Made by a program: the position numbers and the translations under genes. This document shows, one piece after another, positions 1 to 64,000 of a stretch of DNA of 64,000 nucleotides (position 1 is its first letter; each line of letters opens with the position of its first letter). This DNA is from Argentina anserina (Eukaryota; Streptophyta; Magnoliopsida; Rosales; Rosaceae), in contig NC_065872.1 in the NCBI RefSeq assembly GCF_933775445.1, forward strand, positions 12,834,001 to 12,898,000. The letters are read 5' to 3'. Under the pieces are notes generated by a model. It worked only from the letters and a program-made list of their open reading frames with translations. It searched no databases and was not told where the DNA came from.

Positions 1-279
1 AAATAAGGGTGGAAAAGAAAGAGGTTTCAGTGGTCAATGGGGGAATAAGAGGGAATAGCAATCGTTCACAGGCATTTTAAACAGAAAGGAGGTACATTTT
101 CCCTCATTGCGGTAACATTATAAATATTTAACAAGATGATCTGTTTGCTTTGATGACACCTAAATCACTGTGCTATGTCAAAAAAAAAATTTAGTGTAAC
201 CCCTGATAAACTCAGATCATTACTCCCGATACATTGTGCAGACTCAGTATTCACTTGTACTAAAAAAAATGGGGGGACT

Positions 280-3200
280 TTATGTAACGCTAATGCATGT
301 GGCATATGATTCGAGAACTGATAGAGCTTGCTCGGTGATAGCCCTATTTCTAACGCGTTTCACCCAATCACCCACAATTTCTGCTGCTTGGGTGCCCTTG
401 ACACCTTCTTCTAGTGCCTCTGCTGCTTCGGCTAATTTTCCTCCAGCCAGGTAGCACTCCACTTTATTGATGACGGATTCAATCCCATCCCCAGATTGAT
501 CTACTTCCTTCACCTAAACAAAATCCAAAAGCAAGTATGGTGAACGCTCCAACAAGTAGAGTTCAAAGGTGATTTGGAAGGAAATGAGACCTCATATCTA
601 CATACCTTTAACCAGGATGCTATCCCTGCTAAAGAGTGAGCCAAAATGCCACCACCACCGGGAGGGAGTAGGCTGTAGTGTCGTACTGGCCCTTTTAAGG
701 CATCAAACTGCAAGACAATTAAAATGTATTTTAGCAAATACAGAAATGATATTAGACATACTAACTAGAGCTGCTGGTAACAGGACTTCAATCACACAGG
801 ACGACAATGATGAAGCAGATTTGAATTGAGAATATGTAAGTATACTAAAACTCATAAATGAAGCATATGGATGAAACTAGGATGAATAACTTAGGCACCA
901 AACAAAGTTGAAAATATTTTTGAATCAATAAATCTTGAAAAACTATTGAATATAAATTACAAAAAGATCCAAGTCGGCATAAGAGTTGATAATCAGCACA
1001 GTTATTAGATAAACAAAGAATTGAGCATACATCTAAATAAGACAAAGATAATCAGACATAGTACCATAAAAGTTTATGAATATCTAGCCTACTGCTTATA
1101 ACCTTATACAACTTAAGAGAACTATAAGGCTGCCGTTAACAACTATCAAACATCCATGAATTACTAATCACGTGTGCAATCAAAATCTGTAGGAAGTAAT
1201 TATACCTCCCATCAACTAGATAAAAGGGCTATCATCTATGTCTTAGCTAGTCAGCTTATAATGAGGCAAAGCTTAGTAATGCAAACAAAAGCTCACAGAC
1301 GGCTGGTAAACGTATATGGTTTATTATACAAGAAAATCGGCATATATGTAATAAAGAAATAAAATATACTAGCCTTCTGATTTAATTGCAATATGGTATC
1401 TGTGCCACTCTTTAGTGTTTCCTCAGGCAGTGATGAAAGGACCAAATCCACTATTGAATTTTTATCTATGACGTCAAGATAAGTGCTCAAAGCCTCTATT
1501 TCTGTCTGGATTGGTAACCCTTTGGAAAGTGCATCTTCCAATGCAAGTGCACCCTGCAAGATACATAAAACATAAAGATTACTTGGATGTAACTTGCCAG
1601 TTTGGAAATATAATTGAGAAGGTTTTTTTTTTTTTTTGGAACTGAATTGAGAAGGTTAAAAGTGAATAGATGTAAGCATAACAATACTAAGAAACCACCC
1701 ACCAATGCTAGCTTGTGAGCAGAGTGAGTCTGACGAGCTTCTTCAGATCTTGCATAGAATGCAACACATAAGGCATTTATCTACACAAGGAGAAACCAAA
1801 TACCATCAGCTTTCATAACACATAACAGACAAATATATGTATACACCACACAAATAGATTCTATCAAGCAATCCTATTAGATAATAATTTCCGGAGTCCA
1901 AATTATATAAAATTAGAGCCTATAATCCTAAATCTTCCTAATGGATCAGATACAGGCCAAGTTGCAAGTCTTCATCATTATCTAATTTCTGCTCTTTCAG
2001 CACAAATGAAGTTCGTTTCAAGCTGTTTATGCAGTTCAGCTTTAAAAGCATATTAAAAAAAAAAGTTTTCCACTGAGCTTTAAAATCATACCTTAGTATG
2101 GAGTAAATTCAATATACTGAGCTATATTTTGTGAATTCAAGCTGTTTCTAATAAACGTTTTATTTAAAACCACAAAAGAGATCACAATATTTCAGATAAG
2201 AGAAACAGAAACCAGGACCAAGTGGTATGTTCAATCATAAGTACTGTTAATCTTTTCTTAGGTAACTCACATGAAGATTTGCTTCTGTCATTTTCTCAAT
2301 CTGGGATGCCTTCTCACTTGCAATTTTGGCAGCCAGTTCAGCTTTGGCCAAGTCCTCAACAATTTTCACCTTCAGTTCTGCTTCATTTTCCTAAAAATTA
2401 ATTAAAATAAACAACTGTAATTCATCCAGTCACCATGTGATGTAGAGAGATAAATAAATGGGAAAAACAATGTGATAGAATCAAGCATCAAATTGTGCAC
2501 CTTCTGCTCAAGTTCCGTCTTATATTTCTCTTCAAGTTTTTCCTGAAGTGACTTGAGTGCAGCAACAGCTTTTGCTCTTTCTCGCTTTAATTCCTGTAAA
2601 AACAACAAAATACAAACAAAAATCTTTCCTCTGAGAAGCAAAGTTACAAATAATACCTACTCATTTGAATAAAAAGAGATAATATATGTGTAGGATAGAA
2701 AGGAATCAGCTAAATCTAGGAGGAGGGAAGTTATGAGATATTCAATAGTTAGATATCTGAACAAGTTCAAACACAGATCAACTGATCAACTATTTCTACT
2801 TCTTCTCCTATTTAACATTACTAGTCTTCAAAATCAATTCTTTAGAATGTTCGGAAGACATTATTCAAAGAACTGAAAACATTTAAAAAAGAATTAGGTT
2901 AGTTTTTAATTTTTTTCATATGCAATATGAGAATGGAAAGATGAAGATATGGGACTCTAGCCTGATTGTGAGTAGCAAAGATTCCCTTGTGCTATGAAGT
3001 CCTATTATTCTCTAAACATCTTTGATTCCTAAGTAATGTATTACAATCATAATAATTAACCTCGTCCTTGATAAAAACTAGAGACTTATTGAGAAGGACT
3101 TCAAAAACCACTCCTGCTCTCACTCTCTCTCTCTCTCTCTCACTCTCATGTATGTAATGTAATGCAATAACTAATAACTGTGTTTAGGAACAACTGTCAA

Positions 3201-5035
3201 TAACAAGTGCGTACATGATTTATACTAATTTTCTACCCACTCAAAATCCCTATTCGTAATAAACTAGCCACATGAAAAAAACACCATTGAAAATATAATA
3301 GAGAAAACTATCGAGATTGGGAGAGCTCATTTAACCTTTTCCAGCATTGCTGCCTCTTCTGCAAGCATCATTTCCCTAATGCCAGCATCCTTCAGTTTTC
3401 TTTCATACTTCTCCTTCAGGGAGCAATAAAATGATATTTATGAATAGTACAGAGCTCTAAAAAAAATTATCAATAAAATCGGTATGAAGCATCTTGTAAA
3501 GATGTACTATTTGAAACCTACAATGCTCAATACGATAATTGAAGTAGATGCATAATTCTTGTAAAGACATATCAAACCTTTAGTGCTCTCTTTTCTTCAG
3601 AATAAACACGATTATCTAACTCAGCTTGCCTTTTCTCAGCAGCATGAATTGCTTCCAAGAAGTCAAGAACTATCTTTCCATCTTTGGATATGTTTGCATC
3701 ATCCAACCCTTCAATAGCATTAACAAAAGCCTGAAATAGAGTAAATAAAATTTCAGTAAGTACCAGTGGTCATCCTTATTCAGCATTGTAAAAGTTAGAG
3801 AGAACCAACGAAATGCTCATAATTACCTCTTTTTCTTTAGAAAGCGTGTTGTACTCATTAATTCCCTGTGTACTAGTATTAGTCTCACTGTCTCCATCAG
3901 CGTCGTCCTTCAGATTATATGCACTGAGTAAAGAACTTGGTGGTTCTTCAACATTAGCTATTGGATCCTGTAACAAATTTCGCCAATAGCAACTTTAAAA
4001 AACCTCCATTCAAAAGCTTCATTTGATTTTTAAGTACAGCAAGCTTGCCACAATAACTTTACCATGCATTGATCCAACAAGTTGTATAAAACGATAAACT
4101 ACAAGTAATATCTAATTGGAGCCAAGGTGAGCACTACCTGTGCCTTGTCGTCCGGCTGAGATGCCAACGCTTCAACCAAATCATCTTGCTTATCAGTCAC
4201 GGAAACCACCGACACAGTTTCCACCTCCTCTTTCTTCACCTCAACGCGGTCTTCCTCACCACTTTTATCACCTACATTGTCTTCCGACGACATTCCAACA
4301 CTCACATTTCCCAAAACGTCCCCCAAATCCTTCTCTTCAGCACCACCACTGACCACACCTTGATCTTCCACCTTCGCCTCGCCCTCGCCCTCGCCCTCAC
4401 CTCCACTCCCACCCAAACCTTCTAATTTTACAACATCCTCCTCCAAATGCACCTCACTCTTCTCCTCAGTAACCTCAGCAGAACCAAACCTCACTTTGCT
4501 ACTCTCCTCCTCCACACGCGGCACGGTCTCCTCCGCCTGAACATCCTCCTTCACACTCACCACAACTTCCGGCTCCGGAGCCACCTTCCTATTCCGGTCA
4601 GGATCGAAATAGTAAGCTAATCCCGCCCCTCCGCAAATAGCAAGACCTAACACAACAGCCTTCGACCCGCCGGACTTCTTCGGACCGCCTCCCGGAGCCG
4701 CCGGCGGATTATTCTGAGCCGCGATGGAGAAATCCTTCTTCAAATACCTAGGAATGTGCTGCCAATTTCGCACCACCAAAAATCAAAAATCGCTGCGAAA
4801 TTCGAATGTGGAAACATCATCCACGAATTCATAGACGAATATGAAGAAGAGAGATTCACATACCGGAGTTTGGATCCTCCGAACGGTGCGACGCGACGAA
4901 ATTTGGAGAAGCGACCTGAGAAGATAGAAGAAGAAGGAGAAGAAAGAAAGAAGCGTCGGTGAGAGTGATCGGAGATTTTGCGACGGAATTTGAGGAAGAG
5001 TGAAGAGTAACGAGCTTGATTTACCTTCGCAGCAT
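280..5035 (-). CDS. MIC60: MICOS complex subunit MIC60 (mitofilin), 12 exons, about 620 aa
   Basis: Inner-membrane core subunit of MICOS, which shapes cristae junctions. Exons, read on the minus strand: 5035-5025, 4915-4864, 4758-4138, 3967-3827, 3730-3578, 3413-3336, 2593-2501, 2390-2271, 1780-1703, 1553-1374, 707-606 and 513-280; the total is 1863 nt, exactly 621 codons. The tiny first exon encodes MLRR and the second continues an Arg-rich, acid-free presequence. Exon 3 has a Gly/Ala-rich membrane segment (AVVLGLAICGGAGLAYYF) followed by a long acidic, low-complexity region. Exons 5-9 are charged, Ala/Glu/Lys-rich coiled coil. The last exons form the conserved mitofilin C-terminus (RHYSLLPPGGGGILAHSL, then EGVKGTQAAEIVGDWV). 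The start is the ATG at 5035; the frame opening at 4779 lies in intron sequence. The intron after exon 10 begins with GC rather than GT. The length is close to the plant homologue (about 650 aa). Confidence 0.93.
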
Positions 5036-5230
5036 GGCTTCGCCGGAGAAAGAGAGAGAGAGAGCTGGAAATCAGTGACGAAAAGACGGTGAGGTTTTAA
5101 GTCGGGAGTTGAAGACGAAGCAAAGTGATAAAAGGGTTCTCACTGGCTCCTAAACGCACCGTTTTAGATAAACAAAAAGCTGTTGTTCCAAAACGCAGCG
5201 TTTTAACTTCTGAAGAAAGAGAAAAAAAAA

Positions 5231-6558
5231 AAGTAAATTCCTCATATGGTACCTGATGATGTTTGGTTACTTGGACAATTTGGTACTTGATATATGAAAA
5301 CAGACAATTTGGTAACTAAAGTTCTCAAATGTAAGTTATTTTGGTACTTGTGTCAATTTTAACCATATTTTCAGGGTTATTTCCGTCATCATATCTCTAT
5401 TTTACTTCATTTTTTCATAATACCTCCAAATTGCCTCTAAATTATCACTAAAAATTTGATAACTCATCCACTTAGTATCTGTGATGATTTACGCAAGGTT
5501 CAAAATATCGGTATCAGGGGATATATCGTTTATTAATTTTATCTAGTACCCAAAAGAGACTCTAGGTAGTCGTTTTCATTGATCACATTATCATTTGCTC
5601 GTTTATCATGTAGTCGTAACTTCATATTGTAGTAGCAGTATACGAGTTTTTCAAACTTCATGAGACTACGTTATGATCCTTTATTTTGGATTCTCTCAAG
5701 ATCAAGGAGAGCACTGGTCACTAATATGGCTTGACTTTTAAGAGTTCAGACTTGAACTTTCACTCCTCATCTCGATATCTTTTACGAAAAATTAAAAATT
5801 AGCCGATTGAAGGACTACTCTTCTAGTCTTATTTTTTATATCCTTCGAGGTGATTAATTAATCAAAAATTATAAGTCAAGAAGAGTTCGAGACATCCTAA
5901 AGTTGAGTAAACTTTTTAAGTGAATTTTTTCGATATTTCTCTAAAATATCAAAGATATATTGGATATATCGTAAATATCGGAGATATTTTATGTTATATG
6001 AGAAATATCGCAGATACGAGAAAAAATAAGATATTTACCAATAAAATATATAGTTTTTTTAAATGGAAATATCGGAAGATATATCGAAAATATTGGAGAA
6101 ATTTTGTATCTTGGATTTACGTATATAAGTTTTTATAATGTAATTATCAATCTAAATTAATTTTAATTATAAGTAATTAAAAAATATATTTTAATAAAAA
6201 ATTACAATTACATAAAGACAATTTATTTCTTTTGCAGAAAAAAAAATTAGGATATAATAAGTATATTAAGAAAAAAAGGTATTTTCGATATATGTTAAGT
6301 AGATGCTAAGTGGAGTAGATATATCAATTTAATTATCTCCAAAGATAGACAATTATATGAAGAAATGAAGAAAAATGTGAATTTAATGAGTTTAGGGCTA
6401 TAATGACGAAAATAACCCTAAAAATATGATTAAAATTAATAGGGGTACCCAAATGACTTACAAATGTGAACTTCAGTTACCAAATTGTCAATTTTCATAC
6501 CTGAGCTACCAAATTGTCCAAATAGCCTTACTTGTATTATAATAAGAGGAATTAACCC
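5231..6558. mobile_element. Mutator-type MITE, copy 1, carrying a nested element
   Basis: Non-coding element with terminal inverted repeats of roughly 150-200 bp. The left end (taaattcctcatatggtacc) recurs inverted at the right end (agaggaattaaccc), and the motif caatttggta is repeated inside both arms. The same element, without the inner insertion, lies at 44917-45609. Flanks gaaaaaaaa and gaaaaaata resemble a 9-bp target duplication, but the left flank is an A-run, so this boundary is soft. The central 620 bp (5494-6113) is a separate insertion. It sits between the MIC60 and RPB8 genes. Confidence 0.75.
5494..6113. mobile_element. hAT-type MITE nested inside the Mutator-type MITE
   Basis: The ends caaggttcaaaatatc and gaaattttgtatcttg are imperfect inverted repeats. 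The insert is flanked by an exact 8-bp duplication gatttacg (5486-5493 and 6114-6121), the size made by hAT transposases. The related element at 44917-45609 has a single gatttacg at the matching place, so it preserves the empty site. The interior is AT-rich with many atatcg motifs and no coding capacity. Confidence 0.85.
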
Positions 6559-6799
6559 GAAAAAATATAGCGAAACGGTGCGTTTGGGCTGGGCTGAGCT
6601 GAGCTGCTTTATAAACCCCTAGGTCAATTTCAAACAGACGCTGCCGCCTCCGAGATAGTAAAACCCGGTAAGCTCCTCTCTCTCTCTCTCACTCTCAATA
6701 TTGAGGTTTTAAGTAGGGTTTTGGGTTTGCGCTATTGGGCTGTGTTTGGATGAATTAAATGTGATTCTGTGCGTTTATTTTGGCGTAGGTGTAGTAAAA

Positions 6800-8504
6800 A
6801 TGCTGACATTCTACTTTGATGATACTTTTGTGATCGAGAAGCTGGACCCGGATGGTAAAAAGTTTGACAAAGGTTGGTTTGTACTCGAAATTCATACACC
6901 ATTGTCTATCTCGATGTTCCAGGCTGTTTGCTTTAATCTTGATTTATGATAGAAGGGCTTAGGATTCGTAGGTTTATGGGTTCTTTGTGGCTGGTTTGTT
7001 TACATGTTGGGTTATGTGGATTATGTAGTTTCTAGGATTGTGGCGCGGAGTGAGAAGCGTGGCGCTTTGCTGCACCTGGATGTGAATACGGAGATATACC
7101 CTATGCACGAGAAGGATAAGTTCTTGATGGTGCTGTCTCCTACGCTTAACTACGATGGAGCACCTGTTACGAAAGAGTCGGAGGTAAATTGACTGATTGT
7201 TGATGCTTATAATTTTATTGTAGTATGATCCTAAGTGAGAATGTGATGTTATTTTGTTGGATTCTCATGGGGAGTGTTGGTTCGAGATTTAGGTAGGTGA
7301 AAGAGCTTAAGAGTAAATATTTACAGTGCATGATTAGGTGTTAGCTTCACTAATTGATGATTAGTAAAAACAGTAGTGCACTTTATTGATGGAATCAGAA
7401 TCGAATGTATAGAGATACCACCCGAATTCCTTTAATTGGTTACCTGTTACAGAAATGCTAAGCGGATGGATCTTTGACTAGTCAGTGCTTAGAGTTTTCA
7501 TATGCTTCGCTGCTGTCATATTTTATATGCGCATGTATTGAATAGTTGGTTGTTCAAGGTAAGAGAAAAATAAGTGCCAGGTTAATTTAAGATGGGCTGC
7601 TGCAAAGCTCATGGTCCATGGATATTGATCGGCATTTCACTGCATAGACTATCTGTTAAATTGCAACACTACTACAACAATGAGAAATCTACCTGCTGTA
7701 CTAAAGAGGGGAAAACATTGCAGGCACATTCATGTTCTGATTAGCGCTCTTCCTTGAATGACTAGTAGTAATATCCCATTTGTATATTGATGAGAATTAA
7801 GACCAAGGCTATGCTGAATCATCTTCTGTTGCCTGATTTTGTGTTTCTGTTTACCTTAAATTACTGGAACTTGTTTACCAATTGAATGAATATTTAATGT
7901 TTTGGCAGGTTAAACAAAAGTCTCTTGTGGACAAGTTTGAATATATTATGCATGGATTGCTGTATAAGATGGATCACATGGGATTAGAATCTTCGGATGG
8001 GGGCTCAAAGTCACCACCATTAGTGTATGTTTCAAATGCTCAAATCATATTTTCCTGCAACTTTCCACTTCTGAGTTGAATTTGTCACACTCATAATGAA
8101 CTTGCACTCATACCCTGGTTATTACTATCATGTCTGTTTAGTTCATTTAAGTATACATGTGTCTTGTTACCAATTTATTCTGCTCACACATAATTAGGGA
8201 CTTCTTGTTAGCCAATTCTATATGCAAGTGTTACTACTGTTCCGAGATATTGTACATATCACCCAGACCAGAATCCATATACATTTATTTCTGATGTATT
8301 CCTTTTGCGTGTAAAAATTGTTCCCTCGAAAAATATACAGTAATGGCTTTGTGCTTATGTAATTAACATTCCTTTCTTCTGGGTTTCAGGGAAGTATATG
8401 TTTCTTTTGGTGGGCTACAAATGAGGTTGAGAGCTGATCCCACCAGCTGTGAGAAGTTTAAGGTTGACCAGAACATGTTTTTGCTTATTAGGAAGCTGAT
8501 GTAG
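6800..8504 (+). CDS. NRPB8: DNA-directed RNA polymerases I, II and III subunit RPABC3 (RPB8), 152 aa
   Basis: Small OB-fold subunit shared by the nuclear RNA polymerases. Exons 6800-6872, 7029-7183, 7909-8024 and 8390-8504 total 459 nt. Diagnostic stretches are EKLDPDGKKFDK, LHLDVNTEIYPMHEKDKF, KFEYIMHGLLYK and EVYVSFGGLQMRLRADP, ending in MFLLIRKLM. The length fits the family (about 146 aa). The third donor is taken at 8025 (gtatgt), because only this site restores frame into the EVYVSFGG segment. The extreme N-terminus (MLTFYFDD) and the region before EVYV (a Ser/Gly-rich loop) differ from the Arabidopsis proteins I remember. A 5'-UTR intron is likely, with donor near 6668 followed by a CT microsatellite and acceptor near 6788. 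Confidence 0.92.
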
Positions 8505-9221
8505 AACTTTATCAGAGAATTAAATCCATAGCTAGTTAAACCTTCTACATGCTTGAAATGAATCAGAGATGCTAGCCTTGTATAAAAGCCGATGCTGTTG
8601 CACTTGTACGAGATAAACAAAAGTATTCAATGATAGACTTCCAAGGTTATAAATTTTCTGCTCAATTGTCTATTTCCAGACTTCAGAGGCCAACATATTT
8701 TGTTATAGTAAAAGGCTAAAAGGGAAAGCACCAACCTGCAAATATTCAGTAACTCCATGTTGCAATTAACTGGTCTTAGTTTTTGCTTCAAAAGATTATC
8801 GCAAAATTTGTATTGTGAAGAATGTTCTACTCTACTCGTAGTGGCAGAGAACTATTACCCCAAGAGGCCAAGACCTAAGATGCATGGTTTTATTCAGAGC
8901 CTCCCAATTTATATTTACATACATCACCATCAAATCATGCAACTCTCACGAGTCCAAGAAGCCTCCGAGGTGACAATTGCTCATCTCCGGTGACCGGCTC
9001 TGCCGATATGTTTTTCCGACAATAAGTCATCGAGATCTTTCCGTTGGCTCTCATCAAAATGCACCACTATCTAGATTGAAAACTAAACATGCTCAACGGC
9101 CCCAACCTTTTCTTTTTCTCTCTTTTCGAAATGAGGGCGGTGAGGGCAACCTCTTAATCAATGAAATTACATAAAATATCGACGTCTTCTTTCTCATTAT
9201 AACAGAACCTGTTTCTTCTGC
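8505..9221. other. Spacer between RPB8 and TSR3; nothing recognised
   Basis: Contains the RPB8 3' UTR and the presumed TSR3 promoter. Short frames here lack any recognisable protein feature. Confidence 0.5.
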
Positions 9222-9402
9222 ATAAAGAACCACAAGCCCCATCATAATCACCGCGGCAAATCTAGTCGAACTCGTAACCAAATTCCACAGTGAGCACTTT
9301 CTCAATTTACTCATTCCCCGTAATCTTTGTTTTAATCTCACTTCCACTCACTCCTGGGTTGTTTCCACAGCGAGGAAGAGTCCCTACCGTCTGATCAACA
9401 AG
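9222..9402 (+). pseudogene. Probable remains of the TSR3 N-terminal exons, start codon lost
   Basis: Two blocks upstream of the conserved TSR3 body look like its basic and acidic leader. Positions 9222-9289 read as a His/Lys/Arg-rich peptide (KNHKPHHNHRGKSSRTRNQ) beginning at ATA where family members have ATG; the frame has no ATG back to a stop. Positions 9371-9402 read EEESLPSDQQ and continue at 9501 as ANEDDPI. With the strong donor at 9290 (gtgagc) this frame is out of step with the conserved body. A weaker donor at 9274 would bring the segment into frame, but still without an ATG. The exon assignment is inference. Confidence 0.45.
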
Positions 9403-9503
9403 GTGCCCAAGTCCATCACCCTTTATTCATATTTTGTGAATTGGGTTTCGAGTTGTGTTGGTGGAATGACCACGAGTTTGTTCACTTGTTGTTTTTGCAG
9501 CTA

Positions 9504-12500
9504 ATGAAGATGATCCAATACGTCCAGCTGGCCATGTGGGTATGCACTTCTCATAATGTTTCTGTTTTTCCCCTGAAGTTCGGAGTTTGTGTTGTTATAA
9601 TCTATAAATCAGTTGATAGGGAGGTGTTTGTATTGATATGTTGAACAAGTTGTTGATTTTCGGTTATGTTGGTAACATTGTTGCTCTAACTGACTGTGAG
9701 CCTGACTTGGAATTTGGTTGGTTCAGGATTTCGGCCAATGCGATGCGAAAAGGTGCACCGGGCGCAAGCTCTCAAGATTCGGATTTTTGAAAGCAAGTAT
9801 CTGGTTTCGTTTCTTTTTTGTTTCACACTTAAATCTGTAGTTGAATTTTAGATTACAACTGTCGTGTTCCATCTCTGTAAAACCAACTAGGATCGTGTAC
9901 TGTATGGAAATGTCACTGCTCGTATGAAATCTTCTTAGTCTTTGATGGATAGAAGAATTACTACCTAGTGTCAAGGGGAAGTACTCAAAAAGGGTTGCAA
10001 GTTCGTGAAAGTAAAATGCAAACATAAAAAGAAGCAAAGCGGAACCATGCATGATAGTAGGGTCTCTAGGAGCTTTAAAGACTTTGGCCTGCTTCCAACT
10101 CATGCAACCTATTTGATGACCTCAGGAAATATTCCCAGTAATGCATGTCATATATCATTTATCTAATGGTAGCAACTTGAGCATATCAGTAACCAAAATT
10201 TTCTATTGCTCTATGAAACAAGTACCGTAATTGAGGGATGTCTTTAGTTTTATCTGAGACACAAGCTTTTACATATCATTATGTTGGGTTGTGAGATATT
10301 AGAATTGAGTAGTGGTACTAATGCCTTGCTTGGAGTATAAACTAGACAGATTGGATAATACAACTTCTGTTGTCTTGACATTTTTAAAACTTAATGCAGG
10401 AATTGCGTGTGAACCATGGTTTTGGAGGCATTGTTTTGAGGTACTTGAATCAAATACTGTAATCACGTGCGGTTAACCCCTATAAATATTCATGTAAAAG
10501 GAGGGATTGTTAATATATAAAGGATAGTACAGTTTGGATTGAGTCAAGAGAGGCTGCTATTATCTCTCGTATGAAAATTTTCAGACCAATCAATTCATTT
10601 CCGTAAATAGCATATATGTTTAGATTTATTGCTTCATGGTTCATCTATTCCTGTCACATATTGAATATTGTTCTAGTTATTTCTGACTGGTTGTATATCT
10701 ATATTTCAGTCCAGTGGGGACGGCCTGTGTCTCAAGAGAAGATTATAGCTTAATACAGCAAAAAGGTTTAGCTGTTGTGGATTGCTCTTGGGCACGGTTG
10801 GGTGATGTACCCTTTGTAAAGCTGCGTTGCATTGCTCCTCGCCTCCGTAAGAGCTTTAATTTTTCACTTTTGGGGATAGCTTTCTGAATTTGTGTGTTGA
10901 CAATTCACAAACTACAAAAAAAAAAATTCAATTGAAATTTTCTGAGGGTATGATAGTTATAGATACAATATATATATATATAGGCCGCTTCCGGTGCAGA
11001 CGCCACACCGTGCGGATTCGGCATTTCCGGCGACGGCATGCCACAACAGCGGGGCGGACCACGACAGCCACACTCCCCACCTCCCGGCGGTCCGGTTTGT
11101 GCCGGCATGAGCTCCATTAGCAAACCCACAGTGGCCGGAATCTACAAAATTCAAGTTTCTGGGCAGATTCCGGCCGCCGTGGGTCGCCGATGGAGCTCCG
11201 GCCGGCACAGACGGGACTGCCGAGAGGTGGGGAGTGTGGCTGTCATGGTCCGCGCTGTCGTTGCGGCCTGCTGTTGCCAGAATCAGGACATCCGCACCTG
11301 AAAATCCTTTTATATATATATGAGTTTAGGACTTTTTATTGATTGTAAACTTCCTTAGGTATGAGAGATATGGAGAACATTCCTACTAGTTGAATATGGA
11401 CACAACCTTGTTGTATACTGTATGCACATGCTATTTGTTGTTTATTTTTTTATTTAGTTCTGTTAATGGATTGGTGAATTAAAGCTGTGTTCTGGTACTT
11501 CAATTTGTACGGACATACAGTGTATGTTGCCATGTTCAATTGATTCTCCTAGCCAGCTGAACTTACAAATTACTTAATATTGCAGTGCCTTGGCTCGTAG
11601 CAGCAAATCCAGTAAATTATGGTCGACCATGTGAACTATCCTGTGTGGAGGCCTTATCTGCAGCTTTATTCATATGGTACTGAAACTTTTTTGCATTACA
11701 AACGTATACATTCAGCTTACTGCTAGTTTCATAAATCTTACAATTTGTTGCTATTACATGTTAGTGTAGTAAGACAGCATTTGTTTCTATTACAGTGTAC
11801 AGAGTGGATCTTACTCTTGAGAAATGAGAGTTTTGGGACAGATTAATTTGAAAATTGTCAGATAATACCGTTTTAGGTGTAAAGTATAGGGGAGTAACTA
11901 TGTTATTTAGTCCATAATAATGTATTCAAATTTTTTCAGTGTTGTTGTGGAATTATATGGGCCAATGTCCTAACTATCCGTTTCTTAATCATATGCCACT
12001 TTGATTCAACTTTACAGTGGGGAAGAGGAAACTGCAAACTTATTGCTTGGAAAGTTCAAATGGGGTCATGCTTTCCTATCCCTCAACAGGTATGCTTTTC
12101 TTCATTCGTTAAATTGTTTTTTTTATTTTTTTATTTTGAAAAGAGACATTGGCCAAGAAGCTCACAAATCGACATAACAGCACATAGCAGTAGTAAGTTC
12201 AACAGTAAGCGTAATTGCAATCTAAAAGACACCAAAGAAAGGTTAGCCATAAGCTCAATTAATAAGAATCCGTAAGGATACCTAAAACTTAACTCCCACA
12301 GTTTCCCCTATCAGCATTCATCTGAATCTTCACTGTTTCAACCAATGCAGGGAACTTCTAAAGGCATACTCTAATTGTGAAAACAGTGCTGAAATTATAT
12401 CATTCCAAAATGCCTGGCTTGCACAGGAAAGACAAGTTCCTAAGGTCCCTGCAGAAGTAGAAGGTATCAGTCTCTCTTTATCTAGGGAAAAAAATAAAAT

Positions 12501-14095
12501 TTGTTTCGTTCTCCCCCTACAATCTAACAGTTGAAAATGATATTGCTAAAACCTTTTTGTTAAATATACTGTAATTGTATGTCATACTTGCAACTGTCAA
12601 GTACTTGTTGTGCTGTAGAACCTCAGGTCCAATTTGTTGCTTTCTGTCTTTGGCTTTTCCAATACTTCCCCATACTCTTTAGCTGGAATTTTCAGTGTCA
12701 GTCTTACGTTATTATCTCAGTGAGTGTAAGTTCATCGATCTCAAGGTTAGATTGAAAACATCAAGACAGGTCCCGCCTTTTCTCATGGGAGCTATAGTCA
12801 CAACACGCTCTATTGTGATGAGCACACTATCAATTTACTGTGGCAAAAATGCCGATTTGCACCCCAAACTTGGTCTTAATTGTCAATTTGCACCCCGAAC
12901 TTTCATTTGAGTCAATTTACCTCCTAAACTTGGTAAAAATTGCCGATTTGCACCATATCCGTTAAATTTAATGTTTTCAATCCAATTTTAAGTCATATGT
13001 CATGCATTTAAGGGACAATATTGTCATTATATATTTATTCATATTTAATAATGAAATAAATTAATAAAATTACTTAGGATGAACACTTGCTACAATGTTT
13101 GTTTTTTCGAAACATGTTATTGATTTATATATTTATTATTTTATGTGATATAGTATGTTAAAAGATATTAGAAAAATATAAATAAATAAATACATTAAAA
13201 ATTAAAAATAAATGTGTGTTCCGAGAGAATTACTATTCTACCATTGTGTGTGTCTTAGTCTTATTATGTTTTCTGTTAGAGATAGATTCACATCTCTGTA
13301 ATAGATTAGGACTCCGAATCCTACGGGATTGTGGTTATGTAATGCCTATATATTGGTCTCATTATCAATCAATAAACAGTTACGTTCTGTTCTATTACGT
13401 CGTTATTATTCTCATTTTGTTTCTCCTCCAACAATGTTTACATATAAAAATATATTTATACACAACACATTATATTTGAATGGGTGGGTATGTTAGATAT
13501 ATAATTCAAAGTATGGTTAAGTATGTAGAAAAAAAATGTAAATAAATAATTTGATTAACAAAATAATCTTCATTTTAAAGAATATTTTTCTTTGTTTTAA
13601 GAAAAACATAAATAGAAAATGACAACATTACCCCTCATGTGCATGACATGTGACGCAAAATTGCAATTTTTACCAAGTTTAGGAGGTAAATTGACTCAAA
13701 TACAAGTTCGGGGTGCAAATCGACAATTTCAGCCAAGTTTGAGGTGTAGTTTGGCAATTTTGCCATTTACTGTCGTCTCCATTTGCCTGGAGGGTAACTT
13801 TGTCTACAAATTGGAATTCCACATATCATCAAGAAATATGCATTCATTTCTCAGTTTAATAAATAAATATGGTCTGCAATTCATGATGTGCATTTAGTCG
13901 ATTAATAATTTACCTAACTTTAGTTTAATAAAAAACATATGCCTTGTTCAAAGCCATCTTTGCTAGGTTATTCTACTCTTAATATGTCTGCTGTCTGCTG
14001 CTCCAGGAGGAGGCACATCAGCTTGCAGTGATGATGAGGGTTCGTTTGATTCTGACGATCCAGCATGGATCCAGGCTTCTCATGTGTTGGTGTAA
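9504..14095 (+). CDS. TSR3: TSR3, 18S rRNA aminocarboxypropyltransferase, body of about 214 aa
   Basis: Transfers the aminocarboxypropyl group of S-adenosylmethionine to a hypermodified uridine of 18S rRNA late in small-subunit maturation. Exons 9501-9539, 9727-9792, 10400-10440, 10710-10846, 11586-11676, 12018-12089, 12351-12463 and 14007-14095 stay in one frame. Key blocks are [79 protein letters not shown] and [12 protein letters not shown], followed by an acidic Ser/Asp tail. The intron after exon 9727-9792 uses a GC donor (aaa|gcaagt). I start at the ATG at 9504 because the usual N-terminal extension appears broken. Introns carry a GC-rich foldback element and a Mutator-type MITE. Whether the protein is made is uncertain. 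Confidence 0.8.
10978..11303. mobile_element. GC-rich foldback element in a TSR3 intron
   Basis: A GC-rich block inserted between two TA microsatellites (ends near 10982 and 11313). Its left arm (about 10990-11145) is repeated inverted in its right arm (about 11160-11300). For example ccacactccccacctc (left) pairs with gaggtggggagtgtgg (right), and gtgccggcatgagctccat with atggagctccggccggcac. The short open frames here on both strands are a by-product of GC-richness and the palindrome. A transcript would fold into a long hairpin. Confidence 0.75.
12842..13764. mobile_element. Mutator-type MITE in the last TSR3 intron
   Basis: The element is bounded by ggcaaaaatgcc and ggcaattttgcc. Its inverted terminal arms of roughly 120 bp are built from gatttgcaccccaaacttgg and its reverse complement. 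It is flanked by an exact 9-bp duplication atttactgt (12833-12841 and 13765-13773), the size typical of Mutator-like transposition. No transposase is encoded. A likely solo LTR is nested inside. Confidence 0.88.
13217..13433 (+). repeat. Possible small solo LTR nested in the MITE
   Basis: A 217-bp segment that interrupts the AT-rich MITE core. It starts TGTTCCGAGAG and ends CTCCAACA, giving the TG...CA ends of an LTR. The inside holds a TATA-like stretch (cctatatattgg) and an AATAAA-like signal (caataaacag). The 5-bp flanks atgtg and atgtt match at four of five bases. No paired LTR or internal region was found, so a solo LTR or TRIM remnant is inferred. Confidence 0.45.
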
Positions 14096-14767
14096 GATGG
14101 GTTTTGGTGTTCTATGTATCATGCCATGACTCCCATGAGAGTCTTTTGTTCTTGCTTTCTGTGTATCAAGCTTCGGCAAACATTCCTTGAACATGTCTCT
14201 AATTTTGAAAATTACAGGGTGGTTTCCCCGTAGGACTATGAAATGCTCATGACTCATGAGAAACTGTCATAAAAGTGCTTTATATCAGTCTCATTGATTG
14301 TGCAGAACAACGGTACACATACGCTCACAAGCTGCAGTATATTACTGTACAACATAAGAAGGGGGGAGATAGCTCAGGCGCTACTTGATGAAGCACAAAT
14401 CAATTTCATTCTTCATTCACAGTAGCGGCAAATTGATGAACCATAGTAGAAATAGAAAGGCACTCTAAGATGACCCCCTACGAAAAAGTCTCGTGATAGA
14501 CTTGGTACATAGGTCGGTCATTGTCCTCTATCTTTTGTCGAAAGTTCAAGCTAATGTGTCTTGATGATCCCTTTGACGAAAAATATCCTTTTCAGAGGTT
14601 TAGAGGCCCAAGACTCGAGACACAAAATTAGATTAAAATAAAATAAAAAATCCCTTAAAACTCCTAGACTAGAGTAGAAAACGTACAAAGTGGAACTCAA
14701 TCAGCACAGCTTAAGCTGCGTATAATGAATGATTCAGTAAGATCATTCTTCTCAAACACACTCGTAT
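14096..14767. other. TSR3 3' flank; nothing recognised
   Basis: No coding or repeat feature could be supported here. Confidence 0.4.
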
Positions 14768-15176
14768 GGCGTGTTTACTTCACGGGAATGGAATTGTATT
14801 TCCCCATAATCGATTTTCATTCCAGTGTTTATTTGCACAAGGGAATGAGAATTGTGGTGGGGCCCACCTTATAAATTCGGAAAGGATTTCGGGATAAACC
14901 CGGATTTATATTTTGGAGGAGGGATGTCGAAATCGGAGGAGGAATGGATTTGTGGTGGGGTCCATCTTCTAAACTCGAAAATATCCTCATATTTTTAATA
15001 AATTACAAACCTACCCAACGCCAATTGTAATTTAGTAATCAATCTAGATTTAATTACAACTCTTTATTATAAATAAACAACAACAATCGTAATTAGTTTC
15101 ATTCTTATTCCTCCTATATTATTCTATTTCGTCTCCCATTCTTTCCGATTCCATTCCAAATAAGTAAACATGTTCT
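14768..15176. mobile_element. Short TIR element (MITE), family unclear
   Basis: The left end gcgtgtttacttcacgggaa and the right end ttccaaataagtaaacatg are imperfect inverted repeats of about 28 bp that continue into ggaatggaat on both sides. The interior is AT-rich and non-coding. I could not fix the target duplication. The layout resembles Tourist/Harbinger-type MITEs, but that is a guess. Confidence 0.5.
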
Positions 15177-15991
15177 GAAGTCTTAAGCTAAGAGTTATGG
15201 GTCAGTTTGCTCTCACATGAGATGAAGATAATTTAATTGTTTTGGATTTTGGACTTTAGACTTTGGAGAAAGTTGTGTATAGTTAAAATTTACACCAATT
15301 TAAAACTATAAAAGTAAAAGAGTAACTAAAAGAAATCTATATTGCTCTTAGTACTATTTGGTCTAGTGACATCAGTCTCTCCTCATAAGTAAGAGGTCGT
15401 GAGTTTAACTCATAACAAACTCGTTGTATTTGGAACAACTGATAGGAGTCATAGGCCAGCAATAGTTTGCTATTTTCTCATATTTAATGTCATTGAATGC
15501 AGTCCTAACGTTTTACTCTTATTGATAGTATCCTCACACTTTCCTCACGTTGCAGATGTTCTGTTTTGGAGTTTAATCACTCATGATTCATGAAATACTT
15601 CAGTGATTACATATGCTATGTGCTACAATTTAGGTTCAAACGAATGTTGCTCTCCTCTGAAAACAAATCAAGGTGCTCAATTATATTTGGGACCAAATTT
15701 ACAAAGATGATGGTATGGTTTGCTCAATCAAATTCTGAAAACAATTGTGCGCAACAATGGGGCAACCGTAAGAATAGGAAATGCTTAAAAAGAAGTATGA
15801 GTACAAATTGGCGTGTGCATGATTTGATTATAATATAGAATTGATTGAACATATGCCAAATTTCACTGTCCAACATGCTCCAGTACCATGGTGAATTTTG
15901 GAAACACAAGCACCAGACACCAAACATCACAAGACCTAGTGTATGCTAGGAGAATAATGAAACCAAATAAATTGAACGAGGAACACCTATA
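15177..15991. other. Spacer with a SINE-like box-B sequence
   Basis: No gene was seen. Around 15358-15420 the text taagaggtcgtgagtttaac resembles the degenerate RNA polymerase III B box of plant SINEs. No box A, poly-A tail or flanking duplication could be confirmed, so no SINE is claimed. Confidence 0.25.
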
Positions 15992-16948
15992 TTAGTTTTC
16001 ATAATATTTCTGTTGTTCTTTTGCTCTCTTTCGAGCTAAAAAGCGCTCCTTTGCAGCAGCCACCGCATCTTCACCTCTTTTATGATGATTAACCTTTGGT
16101 TGATCTGCTGGCTGCAGTTCAGCTGCCAATTTTTCCACAGTTGATGTGTTTGAAGCTGGCTTCTCCTCAGAGGGTTCAACAGTTTCGGACATAGTTGTAT
16201 CTTCACCTTCATCCCCCTCCCTCACCCTTGGTGATCCAACAACTTCTCCCTGTTCAAGTTTTACTGGCTTCATTAAATCCACCTGTTCCGACTGGACTAC
16301 TTCAGCCGGGTTCTGAACCTTTATTTCAGCCGGGTTCTCTACCTTTATTAATTCAGCCTGCTTCTCTTTCCTTAACTTGGCGTCTTCTGCACCAAAAGCA
16401 ACATTTTTTTGAAGGTTGAAATAAAATTCACTCAGATCTGTCTTCTTAGTAACATCATCTTTCTCCTCCCGTAGTTCACGAAGTCGTTCTTCCTCCATCC
16501 ATTTTGCATTTTCTGCAAGTTTCTTTTTGTAAGCCTTTGTGACAAATTTATCCTTATCTGCATATAGGTGATCTTCTTGACTTCGCTCTTTTGCAAGCTT
16601 TCTTTCAAAAACTATCTCTTGTTCTCGATTCCGTTCTTCTGCTTTTTTCATTATATGCTGAATATATCTTGGCTTTCTCTCTACTTGTTCTTGCGCACGA
16701 GGTTGTATGGCTTTCTGTTTCATATCATCATAAACACCATCATAGTCAAACACTGATGGGTCCTGCTCCAGTGCTTTTTTCTTCTGCTCCTCAATATCCC
16801 TGACTGACTTGTTCTTGGTAGCATGTCGAGAAATTTCTCTCTCAACATCATTGTCATCATCATCACCAAAACCGGCAGGTTTAGAAAGAGGAAGCCTAGT
16901 GGGCTGCTTCTTCTGCTGCGGCCTTAGGTTCAACCCATACTTACTCAT
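15992..16948 (-). CDS. Nuclear speckle splicing regulatory protein 1-like (NSRP1/CCDC55), 318 aa
   Basis: Predicted nuclear-speckle protein modulating alternative splicing. The whole CDS is one exon; the ATG at 16948 begins MSKYGLNLRPQQKK, the family's signature N-terminus. It is followed by a Gly-Asp-rich patch (GFGDDDDNDVEREI) and the conserved core DPSVFDYDGVYDDMK with KPRYIQHIMKKAEERNREQE and HLYADKDKFVTKAYKKKL. A charged coiled coil continues to residue ~215. The C-terminus ends in a basic EDAVAAAKERFLARKRAKEQ segment. A 5'-UTR intron of about 1.04 kb is supported by a donor at 18034/18033 (cag|gtgag) and an acceptor before 16991. The gene is divergent from the ACINUS-like gene. Confidence 0.9.
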   Translation of the reverse strand: MSKYGLNLRPQQKKQPTRLPLSKPAGFGDDDDNDVEREISRHATKNKSVRDIEEQKKKALEQDPSVFDYDGVYDDMKQKAIQPRAQEQVERKPRYIQHIMKKAEERNREQEIVFERKLAKERSQEDHLYADKDKFVTKAYKKKLAENAKWMEEERLRELREEKDDVTKKTDLSEFYFNLQKNVAFGAEDAKLRKEKQAELIKVENPAEIKVQNPAEVVQSEQVDLMKPVKLEQGEVVGSPRVREGDEGEDTTMSETVEPSEEKPASNTSTVEKLAAELQPADQPKVNHHKRGEDAVAAAKERFLARKRAKEQQKYYEN

Positions 16949-18115
16949 TTTCGTCTTGTGCAGCAAGTCCAATTGGTAGGAGTAGGAGGCCCTGCATTCA
17001 AGTTTCAATCCACAAAGAATTTAGTTAAGGTAAAGTAACCTTTAGAATATGAGAATCTATAAAAACAACTTTCACACCAAGCTTTTGAGTTCAAACTCTT
17101 GCTACTCTGAACCTATTTCTATCATGCTTAAACAGTTGAATGTGGCATACGGCAACAATTTACACAAACCTTTCTCTTTTGCACCCTATCTGCTTTAATG
17201 GAACTTTTATTGCTGATTATTAGGTCATGGTAATGTTTCTATACCAACTTCTAATATATATTTTTCACTATGCGCAACCCTTAGTAAATCTATGACATCT
17301 CAAAACACAAGACGAAAAGCCACCAAAAACTGAAAAATAATGAATTGACTGAATTTTTTTCAGTTTTAGCAAAACTAAGAAGTACACTGTAACCTAGAGA
17401 GGACCAACTTATAATTATCCTGGATACCTCACATCGTAAACAATCAACCTGATATAGCATCAGTAGGATAGTCATCACCTAAGACACATGCATTCCAAGT
17501 CACTATTAACAACATCACCTATCATCCGACTAAGCCTATGTTATCGCCATTGCATCATGTCCTAATTCATCTAGACCAATGTCTGGAGACAGACCACACA
17601 CAACTCGAAAACAACCAATTCAATGGAAGTGCAAACCCTAAACCCTAAAGCTCCGGAGTTGCATTAGTAAAACAATCTGGCATACTAATATAATACATTG
17701 GGAGCCTCATATCCAAAAACCAAAAGACTTTGCAACTCAATGCAGTACAATTTATAACCCCTTCATAACTAAACTGATTAAAAAGCAAAAGAACTAGGGT
17801 TTTGAACCTGTAAACAACCCCTTTATCCAAACCAACCCAATTTTCCAACTTTCCAATCAGGGTAGTTCTAAATTAAACTCAATTTTTCTGGGTCTCAACT
17901 ATCGAACACCAATTTCACCAAAAACAACACACAATCGAAATTCCCAAATCAAAATTTCACTGAAATTAAACACACGATTACTTAATTGATTCGAAATTGT
18001 TGACTAAATTCGTGAAAATAGATAAAAACTCACCTGCGGTGGCTAAACGACGTCGCTTCCTTCAACGGTTACAGCTTCCGACGAAGAATCAAAGAGAACA
18101 AAAGAAACTGAAATC

Positions 18116-18135
18116 GGGGGGGGGGGGGGGGGGGG
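18116..18135. repeat. 20-base G homopolymer
   Basis: An uninterrupted run of 20 G on the plus strand, so a C run in the presumed 5'-UTR exon of the NSRP1-like gene just upstream of its splice donor. Its exact length may be a sequencing artefact. Confidence 0.95.
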
Positions 18136-18330
18136 TGTTCCTTCTTCCTCTCCCCGTAAGATTTCGCCTCCTGATGGGCCTGGTATTGACCCGACCCGAA
18201 TCCTTCTCACAAACCAATTAGGATACCGCACGTAGGATGAACCTTACGCGAGGGCATTTTGGGAAAGACGGAGCAAAAAAAGAGTCGTATTTTAAGATGG
18301 AAACCTCTCTCTCTTTGTGCTTCTCTCATC
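18136..18330. promoter_or_regulatory. Probable bidirectional promoter (NSRP1-like / ACINUS-like)
   Basis: The two genes are transcribed away from each other and their leader exons begin only about 200-300 bp apart. CT-rich and GA-rich tracts flank the interval, as is common in TATA-less plant housekeeping promoters. No transcription start can be fixed from sequence alone. Confidence 0.4.
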
Positions 18331-18862
18331 CTTTCACAAACTCTAAAATCTCTTATTTGGTTTTAATTCGAAACCCTAGAAAAGCAAAAGTCCCCCAAAT
18401 TTCAGAGAGGAAACCAATTTGAAACCCCAGAAATAGATTCGATTTTGCTCTGCCTCTCTCTCTCTCTCTCATTGATTTTACATTTTTTTTTTTTGCGTTT
18501 TTTGATTTCAGGGATTACGAGATTCGCTGAATTTAAGCGCTGGGTTTTGGTTGTTCTGGGTTTTGTGTTGGATGCTGGTGATGATTTCTCTAATGATGGG
18601 TTTTGTCTTGTCAAATTAGGGTTTTCAATTTTTGAACACATCTACTTCTCTTTTTTCTCCGTAGCCATTGAAGACGACGCTGCGAAAGCCCGACATTATT
18701 GTGAGTATTGATTACTTAATCCCTTTTTCAATTGGGAATTTGTAATGCATTGTGTAAATTAGGGTTTTGGTAATATGGCTTTTGGGGCTTTGTTGATGAA
18801 TGTGTCAATTGTATTGAATGTTGAATTCTTGGTCTTATATTACCATTACATTTTGTTGTATT

Positions 18863-19555
18863 CAGGCCCGGCCCTGCCCCAGGGCGATTGCACGGGGCAT
18901 TACATAAAAGGGGCTTGCAATCCATGTTTAAATGTATATGTAGAGTTAGATGTAATTGGAACAATAAGGAGAGTAGAGTAGCTTAACCCCAAGTGCTAGG
19001 TCTCATAATTACACACTATTCTCTTTCACTACAATCTACAATTTGATATGCATATAGTAAAAACCAATATCTTATTACTTTTTTCCTAGATGATATATAT
19101 CAAAGAAATTTGACCGGTCTCTCCATCTTTTAAAATCTTAAAATTGAACAATTTTCTTTTAAATTTAGGTTGTAATAGTTATTTAATCAGTCCATTCGTT
19201 CTAATCTTTTTTTTTAATCTCTCAAACGTTTTATGTTTCTTTTATCCTTATATTATCTCTATATAAGATTAGATTTTAATATTTTTCTGTAGTCTAACAA
19301 GTACAAGGCAATTGGAAAATGCAAGTAGCTGTCTTGATGAGGATTTCACATTGCATAGCAACACAAAATTGAGGCATAAGTCGTGTATCTTATCGGATAG
19401 AAATTAGGTTTGAAATTAGCCTCCTAACTCGTTTTATATCTAATTAAAAACATAGAGGTGAATAAATAAACATTTTGTATGCATTTTAATGGTTTGCCAT
19501 TGGGGCACCAATTTTTTTTTCGCACTGGGCATCAAAATTCTCAGGACCGGCCCTG
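18863..19555. mobile_element. hAT-type non-autonomous element in the ACINUS 5'-UTR intron
   Basis: The start caggcccggccctg and the end caggaccggccctg are each near-palindromic and inverted relative to one another, a terminus seen in plant hAT elements. Flanks gttgtatt (18855-18862) and gttgtagt (19556-19563) match at seven of eight bases, consistent with an 8-bp duplication. There is no transposase frame. It lies in the leader intron, upstream of the coding start. Confidence 0.75.
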
Positions 19556-19764
19556 GTTGTAGTATGATTAAAGCCTAGCTTTTCAAGGAGCTACCGATTT
19601 GTGCATGTCTCGATTGTATAATCTTTCTGTATGCTGTGGTTTTTTCTTGCTGTTTTGTGTATTTAGAATTGTATTTGCTGCTTGTTGTGATGGGATAATT
19701 GATTTTGATTTGGTTATATATATTTTTTTTTATCAGGGTTGAAGGTGAGTTTCGGTGGGAAAAG

Positions 19765-22638
19765 ATGTCTTCGCCGTATCCCAAACTTGACAATCGAACA
19801 ATTGATCAGTGGAAGGTTACAGAGTTGAAAGAAGAGCTCAAGAGGCGCAAATTGACAACTAAGGGTTTGAAGGATGATTTGATCAAACGTTTAAATGAGG
19901 CGATTCTAGTTGAAAGGGAAAATGCCGTGAGGCTTGAGAGGGAAAATGCAGAGAGGCTTGAGAGGGAAAATGCCGAGAGGCTTGAGAGGGAAAATGCCGA
20001 GAGGCAGGAGAGGGAAAATGCTGAGAGGCTGGAGAGGGAAAATGCCAAGAGTCTTGAACGGGAAAATGCTAAGATTATAGAGGGTGGTGGTGGGAAAGTG
20101 AATAATGGTTTTGATGTGAATGAGGAGCCACTTGCAATGGATGCTAAAAATGTTGTCATTGATGGCAGTGCAGCAGCACTGAATCAAGGCACTATTGAAG
20201 TGGATTATGTTCTTGTGGATAAACATGATGCTGCTATTGGTGGAGAAGAGCTGAAGTTGCAATCTGCTACTGTTGAAACCACTGTTTCAGTCACTGAGAA
20301 TGTGGTAGCATCTTTTGATTTAGGTGGGCAAGGTTCACAGAACACTGAAGCAAACAAGACGAATGAGGATTCAAAGCCCCAGCTGGAGAATGAGGATCCA
20401 GAGCCCATGCAGGAGAGTCTGGATTCAAAGCCCCAGTTGGAGAATGTTGATCCTAAGCCTCAGCTGGAAAGTGAGAGTTTAGATGATACACCCAAGGATG
20501 CCATGCTCAACTCTTCTTCCCCAAACTACCAGGTATCTGAGGTCAGCACTGTTTTAGGGTCTGAAGTAAAATATGATTATATTTCTACTGATAGTGTGTC
20601 AATTAATGAAAAGATTGAACTAAAGGATAATATAATTGCTGATCATGTCAAAATAGAATTAGATGTTAAACCGGAGATGGTGGAACCATCATCCAGTGCT
20701 GTTGTCCCAGTCAATGGTGATTCACATCCAATGGATGTTGAAGAGCCACCTGAGAGCAAGGCATCTGTTACAGAGAGAGATGATAATTATGATACTAATG
20801 CAGACATTAGCCAGAAAAATGATACTGCGGATGTGGGTTACTCAGAAAAATTAAATTTAGAGAGAAGTTCTGGAGATGATTCTATGGAAGAGGATGTGCT
20901 GGACAGTAAACAAATTGATTCGAAGTATAACTCTGATTATGTGGGAGAAGATAGGGTTGAGAAAACCGAAGATCCTATTGCAATGGAGGACGGCCATGTT
21001 GATGTTGTGGGAGATGATATTTCTTCTGAAAAAGTGGATACTAGTGTTGATGACAGGAATCATCCAGCTCTTCCTGCTGAGAAAAGAAAGCTTAATGGTG
21101 AGTTGCATCTGAGTTTATTGATTAGTTTTACTTCAACCTATTGGTTACATCTTTTCTTTGAACCTTTCATATAGTTGCTATTAGATTTCTGCATGGAATT
21201 CAAATAAGATTAATATCTTGTATTCTTATAGTGGACTTGTTGATGCGGTTTATGGTATTTTCTCTGAAAAACTAGTAGTCTTTTTGGTTTTCTTTTGGTA
21301 AGTAGGATATTGGAGTGCTAAGAGATCATATTCTAGTTATGTTTTACAAATGTTTTTGGATAATGTTCTCTGAAAGATTGCAATACTTTGTTAGTATTCT
21401 GTTTAGGAAGGAATTTGGTGGTACTTGAAACGGGCTAGTATTAAGTCTATCAAAATCTAGGCTCTTCCTCAGACTTTTTGTCTTGCAAAGTATACTTGCA
21501 TTCTACATCAATTCACAGGCATTTTTATCACCTGTTATTTTATAGCTCCTCGTCTTTTGATTATGATGATACTTGTTTCATCCTTCATATAGATAAATCA
21601 GCAGTTGGAACCAATGAGCCTGCTGTTAAAAGGCGCAGGTGGAATTCTGAAAGCTTAAAAGTTCCTGAGTCACAAAACTCAATTCAAACACCCACCACCA
21701 CACCCAAAGATACTTCTCAAACCCCTGTTCTGAAACACAACTTTTCAAGATCGAACTCTACAATGAGTGAGAATATTCTGAAGGAACGTGTTGGTGAGTA
21801 TTTTATCTTCTTGTTGAGTTTGAAAATTTTCAGTAGCACCAGTCCTTATGTCTTTTTTTGTTGCAGTTCCTCCATCTCAGAAACCACCAACTAATTCTCT
21901 AAAGATTGATAATTTCTTGAGGCCTTTCACCCTAAAAGCTGTTCAAGAACTTCTTGGGAAAACTGGAAAGTTTACTGATTTCTGGATGGACCACATCAAG
22001 ACCCATTGCTTTGTTACCGTAAGATCTCTTGCTTTCACTTTTGTTGTAGAAAAATTATGTCATCCATTTGTGATTAATTATTTATAACTAATACTGGCTA
22101 TAACAGTGGTGATCTCCTCGTTTGATTTTAGATTAACTTTGTACATATATTTGGAACTTGTGTGTTGATGCAGTATTCATCCATGGAAGAGGCTGTGGAG
22201 ACACGGAATGCTGTGTATAACTTGCAGTGGCCTACCAATGGAGGGCGCCTCTTAGTGGCGGACTTTGTTGATCCTCAGGAAGTACAAGCCCGAGTTCAGA
22301 ATCCTCAGACTCCTGTTACTCCGGTTAGCGCGCCTGTTGCTCCATCTCCTTCACAGCATCAGCCTTCACCTCGTCTATCTAGGCAGCAACTGCAGCAAAA
22401 GCTTCCACCACCCCCTTCTCTCCCCCCTCCACCACCCTTGTCTAGTCTTCCCCCAGCAAGGGAGCGCCTTCCTCTGCCTCCCCCACCTCCTCTGTTGGAG
22501 AAAGTTGATCCTCCCATTGTCACTTTGGATGATCTCTTCCGAAAAACTAAAGCAACCCCTCGAATCTATTACTTACCTTTGTCCAAAGAACAAGTAGAGG
22601 CAAAACTTGCAGCAGGGGGAAGAAACCCCAAGCTCTAG
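19765..22638 (+). CDS. ACINUS-like protein: SAP domain, RNA-binding region and RSB motif, 716 aa
   Basis: Plant homologue of ACINUS, the ASAP-complex scaffold that links the exon-junction complex, splicing and chromatin. Exons 19765-21097, 21593-21793, 21867-22018 and 22174-22638 total 2151 nt. Residues ~10-45 form a SAP DNA-binding domain (WKVTELKEELKRRKLTTKGL, then KDDLIKRLNEAI). Next come a Glu/Arg/Asn heptad repeat and a long acidic disordered region, then a basic KRRRWNSE patch. The RRM-like region begins NFLRPFTLKAVQELLGKTGK and continues with a proline-rich linker. The C-terminal RSB motif (TLDDLFRKTKATPRIYYLPL) binds RNPS1/SR45 and SAP18. The start ATG at 19765 follows a 5'-UTR intron ending at about 19737. 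Confidence 0.92.
19911..20073 (+). repeat. Coding minisatellite, 21-bp unit (ERENAxR-L heptads)
   Basis: About seven to eight tandem 21-bp units encode ERENAERL-type heptads inside the ACINUS-like CDS directly after the SAP domain. The units are almost identical at nucleotide level, suggesting recent expansion. A heptad with regular Leu and alternating Glu/Arg would form a charged helix or coiled coil. Confidence 0.9.
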
Positions 22639-24192
22639 GACTTGCCAGTTCATGCTCTTCACGGTTTCTAATGGGTTTGGTTACTGTTAGATAGGGGTAT
22701 GTATGGTTTTGAACTCTGCTTTATGTTTAGGGCCCGAGGCCAAGTTTAGTGTTAGAAATTTCCAAACACTGAGCTATCTTTATGAGTTTATGGATCCAAT
22801 GTATCATCATTTAGACTTGAGTTTAGCTGGTGGCTGTAACTTCTATTGAACAAATCTTTCTTAAATTGATGAATGTAGGACATGCTCATGTTTTCCATAA
22901 TTTTCCGTGGTCAGTCAAGATTTGACTTGATCTGAGCTGCTCTTGTTTTGATAACAGTCGTGCAGACGTGCACATCGTAAATGTACTTGTTTTTTTTATA
23001 ACTGTAAGGCTCAAATCTATGATCTTACTTTAGCAAGCGTACAAAGTTTACCAAGAGTGAAATATAAGGTCCTCACAATAGTTCTATTAACCAAGGTGGT
23101 AGCAGAATCACTTGGTACAAGTAACAACATATAACATGTAATCTACAAATGTAGGTTTTAATGATGAACCAAGTAATCTATTAAACCCTTATAGAAGATA
23201 TTACCGTTACCTAGGACTTAATTTGTGTGTAACAAATAGTATCTAGAGTAAAATAAACAGGATTCACCCATGCATAACTTAGGTGAGGGACACTGAGATC
23301 TAAACGACCCCCTTGCCCTTATTAGGGCTAAACAATGTTTTTTTGGAGATCAGGCCTAAAGACCCAATCCCCGAATTGAGCCCAATTAAGTTTTGAGTCT
23401 CCAAGCCACCGTCGCCTTCCCTGATACCAGCGAAATCCGACCAGTTTCCTCCACCCGTGCCGACGGAGCACATTCGTCACATAGCCAGACTTTCCTCAGC
23501 GGTACCCACCTCGAATCCAGCGTAGTCGATGTCATGATCACCAGCAACCCCGACATCTCTGATGCCACCTCATAGCAGCCATCTTTGATTCTGACTAGAA
23601 GCAGAATCATCTTTCCCGACTAAACCGGTCTTCCTCCATTCCCAAATTGAAATCAGTTCTTGGATCCAATTGGGGTCCTTGAAGCAACTAGATCGGAATC
23701 TGTGTGGCTTCGCTGGAGAAACCATTGCCGCTCCTAGCTTGTGTCACCACAAATTCGCCATGACTTGACATGAAGAGCTGGATGCCCACCACTCGTGATG
23801 TGAAACCTTGGTTTCGTTTCTAGAAAACACTTTGCAATTCACGGATCATCTTTTTACTCTTTTCAATTGAAGATTACAAAATTCTACTTCAAAAATTGAT
23901 CCCATAAAAGCACCTTAAGGTGCGTCTCATAAATTATTGAAACACACTACATTAAATACTCAGAACACTGACAGAGGTAAATCAGTACTGTAGAACTTAA
24001 CAATGATAATAAGCACATGTCCTCAACCACATAATATCTTGAGTTCACAAGCAAGACGGTTTGACTTCTTAACACGAGATCCTGCTACCAAAATGTCTGC
24101 TCAGAGGGACCATCTCCATCACCCTTGATCACGCACTGAATTTAGTTAATATATACGAATAGAGCTCTTAGCTAAAAAGGCATGACTGGCCT
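22639..24192. other. Spacer between convergent ACINUS-like and RAE1 genes
   Basis: Holds both 3' UTRs. A moderately GC-richer patch at about 23385-23790 has short frames on both strands without recognisable protein features; it could be a decayed repeat or gene fragment. Nothing firmer can be supported. Confidence 0.4.
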
Positions 24193-24745
24193 TCACTTTC
24201 TTCCGGCTGAAACTCGCGCTTTGGCTTTTACCTCAGAGTCCTACAACCATTCAAGCATGTAGCACTGTAAGTTTGATCTTTCCGGCCTTCATGCAGAGAA
24301 CAATGTGAAGCAATTCAGTATGTTTACCTGGGGCAAATGGAGATAAATGTGGTTCTTTGCTGTAGCAGGATTATGATTTTCTGCACCCTTGCTCCAATCG
24401 TAGCAAACCTACACACACCGATTTAAGAAAAGAATTTTAATGTATTGCATGGATAATGTGATATATCTGGAGTGTTTGTCATTGTACCCAAGTTTATGAT
24501 TGGTGAAAGAGGATTACCGCATATGCATATATGGAACCGTCTTGATTGAATGTACTGCAAGGTATAGGCTGACTGCACCTTGCCATTGCCTGAATTTCAG
24601 AAAAACCACTGTTAGACACATTCTATAACTTAAAAAGATGACCAGATGTAACCAAGATGGACAGGGTTTAAAATATAATTGATCCGGATTTGAAGAAAAC
24701 AGAGTAAAAGATCAGCTTTACAGCAACTCCAATGATGTGTGTATG

Positions 24746-24795
<50 letters not shown>

Positions 24796-27700
24796 CCCAG
24801 AGACTACGCTTTTATGTGTTGACAAGATGCATAAAAAACATAAAAGATTAACCTTAAGTCTTTGTTTGCTGTCCTTGTCCCAAAAATTGAAAGAACCATC
24901 AGACCCAGCGGTAGCAAATGTGTGGTGCACCTGAAACGAAACACACAAAATAAGATCAAAAATGGCAACACAGAGAAATTGAAAACGGTATTCAATTAGC
25001 TTCAGAAATACATAACAAGAGACCATATGCAAACACTACTTATAGAAAATGACAAAAAAAAACTCAAGCATTTCAGGCATGATTTTAAAGTAAAACAAAT
25101 CATGCCTGTTCATATGTACTTTTTCAGTCTTCTAACACACTGTCTTGAAAAATATATGAGAATAAAAGGAACAGCAACACAAATTTACCGGATGGAAATT
25201 CAGTGAGTTGACAGAGTATATATCATTCCCCTCCCTGTGGCATTTGAAGGTGAAGTTTTTGGATGATTGTGTCTCCTCCAGGTGATGCACACCAACCCTC
25301 CCCTCAATAGATCCAACCTGGTCATAACAGATGGACATAATAATAATTAATTTATATTCAAAAAGGAATTGAGGATAATAGTTTTTACTTTTTAGCAAAA
25401 ACAAACAGTATGCATTAACATGTATCAAATTCTAATGATGAGTGGAACTGTGGAAGTGATGCAATTGTTGTAGTGTACATAGATTACACATTTGGTTGGG
25501 AGCATTAGGATTGATAAGAGGCTAAGAAAGGAATACATCAATTAGGGATTTGGAAAGGAATTGAGTAACTATACACAATACCCACTTTCTTGATTTATTC
25601 TAATCCAAAGGTTCGATCAACTAAATTAGCTAATGTAATATTGAATTATTGACCATCTCCCTAAAGTAATTCTTAGTTTTGGTGAGAGCTGATTTCATAA
25701 TCACAATCTAGAATCAAGCATGCAATTGTGAAGCGATAGCTAAACAGGCTAAATACTTGGTCTGAACAAAGCCTATACATGGCACTGTTGTTTAAATCTG
25801 TGTCTGTACAAATAATTCAAGTATACATGCAGGAACACATTAACATGCTTGCTTAATTCATGAATATGAACTAAAAAGGGAATGTCACAAACCATCACAT
25901 TCCACGTACAGGAATAAGAGAACCAAGGTTAACAACCAAACAACAATTCCCATAAAAATGCCTAATTTGAAGGGAATATAAAAGCTCTGCTCCAGTCGCA
26001 TTGGCAGCATTTTAACCAAAACATTCCACTACAAAGAGTCATACTGACTAAGCTCACAGATGTTTATGGAGATGGTATGTTTTATGTTCAATGAGCGATT
26101 TCATGGAGATTTTTCAGTTTGTCAATAAAAGCAATAATTGTCGAACTGGCTACTTTACAAGACAAACACAATCACACACATATAAGTGGGGAAGAGATGA
26201 AACTTGTTGATATACCAATAATAATACTTACCAGGAATCCTTGCTGATCAGGAAATGCAGCAACACACCTTGTCTGAAACTTTAGGGGAGATGTAATTCT
26301 CTTGAACTCTTTCTGTTAGTAATTGAAAATAATAAATATAGTTAGCAAGAAACATACATGGAGGAAAAGGCAATTACATATGAAAAACAAGTAACTTTAT
26401 GATTAGAAATGATTAACAGAGTTAAAAAATAAAATACTACAAGTTTATACTCAACCAGGCCCAATTGACAAATAAGAGTTACAGAGGCTGAGATATAAAT
26501 AATTCTAAATAAAGCTACAATGAGACCAGGTATAAGTTCCTATTGTCTCTGTACATGTCTGATGACTCCACTTTTGAGAAACCAACATAGACACTCTTAG
26601 GGTACAATAGAAACACACTGAAATAAGCTCATCATGATGCCAAAATTTCTTCCTGATTGAATAAGTCAATAAGAAAATCCTTGTCTGACCCACAAAAACT
26701 AAAGCGTAAACATATATATTCCTGGAAGCCGGGACCAATAAATTCATCAAAGTAAATAAGCCTTTTTGTAAATTTTATTCTTGTAAAATCATAAAGGTAA
26801 AATAATTATAATCTGGTGACTTTCTCAAATCTAAATATTACCTCAGGGCTCTGCAAGTTATAAATAATAATATTTCTATCTGCCGTCCCTACAACCATGA
26901 GAGACTTGTTCACGGATAGTGCATAGCAGCGTTCAGGGAGTGGTTGAGTGTGCACTGGGTTTTGTTGCCTTGTATCCCAATACCTGGAGACAGGCAGAAA
27001 AAAAGTTAACTAAGAAAAGCAGAAGGCCTGACAATTCAGGCAACATAAGTGATATCTAACCAATCTGATACAAAACAAAACAATACAAAACAAGGTAGAA
27101 GAGACACTATTGTAATATGTGTTAGAGAATGAGGGGCATTGGGTAATAGAAGATATCTAGGAGCAAAGGGTTGTAAGCTCAACTCAACTATTGCGCATAA
27201 TCTTATTAAATTTTCTGATAAAACACCATATATTGATGGAGTATAATTTTTGCGGAAGCTCATAACATTTTAGAACGACTACTATGTATCACTTACTTTA
27301 GAGTCTTGTCCATGCTTCCGGTGACTAAGACATTCTTTTCGGAGATCCAAGCCATATCTTTAATGGGGGCCTCATGCGCAGCAACAGTCATGGTTTGGTT
27401 TGTAGCCAATGACCACATCTTAGCTTGCTTGTCACAGCCTCCAGAGAAGACAGTTGCCCCATCATCCTTCCAAGCTGAGCACAAAACCTACATTGGTAAT
27501 CATATATCACTCTTCATAACCACATAAGAATCATACTTTACCTATCGCTAAAATTTATATTGAACTACACAACGGCTTTGGAGCACAAAACAGACACAAT
27601 TTTCCAAATGCAAATTTTACAAAGTAAAGACCCACCATCTACCACATAAACTATACAATCTACTTCCACAGGCAATTCACATTAAACTCAACACATCCTA

Positions 27701-28033
27701 AACCACCATGTCGATCCATAATTCCTTTATGCGATGTAGTTTAACTAGACATCGGAACTCACGCTTGAGAACCAAAAAATCAAAGTAGTTCATTGTAACA
27801 TATAGAGTCCACAAAACAATCAAACAATACAAGATCGAGAAACTGCCATACCGGTTGGTCGTGCGCAATCATTCCCTTGGGCACACTAGCGAGATTCTGT
27901 CCACTCTGTTGTATCTCCCAGCATCGAACCTGAACAAAACACACCACATAAACATATATGTTAACTTCATACAATGTAATCACAAAAAATAAATAATTGA
28001 ACCGAAAATAAAATAAAAACTCAATGAAACTGA

Positions 28034-28073
<40 letters not shown>

Positions 28074-28321
28074 GAGACCTGGTTGTCCCAGGAGGTGGCG
28101 ACGAGGTGGTTGGCTTTGGAGCTAAAGCTGAGGCTCGAAATGGCGTCGTTTGGAGGTTCAGAAACCTTATTCCAAATCCAAATTACACAAATTTATCAAA
28201 CAAAATATAAACATTCACCAATAAAATCGGTAAAAAATCAAAACTTTGGAATCGAATATACCTCAAAGGACTTGTTGGGATTCGCGTTCTGATTGGTGGG
28301 CGCCGCCATAAAGCCCGACAT
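24193..28321 (-). CDS. RAE1: RAE1-like mRNA export factor, WD40 protein, 348 aa
   Basis: Nuclear-pore-associated beta-propeller that works with NUP98 in mRNA export. Exons on the minus strand: 28321-28262, 28165-28079, 27929-27852, 27487-27297, 26983-26842, 26312-26232, 25317-25189, 24930-24853, 24589-24518, 24408-24328 and 24240-24193; total 1047 nt. The start encodes MSGFMAAPTNQNANPNKSFE. WD-type blades follow: ATSWDNQVRCWEIQ, SGGCDKQAKMWSL, VTGSMDKTLKYWD, then VVGTADRNIIIYNL and ATAGSDGSFNFWDKDSKQRL. GRVGVHHLEE and FKCHREGNDIYSVNSLNFHP are also characteristic. Length matches the Arabidopsis protein (349 aa). Two GA microsatellites occur in introns. The model is clean, with no odd splice sites. 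Confidence 0.96.
24748..24793. repeat. (GA)n microsatellite in a RAE1 intron
   Basis: About 23 uninterrupted GA dinucleotides. The overlapping frames encoding RERERE or SLSLSL are artefacts. Confidence 0.97.
28036..28070. repeat. (GA)n microsatellite in RAE1 intron 2
   Basis: About 17 GA dinucleotides, on the intron side of the donor at the end of exon 2. Confidence 0.95.
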
Positions 28322-28499
28322 TGCTGAAGCTTCTGTTGCTACTGCTCAAGAAAAAGACCAAACAGCAAAACCGAAAGAGAGAGACAAGAGAGTTGAATTG
28401 GGTTTTGGTCTTTTGAGATTTTGGAGGGGTTTAAATGGGAGGCGAGGTTTAAGAGATTAGCTTAGGTTTCATGGTCGTGTCGGGTTAGCGTAGATTTTA

Positions 28500-29967
28500 C
28501 GAGAATCGTATCTCTTTCGATTTTTCGAATGCTGGAGCGGGAGCAGCGGCTGGGTTTGGCTTTTTACTATTTTCTTCTGGATTTTATCGAGTTGGAAGTG
28601 TAATTTTGAATGACGGCCTATTTGCATTTTGGCCCCCTCAATCTAACTCATCCCTATCATGTTTATTTTTATTTGTTAATTTGAGTACTTGAACATTATG
28701 GTAACACCTCATGAGTCGTGACACAAGTTGTATTTGGTGTAGCTGGGCTTATAAAAAAATTGATTTATGATGATTTCTGAAAATAAGTGACTGATAAATA
28801 AAGTAACTGACTGTTTGGTAAACTGGCATATATAAGTGGCTACTAGTGGCAAAAACAATGACAAAACGTTTAGTAAACTCAAACTGGCTATGTTTTTAAT
28901 TTGTCAAATGATCAATTTGGACATGTAAGATAATTTTGGATCAATTTTAGTTTAAGACAATGCATAAAAATATCTAACATATTAATATTGGATAGTTTTT
29001 AAATTATCTTAAACCAATATATTTTTATATTAAAATTTGATTTTGATTAGGATCATGTCAATACATAAATACTTAATCACATGCATTCATCAAATTTTGA
29101 GCAATCATGTTTCTTAATACTAGCCTTCATGCACGCGCCTTGCGCCTGCGGAATAGCTGCTCTCATGCGGGTGCTTGTTTCGTTTTCTCATTCGTCATTA
29201 TGTGTGCATGTACCAGTCTTGTTACAACTATTTTGTGGTTGGTTTTTGTAATAATTTAGTTAGAGAAATCTCCTTTGAGCACCAACGATTTTATTAATAA
29301 AGCGAAAAATAATACATTTAGTCAGGAGGTGTACAACAGCCTTTACCCTCTGGAAATCTCAACCCCAATGAATTTAAATAAAAAAAAACTTATGAGAAAC
29401 CTCCACTCCAATTACTGGGATTCGTACAATATACAATGAAATCTCCACTTACAAAAGCTTCTCACTACCAACTGATTTTGATCGAAATTTGTAGTTTCCA
29501 TATTAATGCCATCTTTCTCTTTGCTGAGCATATTTCTACGTTGCCTTTCCAACTCTAGTCCATGTAGGTATATGTCTCCATTTATTGTAAACCACAAAAG
29601 CATTAGAAGAATAATGAACAATTTAAAAAAGTACTAAAATTATGACTTGAGCATTTACCTGATCTTCATCAGATGGTGGATGAGATTTTGATGACAGCGC
29701 CACTCCGTTCAGTAGGCAAATTACTAATATTGTTGTACATAATGTCAATGTTTGATATAATTGAAAATAATTAAGCAAAGCAATCTCAAAAGGTTGCCTA
29801 AAGACAAAATGAATTTATTCAACCCAAAAAAGTAAAAAATCTAAGACTCCTACCATTTCCAACCCTCATTCACTACGGCTAATAGACTCTGACTACAACT
29901 CAGGATCCTAGTGAGCATATGTCTTATCAATATGAACCCAACCAGCACACTCATTTAGGGTCATGAC
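28500..29967. other. RAE1 upstream spacer, with a fragment of the CID-gene 3' end
   Basis: Mostly unrecognised AT-rich sequence. Positions 28660-28704 (ending acttgaacattatgg) match the 3' end of CID gene copy 2 at 48987-49025 over about 40 bases with roughly three differences. The nearest corresponding sequence in copy 1 is at 38405-38450. No gene is supported here. Confidence 0.5.
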
Positions 29968-30491
29968 CAGTGTTCGAAATATCGGATATATCGGCCGATA
30001 TATCACCGATATTTTGAATCCGATACGATAAGGATATATCATTTAAATTTTATCGGTCAACGCAGAAATGATGGTCAACGGTTAAACTTTGATTTTTTTT
30101 TTCAATTTTTTTTTAATTTTTAAATATTTATTTCCTCTCTTTTTTAAAAAAATTATATTTTTTTCTTCATTTTTTCATATATGTTTTAAATTTATATATA
30201 TATATATTATAAATATATATGATGAATTTCAAGTCTAAATATTCATTCTTATATACTTATTTTTATTATTAGATGTCGTTCGTGTATTTTAATTGTCACA
30301 AAATCAATTATTTATTTTCTTTAGTTTACTTAGTACCGTTTTTTAGTTTATTTGGTGCATATTGAAGTATAATTTTATAAATTTTATTGAAAGAAACAAA
30401 TCTGATAAAACCGATATATATCGATATATCTCCGATATATCGTTTTATCCATCGACCGATACGATACTGATAAACGATATTTAGACCATTG
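29968..30491. mobile_element. hAT-type MITE with atatcg-rich ends
   Basis: Ends cagtgttcgaaatatcgg and cgatatttagaccattg are imperfect inverted repeats. An exact 8-bp palindromic duplication gtcatgac flanks it (29960-29967 and 30492-30499). The interior is AT-rich and non-coding. Its end sequence resembles those of the elements at 5494-6113 and 39350-44856, so they may belong to one superfamily. Confidence 0.85.
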
Positions 30492-30499
30492 GTCATGAC

Positions 30500-31390
30500 G
30501 CAATAGGCAGATAAACATTTTTTTTTGTCAATGATAGTAGAGTATATATGCATGGACTTTAATTCTACTATTATCTTTAAAAGCTACTAATTGCCATCTC
30601 CCAGAGGAAAACAAATGGTCAAAAACTACATTCTACTTGATGAACAATTAAGTAAAACTGTGATAAGAGTGTATAGAGGAGACTGAACAAATATGTGAAT
30701 GCCAGAAAAAAAAAACAACAGAGAAACTTAACTCAGTGATGATTCAGCAAAAATTCAATCCTCAATGAAATTCCCTTTCTGCAAGATTATAGATGGGAAA
30801 ATTATGATCTTATCCTTACATGTCAAGATTATAGAGACACAATTAAATGAATGCTGAATTGTTCTTAATTGTAAACTCTTAATGGGATGGCAAAAAGTCT
30901 GAATCGAAAATAATTATAAAATCACGTACCAAAATGTTGTAAATTGATGTAGTAACCCATCATAGAGATCGCAGCATCCAACATCTTTTGTCGTGTATGT
31001 AATATCAATTTGAAGAAACTAGCAAAGCAACATAGCACAACAGAATAATATAGTTTCTACCCATTTATCTAAAGAAGCATACGAATTGGCTACGGAGTTT
31101 GGGAAATCTCTCTCATATGATGTTGCAGCAAAGAAGACGCATGTACCAAAAAACAAATTGACCGAGTAATGGTAACTGAACGTGCCAGTACTCTCAAAAA
31201 CCATGGCAAACAAATTTGACATTCTGTTAATCAGTTTTCATGTTTGTAACACTCGAATTTAAGATTATGTTGGTAGTCACTATAGGAACATTCAAACATG
31301 ACTTCAAACATATAGGTCATGTTATCAACCACACACACGTACACAATTAACAATTGAGAAATCAGTCATGAATTTCCAGTTATAATGATT
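30500..31390. other. Unassigned AT-rich spacer
   Basis: Nothing recognised apart from short accidental frames. Confidence 0.4.
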
Positions 31391-34030
31391 CACTACACCA
31401 TAAGACATCATTCATAGCGGCTGAAAATCGCTATGAGACAGTCTCATATCGTTTTAAGAAACGCTATGCCAGCGCCTGTTATAATAGGTTTGCGGCTTTA
31501 CATAGCGCTTCGGGAATCGCTATTAAAAGACATCCAATAATAGCGTTTTCATGTTGCTATAAAAAAAGTCTACAATAGCGTTTGTGTACAGCTATGAAAA
31601 ATATCTTCCATAGCAATTCGTAAAACGCTGTAAGTTTGTTTCTATTCATAGCGTTTAACCAGTGCTATTGTCTTACATTCGATAGCGTTTTGATTCCTAT
31701 AATAGCATTTCAACGAATGCCGTCATTCAACTGTCAATTTTAAGCAATATATTGCTCACTTCTTATAGCTTTTTTTAGTTATGTCATATAAACCTTCAAG
31801 ATTGAACCAAAATCAGCTTCAAATTATGACAACCATACAAGCACATACTTCATTTAAAGGTTCAAAATGATACATAACCAATTCAACACAAATGTTCCAC
31901 CTGGGAATAGAGTTTTAATATATTCCAACATGGACAACTAGAAATTAAACATAGTACACAACAACAACAACAACAACCAACTTTGCTGCATTACATGACT
32001 TGAAAGAGCTGATCATCTTCAACTATAGACTAGTGCAGTATTGCTGCAAAAATAAAAAACAACAGCACCAATAATCAGAGCAGATCCTAGAGCCATGAAT
32101 ATATGACATAATACAGAAAACAACAACACCAACAATGGAAAATCCTATATATAGACATGAATATATGGACTGAAAACAAAACTGAACAATCAGAATGTAA
32201 ACAATAGTCCCAACCATCTTAACTTTTGTTAGATGAACAGCAAAAAATCATTACATGTAATCCTACATCAAGTGCAAGTGCAATATGTGAATAAAGAGTT
32301 TGATAATATAAAGTCATGCATAAGAGAGTTTTGGCACTTTCTTGACCACAACAACGACAACATTTAAAGTTATCAATAATTGGATCAAATATGTAAAACA
32401 TACCAGCTAATATATTTTCAAAGCATAACAACTTTGTCCGATGGCCAAGCAATTGTAGTACCAACAGCATCTTCGATGCATTCTAACTTAGATGTTTGCC
32501 TCCAAAGTGATGCATCAGGGATCTTAGGGATATCAACCCAAACTCGTATAGCATTAGGACCTAAAGGAACAAAATAAACAAGCTGGTTCGGATCACCTGA
32601 AGACCAACGACCTTCAGCAACTACCTTTCCCGAGCCACTCAAATCTAACAAGTTGCAGTTTTTCTTTGTGTTGTTCACACTCTAGCAACAATATAAACAT
32701 AATGATATCAGTTACATAAAAGAACCAAATACAATCAAATATCAAAACAATGATAGTAATATCAACAAAAAGGATTACCGAAGGAGATGATATGGTTGCA
32801 GCTTCCTCAATATTAATTGAGATATTTTCCAAAACAACATTGTCAACAGGTCATGCTACTTTAGAGCCAACATCATCTCCAATATATATCATGTTAGGCG
32901 CAAGCCTCCATAAAAATGCTTTAGGACTTGTTGGGATATCAACCCAAATCATCATGGCATTAGGTCCAAGAGGAATATCATTAACAAGCATTTTTGGATC
33001 ATTAGAAACCCAACGACCTTTAGCAACTATTTCATTCTTTCCAGTCCAATCGAAAACTTTGCACTTAATCTACCAATTAATGAAAACAAGAGAAAATGAC
33101 TTCAGTACATATAAAAACTCTCACAACAAGTAAAAAATCAGTTTGTGAAAAATTCATTAGCAGATGCATAGATATATTGTCTTCATTCTCAGATTGCTGA
33201 TTGATTTGCAAGAGCACCTTATCAGTTGGCCACGCTATAGTCTTACCCTCAGCTTGTTGCATGTAGAACATATTAGTTGCATGCCTCCAAAGAAAAGCTT
33301 ATGGTTTCTTTGGAATGTCTACCCTCACTTTCACTGCATTAGGTCCAAGAGGAATATCATTTACAAGCTCATTTGGGTCACTGGAACACCAACATCCTTC
33401 GACTACAATCTCATCTTTTCCACACCAATTTAAAAGCTTGCACTTGTCATGAGGTTTAAGGCTCATACTCTACAACATATCAGAACATAATTACTGATAC
33501 AACTCTATCTTGATCATAACACATTTAATTTAAAGGTGCTAAACATAACAACAAACCAAAAAAATAATAATAATAATGACATGCAATATAATTGACTTGG
33601 TTACCAAATGACTGGTCTTATTAGCTTGAGGCTCATTCTGCTCATTTTCAGCTTCCTTACTCTGCATTGTCAAACGACAATAGACAAAAAAAACTAAGTT
33701 AATTACAGTAAAGTTATTTAATGTTGTATCACATTTTAACTTTAAAACATAAATCTACATTCTTATTTACCTGATTATTTGCAATTAATTTATGGACTAC
33801 GGTTTCCAAATCCTGTATTCTATTTTGAACTTCAGAGTTTTCTTCTTTCAGCTGAAGCACATGCTTGTCCCTAGACTATAAGAATGATACTTTGCTTATA
33901 GTAACTCCTCTTCCCATTCCCCTTAATCTTTCAGATCTATCTTTTCCTAAGACTTGAGAAAGAGCATCTTCTCTCACATTAGTTGATAAGGATGAAGGTA
34001 TAACACTTTCAATTTTGTTTATCTGATCCT
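31391..34030 (-). mobile_element. Decayed CACTA (En/Spm) element, one terminus present
   Basis: At 31391 the text cactacaccataagacatc gives the CACTA terminus. About 340 bp follow in which tagcg or its complement cgcta recurs many times in both orientations, the sub-terminal repeat pattern of CACTA elements. Coding remnants on the minus strand (32418-34017) fit this class. The opposite terminus was not found, so the element is truncated near 34030, where sequence belonging to or flanking the hAT element begins. Confidence 0.75.
32418..34017 (-). pseudogene. CACTA ORF remnant: Transposase_24-like segment and three DUF8039-like repeats
   Basis: Read on the minus strand from 34017. First comes a segment resembling plant En/Spm Transposase_24 proteins (DALSQVLGKDRSERLRGMGR) with a stop soon after, then a coiled coil (LQLKEENSEVQNRIQDLE). 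Three homologous blocks follow at about 33440-33205, 33070-32830 and 32669-32418, each with the pattern GxW-S-DPN-LV--PLGPNA--VWVDIPK. The last block is the best preserved (VAEGRWSSGDPNQLVYFVPL). The first and second blocks each contain an in-frame stop. Product names rely on memory of the families. Confidence 0.7.
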
Positions 34031-34090
34031 AAAAGAAGCAACATACATGTATAAAATTTTATAATAACAATTCACATATACAATTTTATA

Positions 34091-34198
34091 ATATTGATAT
34101 ATAATTCTAATTCAAATATAGTGCCATAGGATATCAGCTCAGTCAATGACGATTTAATAGGATATCACGGTTCATTGAATAGAATTATATATCAATAT
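34091..34198. repeat. Short foldback (inverted repeat of about 24 bp arms)
   Basis: Arm atatataattctaattcaa (34096-34115) pairs with ttgaatagaattatatat (34175-34192) around a loop of about 60 bases. It may be a very small MITE or a structural part of the neighbouring hAT element. Confidence 0.6.
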
Positions 34199-34199
34199 A

Positions 34200-37177
34200 T
34201 AGCCATATCACCCATATGGGTTTCAGGGTCTGGACGTTTGTGATTTGTGAATTGTTATTATATTACATGATTACTTGTATGCTATAATACATGGTTTAAT
34301 GAAAATTAACAGGCACTCAAAAACATGTCTGATCATGATCGGCAAGCCAAGAAAGCAAAATTTTTTAGTACATGGTACAAGAAAAAAGATTCAGCTCAGT
34401 CAATTGAACGGAATAGGCCAAATAGCAGTGCACCTCTTGCATCTGATAAGCATCAACATGTTACTTCTCCTATAATCCAGCCTAGAGATTTTGTTCCTAT
34501 TGGAGTAACTGGACTTGCATCAGATACTGACATAGAATCTAGTCCTATAGTTGAATCAGCAATACCAGAGACTAGAGAGAATGTCCCTACTTTTGATTCA
34601 ACATCTACAGAATTTACTCCTACTCCGCCACCGCTAGCATGCAATGTTAACAGTACAATGATCAATGAGCAACCTGATGTTATATCTGAGACTCTTGAAG
34701 ATACATATTTTGATGTTGGTGATTTAGAACGAGATCCGGGGAAACGAAAGCAAATATATGAATATCCTATTAATCAGCGAGACCGAATTCGACGTGCTTA
34801 TATAAACTTGGGTCCATATCATCATAAACTTTTTGAGTATCCAAGAGTTCGGTCAGGAAACCAGTATCGTCGGTTCAATTATTCTTGGTTCCAAGATTGG
34901 ACGTGGTTAGAGTATTCACATTCTAAGAATAAAGTATTTTGCTTCCCCTGCTTTCTTTTTGCAAAGGGTCCAAAAGTTAATCCTGCACTGACTACTGATG
35001 GATTTAGTGACTGGAAAAGAGTTCGAGATGGAAAAAATTGTGTATTTTTAAATCACATTGGAGGTCCATGCTCATTGCATAATAGTTGTGTGAAATGCGT
35101 TGCGGATTTGATGAAAGCATCTCAACATGTAGACATAATTCTAAACAGACAAAGCAGAGATGAGATTTTGAAGAACCGGCTAAGACTCAAGACAACCATT
35201 GAATCTGTTCGTTACCTTGCATATCAAGGGTGTGCTTTTCGGGCTCAGGACGAGTCTTTAGGTTCCAAAAACCGTGGTAATTGTGTTGAACTTATAAAGC
35301 ATACAGAAAAGTTTAGTCCGGAAGTTGCTAAAGTTGTTTTAGAAAATGCCCCAAAAAATGCTACATACACCTCACCCACAATTCAGAAGGAGATTTTGAA
35401 TATTCTAGCAAACAAGGTGAGAATGCACATTCGAGGAGAAGTTGGGGATTCTAGCTTTTGTATTCTTGTTGATGAAGCACAAGACTCAGCTCATAAAGAG
35501 CAAATGGCTATTATTTTGAGATTTGTCGACAAAGAGGGTTTTCTAAGAGAACGGTTTTTTGATATTGTGATGGTTGAAGACACTACTGCCGAGACACTTC
35601 ATCAAGAGATATCTAAAGTTCTTCTCCATCATAATTTGCAAGTTGAAAGATTAAGAGGTCAGGGGTATGATGGTGCTAGTAATATGAGAGGTGAATGGAA
35701 TGGGTTGCAGGCATTATTTATGAGGGATTGCTCATATGCATATTATGTACATTGTTTCGCCCATCAGTTACAATTGGTCTTGGTTGCAGCTTCAAAAAAA
35801 GTTGATCCTATTTGGAAATTCTTTTCTTCCTTGAGTTCTATTGTCAATGTTATTTGTGCTTCTCCAAAACGTCATACTGAATTTCATGTTGCTCAAGTTA
35901 TGCATATTACAGAATCGGTTATAGCAGGTGAGCGTGGAACAGGTAGAGGACTCAATCAGATTGGTACCTTACATAGACCTGGAGCTACCCGTTGGGGTTC
36001 TCATTTTACTTCAGTGTGTGACTTGATAGATAAATATGATGCAACTTGTACCGTTCTGGAATTTATTATGGATGATAAAACCACAGAGTCTTTACGTGCG
36101 GAGGCTGATGGTGCTTACAATGCAATTAGATCATTTCAGTTCATATTCATCTTGCATTTGTTGAAAAAAATGATGGGACTTACTGATATCTTATGTCAAA
36201 AGTTGCAGCAAAAATCTCAAGATATTTTGAATGCTATGAACCTGGTGGAAATTACAGTGAATTCTCTTCATAAGTTAAGAGAAGACGGCTGGGAAGATTT
36301 TCTTGAAAAAGTTGTGTCTTTTTGCAGAAAGCATGATATAGATATTCCTGATATGGACGGTCAATTCAATATGAGTTCACGTCGCCGTAATTGTCAACAA
36401 AGAAATATAACAACTGAGCATCATTATCGTGTTGACCTATTTTATGCTGCAATAGATTTCAAGTTGGTAGAATTAAATGGCAGGTTCAATGAAAGAACAA
36501 AGGAACTTCTTATTCTTAGCTCATCTCTGGACCCTGCAGATGGTTTTAAGGCATTTAACCTTGATAATATTTGCAAACTTGCAGAGAAGTTTTATCCTCG
36601 AGATTTCTCTAAACAAGAGTTGCATCGCTTGAGAAGCGAGCTGACAATTTATGAGTCTGATGTTCCTCATGATGATGTGCTCAAGAATGTTACTACTCTT
36701 GCTGAATTATGTCAAGGATTATTTGAAACAAAAAAATCAATGACATACCAAATGATTGATCGGTTAATTCGTCTTGTTTTGACTTTGCCAGTTTCCACAG
36801 CAACTACAGAGAGATCATTTTCAGCTATGAAACGTATCAAAACAATGTTGCGCAACAAGATGGAGAATGACTTCTTGGCTGATAACATGATTGTCCACAT
36901 CGAAAAGGAATTGGCTGAGAACTATGATGCATACTCAATAATTACAGAATTTGCTTCTATTCAAGAGCGAAGAGTGCAATTTGACTAGGTATGTTATTAT
37001 GTCTTGGACAAATGTTCGTTATCAAAATTTTATTAATGATGATTTTGTTTATTATTCAATTAGCTACATAATTTTATAACATATACAATTATCTTAATAT
37101 ATATATATATATAGTGAACGCTCATTGAAAAAAAAATTTCTAGCCCACCCCAAATCATAATCCTAGCTCCGCCCTTG
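34200..37177 (+). mobile_element. hAT element body, right terminus identified, left terminus not found
   Basis: The 3' end ctagctccgcccttg is the reverse complement of the caagggcggagctag terminus I associate with plant ZMYM-type hAT elements. It directly abuts intron sequence of CID gene copy 1 at 37178. An 8-bp duplication would begin tttccatc; no matching copy next to a left terminus was found upstream. The left end is therefore deleted or replaced, and the start given is nominal. Confidence 0.6.
34325..36988 (+). CDS. hAT transposase, ZMYM1/TTF-type zinc finger family, 887 aa
   Basis: One uninterrupted frame of 887 codons in a single exon. After a disordered Ser/Thr-rich N-terminus, residues ~160-240 form the TTF-type zinc finger region (YSHSKNKVFCFPCFLFAKG). 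A DUF4371-like part follows, with the likely first catalytic Asp in CILVDEAQDSAHKEQMAI. GQGYDGASNMRGEWNGLQ and YVHCFAHQLQLVLVAAS are the conserved central motifs, and GATRWGSHF precedes the region expected to hold the catalytic Glu. The C-terminal hAT dimerisation domain reads LPVSTATTERSFSAMKRIKT. The frame looks intact, so it is either a recent transposase or a gene kept for another role. An acceptor-like taacag lies 19 bases upstream of the ATG, so a leader intron is possible. Confidence 0.9.
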   Translation: MSDHDRQAKKAKFFSTWYKKKDSAQSIERNRPNSSAPLASDKHQHVTSPIIQPRDFVPIGVTGLASDTDIESSPIVESAIPETRENVPTFDSTSTEFTPTPPPLACNVNSTMINEQPDVISETLEDTYFDVGDLERDPGKRKQIYEYPINQRDRIRRAYINLGPYHHKLFEYPRVRSGNQYRRFNYSWFQDWTWLEYSHSKNKVFCFPCFLFAKGPKVNPALTTDGFSDWKRVRDGKNCVFLNHIGGPCSLHNSCVKCVADLMKASQHVDIILNRQSRDEILKNRLRLKTTIESVRYLAYQGCAFRAQDESLGSKNRGNCVELIKHTEKFSPEVAKVVLENAPKNATYTSPTIQKEILNILANKVRMHIRGEVGDSSFCILVDEAQDSAHKEQMAIILRFVDKEGFLRERFFDIVMVEDTTAETLHQEISKVLLHHNLQVERLRGQGYDGASNMRGEWNGLQALFMRDCSYAYYVHCFAHQLQLVLVAASKKVDPIWKFFSSLSSIVNVICASPKRHTEFHVAQVMHITESVIAGERGTGRGLNQIGTLHRPGATRWGSHFTSVCDLIDKYDATCTVLEFIMDDKTTESLRAEADGAYNAIRSFQFIFILHLLKKMMGLTDILCQKLQQKSQDILNAMNLVEITVNSLHKLREDGWEDFLEKVVSFCRKHDIDIPDMDGQFNMSSRRRNCQQRNITTEHHYRVDLFYAAIDFKLVELNGRFNERTKELLILSSSLDPADGFKAFNLDNICKLAEKFYPRDFSKQELHRLRSELTIYESDVPHDDVLKNVTTLAELCQGLFETKKSMTYQMIDRLIRLVLTLPVSTATTERSFSAMKRIKTMLRNKMENDFLADNMIVHIEKELAENYDAYSIITEFASIQERRVQFD

Positions 37178-37219
37178 TTTCCATCATACTAGTCGCTTAA
37201 TCCATTATTTTGCCCTCAG

Positions 37220-38402
37220 CAAAGGATCCAAGACGGAAAAGTTTAGCAAAAGAACTCGAAGAGGAAGAAAATAAGTTGCAGTGTTTTGAAAAACTCAAAT
37301 TAATTGAGGCAAGTAGAGTAGCACTTGTATCTCAATTAAGAGAAGCTTTGCATGAACATGTACTTTTCCATGTCATCTTTTCTTTAATTTTCAACAAGCA
37401 TTGGTTCGAAAGCCCAAGCCAGCCCCATTAAGATTAGAGTAAGGTCGCCCTTATAACCTTTAGCCTAAAACTGGAGCACAGCTAGACTTTTATCGCTTTC
37501 ACTAGAACCAGAGTCATAAGGGCACCCTTGATTTAGAGTGAGTAATCTAACCCCTATCTATGATTGTTGCATTTTTTTTCTGATAGACTGGAATAATTTT
37601 CAGGAATCCAAACTGGAGAATGTTTGAACTCATATCCAGGTATGTCAATCATCTTTGTATTCATTTTGTTTGCATATATGAATATGTAGGTCTTGTCTTC
37701 TAAGAATTGATCAATGGATGATCTGAACTTTTAGCTAAATTATATCTTGACCGAGTGTAGGTGGCACAAGCACAGGTGGAAGAAGCCAGCGACATGCGGA
37801 AACGACTAAATGATGAAGATTATATATTTAATCCATCAAGTGCTGATGTAGGAGGACAAACACGTAAGACGTCAGTTGCAACATTTGCAGCTTTGGTTGC
37901 AGACGAGCTTGCTGCGTATAGTTCCTCTCAATTAATTATGACTTTTGTTCTTTCTACTTTTGTTGCTGAAGAGGTGAAGAATGTCGGCCTGACCTAGCAC
38001 TATGCCTCTTCCAATTCATTCTTGTCCTTACCAAAGAGTTCAGGTACTGATTCAATGTCTAAATCTGAAAGGTCCATGCCAGTTTCAGATCATATTATCC
38101 CGCATACGACTGATGTGCCTCCAAACCACGCATACCAAGAAGCAATGGTTCCACAACCGCATAATCATGTCCCAACCTCACAACCTCAGTTTCATATGCT
38201 TCAAAACCCCTCCTCGCAATAATATTTACAGCCACCAGTGGTGTCATGGGACACTATGGTTATGAGAATATTCCACCTTGCCTCAAGGACTGCCACCACT
38301 CCCACCATATATGGTGAGTCCTATAGTGTCTTTATATCAGCAGCCCTTGCAAATGAGCAAGCAACCATCAGCAATCACTCAGCAACAACAAATAAATTAT
38401 GG
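37220..38402 (+). pseudogene. CID gene copy 1: 5'-truncated RPRD1-like pseudogene
   Basis: Only the last three exons are present: 37220-37359, 37604-37639 and 37761 onward. They match the complete copies at 46078 and 53715, beginning with AKDPRRKSLAKELEEEE. Exon 2 has an in-frame TGA (37625-37627) where the others encode Arg. The final exon stops at 37995 shortly after VKNVGLT, and degenerate coding sequence continues to about 38402. The CID domain is missing, replaced on the 5' side by the hAT element. The 3' flank to about 38600 remains similar to that of copy 2. Confidence 0.9.
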
Positions 38403-39829
38403 TCGATATTTTATTTTGTATTTGTTACTTTGACTGCATGTACATTATGGTCGATACAACGATAGATTGGTTTTATATACTAGTAGGACTGAATTTGGAT
38501 GATTTTGAGTTAGTCTAAAACCTATCAATTTAATGTGTTGTGTCATAATCATCTAATATGTAATTTGCTTTTATAGCGAGACGTAGAATCATGGTTACTT
38601 CAATTTGACAATGATATTAAGAAGGTGATTGAAGACACACTTCATCAATCAAGAGGTATGACCCCTTCGTAGATGTAGGGTTGGGCACTTCACACCAAGA
38701 AATGCAGTACCACACCAATACGGTTGAAATCGGATTGCAGACCACACTATTTGAAGTGAACTTGATTAGGATTGTGGAAACAAAAACACCAACATTTACA
38801 TGGTATTGGATTTGGGTTAGACAATTGCTAAACCAGATAAAACCAAATCGAGCCAATTTATTTAATTAATTGATAAGACATTATTAATTTTATAATTTAT
38901 AATACATGTTAAGTTCTAATCCTAACACTCCAACTTTTACAACACAAGACCTTTCTAGACGTTGAGACATTGATGAATTTGATTTTGTAAGCTTATTCGA
39001 AGTTGTACCCTCTAAACTTTGATGACTATTTGTCGCACAAATTTCGAAGGAAGTATTTGACCTCGGCCTTCATAAGAAATATCTATTCGCACAAATCCCT
39101 ATATTGTATATATTGAAATGACACATGATAAGGAGGTGGATGAATAGTGAATACTCTAAATTTTTTAAAATAATTGTAGAAATTCTTACATACACGACGT
39201 GCCGCTTTCAACTGTTCAAAGTTTTAAACACAATACATCTTTACTAAATCATCGATTTTAGCCAGTCATTGACTCAATTATTTAATCTTTGTGCACTGAA
39301 TACTCTTTAAAAACAAGTGTGTTGTCCAACGTTCCGCATGTCATCCGGTTAATGACTAAAATTTCAGCGAGAATTGAAATATCGGGAGTCTAAAAATTGG
39401 AAATTTCGACGGAAATTTCTGATAAATATTGATTTTAAAAATAATTAAGTAAATTGATGGAAATTTTCATAAAAATATTGAAATTTTGAATGAAATATTG
39501 AGAGATGATTATCAATTATCTACTATATTTCGTAAGAAAGTATATAACTATTAGTTTATATTGAGTTGTAGTAATTTAAGTTGAAATAGTCATCGAGACT
39601 AAATCACTCATATATATTTTATGGCTGGGAACCTAAAGGGAGGTTAAGTCATCACGCCCAAACATGAAATTACATGAGTGTTTAGAACCACATAGAAAAT
39701 CTATAAGGTACAAAATTTTCACGATTTTCATCATCTCCTTAAGTAGAGCCCTGAGTATATTATGAAGAATACTAATTAAATGATATCTCCGCTTTGTAGT
39801 TTTGCATGTATTAACTTATATGCCAACCA

Positions 39830-42800
39830 AAACCTAATTCAAAGGTAAATAGAGAAAAGACAAAACCCAGGCGGCTCTGCTATGGTTTGGTTTTTTGGCA
39901 CCCTCCAAGCAATTCGATAAAGATTTTAGCGTGGAATCTCAGGGGTCTGAACAATGATCAGATGGTAGAGGCGTTGCTCACCTTGATTCGTCAGAAAAGG
40001 GTGTCGATGATGTTTCTCTCACCAAGATCCACGATCATGATTATTTGAACAACATGTGTTTGTAATTGGGTTATTCAAATTGTGAGGCTCTGTTCAGTGT
40101 TGGGCAATCTGGCGGGGTTGCCATGTTTTGGGTTAATGGTGTTGATGTGCACTTTCTCTCAAAGTCTAGGTACTATGTGGATGTCGAGGTCCACAATGAG
40201 GACAGGTCGCAGTGGTGTCTTGCAGGCTTTTATAGCGGGCCATTAGCATGTGATCGATGGCGGTCTTAGGATCTATTACATCATCTTAGTGAGGTGTTGT
40301 TATTACTTATTACCATGACTGATCATTGTTGATTTTAACGAAATTGTATTCAATTAGGAGAAAGAGGGATGTGTGATGCGCAAGTTTGGGCAAATGGCTC
40401 AGTTTCAGGAGGCCATTGATGAGTCTAAATTGATTGACCTTGGTTTTTGGGGTCCACCGTTCACCTGGCAGGGCGGTGGTGTGTGGTGCCTACTAGATAG
40501 ATCTATGGCTACTCCGGTGTTGTTGGATTTGTTTCCATCAGCTAGAGTTCTTCACCTGTTACCGATACATGGTGATCATGTTCCAATTTTGATTGGTAAT
40601 TTCTCTAAGTCTTCGGCTTCTATGGTCCATCAGCATAGAAGGTTAAGGTTCGAGTTTTTTTGGATGATGAATGAGCGGTGTAAGGATATGGTGGAAGGAG
40701 GCTAGTCTAAGCCTCAATAAGGGGTGCCTATGTTTCAGGTTACTCGTCGTATTTCCAAACACATATGGCTCTGAATTCATGGAAACATGAGGAATTTGGG
40801 AATCAGAAGAGAGAAATTGAGCTACTTCTCATGGGCTTCAAGACTTATTGTGGTTGCCGTTGTCCAGGGAACTTCAAGATGAACAATTGCTTCTTACTTC
40901 AAAGCTTGAAGGCTTATTGGAAGCATATTGTGTTTATTGGAAGCAGCGTTCCAAGATTACATGGTTAACGGAGGCTGATAAGAACACTAAGTTCTTTCAC
41001 CGAAAAGCATCTAACTGCTGAAGAGCTAGAAACCAGTTGACTGGTCTATTTGATGAGGGAGGAGTGTGGCAACATTTGGCGTTAGGTATAGAGAAAGTGG
41101 TTCTTGATTAATTCTCTAATATGTTTGCCACAACTTCCATCGATACTACTCATATGAGGTCTATTGTTGATGTGTTAGAACCTTGGGTCTCTGTTTCAAT
41201 GAACGAGGAGCTATGTGCACCATATTCAAATGTTGAGATTAGAAAGGCTTTATTTCATATGTATCCTACTAAGTCCCCTGGTCCAGATGGTATGCCTCCG
41301 GAGTTTTATCAAAAGTATTGGGAGTTAGTTGAGGGAGGTGTATGATGTAGTGCGTGATTTTCTACAAAAGGGTCACTTGCTGAAGACAGTTAATTTCACA
41401 CACGTGTGTTTGATTCCAAAGGTTCCTCATCCTATCCAGGTATCAAATTTACTTCTTATTGCCACTGTTCTAAAAAGCGGTCGTCTAAACCGCACTTTTT
41501 GCCTATTTAGTCATCCATGGTGCTCGAGAGATTTGGCCGCCGCATAGGCGATGCACGGAGTTCCTCGGCAGTCTGTGGTGGTCAAAATCATTAGAATTTT
41601 AGAAATAAAAAAATTAAAAGACATTAGAAGTAAAAGAACTGTATAATGAAGATTTTATTTCGAACGATGACACGGAAGATGAGGAAAGAAAAATGAATAT
41701 TGAGTTTGAGTCCGATATTAAAGGAGTTAATGAAAGATTTGGAGAAGAAGAACTTGAGATTTAGTTTTGCATTTGTTTTACAATTTACTTTTTGTTTAAA
41801 TATTTTTATATGAACTTTGAACTTAAATAATTTTGAATTTAGACTATTTTGAAAATTAATATTGAGCATTATTATATAATTTAAACACATAAATATTTTA
41901 AATACATGTATAAAATAAATAAATATTTAATAATTTGAATCTGCCTAGGAGGCCTCCTAGCCGTCTAGGTGCTAGGAGGTAGCTATCTGCATGCATATCG
42001 CCTAGCGCTTTTCCGAACCTTGTCTATTGCACTTTGTAATGTTTTGTACAAGATCTACTCTAAAGTTATTGCTAACAGATTGAAAAGGCATTTGTCTACG
42101 TTGATTTCTCCGTGTTATAGTGCTTTTATTCTAGGTCGTTTGATTACATATAACTCTCTCATTACTAATGAGGTTTCTCATTTTGTGGACTTTGATCCAT
42201 CTGCGGAGGTTATGTCTCTTAAGCTAGATATGAGTAAAGCTTATGATTATATAGAGTGGGTGTTTTTGGAGGCTAGGTTTTGTGGAAAATTGGGTCCGAT
42301 TGATTATGCAGTGTGTTTCTACTGTGCGTTATGCCTTTCTAATAAATGGGAAACCATGTGGGAATCTAGCTCCTACGAGAGGGCTTAGACAAGGTAATCC
42401 TTTGTCTCCTTATTTGTTCTTACTATGTGCGGAGGTTTTTTCATCTCTCTTGAATAGACATGCTGCGGTTGGTAAGGGTATTACTGTTTGTACATGTGCT
42501 CTAGTGATTAGTCATTTATTGTTTGCTAATGATAGTCTTTTGTTTGGTAAGGCTACGGTGGAGGAATGTACTTGTATCCAGGAGGTCTTGACTGATTATG
42601 AGGCGGCTTCTGGGCAACATGTGAATGTTTCAAAGAGTAGTGTGGTCTTTAGTCGGGTAGTGTCTTCTAATTTTCAGGATTCTCTAGCTGCTATGATGGG
42701 TGTTGAAATTGTGGAGAAGCATGAAAAGTATCTTGGTCTTCCTACAATGGTGGGGAGGAATCGTACTTATACTTTTTCTTATATTAAAGAATAGTTACGT

Positions 42801-44579
42801 CAGAAAAGCTTGAAGGGTGGCAGGGGAAATTGTTGAGTGGGGCAAGAAAAGATATCTTAATTCGAGTTGTGGCTCAATCTCTTCCTTCGTACTCGATGAG
42901 TTGTTTCTTACTTCCTAAAACATTCTATAATACGTGCATCAGATGTGTACTAGATTTTGGTGGGGTAATTCTGAGGAGAATCGAAAGATCTATTGGATGG
43001 TTTGGGACAAATTGTGTAGTCCTAAGGAAGAGGGGGTATGGGTTTTCGGGACCTGTATGCTCACAACTTGGCTCTTTTTTCCAAACAGGGGTGGAGGTTG
43101 GTAAAACAGTGGCTTCTTTGGTGGCTCGGTTGTTTAAAGCAAGGTACTTTCTGAGTAATGATTTTTTGTCAGCGCCGGCTCCGTTCTCTCCTTCGGCTTG
43201 TTGGAAAGATATATATAAGGCTCATGATTTGCTAGTTAATGGTACCAGATGGCAGATAAGAGATAGTCAGTCAGTGCATGCTTGGGATGATCCTTGGCTT
43301 CCAAGGGTTAGAGATTTTCAACTTATTGGACGGAGGTGTTTTCGGCTCAATCGGGTTTGTGACTTTATTACTCCAGGTAGGACTTGGGATCTCGCTCTAT
43401 TGGATGAGCATTTTGTCCTTGATGATGTGGAGCTTATTTTGGGTCTACCCTTAAGTGTTTGAACTGTTCCTATCGTCTTGTTTGACATTATGATGTGAGA
43501 GGACGGTTTAGTACTAAGTCAGTATACCAACTAGCCAGGCAGTTACTTCATGTAGAGGGTTATGGTTCTGTTCCGACTAGCTTTTCATCCATTTGGAAAA
43601 AGATCTGGTTTTCTCGTATTCAAGGTCAAATTAATAATTAAAACTTGGAAATCTGTTTCTGATATCTTACCCATTATTGCTTCTCTACTTTCCAAACAGG
43701 TGTTCCTTGAGAATGGTTGTTATTTTTGTAATGAGGTGGATGAGTTGAGCATGTGAGCATGGATTGTTGCTTTACTAGAGATCTAGTGAAGATGTTTCTA
43801 GAATTGCTCTATGTTTTTTCTAGTGTGGTGTTGTCTATGTCTTTGATGGATTGGTTGGCTTATTGTATTGAAGTATTGGATGTAAGTTCCTTTGGGTTAC
43901 TGTTAGTGGTCCTATGATCTATTTGGAAAGAACAAAATAAGCGTATCTAGAAGGATAAACGATTTTCTCTTCATGAGTTATTCTTTCACCCTCGTTCTTA
44001 CTGGTTGCTTATAAAGTCTGCTCAGATACGGAAGGTGGGGGTTACTAGGCAACCTAAACCTTGGATAGCTCCTTCGGTTGGGTGGTTAAAGGCCAACATT
44101 GATGGTGTTTTGATGCTATGTCCCATGTGGGGGGTCTTGGAGTTATCATTCGTCATGCGGAGGTGTCATTGTAGGAGGCTTGTGTAAACAAGTTATTCAC
44201 GTCCACTCTCTTGATATGGTTGAAGCCCTAGCTGGGCCTGCTGCTTGTGAGTTGGCCTTTGGTGTTTGAGTCTGATTGCCTAAAGGTTGTGAAAGCTATA
44301 GGAAAGACTGAGACTACTGCTTTTGAGGTTAATGGTTCGGCTTTTGGTTTGATAGTTGAGGATATTGATCATTACTTGTATTGTTACCTTCTTGTTTATT
44401 TGTTCATACTCATAGAGAAGCTAATGACATAGCTCATATGGCTTATAAGTTAGCTCTTTCTTCTAGTGTCTCTTATCGATGGTTTGATCCTGTACCTCCA
44501 TCTTGTCATGGCTTTTTAACCACTATTTGTAACGTTTGAGTTTCTTGAATAAATTTTTCGTCCTCCCTTCAAAAAAAAA
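39830..44579 (+). mobile_element. Full-span but decayed L1-type LINE
   Basis: A 17-bp target duplication flanks it: aacttatatgccaacca at 39813-39829 and aacttatataccaacca at 44580-44596, one difference. A poly-A tail ends the element at about 44579. Coding order is as in plant L1s. An APE-type endonuclease starts with WNLRGLNNDQMVEALL (near 39932) and ends around GDHVPI (40578). Reverse transcriptase follows, with [12 protein letters not shown] (41273), LDMSKAYD (42224) and TRGLRQGNPLSPYLF (42378). The catalytic motif reads FANDSLLF (42520), where FADD is usual. An RNase H-like remnant (WLKANIDG) lies near 44080. Stops and frameshifts interrupt every part. Confidence 0.92.
41463..42022. mobile_element. 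hAT-type MITE inserted in the LINE reverse transcriptase
   Basis: Ends cactgttctaaaaagcgg and gcgcttttccgaaccttg are inverted repeats. Flanks cttattgc (41455-41462) and tctattgc (42023-42030) match at six of eight bases. The insertion splits the conserved RT segment just before SIALCNVLYKIYSKVIANRL. It is AT-rich and non-coding apart from GC-richer ends. Confidence 0.75.
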
Positions 44580-44916
44580 AACTTATATACCAACCATATG
44601 GGTCATAGGAGTCATGGACGGATTAGGGGTTCTACACATTTTAATTTTATTTGAAGTTAAACTGTTTGAGAATCTTAGAGCCTGACACGTAGTGATATTA
44701 TGAAAATATCAAAAAATTTTGAAAGTTTTAAAATATATTGCAAAATTTCAAAAATTTTCACTAAGAAATACTTATCATGTAAAAAATATATCCATAAACA
44801 AAAAAATTAAAACTTTCGTGAATATATCGATAAAAGTTTCGATATTTCCGTCCTTGCATCCGGATACGGTAAGAAAGGGGCACAGTTAAAATCAATTTAA
44901 TCAATCAACCATTATT

Positions 44917-45609
44917 GGGTAAATTCCTCCTATAGTACCTGATGTTTGGCTACTTGAACAATTTAGTACCTGATGTATGAAAGTGGACAATTTGGTATCT
45001 AAAGTTCTCAAATTTAGGCCATTTTGGTACTTATGTCAATTTTGACCATATTTTCAGGGTTATTTTCGTCATTCTATCTCTATTTTACTTCATTTTTTCA
45101 TAATACCTCCAAATTGTCTCTAAATTATCACTAAAAATTTGATAACTCATCCACTTAGTATATGTTATGATTTACGTATATAAGTTTTCATAATGTAGCT
45201 ATCAATCTAAATTAATTTTAATTATAAGTAATTAAAAAAATATTAAAATAAAAAATTACAATTGCATAAAAGCAATTTATTTCCTTTGCATAAAATAATT
45301 AGGATACAATAAGCATATTAAGAAAAAAATTATTTTCAATATATGCGAAGTAGATGCTAAGTGGAGTAAATATATCAATTTAATTATCTCTAAAGAGAGG
45401 CGGTTATAGGAAGAAATGAAGAAAAATGTGAATTTAATGAGTTTAGAGGTAGAATGACGAAAATAACCATAAAAATATGATCAAAATTGATAGAGGTACC
45501 AAAATGGCTTACAAATGAGAACTTCAGGTAATAAATTGTCCGTTTTCATACATCTGGTACCAAATTGTCCAAGTAGTCATACTTTAGGTACCATAGGAGG
45601 AATTAACCC
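44917..45609. mobile_element. Mutator-type MITE, copy 2 (without insertion)
   Basis: Starts gggtaaattcctcctatag and ends taccataggaggaattaaccc in inverse orientation. Flanks accattatt (44908-44916) and atcattatt (45610-45618) match at eight of nine bases, fitting a 9-bp duplication. Same family as 5231-6558 and carrying the empty site of its nested element. It lies just upstream of CID gene copy 2. Confidence 0.85.
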
Positions 45610-46077
45610 ATCATTATTATACATGCTGACGTGGCAGAGCATTGTTACCGTGACTTTAGAGCATATGTTCGAAGAAAAAATAGCTCAAAACCTCACTTCG
45701 TTTTCTCTCCTTTTCTTTTGCCAAACCCCAGAAACCGTTTCTAGGGTTTCTCAAAACCCAAACCAAACTCTTCCAATTTCACTCACAGATTCCCCAAAGT
45801 TCTATAATTTGCACAACGACGTCGTTTTAGCGGTAAGTTACTTGCCAAAGTTTGATCCTTTTGTTCGATTGGGATTGTTTAGCCGGTGTAGCTGTAGCTA
45901 ATTGGAGCTGTTGGGGGATTGGTTTTAGGGTTAAAACTTGGGGTTTGTTTGAATTGATGTAATGGGCTTTCGGATATTTCGATTTTGAAGGTGTGTAGTG
46001 TGAGTTTTAAGGGTATTTGGTGGTCTATTGATTGGTGGATTGGGTGGGGTGAATAGGCATTGGTAAGGTAGTAAGAT

Positions 46078-48986
46078 ATGAGTAGTGTATTTAGTGAACA
46101 GAAACTTGCAGATAAGCTCTCCAAGCTCAACAGCACCCAGCAGTGTATCGAAAGTATCCTTTTTTCGATGAATTGTGAAGTTGATTGTGTATGTCATTTG
46201 CTCATATTGGCACTTGCTTGTTATTTAATCTTGTTGGTGTTTCAAAATTGGGACTTTGACTCTGTATGTAGCCTTCTTGATTTCGCTAGAATGCCGGAGC
46301 CTGTCTCTTTTAATATAGGGTTTGATTTGGAATTGCTGATATGGTAGCTGAATAAAGGAAGTTATTGAAATTTGTTGTTAATATGCTTCAGATTGGTTTA
46401 TCATTTTAGAATCTTCTAGTGGGACTTGGCTATACCCGTAGATAGGTACCTGTTGGTTTCACAGTATGAACATATTAGTTAATTTCTCAAGCTGGTTGGA
46501 TTGTAGAGTTAAGTCTTTAGATGAAACGCATGTAACTAGTTAGGAAAATGTGGTGATGTTCCTCGGTATAAACATTAATTCTTTTTTTATTGTAGTCGTG
46601 TTCCTGGGTGTTTTTCTGGGTGCTTGATGTAGATTCTGCTCTGCGAGTAATTTGCTTGAAGTTTCATTGTAAATTGAGTTGTGTAAATACTCTTGTCCAG
46701 TAATATATGTGTATCCATTGTGAAGCAATGATGTCTATTTCGATTGAAAACATGTTACTTTGACTTTATAAAAGCTCTGTCAAACTGGTGTATATCTCAT
46801 CGGAGCAAAGCAGAATTGGTTGTTACGGCATGGGAGAAACAGTTCCACAGTGCAAAGATGGTGCAAAGAGTCCCTCTTTTGTATCTTGCTAATGACATCT
46901 TACAGAACAGCAGGCGTAAGGGAAATGAATTTGTTACTGCGTTTTGGAAGGTTCTTCCAGGAGCGCTTAAAGTTATTAATGAAGAAGGTGATGACCAAGG
47001 AAAAAATGTCGTCTCTAGATTGGTAAGCTAATCCTCATCTTATGTGAGATGGACCACACAGCCATGGGTGACTTGACTAATTGAGTATGATGTTGTACTT
47101 CCGCACAATTTAGGTCCTAGTCTGTTTATCTCTTTCTATTTCCAAAAGTTGCTAACTAGATTTTGGTCATTTGACTCTCTTGAATATATTTATTATTAAT
47201 CTTCTTGCCTGCTTTTCACTGGCCCAAGAAATGATATATAGTTCTGGTGCACCAAAATCTAAGAATCTATGACAGTGGTGTACGATTTCATTTGAAGATG
47301 GCTTAACATTGTTTGCTGTCGCTTACCAATTTCTTAGGTTGGGATATGGGAGGAAAGGAGAGTATTTGGGTCTCGCACAAAAAGCCTCAAAGAGCTAATG
47401 CTTGGGGACGAAGTGCCTCCACCATTGGAGTTAAGTGGTAAAAAGCGGTTGCGTACAGTCAAAGTTTTGAAAAGAGAATCACCCTCTATCAGAACGGTGA
47501 GTACAGGGGTCACCTTTGTATTTATTTTCTCATTGATTTATTTCTTATATATTTTTTGTTTTGGACTACCACAAATAAGTGTTTTGTTCAGCTTATGCAT
47601 CCCCTACATTTTGAGAGATTTTTGAATGCTATGTTGTTTGGATATCAGAAACTGTCCACTGGAGTTGCAGCGGAGAAGATTGTATCGGCATTTAACTCGG
47701 TGATCAGTGAAAATCCAAATGAAGATGCTGAGATGAGTAAATGCAAGTCTGCGGTTCACCAAGTAAGGAAGTTGGAGAAAGATGTTGACAATGCCTGTAC
47801 TACTGGTAAACTTCTGTGTAGTTGCATGTTTGTTACTGGAATAATTGATTGGAAATTGTTTTAGCTGTGTTGCATTGCAGAATGGCATTAAAGTCTATCA
47901 GTGATTTCCAACATACTTGTCGCTTAACCTATTATTTTTCCCTCAGCAAAGGATCCAAGACGGAAAAGTTTAGCTAAAGAACTCAAAGAGGAAGAAAATG
48001 TTTTGAAGCAGTGTTTTGAAAAACTTAAATCAGTTGAAGCCAGTAGAGTAGCACTTGTATCTCAACTAAGAGAAGCTTTGCATGAACAGGTACTTTTCCA
48101 ATCGTTTCTTTGATGCTTCAATAAGGAAGTATGTATGCTTCTTGTTGCATTCTTTTTCTGATATCCTGGAATCTTTCCCAGGAATCTGAATTGGAGAAAG
48201 TTCGAACTCATATGCAGGTATGTTAATATCTTTGAAAACAGTTCTGAAGTGCTTGCATACACGAAACCATGGGTCTTTTCATCTAAGAATTGAGCAATGG
48301 ATGATCTGAGCTGCTAGTTAAATTATATTTATAACTGAGTGTAGGAGGCACAAGCACAGGCAGAAGAAGCCAGCAACATGCGGAAACGCCTAAATGATGA
48401 AGATTATATATTTAAACCATCAAGTGCTGATATGAATTCCAAAGGAGGACAAACACCTGAGATGTCAGCTGCAGCCATCGCAGCTTTGGTTGCAGACAAG
48501 CTTGCTGCATCTAGTTCCTCTCAATTTATTATGACTTCTGTCCTTTCTAGTTTTGCTGCTGAAGAGGCAAAAAATGCCGGCCTGATCAAGCCCTCCACCT
48601 CTTCCACACCAAAGGGTTCTGGCACTGATTCAATGTCTAAACCTGAAAGGTCCACTCCAGCTTCAGATCCAGTTGTTTTCATGTCAACACAGCCAACTGC
48701 TGTGCCTCCAAATCACGCATACCAGTCAGCAATGGTTCCGCAACAGCAGAATCATGTCCCAACCTCACAACCTCAGTTTCATATGCTTCAACACCCCTCG
48801 CAACAATATTTACAGCCATCAGGTGGTGTCATGGGCCAATATGGTTACGGGAATATTCCACCTTTGCCTCAAGGACCCCCGCCACATATGGTAAATCCTA
48901 TGGTGCATTTGTCTCAGCAGCCCTTGCAAATGAGCCAGCAACCATCACCAATCACGCAGCAGCAACAGATAAATTATGGTCGATAG
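46078..48986 (+). CDS. CID gene copy 2: RPRD1-like CTD-interacting protein, 486 aa
   Basis: The N-terminal CID (ENTH/VHS-like) fold binds the phosphorylated C-terminal domain of RNA polymerase II and acts in termination or 3'-end processing. Exons 46078-46153, 46775-47022, 47338-47496, 47649-47805, 47947-48089, 48182-48217 and 48345-48986 total 1461 nt. CID residues ~1-130: FSEQKLADKLSKLNSTQQCI, AELVVTAWEKQFHSAKMVQR, VPLLYLANDILQNSRRKGNE, then GIWEERRVFGSRTKSLKELM. A coiled coil (CREPT-like) covers about residues 230-300, followed by a Pro/Gln-rich tail. Compared with copy 3 the tail ends early (QQQQINYGR), losing the FRPLQPPG end. No frameshift was seen; the 5' UTR is homologous to that of copy 3. 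Confidence 0.92.
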
Positions 48987-49029
48987 TTTATTTTTATTTG
49001 TTAATTTGACTACTTAAACATTATGGTCG

Positions 49030-49384
49030 ATAATGACATAGAGCGGGATGATATACCAGTATGACTGAATTTCTATGGTTTTGAGTTAGTCTAGAACCCA
49101 TTAGGTTAAATGCTGTGCCATGATAGTCTTGGTTATTTTCTTGCAATCATCGTTACTTAAAATCGGCAACAATATCAAGACTCAAATAATTGACTTTGTT
49201 ATTGGAGTAATCTAGTGGTATAACTGACAAACGATGGATCGTAAATAGTTGAAGTAACTAGCATAGAAAAAAGAATGAGAGAAAAGAGAATAGGGAGCCG
49301 CTAACACTATTGAAGATGATAAATAAGTAATAAGTAATTTAACTAGCAGATTGAGAATGAGAGAAAAGACCCTTTGTGCTTAAA
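49030..49384. other. 3' flank of CID copy 2; nothing further recognised
   Basis: The sequence to about 49130 is similar to the 3' flank of copy 1; beyond that nothing is recognised. Confidence 0.4.
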
Positions 49385-49889
49385 AAAAAAAGGGGCAAAT
49401 TATAAAAAAAGTAACATCTCTTAACTTATATTAGAAAAAAGTCACAACTTATGAATTAATTATTAAAAAGTCATCATATTTAAGTAGAAATTATAAAAAT
49501 GTTAAATTAATTAGAAAAAAGTCACTTTAAAAATATTTTATAGACTATTTTGCCATTTCTTATTATTTTTCTTCTTTTTTTTCTTTTTTTTCTAATTTCG
49601 TCTATAACTTTCTCGTCCGGCGATAGATTTTAACAAAATTGGTACCGTTAGAAAGATCTCGCTCCCCTTTTTCATTTGATATACTACCCACTCTAAATCG
49701 ATCAACCTTACAAGGCGCAACAACCATCACAAAGGGTTGCCGCCATCAATGGCGGTGCTTCAAGCAATTCCGGCGAAACCGAAGCTCAAGGTTCTCTAAT
49801 TCCTGCTATTCTCTTCATTTGGAGCATACTTATACCAATCTCATTTGAATTTTAACAAAATTTCACATATTTCCGCATTTCCTCTCGGC

Positions 49890-50620
49890 ATGTCACAGCT
49901 CTTCTCACAGATGCTGTCACAGACGCTGTCACACCTACTATCACACCTACTGTCACAACCGCTATCACATTATCTATTTACACCCAGTGTCACAACCTCT
50001 GTCACACTACTTGTCACAACCACTATCACACTACCTATTACACTAACTGTCACACCTCCTATCACACCCACTGTCACAGACGTTGTCACAGACGCTCTCA
50101 CAACTGCTGTCACATTATCTCGGCATGTCACAGCTCCTGTCACAAACGCTGTCACAACTACTGTCACAACCGCTATCACACTATCTATTTACACTCATTG
50201 TCACAACCTCTGTCACACTACCTGTCACAACCACTATCACACTACCTATTACACTAACTGTCACACCTCCTGTCACACCTCCTATCACACCCACTGTCAC
50301 AAAACCTGTCACACTATCTATTTACACTAACGGTCACACCCACTGTCATACCTACTGTCACAATCACTGTCACACACATTGCTCTCTCCAATCGACTCCG
50401 GCTGCTCTCTCCAAGAATCTCGAGGACCTCGTCCTCCGATGTTGAGCGCTTCCAACATGTATCAAATGTGATGTCACACTCCCAACTACACTACCTATCA
50501 CACTAATTATATGTCTGTCACACGGCCTATCACACTACCTATCACACAAATATTGGTTTGTGACAGGTGGTGTGACAGGTAGTGTGATAGGTGGTGTGAC
50601 TCTCATTGTGAAAATCGATG
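49890..50620. repeat. 12-bp tandem array, unit ctgtcacaNNNN
   Basis: Dozens of units of mostly 12 bp with the fixed core TGTCACA and a variable four-base spacer (acca, actac-type, ccca). Two stretches (49970-50080 and 50175-50300) are themselves near-duplicates, so higher-order duplication has occurred. From about 50560 the core appears inverted (tgtgaca, tgtgata). Because 12 is a multiple of three, every frame stays open and yields artefactual repeats such as VTTPVTPT or LSHPLSQP. Confidence 0.93.
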
Positions 50621-51165
50621 TGACTGCTATGTTGAATTTTTGTCAGTTTCTTTACATATGGCTATGGAGAGACGCTATTTTCGGAGCTTCGTGGAGAACA
50701 GAAGGGATGAAGTCAGATTTTGTACGCCAAAAGGCACGGACATGTGGATCCAAAGCCGTCGACGACGGTCTCCGCCTCTCCAAACGCCTATCCTTCGGGA
50801 AGGATCGAGTCGCCGTGTCGCCGCCGAAGCCGCAGCCGCTCATGGACAAGTCCGTCGTCGTGGCCACCGGCTTCGCCTACCTCCCGACGTCGCCGATGGT
50901 CTACGCCGTCATATCCGACCCGACAATCGTCGACAACCCGGATATCCCGAGCTACCAGCCCCACGTCCACGGCCGCTGCGACCCGCCGGCGCTCATTCCT
51001 CTTCCGATGAACAAGGTTGACCTGGAGGTCGACTGCCACCAGGACACCGCCTTTATTCGGGTCACCGGGTCGTGGCGGGTCCACTGCGTCAAAAGCTCCA
51101 GGAGCTGCGGCTGCCGCATTGCGATTCCGATGTTGATGAATAAGGAGGAGACGGTAGCGGATTAA
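50560..51165 (+). CDS. Chimeric frame: array-derived N-terminus fused to an inter-alpha-trypsin-inhibitor heavy-chain-like fragment (201 aa)
   Basis: The open frame begins in inverted array units (MTGGVTGSVIGGVTLIVKID). From about residue 64 it becomes host-like: AVDDGLRLSKRLSFGKDRVA, FAYLPTSPMVYAVISDP, DNPDIPSYQPHVHGRCDPPA and DLEVDCHQDTAFIRVTGSWR, then CGCRIAIPM. I recognise this as the N-terminal part of plant inter-alpha-trypsin-inhibitor heavy-chain-like proteins (VIT/VWA family); the rest of that large protein is absent. The segment is far richer in GC than its surroundings and has no stops over about 410 bp. Expression and function are unknown; it may be only a captured fragment. Confidence 0.6.
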   Translation: MTGGVTGSVIGGVTLIVKIDVTAMLNFCQFLYIWLWRDAIFGASWRTEGMKSDFVRQKARTCGSKAVDDGLRLSKRLSFGKDRVAVSPPKPQPLMDKSVVVATGFAYLPTSPMVYAVISDPTIVDNPDIPSYQPHVHGRCDPPALIPLPMNKVDLEVDCHQDTAFIRVTGSWRVHCVKSSRSCGCRIAIPMLMNKEETVAD

Positions 51166-51310
51166 AACTAGTGGCAAGTCTGTAAATATAATTAACTCTG
51201 AGGGCAACGGTTTAAGAGATTTGAAAGATTGACTTTTTTATAATTTGTAAATTGCCGGTGACTTTTTTATGATTACATCACTCAAATGTGACTTTTTTGT
51301 GAAAACCAAA

Positions 51311-53340
51311 AAAAAAAAAGTTATCCGAGTAGGAAGGTTCGTTCTTCTGTGCCGATCTGTTAGTGCAATGCAAGCGATACAACTTCGGCAATTGCTTGGC
51401 TCCAGCGTCAAACTCCTCTTCACCTAAAGGCTCGTTGCGAAACCTCTATACACTTCTACCTCGCATTCCAGGTTTGATTTCCTGGTACTAATTTATAATA
51501 AACCATCTATCATGAGACCATTGTTTATCTTGAAGAGAGTAGTAGCTATAATGTTAGGGAGGGCACTAGCAAGCCCCGTAAGCCGATTGTGATTAACAAA
51601 GCTCATCTCCAGCAAAAGGAAAACATCAACTTGCTTTGATTAGTATTATGTATGCACCATGAACTCTTGTCCTATTATAAAAAAAGCTTATGACAGGATA
51701 TGTAATGATCATCTTATCTTATAATGTGTTTTTTTATGGCAAATATACTATGTTTTATAAAATTTATGTGACCCGATTAGCTATTACTCTGTTGTGATAA
51801 AGCACGGACAAGAGGTCATGAGTAAAAACTCAAAACTAGCATGCAGTATATAACTATTCTTTAAAATGAAGCTCAATTATTCAGAACTCTTGCCTATTCT
51901 ACGACTTAATCGAGCATAGTAAAAGGCAACCAACTCTCTAAACTTTCTCTTCACCCTTCACACAAGGGCATGGATCAAGATCTTTAGCTTGGAGACTTGA
52001 ATCATCTCTGATCTCAACTTCCATTACCAGCGGAATCCCCTGCAAAAAAACCCAAAAATACAACCAATTTATTGGAATGGATATTGGAGAATTCAAAATT
52101 CTCAAAAGACAGTGTTTCGATCCTTTGCAAGATTGAAACTAAAGACATAGTGCGACGGGCCTTGGGGCTGAACACTAGAGTTGCGGCGAAGCTTCCAAAT
52201 CCAATGAAACTTACCTTGTAGATCCTTGATCTTCACCGACTTAGTGGTGAGGGTTTTGGCCAAGAGGAAGGGATTTATTTAGAGCAATAGATTATCTAAA
52301 AGATCCATGAACGATACATCAATTACGCCGCCACTAGCAAGTGCCCCAGATTGGACAAAACTAGCTGTTACCACCTCAAGGCTCGGCAAGACGATCAATG
52401 GAGGGGAATGGTGTTTGTGAAGAGGGAAGAGATGTTTGTGAGAGAGCATAATAGTATAACTAGCCACTAGGTTGAATAGAGCTAGGGTTTGCAAAACCCT
52501 AACATGGGAAGCGGCTACTAGGGTTTGCATAATAGTATTCATGTGCGTGTGTTTGAATGAATAAATAAATTCTTTTTTAAAAAAGAATGAGAGTGAAAAA
52601 AAAACGAGATTTATTATATTACTAAAACATTACAAACAGAGGCCAAAAGACTTGAAACTATAAAAGACCGCTACCATACCAACGTTGGGAGGCTCTTGAC
52701 TAAAGAATTAACTTAGCTGCTTTATGAGTAACTAAAATTGGACTCTCGGAACACATGACTAAACAATGAAGTAGAACTTTGATATTTTGTAAAATAAGTT
52801 TTGATTTAAAAACTAAAAAAAAAAAATTCGATAACACAAATACTCGAGTGACAACCTTAATATCTCGGGTAACCTCATCCTCTTACTTTATGCAAGATTA
52901 TCTTAATTGTATCATATATTTTATTTGTTACTATGATATGTTATGACACCTACGCTAATGTAAAGACCTAAAACTAATTCGTGATGAATTTATACCCGGC
53001 CAAAATGTTACATTTTGCGACTTTAAATATAACTTGTTGAAGAACTTAGCTCAATGTGAAAACGTTGACATACTCAATGGGTCTAATCCTAATTAGTACA
53101 GAACACGGGACATATATATTTCACAACATCTTGGAACTCATGATCATGAAAAACCAAAATTGAGGGTAAGAAAGAAAATAAAAACTGGAGATCTATTTCT
53201 GGCCATCCTTGTACTAAGTTTAATTTGAGACCGGACATCCAAACTCGGTTGTGTTTTTCTCTTTAACCGTTTTGCGCCAAATGGCCCCTACTTAACTCAC
53301 AGCTCAAAAACCTCTTCTCTCTCTGTCTCTCTCTTCACAA
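51311..53340. other. Unassigned spacer between element A and CID copy 3
   Basis: No gene or repeat could be supported. At 51368 a short frame (MQAIQLRQLLGSSVKLLFT) followed by a splice-donor-like ccag|gtttga at 51470 might be a stray first exon, but nothing follows it. Confidence 0.35.
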
Positions 53341-53714
53341 CGTTACTGCCAGAAACCGTTTCTAGGGTTTCTCAAAACCCACCAAACCCTTCCCTCTCTT
53401 CCAAATTCTTTCACAGATTGCCATAAAGTTCTGTAATTTGTGCCACGACGTCGTTTTAGTGGGAAGTAGCTGTCAAAGTTTGAACCTTTTGCTCAATTGG
53501 GATTGTCAATTGGTGTTGTTGTAGCTGCCCATGTGCTGATTGGAGCTGGGAGGGGCTTGGTTTTAGGGTTAAAGGTTGAAAGATTTGTGGGGATTGCTGT
53601 AAAGGGTTTTTGGAGTTCAGGGTTTTGAAGGCGTAGTGTGATTTTAAGGGTATTTGTTGGTGTATTGATTGGTGATTTGAGTGGGGGAAGAAGGCATTGG
53701 TAAGGTAATAGGAT

Positions 53715-56672
53715 ATGAGTAGTGTATTTAGTGAACAGATACTTGCAGATAAGCTCTCCAAGCTCAACAGCACCCAGCAGTGTATTGAAAGTATCCTTTT
53801 TTCGAGATGTTATTTTTCGATGAATTGTCAAGTTATTTCACTTGTTTGTGTTTGTGACTTATTCTCATTGTTACTTCACTTGGTACTTGCTCTTGTGGTG
53901 TTTTGAAATTGGTTACTTTGACTCGGTATGAAGCCTTCTTGCTTCGGCTAGAATGCCAGGGTCCTGTATCTTTTGAGATAGATTTCAATTCTGAATTGCT
54001 GTTAAAGTAAGTTACTGGAAGTTATTGTTGGTGTCCTACAGATTGGTTTATCATTTAGAATTGTCTAGTTAGTGGGACTTGGCTTTACCCGTAGATAGGT
54101 ACCTGTTGGTTTTTCATAGTATGAGCATATTAGTTTCTATCTCAACCTGGTTGAATTAGTCTCTGGTGCAAGCATCATTTTTTTTGTAGTGAAGTTGTGT
54201 TGCTGTGTGTTTTGCTGAGTGCTTGATCTAGGTTCTGAATGAGTATTTTGTTTGACGTTTCTTTGCAGATTCATTTGTGTAAATTGTCTTTTTAGGAATA
54301 AACTCGTATCCATTCTGAAGCAATAATGTCCTTTTCTATATTGAAAACCTGTTACCTTGACTTTATAAAAGCTTTGTCACACTGGTGTATATTTAATCGG
54401 AGCAAAGCAGAACTAGTTGTTACGACATGGGAGAAACAGTTTCATAGTGCACAGATGGTGCAAAAAGTCCCTCTCTTGTATCTTGCTAATGACATCCTTC
54501 AGAATAGCAAGCGTAAAGGAAATGAGTTTGTTACTGAGTTTTGGAAGGTTCTCCCAAGAGCGCTTAAAGTTATTAATGAGGAAGGTGATGACCATGGAAA
54601 GAAAGTCGTCTCTAGATTGGTAAGTTTATCCTCATCTTACAGCCACTGGTGATTTAACTAATTTTGGTATTGTAATTTTGAACAGTTGAGGGTAGGGCAT
54701 ATTTCATCCAAGTCTGTTTTTCTTTCTTCCAGTAACTTGCCTGTAGATTTGGTAATCTGACCCTCTGTTGAGATATTTTGTTCTTACCTGCTTTTCACTG
54801 GCCCAAGAAATGATATATAAATGTTATGCACCAAAATCTAAGAATCTTGGACAGTCTGGTGTACGATTTCATATCAAGATGGCTTAACGTTGTTTCCTGT
54901 TGCTTACCAATTTTGTAGGTTGGGATATGGGAGGAGAGGAGAGTATTTGGGTCTCGCACAAAAAGCCTCAAAGAGCTAATGCTTGGGGAGGAAGTGCCTC
55001 CACCATTGGAATTAAGTGGCAAAAAGCGCTCACGTTCAGTCAGAGTTTTGAAAAGAGATTCGCGCTCTATCAGAACGGTGAGTACATGGGTCACCATTGT
55101 ATTTTTTTTCTCATTGATTTATTTCTTATATATATTTTGTTTTGGACTACCACAAATAAGTGTTTTATTTAACTTAGGTGTATTTAGTCCTTTTTTCTTT
55201 CTTTCTTTTCCCCTACTTATTCGAAAGATTTTAAATGCTGTGTTGTTTGTATATCAGAAACTGTCCATTGGAGGTTCAGCTGAAAAAATTGTATCGGCGT
55301 TTCACTTGGTGATCAGTGAAAATTCAATTGAAGATGCTGAGATGAGTAAATGCAAGTCTGCAGTTCACCAAGTAAGGAAGTTGGAGAAAGATGTTGACAA
55401 TGTCTGTACTACTGGTAAACTGTTGTGAACTTACATTCTTGTTGTGACTGGGTGTGATTAATTGGAATCTTTTGACAGAAGGGAGTTTAATCTTTCTGTA
55501 TTTCCAACATATTTGTCTCTTACCCATTCTTTTGCCTTCAGCAAAGGATCCAAGACGGAAAAGTTTAGCAAAAGAACTCGAGGAGGAAGAAAGTGTGTTG
55601 AAGCAGTGTTTTGAAAAACTTAAATCAGTTGAAGCAAGTAGAGTAGCACTTGTATCTCAATTAAGAGAAGCTTTGCATGAACAGGTACTTTTTCATGTCA
55701 TCTATGCTTTAATCCTTCAATAAGCAAGTATAAAACTATTAATGCTTATTCGGTTGTTGCATTCTTTTGGTGACATTGGAATCTTTTTCAGGAATCCGAA
55801 TTGGAAAACGTTCGAACTCATATGCAGGTATGTCAATCATCGTTGGAAACGGTATTCAATTGTTTGCATATATGGTTTCATCCAATGGATGATTTGAATT
55901 GCTAAGTGAATTATATTTTGACCAAATATAGGTGGCAGAAGCACAGGCAGAAGAAGCCAGCAACATGCGGAAACGGTTAAATGATGACAATTATATATTT
56001 AATCCATCGAGTGCTGATGCGAATTCCAAAGGAGGACAAACACCTAAGAAGTCGGCTGCAGCCATTGCAGCTTTGGTTGCAGACAAGCTTACTGCATCGA
56101 GTTCCTCTCAATTGATTATGACTTCTGTTCTTTCTACTTTTGCTGCTGAAGAGGCAAAGAATGCTGGACTGACCAAGCCCTCCACCTCTTCCAATTCTTT
56201 CCCATCCACACCAAAGAGTTCTGGCACTGATTCATTGTCTAAACCTGAAAGGTCCATTTCAGCTTCAGATCCCGTTATTTATATGTCAACACAGCTGACT
56301 GCTGTGCTGCCAAACCACGCATACCAATCAGCAATGGTTCCGCAACTGCAGAATCATGTCCCAACCTCACAACCTCAGTTTCATATGCTTCAAAATCCCT
56401 CCTCACAACAGTATATACAACCATCAGGTAATGTCATGCCTCAATACGTTTACGGGAATGTTCCACCTTTGCCTCTAGGACTGCCACCACCCCCACAGCA
56501 TATGGTAAGTCATGTGTTGCCTTTGTCTCAGCAGCCCTTGCAAATGAGCCAGCAACCATCACCAATCACGCAGCAGCAGCAACATATACCCTTAATTCAG
56601 CAACCTCCTAGTTTCCGGCCACTTCAGCCGCCCGGAATAGTGTATTATAGCCATCCTCATCATTCTCAATGA
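53715..56672 (+). CDS. CID gene copy 3: RPRD1-like CTD-interacting protein, 519 aa, full-length
   Basis: Same family and exon plan as copy 2: exons 53715-53790, 54372-54619, 54919-55077, 55258-55414, 55542-55684, 55792-55827 and 55932-56672, total 1560 nt. The CID contains ALSHWCIFNRSKAELVV-type sequence, VPLLYLANDILQNSKRKGNE and GIWEERRVFGSRTKSLKELM. The coiled coil includes EASRVALVSQLREALHEQ and the last exon AAAIAALVADKL. The C-terminus keeps the family ending FRPLQPPGIVYYSHPHHSQ, which copies 1 and 2 lack, so this is the best candidate for the ancestral, fully functional copy. The 5' UTR (from about 53345) is CT-rich and homologous to that of copy 2. Confidence 0.94.
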
Positions 56673-57467
56673 ATTTGAGTACTTTAGGTAGGCAGTTTTA
56701 ACCAATTTGAGCTTTGTTTTTGTTTTCAGGGAAAAATCATGAAAGTTTTGTTTAATTATGTTGGCTCCTTTTTCTGGGGTCAGCATTTAGGTCTCTTTCA
56801 AGCTTGCATCTGCTCCAAGATTATCTCTATGTTAATCATTGGATAATAACCATATAATTTTCTGAAACCAAGTTCTGGAGAATTAGTTTGAAGCCTTTTG
56901 GGGATTATCCAATATGTACTCAGAGAAATTATAAAACACATGTGAGTACTGCTTATTTTGGCTAGTTGCTGTAGGTCAGAATATGTTAGATATTTACCTC
57001 TTCCCAGGCCCTGAAGGTTACTGCTCTTCTCCAGGCATTGTACCATCCCAATATTCCCTCATTGTTTCAGCAATATTTACATTTGTTTTAACCTTTAACT
57101 ATGTATGGCGACCCTAAAACTGCTGCAGGAATATGATTCTCTGGATATGACAAAGCTCTGTGGCATGCCACGCTCAAATCAATAAGAATCTCCTGATGAC
57201 AAATTTTGCTGAATATGTTGTGCAATGGACTCAAGTCAAACCCTCAACTATCGCAAGTGCAAAGCTTGTTTAGCAGTTTTAAGTAATTCCAGATGCAGTT
57301 GTGAAGCACGCAGTTCTTTAGTATGGAACTACATTTCAGATTCGTAAAAGAAGATATTGATCAGGATACATAAAACTTGGTTTGTTTTTTTAACTTTACA
57401 CTTAGTCAATTGACAAATGATGCTTCCTTGATAATGATAATCCAAGATATAAAACCCAAGTTAGAAC
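56673..57467. other. Spacer between convergent CID copy 3 and the dehydrogenase
   Basis: Contains 3'-UTR sequence of both genes; no further feature recognised. Confidence 0.4.
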
Positions 57468-59451
57468 TCAAAGTTTCTTTGCTTTCCTCAGGACAATATC
57501 CTGAACAAGGATGGGCATGTGATACAAGATTGCAAAAATGTTAGAGAGGTGACCAAAAGAGAACCAAACTGGTGGATTCTTCTTCAGAGTGGCAGATACC
57601 GTCTTCTTAGCAAACTCCTCCGAAGGGGTTGATATGGGTCCTTGTGACTGAGTCGGTCTAGCACGGATTGAAGCCTCAGAAGGTTTGTATAATTTCCCTT
57701 CAGGCATCTTGTTGTAGCCAGCTAAACCAGAATTTCCAATGTTTGACCTAATAGCTCCTGGTACAACAGTGATTACATCGATCCCAAAGGGCTTGAGTTC
57801 CAATCTAGAGACATTAAAGAATCGATAATAATTAGAACCCGAACGAGGAAAATGAAGACAAGGAGAGATGAAACAAACTTATGTTGCCAATTTCATGCAC
57901 AAGAATTGGATAAAGATTCAAATAAATCTGAGTATCTAACATCATTTGCCCCAAAACAGAGTATATTAGCCTGGCATCAGTTTATAGATTCTGAAAAAGG
58001 AAAAACTTAAATACTCATGATCTCATAAACATACATTCAAGCATGTACTTAAATAGTATTCTAAGATGAAAACTGTAGCCTAATTAAATGATTCAAAAGA
58101 GTATAATCTTTAACATAGCACAGGTATGCGAGAAATAATAGCAACAGAAAAAGTGACACAAGGCACAAACCTTAAAGAATCACCAAGTGCTTGAAGAGCA
58201 GCTTTTGATGCTGTATACCATGGTCCAGGCGACAAAGTAGTAGCACTTCCAACATTTACAATCTTCCCTTTTCTCCTTGATGCCATGTGAGGTACAACAG
58301 CTTGTATCAACCTCATGGAACCTGCATAGGAGTGCAAATGCTTACAACAGATAATGTGTGGGTGGCAGACAGAAACAATTGGTTCTTATATACACGCACT
58401 CAACTTTCTATAGGGAAAGCATCTGCGTAAGAGGCATGAGCCTTTGAGGCCAACTTGTATGTCTAGTTTCATAGTCATACATAAACGTCTGCAATGCCAT
58501 TGCTAAATGATATATGATGCACTTACAAAATAACTAAGAATATATTCTCTAAGCCGATGAACCAACAAATTATAGAACCCCAGTTGAATAGTGAAGAGAG
58601 TTTAGCTAAATTATCACTGGTTACGCACATAGACCGCATAGAAACTAACTAACTAAGTAGCAACAACATAAAGTCCACAAGGATTATCACCACTGCATGA
58701 TATATCCCTCAAAGAACATGAATCTATTTCACATGAACCAGAGATGCTGACTGCTACGCTCACACAAGTGAAAGTATGACATGAAGCTCGAAATCAAACT
58801 ATCAAAGAGCTACTGCACATTCTCAGTGTATAGCTCAAGACTTTATCCCACATGAAATTAACTTACTCCAATGTAAGACAGTGATGAATGTTTAATACCA
58901 ACTCCTACCATCAATATCCATTTCAGCTCAACCAATTTTTAGTACTGTAGTCTTCCATCATCACTAACTATTGAAGGTAAAGAGAAAACAACCCCAAAAG
59001 AACAACACAGTAAGACAGATACATGACAAAGAACAAGTTTAATTACTTTAAAGTACAAGTAAAAAGGACAGTGAATCTAAACGAATGTACTGGAGTAGTT
59101 GATGTTCTGGGGAATGTTAGAAGTACCATAAACGTTGGTATCAACCGTGTGTTGCAGAGCAGAGAGTGGGATTCGGCGAGTGGACCCACGCACTGAACTC
59201 CGCGTTGTTCACTATAACGTCGATTTGGCCGTACGTCTCCACCACCGTGGACACTACTTGGTTCACGCTCTCTTCGGAAACCACGTCCAATTCTTGAAGG
59301 AAGATTCTTGGGTCGTCCTCTAAATCGGCCATGGAGTTCAGAGACCTGGTTGTGGCAACCACCAGGCAGCCCTCGTCGGCGAAGGCGCGTGGCCGATGCC
59401 TCCTTGGGAGCAGCCGGTGATGAGAACCACTGGTTGGCCGCAGAACTCCAT
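57468..59451 (-). pseudogene. Short-chain dehydrogenase/reductase (acyl-DHAP reductase-like), exon 1 frameshifted
   Basis: Rossmann-fold NADP-dependent reductase of the SDR family, resembling plant proteins annotated as 1-acyldihydroxyacetone-phosphate reductases. Exons on the minus strand: 59451-59127, 58321-58171 and 57804-57468. Exon 1 begins MEFCGQPVVLITGCSQGGIG, the cofactor motif. It then changes frame about ten bases short of the expected text, again by one base at NNAG (59203 region), and again a few codons later. Exon 2 is intact and holds the catalytic YTASKAA motif. Exon 3 is intact (FGIDVITVVPGAIRSNIG) and ends KAKKL. The body thus looks functional while exon 1 does not: a young pseudogene or an assembly error. 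Confidence 0.8.
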
Positions 59452-60486
59452 TTGGGTTTTCTATGTGGGATTGAGGTTGTTTGAGAAAAGGTGGATAGAC
59501 CCAGAAACAAGGTTTAGACTTTTTTATATGGGATTGTATCATTGAATTAGTTCCAATGGTGGCAGTGTGACACAAATTAGTTGCAGAGAAAATTCATTTT
59601 CATATGTCAAATTAGTTCCAATGAAAAATCCCATTTTTAGTTAGACCCGTCCATGCCTCTAGTTTAGAAATTTATTGTTTCAGAATTAGAAATTGATGAA
59701 ATACTCGTGTAGAAATGATACTAACAACGTAAGAGCAGTCACTTTCTCTTTGGAGGTTGATACTTTCACTAACGTTGCATGCGCCCCACTGGTGGTGAAG
59801 GATAATGTTAAGATTGGAACCCGAATTGATTTGATCAAAAATATTTGGTCTTCTTTGTGCCATTGCTCTATTTTGGTATAGAATAAATGATTAAATGAAC
59901 ACCGCAGGTAATTAATATGTTGTTAATGTTATGTACATGACAGATGTGGTGTTCGCCTCACTAATCAAAATCACATCACATAATCATGATTGTGAAATGT
60001 TAGGCTGTTAGCTAAACAACATCTCATCCAAATTTAATTTCAATCGTCCAAACTAAAAATCATTCTGACCGAATTGAATCTCATTTCTGTCATATGTGAA
60101 AAACAAGTGTACAGTGAACTAATAAACAGTGTGTAATATTAGCTAGTTATTTAATCACTAATTATTCGCATGACACTAATATTTAAAGAACGGATAAAGA
60201 TATAATTATAAAATTATAGTGGAAGAGAAAATAATATATTGGAGAGTTGCCAGAATCTCAATATAATCTGCAACTATAGAAATAGCAAGAAAACAACGTC
60301 CACAAAAACTAATATGCTAAAGCGTCAAGCAATGCTACGAAATTAAATAACTAACAACATATAAGTAGAAACACTAATGGTGCAAGAACACGTTAGTGTG
60401 TGAAAGTCACTCTCATCACATGAAACAATAGTGGGTATAATCCCTACATGCCTACCCCTTAATTTCTATCAAATTTTGCTGGTCTA
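59452..60486. other. Unassigned AT-rich spacer
   Basis: Upstream of the dehydrogenase; no gene, inverted repeat or array recognised. Confidence 0.4.
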
Positions 60487-62252
60487 TATTAGGTAAATTA
60501 TAAAAAAGTACTATTTCTCAACTTATAATAGAAAAAAGTAACTATTTATGAATTAATTATAAAAAAATCATCATATTTAACTGAAAATTATAAAAAATAT
60601 TTAACAAAATTATAAAAAAGTCACTTTAAAAATATTTTCAGGAATGTTTTGCCCTTTTCAACTATTTTCTTCTTTTTTTTCTTCTTTTTCTAATTTCGGC
60701 CAAAACATTCTCGTCCGGCGATAGATTTTGACGAAATTGGTACCGTTAGAAAGATCTCACTCCCTTCTTTCATTTGATATACTACCCACTCCGAATCGAC
60801 CAACCATACAAGACGCAACAACCATCGCAAAGGGTTGCCGCCATCGATGACAGTGTTCCAAACAATTCCGATGAAACCGAAGCTCAAGGTTCCCTAATTC
60901 TAGCTATTCTCTTCATTTTGAGCATACTTATACCAATCTCATTTGAATTTTAACAAAATTTCGCATATTTCCACATTTCCTCTCGTCATGTCACACCTCC
61001 TGTCACAACCACTGTCACAGACACTGTCACACTACCTGTCACACCCACTGTCACAACCTCTGTCACACTACATGTCACACCTCCTGTCACACTACCTGCC
61101 ACACCCACTGTCACACTACCTGTCAGTCTGTCACATCTCCTGTCACACTACCTGTCACATCTCCTGTCACACTACCTGTCACAACCGATGTCACAACCAT
61201 TATAACACAAACTGTCACACCTGCTGTTGTAACCGTTGTCACAACCCCTGTCACACCCACTGTCACACATTATGTCACAACCGCTGTCACACTAACTTTC
61301 TGATGTGACAGGTAGTGTGATAGCTAATGTGACAATGTGATAGCTATTGTGATAGCAGCAGCGGTACATTCGTTCAACATCAGCATATGTGCATCTTCCG
61401 CAGTGAACCTGCGCCTCCATCCCGCATCTCCACCCCGTGCCTCCATGGTCAAACCACGACTCAATCTCGCGTCTCAACCTCGGACCTCTACCCCGCGTCT
61501 CCACCCCGTACCTCCATTGTCAAACCACAACTCACCACTGTCACAACCCCTGTCACACCCACTGTCAAAACCGCTGTCACAACCACTGTCACACTAACTT
61601 TTTGCTATGACAAGTAGTGTGATAGCTAATGTGACACACAATGTGATAGCTACTGTGATAGCAACAGCGGTATATTCATTCAACATCAGCATATGTGCAT
61701 CTTCTGCAGTGAACCTGCGCCTCCACCCCGCGCCTCTATTGTCAAACCACGACTCAATCTCACCTCCACCCCGCACCTCTATTGTCAAACCACAACTCAC
61801 CGTTGTCACAACCTCTGTCACACCTTCTATCACAACTGCTGTCACACTAACTTTCTGTTGTGACAGGTAGTGTGATAGCTAATGTGACACATAATGTGAT
61901 AGCGACTGTGATAGTAGCAGCGGTAAATTCACTCAACATCAGCATATCAGTTCCTCAGACTTCGAGATCCTACACGACGAGTGAGGCGGCGAAGAGGAAG
62001 TGAGGCGCACACGTCGGTGGCCATGTCGTCTCCTTGCCAAATCAAACCTATCGTTAGCATCGATCGGGACGACGTGACGCGGATGTGATGTACCTATCGC
62101 TGGAGATCCCTCTTGAGTGGAGATCCGGCTCTGACGTGCTACCTTCTCTGGTGGCATATCAGTTCCTCAGACTTTGAGATCCAATTAATTACGACGGCCT
62201 TTTTCTCCTGCTCCTTCGATTTCGAGTGGTTTGGCGCTAATAGCTCCGGCGA
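60487..62252. mobile_element. TGTCACA-array element B
   Basis: Begins with AT-rich aattataaaaaagtact, then the shared block (ggtaccgttagaaagatctc), then the 12-bp array (60985-61300). After the array come alternating GC-richer tracts with a cgcctccaccccg minisatellite (61395-61520 and 61705-61790), short returns of the array, and inverted units (gtgtgatagctaatgtgaca) at 61312, 61616 and 61868. A 310-bp unique tail (61940-62250) follows. No transposase is present. B is a near copy of C. Confidence 0.65.
60985..61300. repeat. 12-bp TGTCACA array of element B
   Basis: About 25 units with the same core as in element A and the same open-frame artefacts. A diverged part (gtaaccgttgtcacaacccc) lies near the end of the array. 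Confidence 0.93.
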
Positions 62253-63955
62253 GTTATAAAAAAGTACTATCTCTCAACTTATATTAGAAAAAAGTCACTA
62301 CTTATGAATTAATTAAAAAAAATCATCACATTTAAGTGAAAATTTTAAAAAAATTAACAAAATTAGAAAAAAAAGTCACTTTAAAAATATTTTCTGGACT
62401 TTTTTGCCCTTTCTCACTATTTTTCTTCTTTTTTCCGTCCTTTTCTAATTTCGGCCATAACATTCTCGTCCGCGCGATAGATTTTGACGAAATTGGTACC
62501 GTTAGAATGATCTCGCTCCCATCTTTCATTTGATATACTACCCACTCCGAATCGACCAACCATACAAGACGCAACAACCATCGCAAATGGTTGCCGCCAT
62601 CGATGACACTGGTCCAAGCAATTCCGACGAAACCGAAGCTCAAGGCTCCCTAATTCTAGCTATTCTCTTCATTTTGAGCATACTTATACCAATCTCATTT
62701 GAATTTTAACAAAATTTCGCATATTTCCACATTTTCTCTCGGCATGTCACACCTCCTGTCACAACCACTATCACAGACACTGTCACATAACCTGTCACAC
62801 TACATGTCACACCTCCTGTCACACTACTTGCCACACCCACTGTCACACTACCTGTCACATCTTCTGTCACACAACCGTTGTCACAACCATTATAACACAA
62901 ACTGTCACACCTGCTGTTGTAACCCCTGTCACACCCACTGTCACACATTCTGTCACAACCGCTATGACACTAACTTTCTGCTGTGAAAGGTAGTGTGATA
63001 GCTAATGTGACAATGTGATAGCTATTGTGATAGCAGCAGCGGTAAATTCGTTCACAGCATATGTGCATCTTCCGCAGTGAACCTGCGCCTCCACCCCGCA
63101 TCTCCACCCCGTGCCTCCATTGTCAAACCACGACTCAATCTCGCGTGTCAACCTCGGACCTCTACCCCGTGTCTCCACCCCGCACCTCCATTGTCAAACT
63201 ACAGCTCACCGCTGTCACAACCCCTGTCACACCCACTGTCACACTCACTGTCACAACCGCTGTCACAACCTCTGTCACACTAACTTTTTGCTGTGACAAG
63301 TAGTGTGATAGCTAATGTGACACACAATGTGATAGCTACTGTGATAGCAGCAGCGGTATATTCGTTCAACATCAGCATATGTGCATCTTCCGCAGTGAAC
63401 CTGCGCCTCCACCCCGCGCCTCTATTGTCAAACCACGACTCAATCTCACCTCCACCCTGCGTCTCCACCCCGCACCTCCATTGTCAAACCACAACTCACC
63501 GTTGTCACAACCTCTGTCACACCTGCTATCACAACTGCTGTCACACTAACTCTCTGTTGTGACAGGTAGTGTGATAGCTAATGTGACACACAATGTGATA
63601 GCTACTGTGATAGTAGCAGCGGTAAATTCACTCAACATCAGCATATCAGTTCCTCAGACTTCGAGATCCAACACGACGAGTGAGGCGGCTAAGACGAAGT
63701 GAGGCGCACACGTCGGTGGCCATGTCGTCTCCTTGCCAAATCAAACCTATCGTTAGCATCGATCGGGACGACGTGACGCAGATGTGATGTACCTATCGTC
63801 GGAGATCCCTCTTGAGTGGAGATCCGTCTCTGACGTGCTACCTTCTCTAGTGGTGTATCAGTTCCTCAGACTTTGAGATCCAATTAATTACGACGGCCTT
63901 TTCTCCTGCTCCTTCGATTTCGAGTGGTTTGGCGCTAATAGCTCCGGCGAGTTAT
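62253..63955. mobile_element. TGTCACA-array element C, tandem with B
   Basis: Joins B at gcgagttat and repeats its full order: AT-rich end, shared block, 12-bp array (62745-62960), minisatellite tracts, inverted units, and the tail 63640-63955. The tail differs from that of B by only a few substitutions. After the tail the text continues ggcaagggtggtgatggg to the window end, probably the flank into which the pair was placed. Confidence 0.65.
62745..62960. repeat. 12-bp TGTCACA array of element C
   Basis: Same unit as in A and B, somewhat shorter than the array of B. Loss of whole 12-bp units explains most of the length difference. Confidence 0.92.
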
Positions 63956-64000
63956 GGCAAGGGTGGTGATGGGGGTTTGCCTGGAGAGATTGGACAGAAC

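Follow-up and report, generated by a model that had tools for sequence, protein, structure and literature searches.

Probable exchange of older cargo for a host exon in a Mutator-like element family of Argentina anserina

The element and its GC-rich segment

The window (the whole stretch of 64,000 nucleotides that was analysed, C1:12834001-12898000) comes from the genome of the plant Argentina anserina, which spans 236.8 Mb in 146 contigs. At positions 49392-51307 it contains a 1.9-kb repeat element with A-runs on both sides. It begins with a conserved left part, which is followed by a 12-bp repeat array with 38 forward motifs, inverted array units, a GC-rich segment and the right end (Table 1). 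The inverted repeats I1-I10 are 72-86% complementary, so that inverted units can pair with forward units. No MULE-domain match was found inside the element. The 9 As on the left are compatible with a target-site duplication and uninformative alone; because the flanks of this copy are A-runs, its own duplication proves nothing.

Table 1. Features of the window element (positions in the window) and of the DUF1685 cargo copies (contig coordinates).
Feature	Position	Strand	Basis
A-run left of the element	49382..49391	.	sequence; family-wide 9-bp target-site duplication test
Conserved left end, begins GGGGCAAATTATAAAA	49392..49890	+	at least 40 genome copies at least 88% identical
Array of 12-bp units, core TGTCACA/TATCACA, interrupted at ~50376-50470	49891..50547	+	TRF
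Inverted array units, TGTGACA	50558..50624	-	inverted repeats I1-I10
Chimeric open frame	50560..51165	+	open from GTG and from ATG; no sign of selection
Older cargo, surviving left part	50640..50752	+	common to three sister elements
Left junction microhomology, TCCA	50749..50752	+	donor gene and sisters alike
Captured piece of exon 1, donor codon 6 to ~134	50749..51132	+	donor alignment
Right junction microhomology, ATTCC/TTCC	51124..51128	+	donor compared with sisters S1/S2
Right remainder of older cargo and element right end, ends ...GTGACTTTTTTGTGAAAACC	51129..51307	+	sister alignment
A-run right of the element	51308..51319	.	sequence
DUF1685 cargo copies	C4:23102391-23105904 (positions 305-800), C4:12592598-12593111, C6:18524101-18524850

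The first-pass annotation read the GC-rich segment as a piece of a host gene acquired by Pack-type capture. The search for a donor bears this out: a separate multi-exon gene lies on C1, with a copy on C3. In BLAST, window positions 50749-51132 match the C1 locus (C1:4097408-4097794, minus strand, 8.8 Mb from the element) with 97% identity, and the alignment contains eight substitutions among 384 aligned bases (98%) and one 3-bp gap. The C1 gene opens with an ATG and continues, past a splice site inferred after GAACAG, into downstream exons, one of which includes a VWA domain; the captured match is to exon 1, beginning 15 bases past the start of the ATG and stopping 9 bp short of the inferred exon end. 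The captured segment matches 138 database proteins at E≤1e-3, among which no inter-alpha-trypsin-inhibitor name is listed, and the chimeric frame has no match to Pfam families up to E=1. The donor is a gene that we take to be inter-alpha-trypsin-inhibitor heavy-chain-like.

A genome search with residues 64-191 of the frame finds one locus with 97% identity and a second whose match is split into two pieces of 95 and 97%. The second donor copy (C3:806975-807365) is 99.5% identical to the first in exon 1, where it carries a frameshift, and differs from the captured piece by nine substitutions in 383 bases. The two copies probably represent a recent duplication with one damaged member, the C3 copy, and the donor could be the C1 gene, the C3 copy or their ancestor. 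The DNA upstream of the two genes is similar as well (C1:4094001-4100500 compared with C3:804001-810000). A 53% identical paralogue is located on C6.

In a comparison of 6.5 kb around the donor with the window, exon 1 alone matches near the element, and no further donor exon was found in the window. The other matches of the donor region are repeat-like upstream stretches at 39.4-39.8 kb and 44.6-44.9 kb. No other element with the exon turned up in the genome searches, so that a single exon-carrying copy was found in the assembly.

The fused frame comprises 201 codons from a GTG, 239 from stop to stop and 178 from the first ATG (50629). It is continuous with the inverted part of the array; the first-pass annotation noted that it runs out of the TGTCACA array and considered a chimeric protein possible. 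The open frame is real; as an argument for a protein it carries little weight, given that ~82% of copies with eight random substitutions would stay open. That the donor frame is kept, and that the single 3-bp gap is in-frame, would suit a working chimeric gene under selection. The eight substitutions relative to the donor, however, are divided between four synonymous (one of them the junction base) and four non-synonymous, and the first ATG lies within element sequence upstream of the captured piece. A working gene is therefore extremely improbable, and a functional chimeric protein was rejected, there being no sign of selection and an open frame being expected by chance. The fused frame is best regarded as a probable by-product without demonstrated function.

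Sister elements and the displaced cargo

Two other copies in the window lack the GC-rich segment, as originally reported. They are nevertheless poor comparators because they carry a different cargo and together resemble one composite element. This putative composite (60491-64147, with the last 147 bases beyond the window) would have an internal tandem duplication; it lies between GTCTATATT and TTCTATATT, which are identical at 8 of 9 positions. The comparators used instead are three sister elements elsewhere in the genome (C1:21083826-21085719, C6:27772022-27773896 and C4:4917189-4919069).

The sisters share with the window element the left part, the array and the sequence that follows as far as 50752, and again everything between 51125 and the right end; the identity over 180 bp of the right remainder is 94-95%. 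Between these flanks, they hold 298, 299 and 298 bp of other sequence instead of the exon. Both flanks and the displaced sequence are thus observed directly, and since the flanks are shared while the sequence between them differs, the exon replaced part of an older cargo. Capture, as first proposed, stands, but the exon was not simply added: 298 bp of the older cargo gave way, and this sequence is still present in the three sisters. A 395-bp query made of sister cargo and left flank yielded four genome matches from four candidates, namely the three sisters at full length and the window element over the first 97 bases. As unswapped relatives survive, the states before and after the exchange can be compared letter by letter.

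The junction matches can be read off the same alignments. On the left, TCCA (4 bp) is common to the donor and the sisters. On the right, the donor shares ATTCC (5 bp) with S1 and TTCC (4 bp) with S2; in S3, one base differs at the junction, which reduces the match to 0, so that the right match is limited to S1 and S2. Among 200,000 random pairings of slot and donor, a shared run of at least 4 bp was found in 1.6% and of at least 5 bp in 0.5%, in a model that takes the two junctions, a small sample, as independent.

The explanation that we consider probable is that the window element is a non-autonomous Mutator-like Pack-MULE that gained the exon by template-switching gap repair. A break or gap would have opened in an already existing sister-type element, within its cargo slot between the 12-bp array and the right end. 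Repair synthesis would then have jumped to exon 1 of the unlinked host gene at the 4-bp match TCCA, copied ~380 bp of the exon and returned at the 4-5-bp match (A)TTCC, for a net exchange of 298 bp of old cargo lost against ~372 bp of exon gained. The template switching would be the work of a polymerase, and a transposase supplied in trans would move the element.

Host DNA can also come to lie between element ends when two neighbouring insertions fuse; here, two family elements would have flanked the donor exon and moved as one. This is the published Pack-TYPE model (Pack-CACTA and others), for which the excerpts of the sources give examples in several superfamilies (PMC8903248; PMC13317346). 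For the window element such a history is very unlikely: both exon flanks are cargo common to the three sisters, a specific internal 298 bp is missing and the donor is 8.8 Mb distant. At present, there is no family end or array in 6.5 kb around the C1 donor (C1:4094001-4100500) or in 6 kb around the C3 copy (C3:804001-810000), although a departed element would be invisible. The internal replacement, the unlinked donor (directly identified as one of two copies), the short junction matches and the lack of a family end on the donor side together fit gap repair and do not fit the fusion of neighbours.

The order of events is indicated by divergence. Relative to the sisters, the left flank of the window element has diverged by 9-11% and the right flank by 5-6%, and the divergence between captured piece and donor is 2.1%. 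Since 2.1% is less than 5-11%, the capture appears to be younger than the split from the sisters. Under the opposite polarity, the exon-carrying element would be the older form and the sisters would have replaced the exon, or both cargos would have been acquired independently. With one exon-carrying copy in the assembly, polarity has to be judged from indirect evidence, and this evidence makes either of these histories very unlikely: the captured piece is 98% identical to the donor, the flanks are 5-11% away from the sisters and the other cargo is common to three sisters at three sites. An open frame that crosses the left breakpoint in the sisters points the same way, weakly, in that a second frame crosses it too.

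The sister cargo itself was considered as a piece of a known gene, and this was rejected. A DNA search of the genome returned the elements alone, a protein search of the genome gave four matches, again the elements, and Pfam gave no hit. No homologues were found in the protein collection with a 62-residue query compared with proteins of similar length, a comparison in which a full-length relative would be missed.

The element family and the contents of its slot

A first look for the left end across the genome gave 568 candidates, and the best 40, which were scored, are all at least 88% identical over about 490-516 bp. A 24-mer from the commoner form of the right end occurs 122 times in the genome when up to three mismatches are allowed, compared with 1 occurrence for the reversed control. 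Within the DNA examined, 29 of 46 left ends are followed by a right end within 3 kb and 17 have none in that DNA. The left 500 bp are common to all 29 two-ended members. The 12-bp array, initially reported from the window alone and real by TRF, is present in 28 of them, including the window element, and the remaining one retains a single unit; among 729 successive forward spacings in the 29 elements, 550 are exactly 12 bp. The right end is common to 28 of the 29, that of C4:20948112 being shared with at most three others. Searches of openly licensed papers brought up no description of this family and nothing that contradicts the initial remark that the array architecture is undescribed.

The flanking 9-mers agree with at most one mismatch in 15 of the 29 members, compared with 14 of 812 swapped pairs, with the peak at exactly 9 bp. 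Averaged over the members, flank identity reaches 0.74 at 9 bp and lies at 0.46-0.58 for every other length between 6 and 12, compared with 0.38-0.44 for swapped pairs. These values refer to redefined boundaries: the first rule, under which 8 of 27 members and 12 of 702 swapped pairs agreed at 9 bp, without a clear peak there because 10 bp scored equally, was changed since it set many right ends one base short. The common left terminus GGGCAAATTATAAAAAAGT matches the common reversed right terminus GGGCTTCTTATAAAAAAGT at 16 of 19 bases. Of the 29 copies, 17 begin with GGG and 18 end with CCC. These inverted ends are short and imperfect, and further decayed in the window copy. The 9-bp duplications, which are directly observed across the family, and the short ends beginning with GGG indicate the Mutator superfamily.

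Of 270 candidate MULE-domain places in the genome, 150 were scored. When 148 of these were compared with 100 of the 122 right ends and 40 of the 568 candidate left ends, one lay within 25 kb on the inner side of an end, and no autonomous element with the family ends was found in this comparison. The one place (C3:12834669-12847792, 13 kb from a listed right end) is a weak lead and a possible autonomous partner. VANC proteins carry DUF1985. This domain was found at three places from 13 candidates, one of them over the cut-off, and none lies, by eye, near a listed family end, the lists covering part of the ends.

Between the array and the right end, the 29 members carry at least 14 cargo groups of 0.3-0.9 kb, as read by eye from the sharing table. 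With 29 two-ended members and at least 14 cargos in the same slot, cargo swapping is more than an isolated case. Pfam was scanned with 20 reading frames from the family cargos and the sister cargo, using curated cut-offs. Three frames scored above them: an ammonium transporter (PF00909), an FGGY kinase (PF00370) and DUF1685 (PF07939). Gene pieces are present in other array elements as well. Hits below the cut-offs, to SAWADEE (tentative) and DUF5508, were not used for naming, and the other 15 frames had no hit. The gene pieces come from 5' parts in the window, transporter and kinase cargos and from a 3' part in the DUF1685 cargo.

The ammonium-transporter exon occurs in three elements, C1:4845034 (to 4845671), C2:3832543 and C4:23464007. 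In two unswapped relatives, C5:21648147 and C4:14221479, the corresponding place is occupied by other sequence of 323 and 320 bp; judging from these alignments, the transporter exon is a second cargo swap with surviving pre-swap relatives. The three copies are on three contigs, and the swapped elements have therefore moved on. At the right junction of this swap ~1 bp of match is certain, and the left junction is ambiguous. The best host match of the cargo, its likely donor, is 89-94% identical; another part of the cargo has a 97% match to a further locus.

A possible third swap is seen in C4:17371424-17374921 and C1:3163681-3166755, where 156 bp replace 60 bp of the cargo of their group. A 181-bp query covering it found five places, four at 94-100% and one weak at 72%, and no donor gene was recognised among these five.

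The FGGY-kinase cargo, presumably derived from a glycerol kinase, is a mosaic of two unlinked loci with ACAAAG in common at their junction, and contains the start of the inferred first intron of the kinase; hence, its template would have been DNA or unspliced RNA. In the cargo at C5:6842467-6842944, a glycerol-kinase-like exon and intron start from C6 are combined with a piece from C3 that may encode a SAWADEE domain. Almost nothing of the 12-bp array is left in this copy of the element, whose 9-bp target duplication is perfect.

The DUF1685 cargo has a different structure. Its donor gene (C1:8039248-8040055) contains a 294-bp intron, from GTAAGT to the last AG, that is missing in all three aligned copies; the removal is at GT...AG, with one G assignable to either side. 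Two copies extend beyond the stop codon and far into the 3' untranslated region, the third a short way (for the C6 copy, 750 bp including the right end were examined). No separate processed DUF1685 copy was found among nine matches of a genome search. Judging from these alignments, the probable source is either a spliced transcript or a retrocopy that has since disappeared, and given such precise splicing, the templates may sometimes be RNA-derived.

An RNA or cDNA template in place of genomic DNA, that is, RNA-templated gap repair, would account for the loss of the intron in all three copies, for the 3' untranslated sequence in two of them and for the lack of a separate processed copy among the nine matches. 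As an explanation of the capture it is nonetheless unlikely. The window capture lies within one exon and cannot discriminate between the templates, the kinase cargo includes the inferred intron start, and a lost retrocopy or a later gain of the intron by the gene would look identical. Gap repair by template switching, as set out for the window element, is the preferred reading. We guess that the array and the inverted units might form a break-prone site. It is conceivable, if doubtful, that the slot has been refilled repeatedly by template-switching repair from both spliced transcripts and genomic DNA, with the foldable 12-bp array as the break-prone trigger, which would make the family an exchangeable host-gene cassette.

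Comparison with known systems and implications

As described in the excerpts of PMC4858842 and PMC3310237, Pack-MULEs of rice, maize, tomato and Arabidopsis resemble the family in their Mutator-like ends, 9-bp duplications, GC-rich gene pieces, several source loci per element and lack of an internal MULE-domain match. In contrast to most Pack-MULEs, which have long inverted ends, this family has short and imperfect ones, a shared 12-bp array beside the cargo and surviving pre-capture sisters. The target-site duplications of 9-11 bp by which Pack-MULEs are recognised are present at the level of the family, the window copy being uninformative, and the cargo of the window element derives from a host gene, not a transposon, whose parental copy exists separately. 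MULEs with tandem inverted ends also have repeated motifs within a Pack-MULE; in the excerpted account, they duplicate their ends, whereas this family has a separate internal array (PMC3310237).

Animal Pack-TIRs formed by gap filling are alike in their internal breakpoints, short junction matches and unlinked donors, as far as the excerpts of PMC8277862 go. Gap filling is recognised from breakpoints with short matches and from internal sequence that has gone missing; both are found here, the loss being 298-299 bp. The case described here differs from the excerpted animal ones in that it concerns a plant Mutator-like family, an older cargo was replaced and the elements with the transporter exon have proliferated. 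Pack-TYPE elements made by neighbour fusion are alike in having host DNA between element ends, but the donor-side element that the excerpts of PMC8903248 lead one to predict is not seen, and the exon flanks are old cargo.

According to the excerpts of PMC5735166, the anti-silencing VANC proteins of Arabidopsis VANDAL elements bind short motifs in tandem repeats; the excerpted text names DUF1985 once. The family resembles VANDAL in its dense, mostly same-oriented short motifs within non-coding tandem repeats whose number varies among copies. The motifs differ, TGTCACA in this array and YAGTATTAY in VANDAL (excerpts of PMC5735166), and in the partial lists no DUF1985 match lies near the listed family ends.

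What is new here is the survival of pre-capture forms, the replacement of cargo with short junction matches, the cargo slot shared across the family and one spliced cargo. As one genome retains the element as it was before and after the capture, and the donor too, the bases that were lost, gained and shared are readable. The transporter provides a second case with pre- and post-capture forms and a likely donor, and the at least 14 cargos in the family allow a systematic test. The spliced DUF1685 cargo prompts one to ask whether RNA can serve as a template for repair.
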